This document shows, one piece after another, positions 1-18,173 of a stretch of DNA of 18,173 bases. Below the pieces are notes generated by a model. That model was not told the origin of the DNA and did not search any database. It saw nothing but the letters and a program-made list of their open reading frames with translations. Source of the stretch: Asterionellopsis glacialis. Its lineage: Eukaryota > Bacillariophyta > Plagiogrammaphyceae > Rhaphoneidales > Asterionellopsidaceae. The stretch covers positions 1-18,173 of the forward strand of contig WKLE02003550.1 in assembly GCA_014885115.2 (NCBI GenBank), given 5' to 3'. A program made the translations under genes and the position numbers. The number at the start of each line of letters is the position of its first letter. Within the stretch, counting starts at the first letter, position 1.

Positions 1-2277
1 GAAACAAAAGTGAAGGTTGAAGAATTTCAATACGATAATCGCGGCGTGTGTTTGTCACCTGAAAGAGATACTCCATGGGTCTTCGATGGTACATGCGAGG
101 AACAACCATACCTATCAATATTCAGTTCGACTGGCCCTAGCCGCTCTTGCGGATTTTGTGGATATGACGCAGCATACTTGAGGGAGCTCCGTGACAAGAT
201 TTCAGCCAAATATAAAGAGAGGTGCAAAGATTTGGTGGTCTATGGAGCTGCCCTGGGAGGAAAGTACGAAAAGTGGATGAGTTCGAAAGAATTTCTGGGG
301 GACCATACCTCGAAGGTAGTAAAGCGTCATGGAACTTGCTTTTTCCAGTTTGTTACTGATGCAAATGGCACTGGTGATTTGGTGTCAGCGGATGGTTCTC
401 AGAATCTTATCGTGCTTGATCCAGCTAGAATGCCCTACAAAAATAAAAAAAGGAATACAAAAGTGCTGAAGTTCAATCCTGGCCTTCTATTTCCGTGGGC
501 AGACCGAGCGATTTGGCAGGATGCAAAACTTCAAAGGACCGAGCAAAGGTATGGTTTGCCGAGTGATTACCTATTGCACTTTAACCGCACCGTGCAACAC
601 TTTGGAACTTGCTCTAGCTTTATGGGATTACCTCATCATAAAAATGCTGTTCACTGCTCGCCGTCTGTAAATTTAAAGGCTCATTGTGAGGCAATTGTTA
701 ATGCAGCCAAGGCTCGACCCACAGTGTCTGACGATCTCGATGTAGTTCGTACTCAGTGCGAAAGAGGAGTTGAGAGGCTGAACAATTTTACAGCACAAGA
801 GTCTAGAAGTGAAGTATTCGACAAGGCACCAATGGTCGATACCGCCTTCATAGTATATGATATGCGGACTCCAGATTGTCGACAATTCAATGGAAATCTG
901 GGGTGTTCGTGGCTTGACGAAATTCATTGCTATTCTGATCGTGATCAAATCTCTTTTCCTGTTGTTGTGGCCAATTCCAAGCTCAGGCTTTCTCCAATGT
1001 TGCGCAAACGAGGTCACGAACTCCGTGACCGCGTTTACATAAACGAAAATGATGTCCCCATGCTGCACGTTTCTAAGAGAAGTTGTCATTGGTACTATCG
1101 AAGTTTTTCTCGTTGTGTCACCCCTGATGGAGAAGACGATGTTGCTGCTGGCGATAGTACTAATGAAAACAAGGGCAATTTACCAATGTTTCCTCCTCCT
1201 GAAGAGAAGAAGGAGAAAGGTTATAGAGTCGCTGTTGTCGTTGCTGGGACATTGCAAAGGTTCATGTTTAAATCAACGATTGAACACTTGATTAATCCTA
1301 TGATGAAAAGCACCAATGTAACGGCTGTTGATTATTACGTCTCTCTGACCACCGCAAAGGCTAAAGCCTACAGATCGAATTCGGGCTACGTAAATCATAT
1401 ACAACCGGACCCCATTCTACCCAGAAGTAACACTCATGACCATATAAATATTGAAGAATTTGTGCGAAAGCAATTTTCAAACACTTTCGCAAAGATTGGA
1501 GCATTGCAGATCCAAGAAAGAATTGATATTGATTCCGAACCAATGCTAAAGGCCAGACGAGAAATGGTAATGGCAAAGTATCCAAATGAAGATCCCGACC
1601 AAAGGTTTCCTTCGTTTGACAATAGGAGCCCAGAGATATCCAAGCGAACTGCGAATGCAAATAGAAACCTTTTGAGGATGCACCTTGCAATACATCATTT
1701 GTGGGCAAGGGTTCAGAAATGGGAAGCAGAAGAAGGATTTCGATACGATTTTGTACTTTTTCTCAGGGACGACTTCCTATGGTTAAATAACTTCGACATT
1801 ATGAACATCGCAAAGAAAGAAGGAGATATCTTTGTCCCTTCGTGCGATGCGAGGGTTCCACCGATGCATCCTCGCGAGCTGAACGATCATATTTTGATTT
1901 CGCGTCGTGAGGCTGCTGGTTTATTTGGTAACTACTATTTTACTTTATTCCAGACTGATGTAAAGGGGTGCATGGATCACTTGCCTGAGGCATTAAGGAG
2001 TGGTGGAATGCGTGGCTGCAACAGTGAAATGTTACTGAAGTGGGTAACTGAGGTGGAAAGTCTTAAGGTAACAGAAGTCAGTCAGAGCGAGGTCGCATTT
2101 CAGCGATCGGCGAATGTAAAGTTACCGGACGGATCTAACATGCAATGCTTCCACAAATTTTGCCAAAGTAAAGATTTGCCAATGCAGATCACCGATGAGG
2201 AAAACAAAGGCATCAAGATTTGCAAAAATATTGATTGGGATGCAATTTTCACCCCTGTAAAGCAGAACCAATCATGA
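1..2277 (+). CDS. Two-domain glycosyltransferase-like protein (DUF616/TOD1-type N-terminal half), 5' partial
   Basis: The frame is open from the first base of the window, so the start lies further left; the visible part is 758 residues ending in TGA. Residues ~77-325 read as a DUF616 (TOD1/MUCI70-like) domain: a VVYGAALGGKYE strand at the start, KFNPGLLFP and WADRAIWQDA in the middle, then IVYDMRTPDCRQFNG and the hallmark SDRDQISFP near residue 312. Family members are Golgi or secretory glycosyltransferases or related proteins. A charged, proline-rich linker (~380-405) leads to a second Rossmann-like block starting YRVAVVVAG (~408). That block has an acidic YDFVLFLRDDFLWL motif with D590 and D591, resembling a metal-binding site of a GT-A enzyme. 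No membrane segment is seen in the visible part; a signal anchor could lie upstream. Substrate is unknown. The first domain call is fairly firm; enzyme activity of the second half is inference. Confidence 0.75.
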   Translation, partial: ETKVKVEEFQYDNRGVCLSPERDTPWVFDGTCEEQPYLSIFSSTGPSRSCGFCGYDAAYLRELRDKISAKYKERCKDLVVYGAALGGKYEKWMSSKEFLGDHTSKVVKRHGTCFFQFVTDANGTGDLVSADGSQNLIVLDPARMPYKNKKRNTKVLKFNPGLLFPWADRAIWQDAKLQRTEQRYGLPSDYLLHFNRTVQHFGTCSSFMGLPHHKNAVHCSPSVNLKAHCEAIVNAAKARPTVSDDLDVVRTQCERGVERLNNFTAQESRSEVFDKAPMVDTAFIVYDMRTPDCRQFNGNLGCSWLDEIHCYSDRDQISFPVVVANSKLRLSPMLRKRGHELRDRVYINENDVPMLHVSKRSCHWYYRSFSRCVTPDGEDDVAAGDSTNENKGNLPMFPPPEEKKEKGYRVAVVVAGTLQRFMFKSTIEHLINPMMKSTNVTAVDYYVSLTTAKAKAYRSNSGYVNHIQPDPILPRSNTHDHINIEEFVRKQFSNTFAKIGALQIQERIDIDSEPMLKARREMVMAKYPNEDPDQRFPSFDNRSPEISKRTANANRNLLRMHLAIHHLWARVQKWEAEEGFRYDFVLFLRDDFLWLNNFDIMNIAKKEGDIFVPSCDARVPPMHPRELNDHILISRREAAGLFGNYYFTLFQTDVKGCMDHLPEALRSGGMRGCNSEMLLKWVTEVESLKVTEVSQSEVAFQRSANVKLPDGSNMQCFHKFCQSKDLPMQITDEENKGIKICKNIDWDAIFTPVKQNQS

Positions 2278-2544
2278 TGAATTAAGCTAGTGCTGATGCA
2301 TAAACACTATCAGAGTGCTGTTGTAGAATCATGATGTCTAATGTGAGGGGTATGGGGTCCGATAAGAAAAATACAGATACCATCACTCATTCTAGTTCTG
2401 CCTGCTGCTGTACATGATGAACGTTGTAAAATTGATTGTGTGGTGGAAGATAGGACGGCTATTGTAAGTGGGGAATCTGAATACCGCTTATATCATTTTA
2501 CTAGTAAAGCAAAGGGGGTGATGTTGTGGCAAACTTAATTGTAA
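2278..2544. other. Intergenic stretch downstream of the glycosyltransferase gene
   Basis: No open frame with a credible start is seen. One frame is open from about 2350 to 2539 but has no ATG. A GTAAGT donor-like site occurs at about 2464, but no acceptor keeps a frame open, so I do not call an intron. It may hold the 3' untranslated region and terminator of the upstream gene. Confidence 0.5.
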
Positions 2545-2745
2545 ATGGCGTGTCTCATGGGAATACTGTATTTTACAATGATCGTTACACATCAGCTCTT
2601 CATGTGCCTTCCGCCATTCTATTCAAATTCCAGACGAGATCTTCCCTACAAAGTGGATGAACTTGATGTAGTGAAAGGAATTATTGGAATATTACGGACT
2701 GATTATCTTAATAAAGTGATTTCCATTTTGCCTTTATTACTGTAA
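2545..2745 (+). CDS. Small uncertain ORF, 66 aa
   Basis: An ATG-started frame with a hydrophobic N-terminal third (MACLMGILYFTMIV) and a more polar C-terminal half. I recognise no family. A second frame over 2500-2660 is also open and reads plausibly protein-like (DVVANLIVNGVSHG, then YTSALHVPSAILFKF). It would join the end of this ORF (DLPYKVDELDVVKG) after a one-base frame change near 2634. The stretch may therefore be a frameshifted remnant of a gene rather than a functional small protein. Confidence 0.2.
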   Translation: MACLMGILYFTMIVTHQLFMCLPPFYSNSRRDLPYKVDELDVVKGIIGILRTDYLNKVISILPLLL

Positions 2746-2765
2746 TAATTATTTTTAGCTATCCT

Positions 2766-2990
2766 GTGAAATGTTTGCATTTCAATTGGAAAGTTTCTGA
2801 AATCGATTCGAAGGATTCATTCGTTCAAACAAAACCCGCAGAAGTGAAACCCAAAGAAGGACAGACAATGAACATAACAATGATAAAAGATGAACCCAAG
2901 AATGAAGACGAAGGCGAACATGGAAATGATCATCATAGCCACTGGGCAGAATCGTTATGGAGGGAACTACACGACATTGCGGAAGATTAA
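2766..2990 (+). CDS. Short acidic open frame, possible exon or gene fragment
   Basis: Open for 74 codons but the first codon is GTG; the first ATG is at 2868, leaving about 41 residues. Composition is Lys/Glu/Asp-rich, ending in a His- and acid-rich tail (DEGEHGNDHHSHWAES). No family is recognised. It lies in a row of open stretches in changing frames up to 3998, which suits either exons of one multi-exon gene or a decayed gene. Confidence 0.2.
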   Translation: MKCLHFNWKVSEIDSKDSFVQTKPAEVKPKEGQTMNITMIKDEPKNEDEGEHGNDHHSHWAESLWRELHDIAED

Positions 2991-3086
2991 GCTTCACTGA
3001 TCCACGCACTTTCACTTTCCCCCAATCAATTTCGAAAACTGAATCATCTCAGTCTTTCAAGTAATACGGATACCGAGGAGTCGTCT

Positions 3087-3533
3087 ATGCATGAGAGGAC
3101 AAGAGGAAGGAATACAAATAAACGTGTAAATAACGCTTTGGATCAAATGAAGAATTCACGTCGTGCCGATCCAACACTTTTTAATTCCAAGAATGATTTG
3201 GATTGCCAATCGATTGCGATTACAGCATTGCATCCTTTCACATCGACAACAACAACAATAATACACACAGCAACAGCGACTAAGGCATCCACTATCGATG
3301 CAATACTCAATTATCCAACATCACACGTACACAGATTAATACCTCCAAAGAAGAGCAATCAAAGCATCAATGTGATAGCATCAATGTTGAGGAAATCAAA
3401 ATTAAAAACGCCACACCACCGAGGTATTGCCTGTCGACCAAAGCCTCTGCCGGACAAAAGATCGCATCAAGACGTTGTGAACAAGTTGAAAATTCAAAAG
3501 AAAAACAGAGTTCAAAATCTTCAGGTGGAATAG
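3087..3533 (+). CDS. Unrecognised basic, low-complexity ORF, 148 aa
   Basis: ATG-started frame with a very basic start (MHERTRGRNTNKRVNN), a Thr-rich middle coming from an ACA-rich simple stretch near 3238-3275, and a Lys/Arg-rich end. No domain is recognised. Its second half overlaps another long open frame (3282-3842), and only one of the two can be the coding frame there. The Ser/Lys-rich frame at 3282-3842 looks at least as protein-like, so this ORF may be a shadow or one exon. Confidence 0.3.
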   Translation: MHERTRGRNTNKRVNNALDQMKNSRRADPTLFNSKNDLDCQSIAITALHPFTSTTTTIIHTATATKASTIDAILNYPTSHVHRLIPPKKSNQSINVIASMLRKSKLKTPHHRGIACRPKPLPDKRSHQDVVNKLKIQKKNRVQNLQVE

Positions 3534-3842
3534 TCAAACGCAAAACTCCTGAATCTCAAAAGTCTGCATATCTGCAAATACTGCACGAAGATGATAAATT
3601 TCCAGAAAATCACCCAAAATGCTTCACAACCAAAACCATAACTAAAAGTATATCTTTTTCTCCATTGTCGTTACAAGAAAAAAGTGAGGGATACGCATTA
3701 TACCGCACTGCATCATCCAAGGAAGATGTTCAAATGAGTCCCACTTTGGACTTGGACTTGGGGACGAATGAAGCAAAGGGTTGCCAGAAGTCAGAAGTAT
3801 ACATGTCCTCCACCACACATTGTACTAGCAGTCACAAATAAT
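3282..3842 (+). CDS. Long open frame without a start codon, possible 3' exon
   Basis: Between a TAA at about 3280 and the TAA at 3840-3842 one frame stays open for about 186 codons, but it has no early ATG. The predicted peptide is hydrophilic and Ser/Lys/Thr-rich (for example SKSSGGIVKRKTPESQ), typical of a disordered region. If real it would be an exon entered by splicing, or the remains of a longer gene. Just downstream another frame (3768-3998) continues with a more ordered-looking end (EYRNAVMWRYLRYLVNPRLL). No homologue is recognised. Confidence 0.25.
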
Positions 3843-3998
3843 CAAAATGATAATGCAATGTCATCTGCTACTAGTGGATTAGTAGCAACAGTGGAAGTGG
3901 AAGCTAAAGAATATAGGAATGCCGTGATGTGGCGATATCTGAGATATCTTGTTAACCCAAGGTTATTAGATTTGATCGAGTCGAGAGATTCCCTTTGA
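3768..3998 (+). CDS. Short open frame ending at the terminal repeat, unrecognised
   Basis: 76 codons from an ATG at 3768, with a C-terminal amphipathic segment (EYRNAVMWRYLRYLVNPRLLDLI) that looks like real protein. The stop falls immediately before the lone terminal repeat at 3999. It could be the last exon or C-terminus of the unknown gene in this interval, or a remnant of the element whose right end is that repeat. The first part overlaps the 3282-3842 frame, so only the part after about 3840 is likely coding. Confidence 0.2.
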   Translation: MKQRVARSQKYTCPPPHIVLAVTNNQNDNAMSSATSGLVATVEVEAKEYRNAVMWRYLRYLVNPRLLDLIESRDSL

Positions 3999-4096
3999 AA
4001 AACGAAGTACTCATCCAACAATCAATCTGAGGATCCTTTTATTCAGAGTTGATCTTGTTTCAATTTTCCAACGTAACCAAATTTGTGAGCAATCTT
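3999..4096 (+). repeat. Lone right-type terminal repeat of a related YR retroelement
   Basis: This stretch is a diverged direct copy of the right end of copy 1 (12398-12494). Both start AAAACGAAGTACT, share TGAGGATCCTT and CCAAC(G/A)TAACCAA, and run on through ATTTGTGAGC(A/C)(A/C)TCTT beyond the inverted repeat proper. It is inverted relative to 4347-4427. The internal part differs clearly, so it belongs to an older or different family member. I see no element body attached to its left. Confidence 0.65.
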
Positions 4097-4346
4097 GTTT
4101 GCTTGTTATTTACAGTGAAGCTTGAGTGACAATTGCTTTGTCACGTGACCCCGATGAATCTCAAATTTTCAAGTTCTCATGTTGTCAGTTGAAATACCGA
4201 TGTGTGCGTTAATTTGTTAATGATGTATTCATTCTTAATACTCTATTTTGTGCGAAATATTGTTTTGCTTAAACAATCGATTTCTCGAAATATTTCACAC
4301 ATGTTTGAAACTTATGAGATGATCTGTTCGCTAACAACGATGGTCC
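4097..4346. other. AT-rich spacer between facing terminal repeats, with a hairpin
   Basis: No gene is seen. The interval separates two terminal repeats that face each other, so 3999-4427 forms one large imperfect palindrome with this spacer as its loop. Within it 4249-4261 and 4289-4301 can pair (TGTGCGAAATATT against its near-complement, one mismatch), with an overlapping inner stem ATTGTTT/AAACAAT at 4259-4277. Confidence 0.5.
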
Positions 4347-4427
4347 TTGGTTACGTTGGAAATACAAACAAGACTTAGCTTGAACAAGGATCCTCAAGTT
4401 GATGTTGATTGTAAAGTACTTCGTTTT
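4347..4427 (+). repeat. Left terminal inverted repeat of copy 1
   Basis: Reverse complement matches 12398-12478 at 80 of 81 positions; the one difference is CG here against CA at the right end. Outer edge begins TTGGTTACGTTGG, inner edge ends AAGTACTTCGTTTT. Only 76 nt separate it from the gag ATG, so transcription probably starts in or next to the repeat. Confidence 0.85.
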
Positions 4428-4503
4428 ATCAAACTTGTCATTTTCTTTTGGGCTACGGGTGGTGTAAACAGGAGTTTAAGTTCGATTTGTGCAAAAGCTA
4501 CGT

Positions 4504-6477
4504 ATGACGACGTCAAGTGCCTCACCCTACGGAGGCAGTGATGCCTCGCGAAGTTCGGTAAAGACAGAGTCTGACTCGTCTTTACCCTCTAAGACCGTCC
4601 CCATGTCCCTTGGGGACTTAGTGGTACAGTTTTGGAAGGCCGTGCATTGTGGTGATTCAGTTGGTGCCAAGGACGTGATGGATCAGGTGTTGGAACTGAA
4701 GACACCTGACGTAGAAGAAACAGTTGATGGTAAGTCGGACTTGTCTCCATCGGGTATCGATTATTGGATATCCAATGTAGAGGTGTCGTTAGTGTTCGTA
4801 AATCGAGAGAAAGTATGTTTTGGAAAGGTTGGACAGGGTGGTGGACACCAAGGGCGGTTGTGTGTAAAGCCAAATGAGGGTGTAAACCGGTGTAAAATTT
4901 CATTGCACAAGTCGGTGAGGGTAGCCGATGCAGAGACGCTAACATCGGGTTTTTACGTGGGGGCGCCGAGTAACGTCACGGCAGTCATGATGCATATGAT
5001 GATTCCGGAAGCACGTTTTCTTAACACGAAGGTAGTTGCCAATTGGATGGGAGATCCCTCCTTTGAAATGATCAAGGCCACCGCCGGCGTGTGGAAAAGG
5101 GTCATCAAACAAACAGGGCCGAACATTGGTCGGCTGATCAACATCGAAGAATTAAACGTAGATACCTCTTTGGGTGGTGATCAAGATGATGAAACCATAC
5201 ACGCTGCCGATATGAGTCACGATGACTTGGTGCAAGCTCAGCTTAGGTTGGAAGAACGCATTAATGACCTAGAGGCTTTGGGTGGAATCTATCGTGGAAT
5301 GATAGCTAGTCACGAGGCAAAGCTGAACCGTGAAATTACGTCGTTACGAAACGAGATACGCCAAGAAAAATCCCGAGGTAGTTTGTACGGTACGGAGGAT
5401 TTAAACACAATCAAACAAGAGTTGCGAACAGAAGTGTTAACAGAACTTTCTGGTGCAGTGGTATCGTTGAAGAACGAAATCAATACGGCAACCAGTGGAG
5501 CGTCAGGACAGTCTCTCAACAAGATGATCTTCGGGAGTGGAGGCTTTGCTGAATCTATTGAGAAGAAGATGGATCGACTTACGCAACAGGTTGCCGGTCA
5601 AGGAGTAGAAGTGGGTGATTGTCGTTTTAATTGTTTGCTGGATGTAGAAACTTGGATGGCTAGTCACTTGAAGAATGTAGAGGCGTACGGAGTGTTCTGG
5701 GATGTAGTGGTAGCTCTATGTTCAGTGCCCAAAGCCAATGTGGAATTCGATTCGGTAATGGCAAATAAGAAGGCAGTGGAAGCTGGGAAGTTTTCGTCGG
5801 TATGGAACGCCAGGCATTTTTCGTCTTTTCAAACAACGTTCCCACCGGTATTATTTACATCAGCAAGTAGTTCTGGCTTATCGGCCATTCAGTACAGGAA
5901 CAAGTGGACCTCCAAAGGTCAGTCGGGCGTCAAGCATGATATCTTAGAAGGAGTCAAGCGGGCTAGCGAAGCGCTGAAGAAGGAGATTAGAAATCTGGTG
6001 GCCCCTGGATCTGAAGCCGCGCTCCTTGCCAAAGCGATGCACTCAACGTCTGTATCGTTTGTCCGGGCGTGGATATCAGAAATGGACTCCTTATATGAGG
6101 ACTTTGTAAATGGGGGAATGAAAGGGCAAGCAGCCTGGGATTTATGTTTGTTACTCACCAAAGCAATGTTTGCCAAACTGAGAGATGCCCGAGCTATCGC
6201 ATTGGATTCGACTACGCCATCGGTTATGCTTTGGGCATCGTTACAAGCGCATAAAGTCATGGAAGAATTCATCCAACATGACTTTCGAAACCACCCCCAC
6301 TTTGCAGCCGTGATCATGCAGACGTATATTTTAGGGAATTCGGGAATGACAAGCGCTGATGTGGCCGAACCAGTGACCAAGTTAGAAGGGGACCTAATTG
6401 ACTATAAAAAGATGGCAAATAAAAAGTTTAGTGACGTCTTTTCCCGATTGAAAGCTGTGGAAGAGAAACAATCTTAA
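4504..6477 (+). CDS. gag: Gag-like protein of copy 1
   Basis: Intact frame of 657 residues from the first ATG (4504) to TAA at 6475-6477. It is the first ORF after the left terminal repeat, where YR elements carry gag. The N-terminal ~45 residues are Ser/Thr-rich and likely disordered. Residues ~240-326 form a long charged helical region (RLEERINDLEAL, then REITSLRNEIRQEKS, then KQELRTEVLTEL) that should be a coiled coil for assembly. The C-terminal half is mostly helical, with DFRNHPHFAAVIMQ near 595 and a charged end. I see no CCHC zinc knuckle. The role as nucleocapsid protein is inferred from position. The frame continues in phase past the TAA into pol, and a perfect stem follows the stop, so a minor Gag-Pol readthrough product is plausible. 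Confidence 0.75.
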   Translation: MTTSSASPYGGSDASRSSVKTESDSSLPSKTVPMSLGDLVVQFWKAVHCGDSVGAKDVMDQVLELKTPDVEETVDGKSDLSPSGIDYWISNVEVSLVFVNREKVCFGKVGQGGGHQGRLCVKPNEGVNRCKISLHKSVRVADAETLTSGFYVGAPSNVTAVMMHMMIPEARFLNTKVVANWMGDPSFEMIKATAGVWKRVIKQTGPNIGRLINIEELNVDTSLGGDQDDETIHAADMSHDDLVQAQLRLEERINDLEALGGIYRGMIASHEAKLNREITSLRNEIRQEKSRGSLYGTEDLNTIKQELRTEVLTELSGAVVSLKNEINTATSGASGQSLNKMIFGSGGFAESIEKKMDRLTQQVAGQGVEVGDCRFNCLLDVETWMASHLKNVEAYGVFWDVVVALCSVPKANVEFDSVMANKKAVEAGKFSSVWNARHFSSFQTTFPPVLFTSASSSGLSAIQYRNKWTSKGQSGVKHDILEGVKRASEALKKEIRNLVAPGSEAALLAKAMHSTSVSFVRAWISEMDSLYEDFVNGGMKGQAAWDLCLLLTKAMFAKLRDARAIALDSTTPSVMLWASLQAHKVMEEFIQHDFRNHPHFAAVIMQTYILGNSGMTSADVAEPVTKLEGDLIDYKKMANKKFSDVFSRLKAVEEKQS

Positions 6478-6550
6478 AGGTGGCCATCCGGACGAGATAG
6501 GGAAGGGAAACAGACAGAAAATGGTGAGCTAGGAAATCGGCGTCCGGATG
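6475..6550 (+). promoter_or_regulatory. Gag stop codon with downstream stem: candidate readthrough signal
   Basis: TAA (6475-6477) in the context CAATCT-TAA-AGGTGG is followed after 7 nt by CATCCGGACG (6485-6494), which pairs perfectly with CGTCCGGATG (6541-6550), leaving a 46-nt loop. The frame is open and without ATG until 6616. Copy 2 keeps the TAA, the flanking bases and the open frame, but its stem has two mismatches. Confidence 0.5.
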
Positions 6551-7101
6551 AGGGAGAGTCCCAATGGGAAGAGAAGAATTATGGCACGAAGGTTGAGTTG
6601 GACCAGGATGTATGCATGAGTGCAATAAACAGGCTTGGAGCAGGAAGAGAAGCAACGTATGTTACAATGGCAGGAACTAAAGGGAGAGAAAATATTAGGA
6701 TGGTCGATGTTGGCGTAGAGGGCTTACCGCTGGCCGATGCAGCTGGGCGATGGGGGGGCAGGGTAGTCGGTGTGGTGACCCTTAACAAAAAGGGAAGAGT
6801 GCTGGCCAAGACTTGGTTTCCTGGGAGTGTAGCAGGAAGTGGGTGTGAACTAAGCCCTCAGCTACAACATAGCGACATTGATGTAGTTGTAGGTACAGTT
6901 TCGACCAGTGATAAATTGGTAAAGTTCTGGGGTGAAAGCCATAGGTTGCTCCCAAAATTTGGAATGGTGTTGGTCCCACAAGACAGCTTCTCACGCCATG
7001 TTCTGGAAGAAAGGAAAGGGAACTTTAGAGTGATCAGACGTGATACGATTGCGCACTCCCAGGTAGGAGGAGAGTCACGACTAGTGTGTGGAAGGTTCTA
7101 G
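6478..7101 (+). CDS. pol: Pol N-terminal part of copy 1 (cut off by a 2-nt insertion)
   Basis: In phase with gag across the TAA. The first 40 codons after the stop contain no ATG. The first in-frame ATG (6616) is ACA in copy 2; the first ATG shared by both copies is 6667 (ACAATGG, a good initiation context). The shared block reads like a Rossmann fold: IRMVDVGVEGLPLADAAG followed by GGRVVGVV, then DIDVVVGT, then LLPKFGMVLVPQDSFSR. This recalls the layout of a class I methyltransferase without obvious catalytic motif; function unknown. The frame runs off into a stop at 7101 because copy 1 has GGAGGAGAGTCAC where copy 2 has GGAGGAGTCAC. In copy 2 this part and the RT part are one frame, so the two pieces are one gene. 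Confidence 0.65.
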   Translation, partial: RWPSGRDREGKQTENGELGNRRPDEGESQWEEKNYGTKVELDQDVCMSAINRLGAGREATYVTMAGTKGRENIRMVDVGVEGLPLADAAGRWGGRVVGVVTLNKKGRVLAKTWFPGSVAGSGCELSPQLQHSDIDVVVGTVSTSDKLVKFWGESHRLLPKFGMVLVPQDSFSRHVLEERKGNFRVIRRDTIAHSQVGGESRLVCGRF

Positions 7102-10100
7102 TGGTTGCACGAATGGGCGTTGACACTAATAATACAGGTGGTTTAAAGTTCACAGAAACAGTACCTTATCAGCGATCATTACGATCGGTACTCAAACCTA
7201 CCAATGGTCTAGTTCTTAAGGGAAAAAGGCTGCAGAAGGTGAAAGGAGTGGAAGGGAAAACCCAGAATGATGGCATGAGGGGTGAGACCAAGCAAGGACG
7301 GGATAGCATAGTAGGGTATGTGGACCAAGAACCGGTCTACAATGACAAAGGCCTCATACAGTTAAGTGTGGCCAACTGGGTAAATACAAAGTGTGTTTAC
7401 CATCCAGGACTCAAGGTCATAAGACAGATGATAGTCGAAGAGTGTCTCGCAGCATGGGATTATTCCGATGATGTGGTCAGGGAAGGGCAGATTGACAAAT
7501 CAAGTAAAAGAAGTTTGGAACAATGGATACGAGCACCACCAGGAAAAGTTGTGAGGTTTGCAATTCATACACTGGGTGAATGGTTGCTAGGAAAACCTAT
7601 GAATAAGGGGGGGGGTGAAGAAAACAGGGACGAAGGGTCCAGGGAACAAGGTGGGGGAGACCCCAAAGAGGAGGAGACAGTGGTGGATAGTGCAGGGACG
7701 GACCCTGACTATTCAGTAGCTACTAAGGCGGATAACGCTAAAGTAGACGTGTCACTGTGGGATAAGGAGGTAGGAATTATTCTAGGTTTAGGTAAAATTA
7801 CAACATCTTTAACCAAGGCATGTGCTTTGTTGCGTAAAAGAATGTTTTCATGGTGGAGGAAAAACTTGACTTTGGAATGTGTGAAGTATTTGCGCAAGGA
7901 AGGATGGCGAAAGAGGGATGTGGAAGCAGCACAAGAGTGTGTGAGTCGGGCTGCGAAGTCAACGTTTATGGAATGGGTGGACGGATCTAGACTATTCTTC
8001 TGGCGATGGCCTCGCAAATTTCGAGATGACGCCAGGGATGGTATGAAACTCTGGTATAACTCTCCCACCCAGCGTTGGTTTGGAACATCCACTCCAGCAG
8101 ATTCACTAGAGGCTGAACTAAAGATGCGCGACAAAGAGGATAAATTGATTAGCCGGCAATATTTAGAGCGAGGAAAAGGTGTTTATGTAGAGTCTGTAGT
8201 GCAGTGTTTTGCCATCAGCAAAGGTAGTGATGATATCAGGGTAGTATGGGATGCTCGCAAAAATGGCGTGAATGAACACCTTTGGGCACCACATTTCTTT
8301 CTACCAGGATCGCAAAATTTAGAGCACCTTCTCACCTGCAAGTCCTATCAAGGAGATATGGACGTGGGCGAAATGTTCTTAAACTTTATGCTTCATTTCA
8401 GCAATCGCAAACACTTTGGAGTGCAATATTTCACCATTGATAAACAGGGACGGGAGAAACAAGAATTAACCAGATTTTGTCGGCTCATGTTTGGTAGCAA
8501 GTTGTCACCCTATGCAGCAGTTCAGATGATGTATAGAGCCATGGAGGTGATGATGGGAGATCCCACAGATCAAACAAACATTTTTGGATGGGAGGAGGTG
8601 GCCCTAAACTTACCTGGCGATCCCCAGTATAAACCCTGGAGACCCAAAATCGCAAAATTAATGTCCACCAGAGAGATTGCGCCAGATGCCATATTTTATG
8701 TAGATGACGGGCGCGCAGTGGGATCTTCATGGGATTCATGTAATCGAGCACTACACCGAATGTCATCAACATTGAACAGTTTAGGTATGCAAGATGCAGC
8801 TGGAAAACGGAGACTTCCATCAAAAACTCCAGGGGCTTGGGCCGGGTTAGTGACGGACACCTCAGGCAAGACACCCACTGCTGGATTATCAGAAGAGAAG
8901 TGGGGACGATTGAAAGGAGACATTAAATGGCTAGATGAGCAGTTGAAGAATTCTAAAGGATTAGAGATGAAAAAGGCTTTGTCAGTACAAGGTTTCCTAG
9001 TGCATGCTGCCCGCGTGTATCCTAATTTGAAACCTTATCTAAAGGGACTGCATCTCACCTTGGAATCTTGGAGACCAGACAGAGACAAGCACGGATGGAA
9101 GCGCAATGACTGGATTGATTACTTTGAAGCAGGGGATCCGGAAGATTCCGAAGTGATAACTCAGTTAGCCGCAAGGACTCAAAAGCAGGCGCCAGCATAT
9201 GTACAACCAGTACCTCTGCTACAATGGTCAGTGAGGGTACTAAAGGCTTTAACTCAGCAGTCCTCTCCGGTGCAACGGCCTATTCGAGCAAGTCAGGGTA
9301 CAAGCGTGGTGTATAGATTTGGAGATGCCTCAGGAGAAGGGTATGGTTCATCGTTTACTAGGAAAGGCCACAAACTCTCAGTGAGACACGGACTTTGGTG
9401 TACAAAAATTTCTGAAGAGTCATCAAATTATAGAGAATTTAGAAACTTGTTAGATTCCATCAAGATTGAAGCCCAGCAGAACAAACTCCATGGGTATGAA
9501 GTATGGATGTTTACAGACAACTGGGTAGCAGAATCTTGTTATGTGAAGGGATCTTGTCATTCACGAATTTTAAATGAGATGGTAGCTGAGTTGCATGTCC
9601 TAGCCATGAATCATGGTTTCTCCTTACATATCATACATGTGGCAGGAACACGAATGATAGCCCAAGGAACTGACCCTTTGTCGCAAGGCAAATTCGAAGC
9701 AGGAGTAATGGGAGGAGACAGTATGTTATCGCACATTCCCTTAAACTTAGGGGCCATGGATAGGTCGCTAGTTTTAGGGGAATGGATTCGGACATGGGCA
9801 GACACTTGTCCTGCTCACCCTGAAACCCCAAATGATTGGTTTAGTAATGGCCACAAGCCTGGAGTGCATCTTTGGGCACCCCCACCAGTCATTGGCCTCA
9901 AAGTCTTCAAACAAGTGAGCTTGGCTAGGCACAAACGCCCTTATGACACTACACACATCATTGTAATCCCACAATTGATGTACTACTGTTGGCGGAAACG
10001 GTTACTGAAAGAAGCAGACCTCATTTTGGAATTGCCGGCAGGTTTTCAATTTTGGACAACGAACAACCATGAACCTCTTATCCTTGCTGTTTGCTGCCCT

Positions 10101-10253
10101 GTATGTTCTTCTGCACCTTTTAGGTTACAAGAGAAAAGGGAAATGGTGGAACTACACAAATCATTGCAACAACTGCGGAAAGAGAGTGAATTGGAGCTGC
10201 GGCGTGGTTTGCGCAAATTTTGGAAAGTCACAAGAAGGCTTGTCACCATGTGA
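7086..10253 (+). CDS. pol: Reverse transcriptase-RNase H (Pol main part) of copy 1
   Basis: Continuous frame of 1055 codons beginning at a GTG, really the continuation of the upstream pol piece in another phase. After a linker (to ~residue 225) comes CALLRKRMFSWWRKN and GSRLFFWRWP, then the RT. Fingers read KGSDDIRVVWDARKNGVNEHLWAPHFFLP; motif A is GDMDVGEMFLNF (D424, D426), a form typical of this algal YR family. Motif C is FYVDDGRAVG (Y538-D541). RNase H follows with D747 (FGDASG), E784 (YREF), D811 (MFTDNW) and D863 (GTDPL), so all four acidic residues are present. A C-terminal extension (HLWAPPPVIG, ARHKRPYDTTHIIVIPQL, NNHEPLILAVCCP) is a family feature of unknown role. It makes cDNA from the element RNA. 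The last 185 nt overlap the YR ORF. No nonsense codon interrupts it. Confidence 0.88.
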   Translation: MWKVLVVARMGVDTNNTGGLKFTETVPYQRSLRSVLKPTNGLVLKGKRLQKVKGVEGKTQNDGMRGETKQGRDSIVGYVDQEPVYNDKGLIQLSVANWVNTKCVYHPGLKVIRQMIVEECLAAWDYSDDVVREGQIDKSSKRSLEQWIRAPPGKVVRFAIHTLGEWLLGKPMNKGGGEENRDEGSREQGGGDPKEEETVVDSAGTDPDYSVATKADNAKVDVSLWDKEVGIILGLGKITTSLTKACALLRKRMFSWWRKNLTLECVKYLRKEGWRKRDVEAAQECVSRAAKSTFMEWVDGSRLFFWRWPRKFRDDARDGMKLWYNSPTQRWFGTSTPADSLEAELKMRDKEDKLISRQYLERGKGVYVESVVQCFAISKGSDDIRVVWDARKNGVNEHLWAPHFFLPGSQNLEHLLTCKSYQGDMDVGEMFLNFMLHFSNRKHFGVQYFTIDKQGREKQELTRFCRLMFGSKLSPYAAVQMMYRAMEVMMGDPTDQTNIFGWEEVALNLPGDPQYKPWRPKIAKLMSTREIAPDAIFYVDDGRAVGSSWDSCNRALHRMSSTLNSLGMQDAAGKRRLPSKTPGAWAGLVTDTSGKTPTAGLSEEKWGRLKGDIKWLDEQLKNSKGLEMKKALSVQGFLVHAARVYPNLKPYLKGLHLTLESWRPDRDKHGWKRNDWIDYFEAGDPEDSEVITQLAARTQKQAPAYVQPVPLLQWSVRVLKALTQQSSPVQRPIRASQGTSVVYRFGDASGEGYGSSFTRKGHKLSVRHGLWCTKISEESSNYREFRNLLDSIKIEAQQNKLHGYEVWMFTDNWVAESCYVKGSCHSRILNEMVAELHVLAMNHGFSLHIIHVAGTRMIAQGTDPLSQGKFEAGVMGGDSMLSHIPLNLGAMDRSLVLGEWIRTWADTCPAHPETPNDWFSNGHKPGVHLWAPPPVIGLKVFKQVSLARHKRPYDTTHIIVIPQLMYYCWRKRLLKEADLILELPAGFQFWTTNNHEPLILAVCCPVCSSAPFRLQEKREMVELHKSLQQLRKESELELRRGLRKFWKVTRRLVTM

Positions 10254-11634
10254 GTTTATATCATGTGGACCATGTTGTACTCCACATAGGTGGGATAAGT
10301 TCAAAATCCAAGACCCTGCAGATGTTATTGAAGGCAAATTGAGTTACAATGAAGAGCAAAAACGATTCAGAGAAGCGAGACCAGGAGATCATACCATGCG
10401 TATGTTCCAGTGTGATAAATGCCAGTTTCAGAATTGTTATTTTCAAAATCCTAATAATAAAGTGGCATCGGATGAACTAGCCATGTGCTGCATTCGACGG
10501 GCAAACTTGGATGCCTTCTGGAGTCAGGAGCCTGCAACAGTACAAAATCATGTCAATGAGGTGAGATTTCAAATAAAATATGGGGACCAACTCAACCTGG
10601 ACATGTTTGAAGAATTGGGACCATGGGAACTAGAAGACCGTATGGGAATGAAACAGGCCATTGAAATATTACTCCGATCCCGAGAACCCAGGCGAAATGG
10701 TTTCACGGTAAAATTCTCAACGACTTGAAAGGCCAGGGGAGTTTTTATATGAGTAGCGCACGCATCACCAACCTCCAAACGTAATCAAACATTTGCAAAG
10801 GACCGCAACAAATTAACGATTACTCATGCTACCACATATGGAGAATGGTTCTCGTCGTTCATGGAAGGAGTATTGGCACGAATGGGGCAGATCACCCGCC
10901 AAGACCAAGCAATTTCTATTGAAGAGATGTTAGCATTTCAACAAGGATTTGAAAATACATGGAACCACGAAGGCTATGACATAGACGTGAACGTTCTCGA
11001 GGCGGCAGTATTCGCTTTGACGACCTATGTGGGTTCGTTACAGGGTTACGAAACGGTGAAGATTCACTTGCCAACGCTGATTGAAAAACTCAAGGAAGCA
11101 TCGACCAGTGGAGGTCTGGATTCACAGGTACCCTATTATGGCATACCACTGATTGGACGTTTCAAGACTGAGGCCGGAGAAAGAGCATTTGCAATCCCCA
11201 TGGCAAGCGAGACTGTGTCAGGATTAAAACCGTTGTTATGGATGATCAGACTTATCAACAAGTTGAAAATGGAAGGTGAATATGACCAGTCATGGATGCT
11301 GGCCAAACAGGCAGGTTCATCTCAGCAGGCGGCTATGAATAAATATGAAAAGGAAATATTCGGTCGTCTAAGACAAATCCAAAGGGAACGCCTGGACTTG
11401 ATCCCCAAATCAGTAGACGTTGATCAAGATTATGGATTAGCAAGAATGTTTAGGCGAGGAGCAACTACTCGAGCACAAATCGCGGGGGTAAGCAGTGATG
11501 ACATCAACGCGCAAAACCAATGGAGAGCAGAAATGAACTCTAGAGGAAAAGGGTATACTGGAACAATGAAAGACTTATATACTGATTTTCTGCAATCGGC
11601 AGAAATGTTATTAAGATTTTCACGAGCATTATGA
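10069..11634 (+). pseudogene. Tyrosine recombinase of copy 1, broken by two TGA codons
   Basis: Two open pieces (10069-10728 and 10753-11634, the latter with an ATG at 10861) lie in the same phase and are separated only by TGA at 10726 and 10750. Copy 2 has CGG and AGG at those codons, so this is one gene. The N-terminus carries paired cysteines (HCNNCGKRVNWSC, CEFISCGPC, CDKCQFQNC) suggesting zinc binding, then RRANLDAFWSQEPATV, a family signature before the core-binding domain. The catalytic part has VGSLQGYETVKI (box I, where family members have R; here Q, codon 11041-11043), PLIGRFK, MFRRGATT, NQWR and the nucleophile in DLYTDF (Tyr, 11578-11580). A YR would join a circular cDNA to the genome. 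The ATG at 10069 has A at -3. The product is truncated and probably inactive. Confidence 0.78.
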
Positions 11635-12397
11635 AGGAAAAGGACAACTACTTGCAGCAATTAGAACACAAATGATCATGAGGATAAAGTTCATTCAATA
11701 ATTGACAAAGCAAGAAAGGTTTGTTGAGAGGAGCTGTGATGGAGGTAGTACCAGAGAGGATTACTGGGCGTAATGCAATTCAAGGACACTGACAAAGGTT
11801 TCAGAGGAGGTTGATTGGCATCTGGTACAAGTTCGAAAAGATTCGAGTAGGATCTGAAAAGTGGATGGTTTGAATGAGGTATCCAGGATAACCTGACTTT
11901 AAATTCGAACAAACGAATGTTAAATACAATCAAACCTGGAACACTTATCACCTACGGATAAGAAGTATCCAAATTACTTACAACAAGGCCCAAGGCTGGG
12001 GTTCCACCACCAATAGTTTAGAATTAACAATGCATATCTAATAATGTCTTATGACCAAGGATTTGACCTTCTTCAATTCAATACCAAAGCTGGAATGCCG
12101 CAAGTTCCCGCCTTGTGTCCAATAACTAAGCTGGGACCTAGGCGAAGTGAAAGCAAGGTAGCAGATGAAGAAGAAGGACAAAACCAAGGACAGACAGACA
12201 TTAATATGTTTTGAGAGAGATGCATGACTGAAGACGAATCGCTAAAATGTTTCAAACAGGAAGAACATCAACAGATGTTCGATGACAAACAGTTGGAAAC
12301 AAATTTCAGAAGCAAGCTGATTAATGGAAAAGAGTTCAACTTAAGACGGAAGAAATCTCAGAAAACAGATGTTTAGACAAAAAAAAATTTCAATGTA
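11635..12397 (+). other. 3' region of copy 1
   Basis: No conserved domain is found. A small frame 12044-12214 (56 codons, MSYDQGFDLLQF start) is followed in the same phase, after a TGA, by an open stretch from ATG 12224 to a TAG at 12374-12376. Part of this lies in the 207-bp perfect inverted repeat. Only the last part, from about 12009, has a counterpart in copy 2; 11635-12008 is missing there. It is most likely 3' untranslated or regulatory sequence. Confidence 0.45.
12115..12321 (+). repeat. 207-bp perfect inverted repeat, left arm
   Basis: Every base from GTGTCCAATAAC to AGCAAGCTGAT matches the reverse complement of 12654-12860. It belongs to the 3' region of copy 1. The 332-bp spacer between the arms contains the right terminal repeat of copy 1. 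Confidence 0.9.
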
Positions 12398-12478
12398 AAA
12401 ACGAAGTACTTTACAATCAACATCAACTTGAGGATCCTTGTTCAAGCTAAGTCTTGTTTGTATTTCCAACATAACCAA
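12398..12478 (+). repeat. Right terminal inverted repeat of copy 1
   Basis: Partner of 4347-4427, one mismatch (CA here against CG). It starts AAAACGAAGTACTTTAC and ends CATAACCAA. The following ATTTGTGAGCACTCTT (12479-12494) also follows the lone repeat at 3999-4080 with one change, so the right end may be longer than the left. Confidence 0.85.
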
Positions 12479-12653
12479 ATTTGTGAGCACTCTTATGAAA
12501 GCACTCACTGTTTGTTGTTTGGATAGAGTGGTAGATCACTACCATATGCCACGAGCTTGTCACTGATTTGCTTCATTTATTTTCGACTCCGATAATTTTT
12601 CAAAATATTTCATTTCTTTTGGATCAATTATTTTCATTCGGAATATATGATTT
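12479..12653. other. Spacer between copy 1 and the shared 3' part of copy 2
   Basis: AT-rich, no gene. Near the start GTGAG...CTCAC can form a small hairpin (about 12484-12510). On the minus strand an open frame runs from the copy 2 arm through this stretch to 12560, but it resembles nothing I know. This is where the end of copy 2 should lie; I find no terminal repeat belonging to copy 2. Confidence 0.4.
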
Positions 12654-12860
12654 ATCAGCTTGCTTCTGAAATTTGTTTCCAACTGTTTGTCATCGAACAT
12701 CTGTTGATGTTCTTCCTGTTTGAAACATTTTAGCGATTCGTCTTCAGTCATGCATCTCTCTCAAAACATATTAATGTCTGTCTGTCCTTGGTTTTGTCCT
12801 TCTTCTTCATCTGCTACCTTGCTTTCACTTCGCCTAGGTCCCAGCTTAGTTATTGGACAC
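12654..12860 (-). repeat. 207-bp perfect inverted repeat, right arm
   Basis: Exact reverse complement of 12115-12321. It lies in the 3' region of copy 2. Beyond both ends of the arm the two copies differ (AC against TT next to GTGTCC; TAAATC against TTAATG at the other side). Confidence 0.9.
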
Positions 12861-13080
12861 GTGGCGGGAACAGCTGTTCTTTTTCTTGTGGTCTTGATGA
12901 ACAGCTGTTCTTCTGTTTCTTCCAAACGTTTTAGCGATCCCGATCTTCAGTTGTGCACCTTAGCAATTCTCTTGTCTTTTTATATGTCTGTCTGCTTTGC
13001 TCCCTAATTTGGGTGTCGTTTGACCGACTTGCATTTCGTCTAGGTCCCATCTTAGTTTGGCACACGTGGCGGGAACTTGC
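12654..13080 (-). repeat. Two diverged tandem units in the 3' region of copy 2
   Basis: On the minus strand two units of about 210 bp each begin with TTCCCGCCACGTGT, followed by similar order: a GGGACCTAG(A/G)CGAA block, GACAGACAT, and TGAAGA(T/C)CG...ATCGCTAAAA. Units start near 13078 and 12871. Copy 1 has one unit, so one was lost there or gained here. Inside lie two copies of the 12-bp palindrome GAACAGCTGTTC (12868-12879 and 12899-12910). Confidence 0.6.
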
Positions 13081-13160
13081 GGCATTTCCTCTAGTCTCAC
13101 GTCACTCACATAGGGAGAAAAGCAGATAGATCATATAAGATGGTAATGTTAATTCTAATT

Positions 13161-13934
13161 CTAATGGTGGTTAATCGTTAGTTTGTTTTGGTCCTTCGCA
13201 AATGTTTGGTTACGTTTGGAGGTTGGTGATGCGTGCACTACCCTTGTAAAAACTCCCCTGGCTTTCCGAGTTGTTGAGAATTTTACTGTGAAACCATTTC
13301 GGCCGGGTTCTCAAGATCGGAGTAATATTCTAATGGCTTGTTTCATTCCCATATGCTCTCCCAGTTTCCATGGTCCCAATTCTTTGAACATGTCCAAGTT
13401 GAGTTGGTCCCCATATTTTATTTGAAATCTCACCTCATTGACATGATTTCGTACTGTTGCAGGCTCCCGACTCCAGAAGGCATCCAAGTTCACACACCGA
13501 ATGCAGCACATGGCCAGTTCATCCGATGCCATTTTATCATTAGGATGTTGAAAATAACAATTCTGAAACTGGCATTTGTCACACTGCAACATACGCATGG
13601 TATGATCTCCTGGTCTTGCTTCTCTGAATCGTTTTCGCTCTTCATCGTCTGACACTAAACTCAATCCCCCTTCAATGACATCTGCAGGGTCTTGGATTTT
13701 GAACTTATCCCACCTATGTGGAGTATAACATGGTCCACATGATATGAACTCACATGGTGACAAGCCTTCTTGTGACCTTCCAAAATTTGCGTGAACTACG
13801 CCACAGCTCCAATTCACCCTCTTTCCGCAGTTGTTGCAATGATTTATGTAGTTCCACCATTTCCCTTTTCTCTTGTAACCTAAAAGGTGCAGAAGAACAT
13901 ACAGGGCAGCAAACAGCAAGGATAAGTGGTTCAT
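13161..13934 (-). pseudogene. Tyrosine recombinase remnant of copy 2 (N-terminal part only)
   Basis: Collinear with 10069 to about 10825 of copy 1: hydrophobic start, the same cysteine pairs (HCNNCGKRVNWSC, CDKCQFQNC) and NLDAFWSREPATV. A TGA at 13311-13313 stands where copy 1 has CGA. Beyond it the frame continues (STTRKARGVF, then VVHASPTSKRNQTFAKD) and shows the reading that is interrupted in copy 1. After TINHH a TAG at 13161 follows, because the catalytic half (copy 1 about 10826-12008) is deleted and 3' sequence joins directly. It cannot encode a recombinase. Confidence 0.75.
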
Positions 13935-16900
13935 GGTTGTTCATTGTCCAAAAGTGAAAACCCGTTGGCAATTCCAGAATGAGGTCTGCTTCTTTCAGTA
14001 ACCGTTTCCTCCAGCGGTAGTACATCAATCTTGGAATTACAATGATGTGTGTAGTGTGATAAGGTCGTTTGTGTCTAGCCATGCTCACTTGTTCTAGGAC
14101 TTCGAGACCAATGACCAGTGGGGGTGCCCAGAGATGCACTCCTGGCTTGTGACCATTACTAAACCAATCATTTGGGGTTTCAGGGTGAGCAGGACAAGTA
14201 TCTGCCCATGTCCGAATCCATTCCCCTAAAGTTGGCGACCTGTCCATGGCCCCTAAGTTTAAGGGAATGTGCAATAACATACTGTCTCCTCCCATTACTC
14301 CCACTTCAAATTCGCCTCAGGACAAAGGGTCAGTTCCTTGGGCTATCATTCGTGTTCCAGCCACATGTACGATATGTAGGGAGAAACCATGATTCATGGC
14401 TAGGACATGCAACTCAGCTACCATCTCATTTAAAATAAGTGAATGACAAGATCCCTTCACATAACAAGATTCCACTACCCAGTTGTCTGTGAACATCCAA
14501 ACTTCATACCCATGGAGTTTGTTCTGCTGGGCTTAAATCTTGATGGAGTCTAACAGGTTTCTAAATTCTCTATAATTCAATGAATGATTCTTCAGAAATT
14601 TTTGTACACCAAACTCCATGTCTCACTGAGATTTTGTGACCTTTCCTAGTAAATGATGACCCATACCCTTCTCCTGAGGCATCTCCAAATCCATAAACTA
14701 CGATTGTACCCTGACTTGCTCAAATAGGTCGTCGCACCGGAGAGGACTGCTTAGTTAAAGCCTTTAATACCTTCACTGACCATTGCAGCAGAGGTACTGG
14801 TTGTACATATGCTGGCGCCTGTTTCTGAGTCCTTTCGGCTAACTGGGTTATCACTTCAGAGTCTTCCGGATCCCCAGCTTCAAAGTAATCCGTCCAGTCA
14901 TTGCGCGTCCATCCATGCTCGTCTCTGTCTGGTCTCCACGATTCCAATGTGAGATGCAGTCCCTTTAGATAAGGTTTCAAATCCGGATACATGCAGGCAG
15001 CATGCACTAGGAACCCTTGTACTGACAAAGCCTTTTTCATTTCTAATCCTTTAGGATTGTTCAACTGCTCCTCTAGCCATTTAATGTCTCCTTTCAATCA
15101 GCCCCATTTCTCTTCTGATAATCCAGCAGTGGGTGTCTTGCCTGAGGTGTCCGTTACTACTCCGGCCCAAGCCCCTGGAGTTTTTGATGGGGGTCTCTGT
15201 TTTTGAGCTGCATCTTGTATACCTAACATGTTCAATGTTGAGGACATTCAATGCAGTGCTTGATTACATGATTCCCATGAAGATCCCACAGCACGCCCAT
15301 CGTCTACATAGAATATGGCATCTGGCGCAATCTCTCCGGCGGATGTTAGTTTAGCTATTTTTGGTCTCCAGGGCTTATATTGTGGATCTCCAGGTAAGTT
15401 TAGGGCCACATCCTTCCATCCAAAAATGTTTGTTGGATCTGTGGCATCTCCCATAATCACCTCCATGGCTCTATACATCATCTGAAGTGCTGCATAGGGT
15501 GACAACTTGCTTCCAAATATGAGCCGACAAAATCTGGTTAATTCTTGTTTCTCTCGTCCCTGTTTATCAACGGTGAAATATCGCACCCCAAAGTGTTTGC
15601 GATCACTGAAATGAAGCATAAAATTTAAAAACCATTTCACCCACATCCATATCTCCATGATAGGACTTGCAGGTGAGTAGGTGCTCTAAATTTTGCAAAC
15701 CTGGTAAAAAGAAATGTGGAGTCCAAAGGTGTTCATTTACACCATTTTTGCGTGCATCCCATACTACCCGGATATCATCACTACCTTTGCTGACAGCAAA
15801 ACGCGGCACTACAGACTCTACATAAACACCTTTTCCCTGCTCTAAATATCTTCAACCAATCAATTTATCTTCTTTGTCGCGCATCTTTTGTTCAGCCTCT
15901 AGTGAGTCTGCTGGAGTAGATGTTCCAAACCATTGCTGGGTGGGAGAGTTATACCAGAGTTTCATACCATCCCTGGCGTCATCTCGAAATTTGCAAGGCC
16001 ATCACCAGAAGAATAATCTAGATCCGTCAACCCATTCCATAAATGTTGACTTCGCAGCCCAACTCACACACTCTCGTGCTGCTTCCACATCCCTCTTTCT
16101 CCATCCTGCCTTGCACAGGTACTTCACACATTCCAAGGTCAAGTTTTTCCTCCACCATGAAAACATTCTTTTACGCAACAAAGCACATGCTTTTGTTAAT
16201 GCTGTTGTAATTTTATCTAAACCTAGAATAATTCCTACCTCCCTATCCCACAATGACACGTCTACTTTGGCGTCATCCGCCTTAGTAGCTACTGAATAAT
16301 CAGGGTCCGTCCCTGCACTATCCAAAACTGTCTCCTCCTCTTTGGGCTCTACCCCACCTTGTTCCCTGGACCCTTTGTCCCCATTTTCTTCACTGCTCCC
16401 TTTATTCATAGGTTTTCCTTGCAACCATTCACCCAGTGTACGCATTGCAAACCTTACAACTTTTCCTGGTGGTGCTCGTATCCATCGTTCCAAACTCCTT
16501 TTACTTGATTTGTCAATCTGCCCTTCTCTGACCACATCATTGGAATAATCCCATGCTGCAAGACACTCTTTGACTGTCATCTGTCTTATGACCTTGAGTC
16601 CTGGATGATAAACACACTTTGTATTTACCCAATTGGCCACACTTAACTGTATGAGGCCTTCATCATCGTAGACTGGTTCTTGGTCCACATACCCTACTAC
16701 GCCATTCCGTCCTTGCTTGGACTCACCCCTCATTCCATTGTTCTGGGTTTGCCCTTCCACTCCTTTCACCTTCTGCAGCCTCCGTCCCTTGAGGACTGAC
16801 CCATTGGTAGGTTTGAGTACTGATCGTAGTGATCGCCAATAAGGTACTGTTTCTGTGAACTTCAGATCACCTGAGTTACTAATGTCAACATCCACTTGTG

Positions 16901-17537
16901 CGGCTACTAGAACTTTCCACACACTAGTAGTGACTCCTCCTACTTGGGTGTGCGTGATCATATCATGTCTTATCACCCTGTACTTCCCTTTCCTTTCTTC
17001 CAAAACACGGCGTGAGAAGCTGTCTTGTGGGACCAACACCATTACAATTTTAGGGAGCAACCTATGGCTTTCAGCCCAGAACTTTACCAATTTATTGGTT
17101 GTCGAGGCTGTCCCTACAACTACATCAATGTTGTTATGATGTAGGCGAGTGCTTAATTCACTCCCACTTCCAGCTATACTCCCAGGAAACCAATTCTCTG
17201 CCAGCACTCTTCCCTTTTTATTAGGGGTCACCACTCCGACTACCCTGGCTCCCCATTGCCCAGCTGCATCGGCCAGGGGTAACCCCTCTACTCCAACATC
17301 GACCAACCTAATATTTTCTCTGCCTCTAGTTCCTGCCATTGTCACATACGTTGCCTCTCTTCCTGCTCCAAGTCTATTTATTGCACTTGTGCATACATCC
17401 TGGTCCAACTGAACCCTTATGCCATAGCCCTTCTCTTTCCATTGAGACTCTCCATCATCCCGACGCCGATTTCCTAGCCCAACATTTTCCTTATGCTCCT
17501 GATGTTTACCTCCCCTATCTTGTCCGGATGGCCACCT
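13750..17537 (-). pseudogene. pol: Pol (RT-RNase H) pseudogene of copy 2
   Basis: Collinear with copy 1 pol. The first piece (17537 down to 16002) is one frame spanning the N-terminal Rossmann-like domain and the linker, proving that the two pol pieces of copy 1 are one gene. Stops then interrupt it at 16002, 15852, 15248, 15098, 14720, 14533 and 14317, and there is a 1-nt insertion near 15631 and a 4-nt TCAT duplication near 14580. Motif A (GDMDVGE), the YVDD motif C and the TDNW and TDPL residues of RNase H are still readable. The last piece (14304-13750) keeps the C-terminal extension and the overlap with YR. Four of the seven stops are CGA in copy 1. Confidence 0.85.
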
Positions 17538-17999
17538 TTACGATTGTTTCTCCTCCACAGCTTTCAGTAGGGAAAAGACGTCACTAAACTTTTTATTTGC
17601 CATCTTTTTATAGTTGACTAAGTCCCCTTCTAACTTGGTTACCAGTTCGGCCAAGTCAGCGCTTGTCATTCCCGAATTTCCTAAAATATACGTCTGCACA
17701 ATCACGGCCGCAAAGTGAGGGTGGTTTCAAAAATCATGTTGGATGAATTCTTCCATGACTTTATGCACTTGTAAAGATGCCCAAAGCATAACCGATGGCG
17801 TAGTTGAGTCCAACACAATAGCCCGGGCATCTCTCAGTTTGGCAAACATCGCTTTGGTGAGTAAAAAACATAAATCCCAGGCTGCTTGCCCTTTCATTCC
17901 CCCATTTACAAAATCCTCATATAGTGAGTCCATTTCTGATATCCACGCCCGAACAAACGATACAGACGTTGAGTGCATTGCTTTGGCAAGGAGCGCGGC
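17538..17999 (-). pseudogene. gag: Gag C-terminal remnant of copy 2
   Basis: Matches copy 1 gag from LLAKAMHSTSVSF to the end (EEKQS, then TAA at 17538-17540). A premature TGA at 17727-17729 replaces CGA of copy 1 (DFRNHPH). Homology stops abruptly at about 17999, inside GGCAAGGAGCGCGGC, where the chromosome-end sequence starts. The N-terminal three quarters are gone. Confidence 0.8.
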
Positions 18000-18061
18000 G
18001 TGGCTTCTAACACGTAGTGTGGTACGTACTGCGTATAGCCCATGCTACTGAGCTGAGTATG
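18000..18061. other. Unique junction between truncated copy 2 and the telomere
   Basis: About 60 bases that match neither gag of copy 1 nor the telomere repeat. No gene. It may be a scrap of subtelomeric sequence or filler DNA from the end-healing event. Confidence 0.5.
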
Positions 18062-18173
18062 TTAGGGTTAGGTTAGGGTTAGGTTAGGGTTAGGTTAGGG
18101 TTAGGTTAGGGTTAGGTTAGGGTTAGGGTTAGGGTTAGGTTAGGGTTAGGGTTAGGGTTAGGGTTAGGGTTAG
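18062..18173 (+). repeat. Telomere: mixed TTAGGG/TTAGG repeats
   Basis: Five units of the 11-mer TTAGGGTTAGG, then TTAGGG three times, one TTAGG, five TTAGGG and a partial TTAG at the window end. The G-rich strand reads 5'->3' outward, as at a right chromosome end. Confidence 0.97.

Follow-up and report, generated by a model that had tools for sequence, protein, structure and literature searches.

A candidate stop-codon readthrough site between gag and pol in a retrotransposon group of Asterionellopsis glacialis

Described Gag-Pol systems and the present locus

Stop-codon readthrough is known from LTR elements. For the fission yeast retrotransposons Tj1, Tcry1 and Tosmo1-3, the available part of the source describes an in-frame stop between Gag and Pol in the context GAA-TGA-CT(A/G), conserved across the elements, and a Pol made up of protease, RT and integrase (PMC10085805). 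In Tca2 of Candida albicans, gag and pol lie in one frame with a stop between them and a purine-rich spacer, and a pseudoknot has been proposed, although the local sequence gave no readthrough in yeast despite the similar layout; the gag-pol junction of murine leukaemia virus has a UAG, a purine-rich spacer and the same frame on both sides, and requires a pseudoknot (PMC2194720, in the sections available). DIRS1-like elements are described, in the parts of the papers covered, with a Gag ORF, a Pol that contains RT, RNase H and a methyltransferase domain of the adenine type, a third ORF and inverted terminal repeats, and SymbioDIRS-Dnmt3 of dinoflagellates with a cytosine methyltransferase domain within Pol, its key residues conserved, and A-B-A-B repeats (PMC5890265, PMC3266345, PMC3783388). 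The production of DIRS-like Pol is hardly addressed in the covered portions of PMC3266345, PMC3783388 and PMC6681497, where overlapping frames are described, and those of PMC8547959, PMC3537659 and PMC8613185 contain nothing on readthrough. Within the open-access literature we found no report of readthrough in DIRS-like elements.

The window analysed here is the whole 18,173-nt stretch of contig WKLE02003550.1, which holds two copies of a retrotransposon group with further copies elsewhere in the same genome (C-numbers; C1131 is copy 3). Like Tj1, Tcry1 and Tosmo1-3, as far as their description was available, the group has an in-frame stop between Gag and Pol, and four of the five copies of family B (C422, C1132, C336 and C794) share the context TGA-CT with them; unlike the TGA of those elements, the stop identity varies among lineages, and RT stands behind a methyltransferase-like fold instead of in a Pol of protease, RT and integrase. 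The single frame interrupted by a stop resembles Tca2, as does the purine-rich sequence directly behind the stop in C493 and C410. The TAG-GA branch (C1164, C410 and C493) comes nearest to murine leukaemia virus in its stop codon and the bases that immediately follow. However, comparisons of stems and fold energies revealed no 3' structure shared across the junctions that would correspond to the pseudoknot proposed for Tca2 or to the one that murine leukaemia virus needs.

The gag-pol junction in the window and across the genome

On the forward strand, gag of copy 1 extends over 4504-6477 (657 codons that begin with the ATG at 4504, and a closing TAA) and lies in a frame that is open from 4480 to 6477 in the ORF list. 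Its TAA at 6475-6477, followed by AGG, is the candidate readthrough site. The gag frame continues beyond it over 6478-7101, where an in-frame linker of 74 codons (6478-6699), free of stops in the gag frame but with 3 and 6 in the remaining two, leads to the conserved start of pol (6700-7101), a methyltransferase-like fold as taken from the model of copy 2. The frame breaks at the end of this segment and the remaining pol, with RT and with RNase H by motif, follows in a different frame at 7044-10253; near 7072, copies 1 and 3 differ in length. Copy 2 lies on the reverse strand, with a gag fragment cut off toward the telomeric repeats (17541-18029), a TAA at 17538-17540 and, directly after it, an open frame of 511 codons (16002-17537) that comprises the linker and the methyltransferase-like fold. 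Residues 4-67 of the copy 2 model have pLDDT below 50 and are taken to be disordered. The preliminary description had stated that the gag frame stays open past its TAA into pol, and this is seen in both window copies (6478-7101, and 17537-16002 on the reverse strand). It had also given a length difference between the two linkers of exactly three codons, which is correct, since counting to the shared KVELDQ/RVQLDQ motif yields 37 codons in copy 1 and 40 in copy 2.

Seventeen gag ends of the group are readable in the genome, with 6 TAA, 3 TAG and 8 TGA; because gag ends were recognised partly through their following stop, the presence of a stop at all 17 is partly true by construction. The count leaves out C783 (decayed), C1326 (gag tail not found) and C1394, C570, C885 and C238 (matches that end short of the gag end). 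A query of the genome with family B added no junction; its one new match, C238, is small and falls at the far end of pol. Behind 16 of the 17 gag ends pol can be recognised (in C53 it is lost), and at 15 of these 16 junctions it lies in the local gag frame, C1132 being the only frameshifted one. The linker is wholly open in 11 of the 15 and carries a single additional stop in the other four (C1164, C410, C794 and C374). Relatives with linker stops or frameshifts, which the preliminary description had named as evidence against readthrough, do therefore exist, but only as decayed copies. A stop stands at the equivalent position of the 17 readable junctions, while its identity, whose conservation had been proposed as a check, varies.

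In dinucleotide shuffles, a linker as open as the observed one is rare for C803 (0.003), C493 (0.0033), copy 1 (0.008), copy 2 (0.010), copy 3 (0.015), C243 (0.035) and C341 (0.040), but for C422, C813, C336 and C325, whose open linkers are short, the chance values are 0.24-0.59. Most copies bear other stops and frameshifts too, and in the ORF lists of 15 contigs no ORF spans gag into pol. The stop with its in-frame, mostly open continuation recurs in relatives with as little as 23-37% protein identity, in agreement with the claim that Gag and Pol are joined by readthrough.

The context of the stop follows lineage, with TAA-A, TAG-GA, TGA-CT and TAA/TGA-CC as the four types. TAA-A occurs in five copies, both window copies among them, and is not named as a leaky context in the covered parts of the literature; TGA-CT is absent from the other families, and the fifth family B copy, C813, has ATT after its stop. 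In family C the sequence after the stop is, judging by the substitutions between one pair (C243 and C341), under coding constraint: the first 58 post-stop codons show 14 synonymous and 8 nonsynonymous differences (dN/dS 0.15), although one of the two copies has TAA and the other TGA as its stop. The 80 gag codons that end at the stop have a dN/dS of 0.07-0.08 in this family. The linker codons of family A are hardly constrained (0.64-0.92 in three pairs), and the first 15-16 post-stop codons of family B are unconstrained (0.47 to 3.5 where defined).

A relative from metagenomes appears to be intact, with Gag and Pol still separate. The metagenome Gag P0122 (657 aa) is 93% identical to gag of copy 1, starts with MTTSS and ends with EEKQS at the same residue as the latter; the metagenome Pol P0002 is long and open (1247 aa) and can be aligned by eye and without gaps to the linker from codon 8 past the stop, and both list 8245 nt as their longest contig. 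Among the best 120 listed of 450 Pol hits, with lengths up to about 2695 aa allowed, none exceeds 1540 aa. Pattern searches for DNA of relatives outside this genome, two in viral contigs and one in genome contigs, gave 1, 9 and 78 matches, none of them confirmed. As regards the host, inner stops occur in 0 of 19 HSP70 matches and in 2 of 10 Cpn60/TCP1 matches, where the inner codon is TAA and may belong to introns, and a reassigned stop code is not favoured.

Readthrough and the alternatives to it

The same layout in distant relatives with all three stop codons suggests that ribosomes probably bypass the stop occasionally, and we assign a probability of roughly three in four to the reading, made from sequence comparison, that Gag-Pol in this group is produced by stop-codon readthrough. 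Gag and pol would form one reading frame broken by a single stop at the end of gag. The majority of ribosomes would terminate there and release Gag, and a minority would decode the stop as an amino acid and continue through the linker into Pol, giving a Gag-Pol fusion at a low ratio with the degenerate C5-methyltransferase fold, RT and RNase H. We infer both the bypass itself and the ratio of Gag to Gag-Pol. The stop would be made leaky by its local context, that is, by TGA-CT, TAA/TGA-CC, TAG-GA or TAA-A according to lineage, perhaps with help from host or element factors, and not by the 10-bp stem of copy 1. It is also conceivable, though doubtful, that the clade keeps readthrough while it swaps all three stops and the 3' context, including TAA-A, without a conserved RNA structure; the leak would then be set by something else than the local signals known so far, such as a host that is unusually permissive or a protein of the element that acts on termination.

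Alternatively, the gag stop could be a plain terminator and Pol a protein translated alone, by internal initiation or by reinitiation farther downstream, with an ATG or a near-cognate codon as its start. We consider this unlikely. Copy 1 has its first in-frame ATG at 6616 (codon 47) and shares it with copy 3; in copy 2 the codon reads ACA, as the preliminary description had pointed out. The ATG at 6667 is codon 64 in copy 1 and codon 67 in copy 2, and the preliminary description had offered it as a shared internal start, a proposal that fails because the same site is ACA in copy 3 and GTG in C803, so that family A has no common ATG. Across the 15 copies measured, the first in-frame ATG ranges from codon 5 to codon 139, and there is no in-frame ATG that all copies share; neither 6616 nor 6667 is kept across copies, and we rejected both as the start of pol for the whole group. 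C493 has no in-frame ATG for 138 codons, and C336, C794 and C325 have none before codons 84, 91 and 67, which leaves the stretch from the stop to the conserved domain free of ATG in these four copies. The three copies of family C share an ATG at codon 63-65 just ahead of the domain, but the codons in front of it are constrained. In favour of a separate start, three Pol proteins in a far branch of relatives (P0139, P0153 and P0154) have an aligned initial Met, and P0126-P0128 have similar beginnings. Separate translation of Pol would not need the gag frame, yet this frame is kept at 15 of 16 junctions.

Readthrough could also be driven by an RNA stem in the fashion of murine leukaemia virus, as the preliminary description had proposed for copy 1. 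The stem itself is exact: its 5' arm (CATCCGGACG, 6485-6494, forward strand) begins 7 nt past the TAA and pairs over 10 bp with the 3' arm (CGTCCGGATG, 6541-6550, forward strand), and copy 2 has two mismatches in it, both as had been described. In 3000 dinucleotide shuffles of the 90 nt behind the copy 1 stop, a Watson-Crick stem of at least 10 bp arose just three times, and when copy 1 was divided into 412 overlapping windows of 90 nt, such a stem was present in two, both of which cover the one at 6485-6550. The role as stimulator, however, did not hold up and we regard it as quite improbable. The stem is otherwise perfect only in copy 3, which is 92% identical to copy 1, and may be shared by descent; 13 further junctions reach runs of 4 to 6 Watson-Crick pairs, or of as many as 9 when G-U counts as a pair, so that a conserved stem about 8 nt past the stop, of the type of murine leukaemia virus, is lacking among the junctions compared. 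Compensatory changes, which had been suggested as a check, were not seen among the relatives. The z of the fold after the stop, -1.97 for copy 1 and -1.42 for copy 3, speaks for the stem, but the fold energies are not outlying: of 34 spaced windows along copy 1, two that lie away from the junction fold equally well or better (z of -4.46 and -2.03).

Very improbable, in our estimate, is a fusion of gag with pol by alternative splicing that takes out the stop. In-phase GT...AG pairs within 210 nt of the stop are common to all compared members, numbering 8 in family A (4 copies), 2 in family B (4 copies) and 6 in family C (3 copies), and the best donor-like site, GTRAAG at -60 in family C, would remove 90 nt with an AG at +27 in all three copies. 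The shared GTs of family A are not donor-like (GTGACC/GTAACC, GTTTAG, GTGACG, GTCTTT/GTATTC), nor are those of family B, and in family C the codons on either side of the stop are coding-like (0.07-0.08 before it; 0.15, in the one pair, after it), in a test that does not isolate the 90 nt. It is scarcely credible that the layout is a relic of dead copies, with the shared stop an old lesion in a formerly continuous gag-pol frame: the additional stops and frameshifts of most copies would fit, but several deep lineages have a stop at the equivalent position, be it TAA, TAG or TGA, and the apparently intact metagenome relative separates Gag and Pol at the same point.

Element type and meaning of the junction

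Pol contains a predicted reverse transcriptase, as indicated by matches to RVT_1 that all fall below Pfam's own cut-off (E of 0.041 for copy 1, 2.8e-6 for P0004 and 0.0035 for P0033), and the best PDB sequence family is the RT of murine leukaemia virus (E 0.06). RNase H is read from motifs, with no profile hit in the Pfam scans. According to the structure model, the N-terminus of Pol after the linker is a degenerate C5-methyltransferase fold. The Gag ORF, the RT-bearing Pol with a methyltransferase-like part and the third ORF resemble the description of DIRS1-like elements, and the cytosine type of the fold within Pol that of SymbioDIRS-Dnmt3. The adenine type described for DIRS1-like elements is a difference, as are, so far as the covered text describes SymbioDIRS-Dnmt3, its A-B-A-B repeats and conserved key residues: in the columns searched of the alignment as it stands, none of the 68 rows has the catalytic PC motif and none the ENV motif.

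A cysteine-rich ORF (10009-10728, forward strand) overlaps the end of pol and is perhaps the beginning of the third gene. The third ORF (10753-11634, forward strand) has the pattern R...RRG.T...RWR...Y, by which it may be tyrosine-recombinase-like. Its structure model has a pLDDT of 38, searches of the ORF and its relatives against tyrosine recombinase models (Pfam, PHROGs, NCBIfam and PDB sequences) gave weak unrelated matches only, and there is no Phage_integrase match anywhere in the genome. The designation as a tyrosine recombinase element in the preliminary description is therefore not confirmed. Copy 1 is flanked by an inverted repeat (4347-4450 on the forward strand, pairing with 12378-12478 on the reverse strand) of 91% identity, and a left-end block of copy 3 recurs in both orientations at 12108-12654; the ends are not base-exact.

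The group offers a testable answer to how DIRS-like Pol is expressed, namely readthrough at a stop that several deep lineages have preserved. Its natural variants of all three stop codons are a ready-made panel for what makes stops leaky, and the degenerate methyltransferase fold directly behind the candidate leaky stop is a second lead.

Stop codons at the gag ends and the frame of pol

In both retrotransposon copies of the window the frame of gag continues open beyond its TAA into pol, as the preliminary description had it. The gag stop of copy 1 (+ strand) lies at 6475-6477 and frame 0 stays open to 7101, the pol frame being broken near 7072 at the site of a length difference from copy 3 (contig C1131, 92% DNA identity); in copy 2 (- strand) the frame behind its own TAA is open from 17537 to 16002. 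Within 17541-18173 the gag of copy 2 is truncated, and telomere repeats of the TTAGGG/TTAGG type end the contig from about 18061. Between the tail-to-tail copies lies a 222-bp inverted repeat (99%) at 12104-12871, where a left-end block of C1131 is present again in both orientations, and positions 1-2277 hold a fragment of a host gene in which Pfam recognises a domain like that of TOD1/MUCI70 glycosyltransferases (E 4.3e-9).

The label of YR retrotransposon was not confirmed: an RT in Pol (Pfam matches below cut-off), inverted repeats and a third ORF overlapping pol would suit a DIRS-type element, but no profile search supported a recombinase in that ORF. We infer a DIRS-like element. The start of Pol (16005-17537 on the - strand, 6700 onwards on the + strand) is predicted to adopt a degenerate C5 cytosine methyltransferase fold, with the catalytic motifs of that enzyme in none of 68 aligned rows.

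DNA and protein searches of the genome (40.3 Mb, 1503 contigs, the window being C1095) retrieved copy 3, C803 and more distant copies in three lineages, families A, B and C; a family B query gave no additional junction. The preliminary description had looked to a single conserved stop identity, and this is not what we find: TAA (copies 1, 2 and 3, C803, C53) and TAG (C1164, C410, C493) occur in family A, TGA in family B (C422, C1132, C336, C794, C813) and in C325, which is closest to that family, and both TAA (C243) and TGA (C341, C374) in family C. A stop is present in all 17 readable gag ends (C783, too decayed, was left out), a count partly by construction, as some gag ends were located via gag-like residues ahead of a stop; the ORF list of 15 contigs has no continuous frame from gag into pol. 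In the match tables TGA predominates among the inner stops of decayed copies (C1131, C803, C1164, C1394, C493 and others), and a C-to-T bias might lie behind this.

Pol is recognisable at 16 of the 17 junctions. The expectation of linkers free of stops and frameshifts is borne out at 11 of these, where no further stop interrupts the gag frame before the conserved domain; four more (C1164, C410, C794, C374) have pol in the gag frame with one extra stop in the linker, "same frame" meaning the local frame at the junction, as C1164 and C410 have frameshifts within gag, and in C1132 the frame is shifted between gag and pol. C53 appears to lack pol, through replacement or loss. On the - strand of that contig the gag stop is at 4194, the frame closes 26 codons later and a different long open frame runs alongside.

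The linker and the possible starts of Pol

The linker up to the domain spans 74 codons in copy 1 and 77 in copy 2 with no stop in frame 0, compared with 3 and 6 stops in the other two frames of copy 1 and 4 and 7 in those of copy 2; that of C493 is open over 102 codons. The chance of an open linker in shuffles is 0.003 for C803, 0.0033 for C493, 0.008 for copy 1 and 0.035 for C243, and the short open linkers of C422, C813, C336 and C325 say little (0.24-0.59). The first 58 post-stop codons of C243 and C341 give a dN/dS of 0.15 (14 synonymous, 8 nonsynonymous changes), and the 80 gag codons upstream of the stop 0.07. No constraint was seen by dN/dS in the first 15-16 post-stop codons of family B. 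The linker of family A is hardly constrained (0.64-0.92, three pairs), compared with 0.08-0.16 in gag upstream and 0.18-0.32 in pol downstream (three pairs each; pairs involving C803 are saturated), and from these rates it looks like a spacer kept open with residues free to change.

Internal initiation at the ATG shared by the window copies (6667) fails among relatives, in which this codon is ACA (copy 3) or GTG (C803). The first in-frame ATG past the stop falls at codon 47, 67, 13 and 8 in copies 1, 2 and 3 and C803; at 14, 17 and 139 in C1164, C410 and C493; at 5, 84, 6, 91 and 67 in C422, C336, C813, C794 and C325; and at 63, 65 and 63 in C243, C341 and C374. This last ATG is common to the three family C copies, yet the codons preceding it are constrained.

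Sequence context and RNA structure past the stop

The next three bases are AGG, AGG, AGG, AGA and AAT in the TAA branch of family A, GAG, GAT and GAG in its TAG branch, CTC, CTC, CTC, CTT and ATT in family B, CCT in C325 and CCT, CCT and CCC in family C. A readthrough-prone context is TGA followed by C or CT (PMC10085805). TAA-A is not among the contexts named in the part of that source consulted, and the window's own branch is therefore the least explained.

The 10-bp stem proposed as a stimulator (6485-6494 with 6541-6550, 7 nt past the TAA) is exact in copy 1 and mismatched at two positions in copy 2, as first described, and is exact again in copy 3; the uninterrupted Watson-Crick pairs number 4 to 6 in 13 other junctions, and 6 to 9 once G-U is counted. 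Fold z over the 90 nt past the stop is -1.97 in copy 1, -1.93 in C803, -1.67 in C813, -1.42 in copy 3 and -1.34 to +1.09 in the remaining 13 junctions; from -6 to +120 nt around the stop it is -2.19 in C803 and -1.22 in copy 1, with a maximum of +1.41. Copy 1 was also sampled in 34 spaced 90-nt windows, and two of them, both off the junction, are at least as low. From these pair counts and z values we conclude that no RNA structure is conserved past the stop. The lowest of the 34 windows (-4.46) lies within pol, at 9701-9790 (+).

Metagenome relatives and the case for readthrough

The Pol search gave 322 matches, the best 120 of which were listed; the nearest of those listed, P0002 (90% identity, 1247 aa), can be aligned by eye, with no gaps, to the copy 3 linker starting at codon 8 past the stop. 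Its first Met is aligned to an Arg of copy 3, as if the gene caller had picked the first ATG. Three proteins matched Gag: P0122 (93%) ends in EEKQS, the same as Gag of copy 1, and P0123 and P0124 terminate at the equivalent position. For P0002 and P0122 the longest contig listed is of equal length (8245), and the two probably lie on one contig. A search admitting fused proteins had none above 1540 aa in the best 120 of 450. The 234 Pol proteins listed in both searches begin with M (201), V (17) or L (16). There is also at least one set of three distant proteins (P0139, P0153, P0154) whose starts, MGAT(E/G)GVEPSEE, share an aligned Met, so that Pol of this branch may start at its own ATG. Because of these Met first residues and this group, other branches may express Pol by other means.

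For the junctions of this genome, stop-codon readthrough is the best account of the Gag-Pol layout, with a probability of about three in four, given the recurrent stop, the recurrent frame and the mostly open linkers. Gag-Pol expression by readthrough is known in the Tj1 group and in murine leukaemia virus, whereas here it is proposed; Tca2 likewise has an in-frame stop, whose bypass is itself unexplained. The literature searched held no report of readthrough in this DIRS-like group. The unusual trait of the group is that the stop is retained while its identity and context are swapped between lineages.
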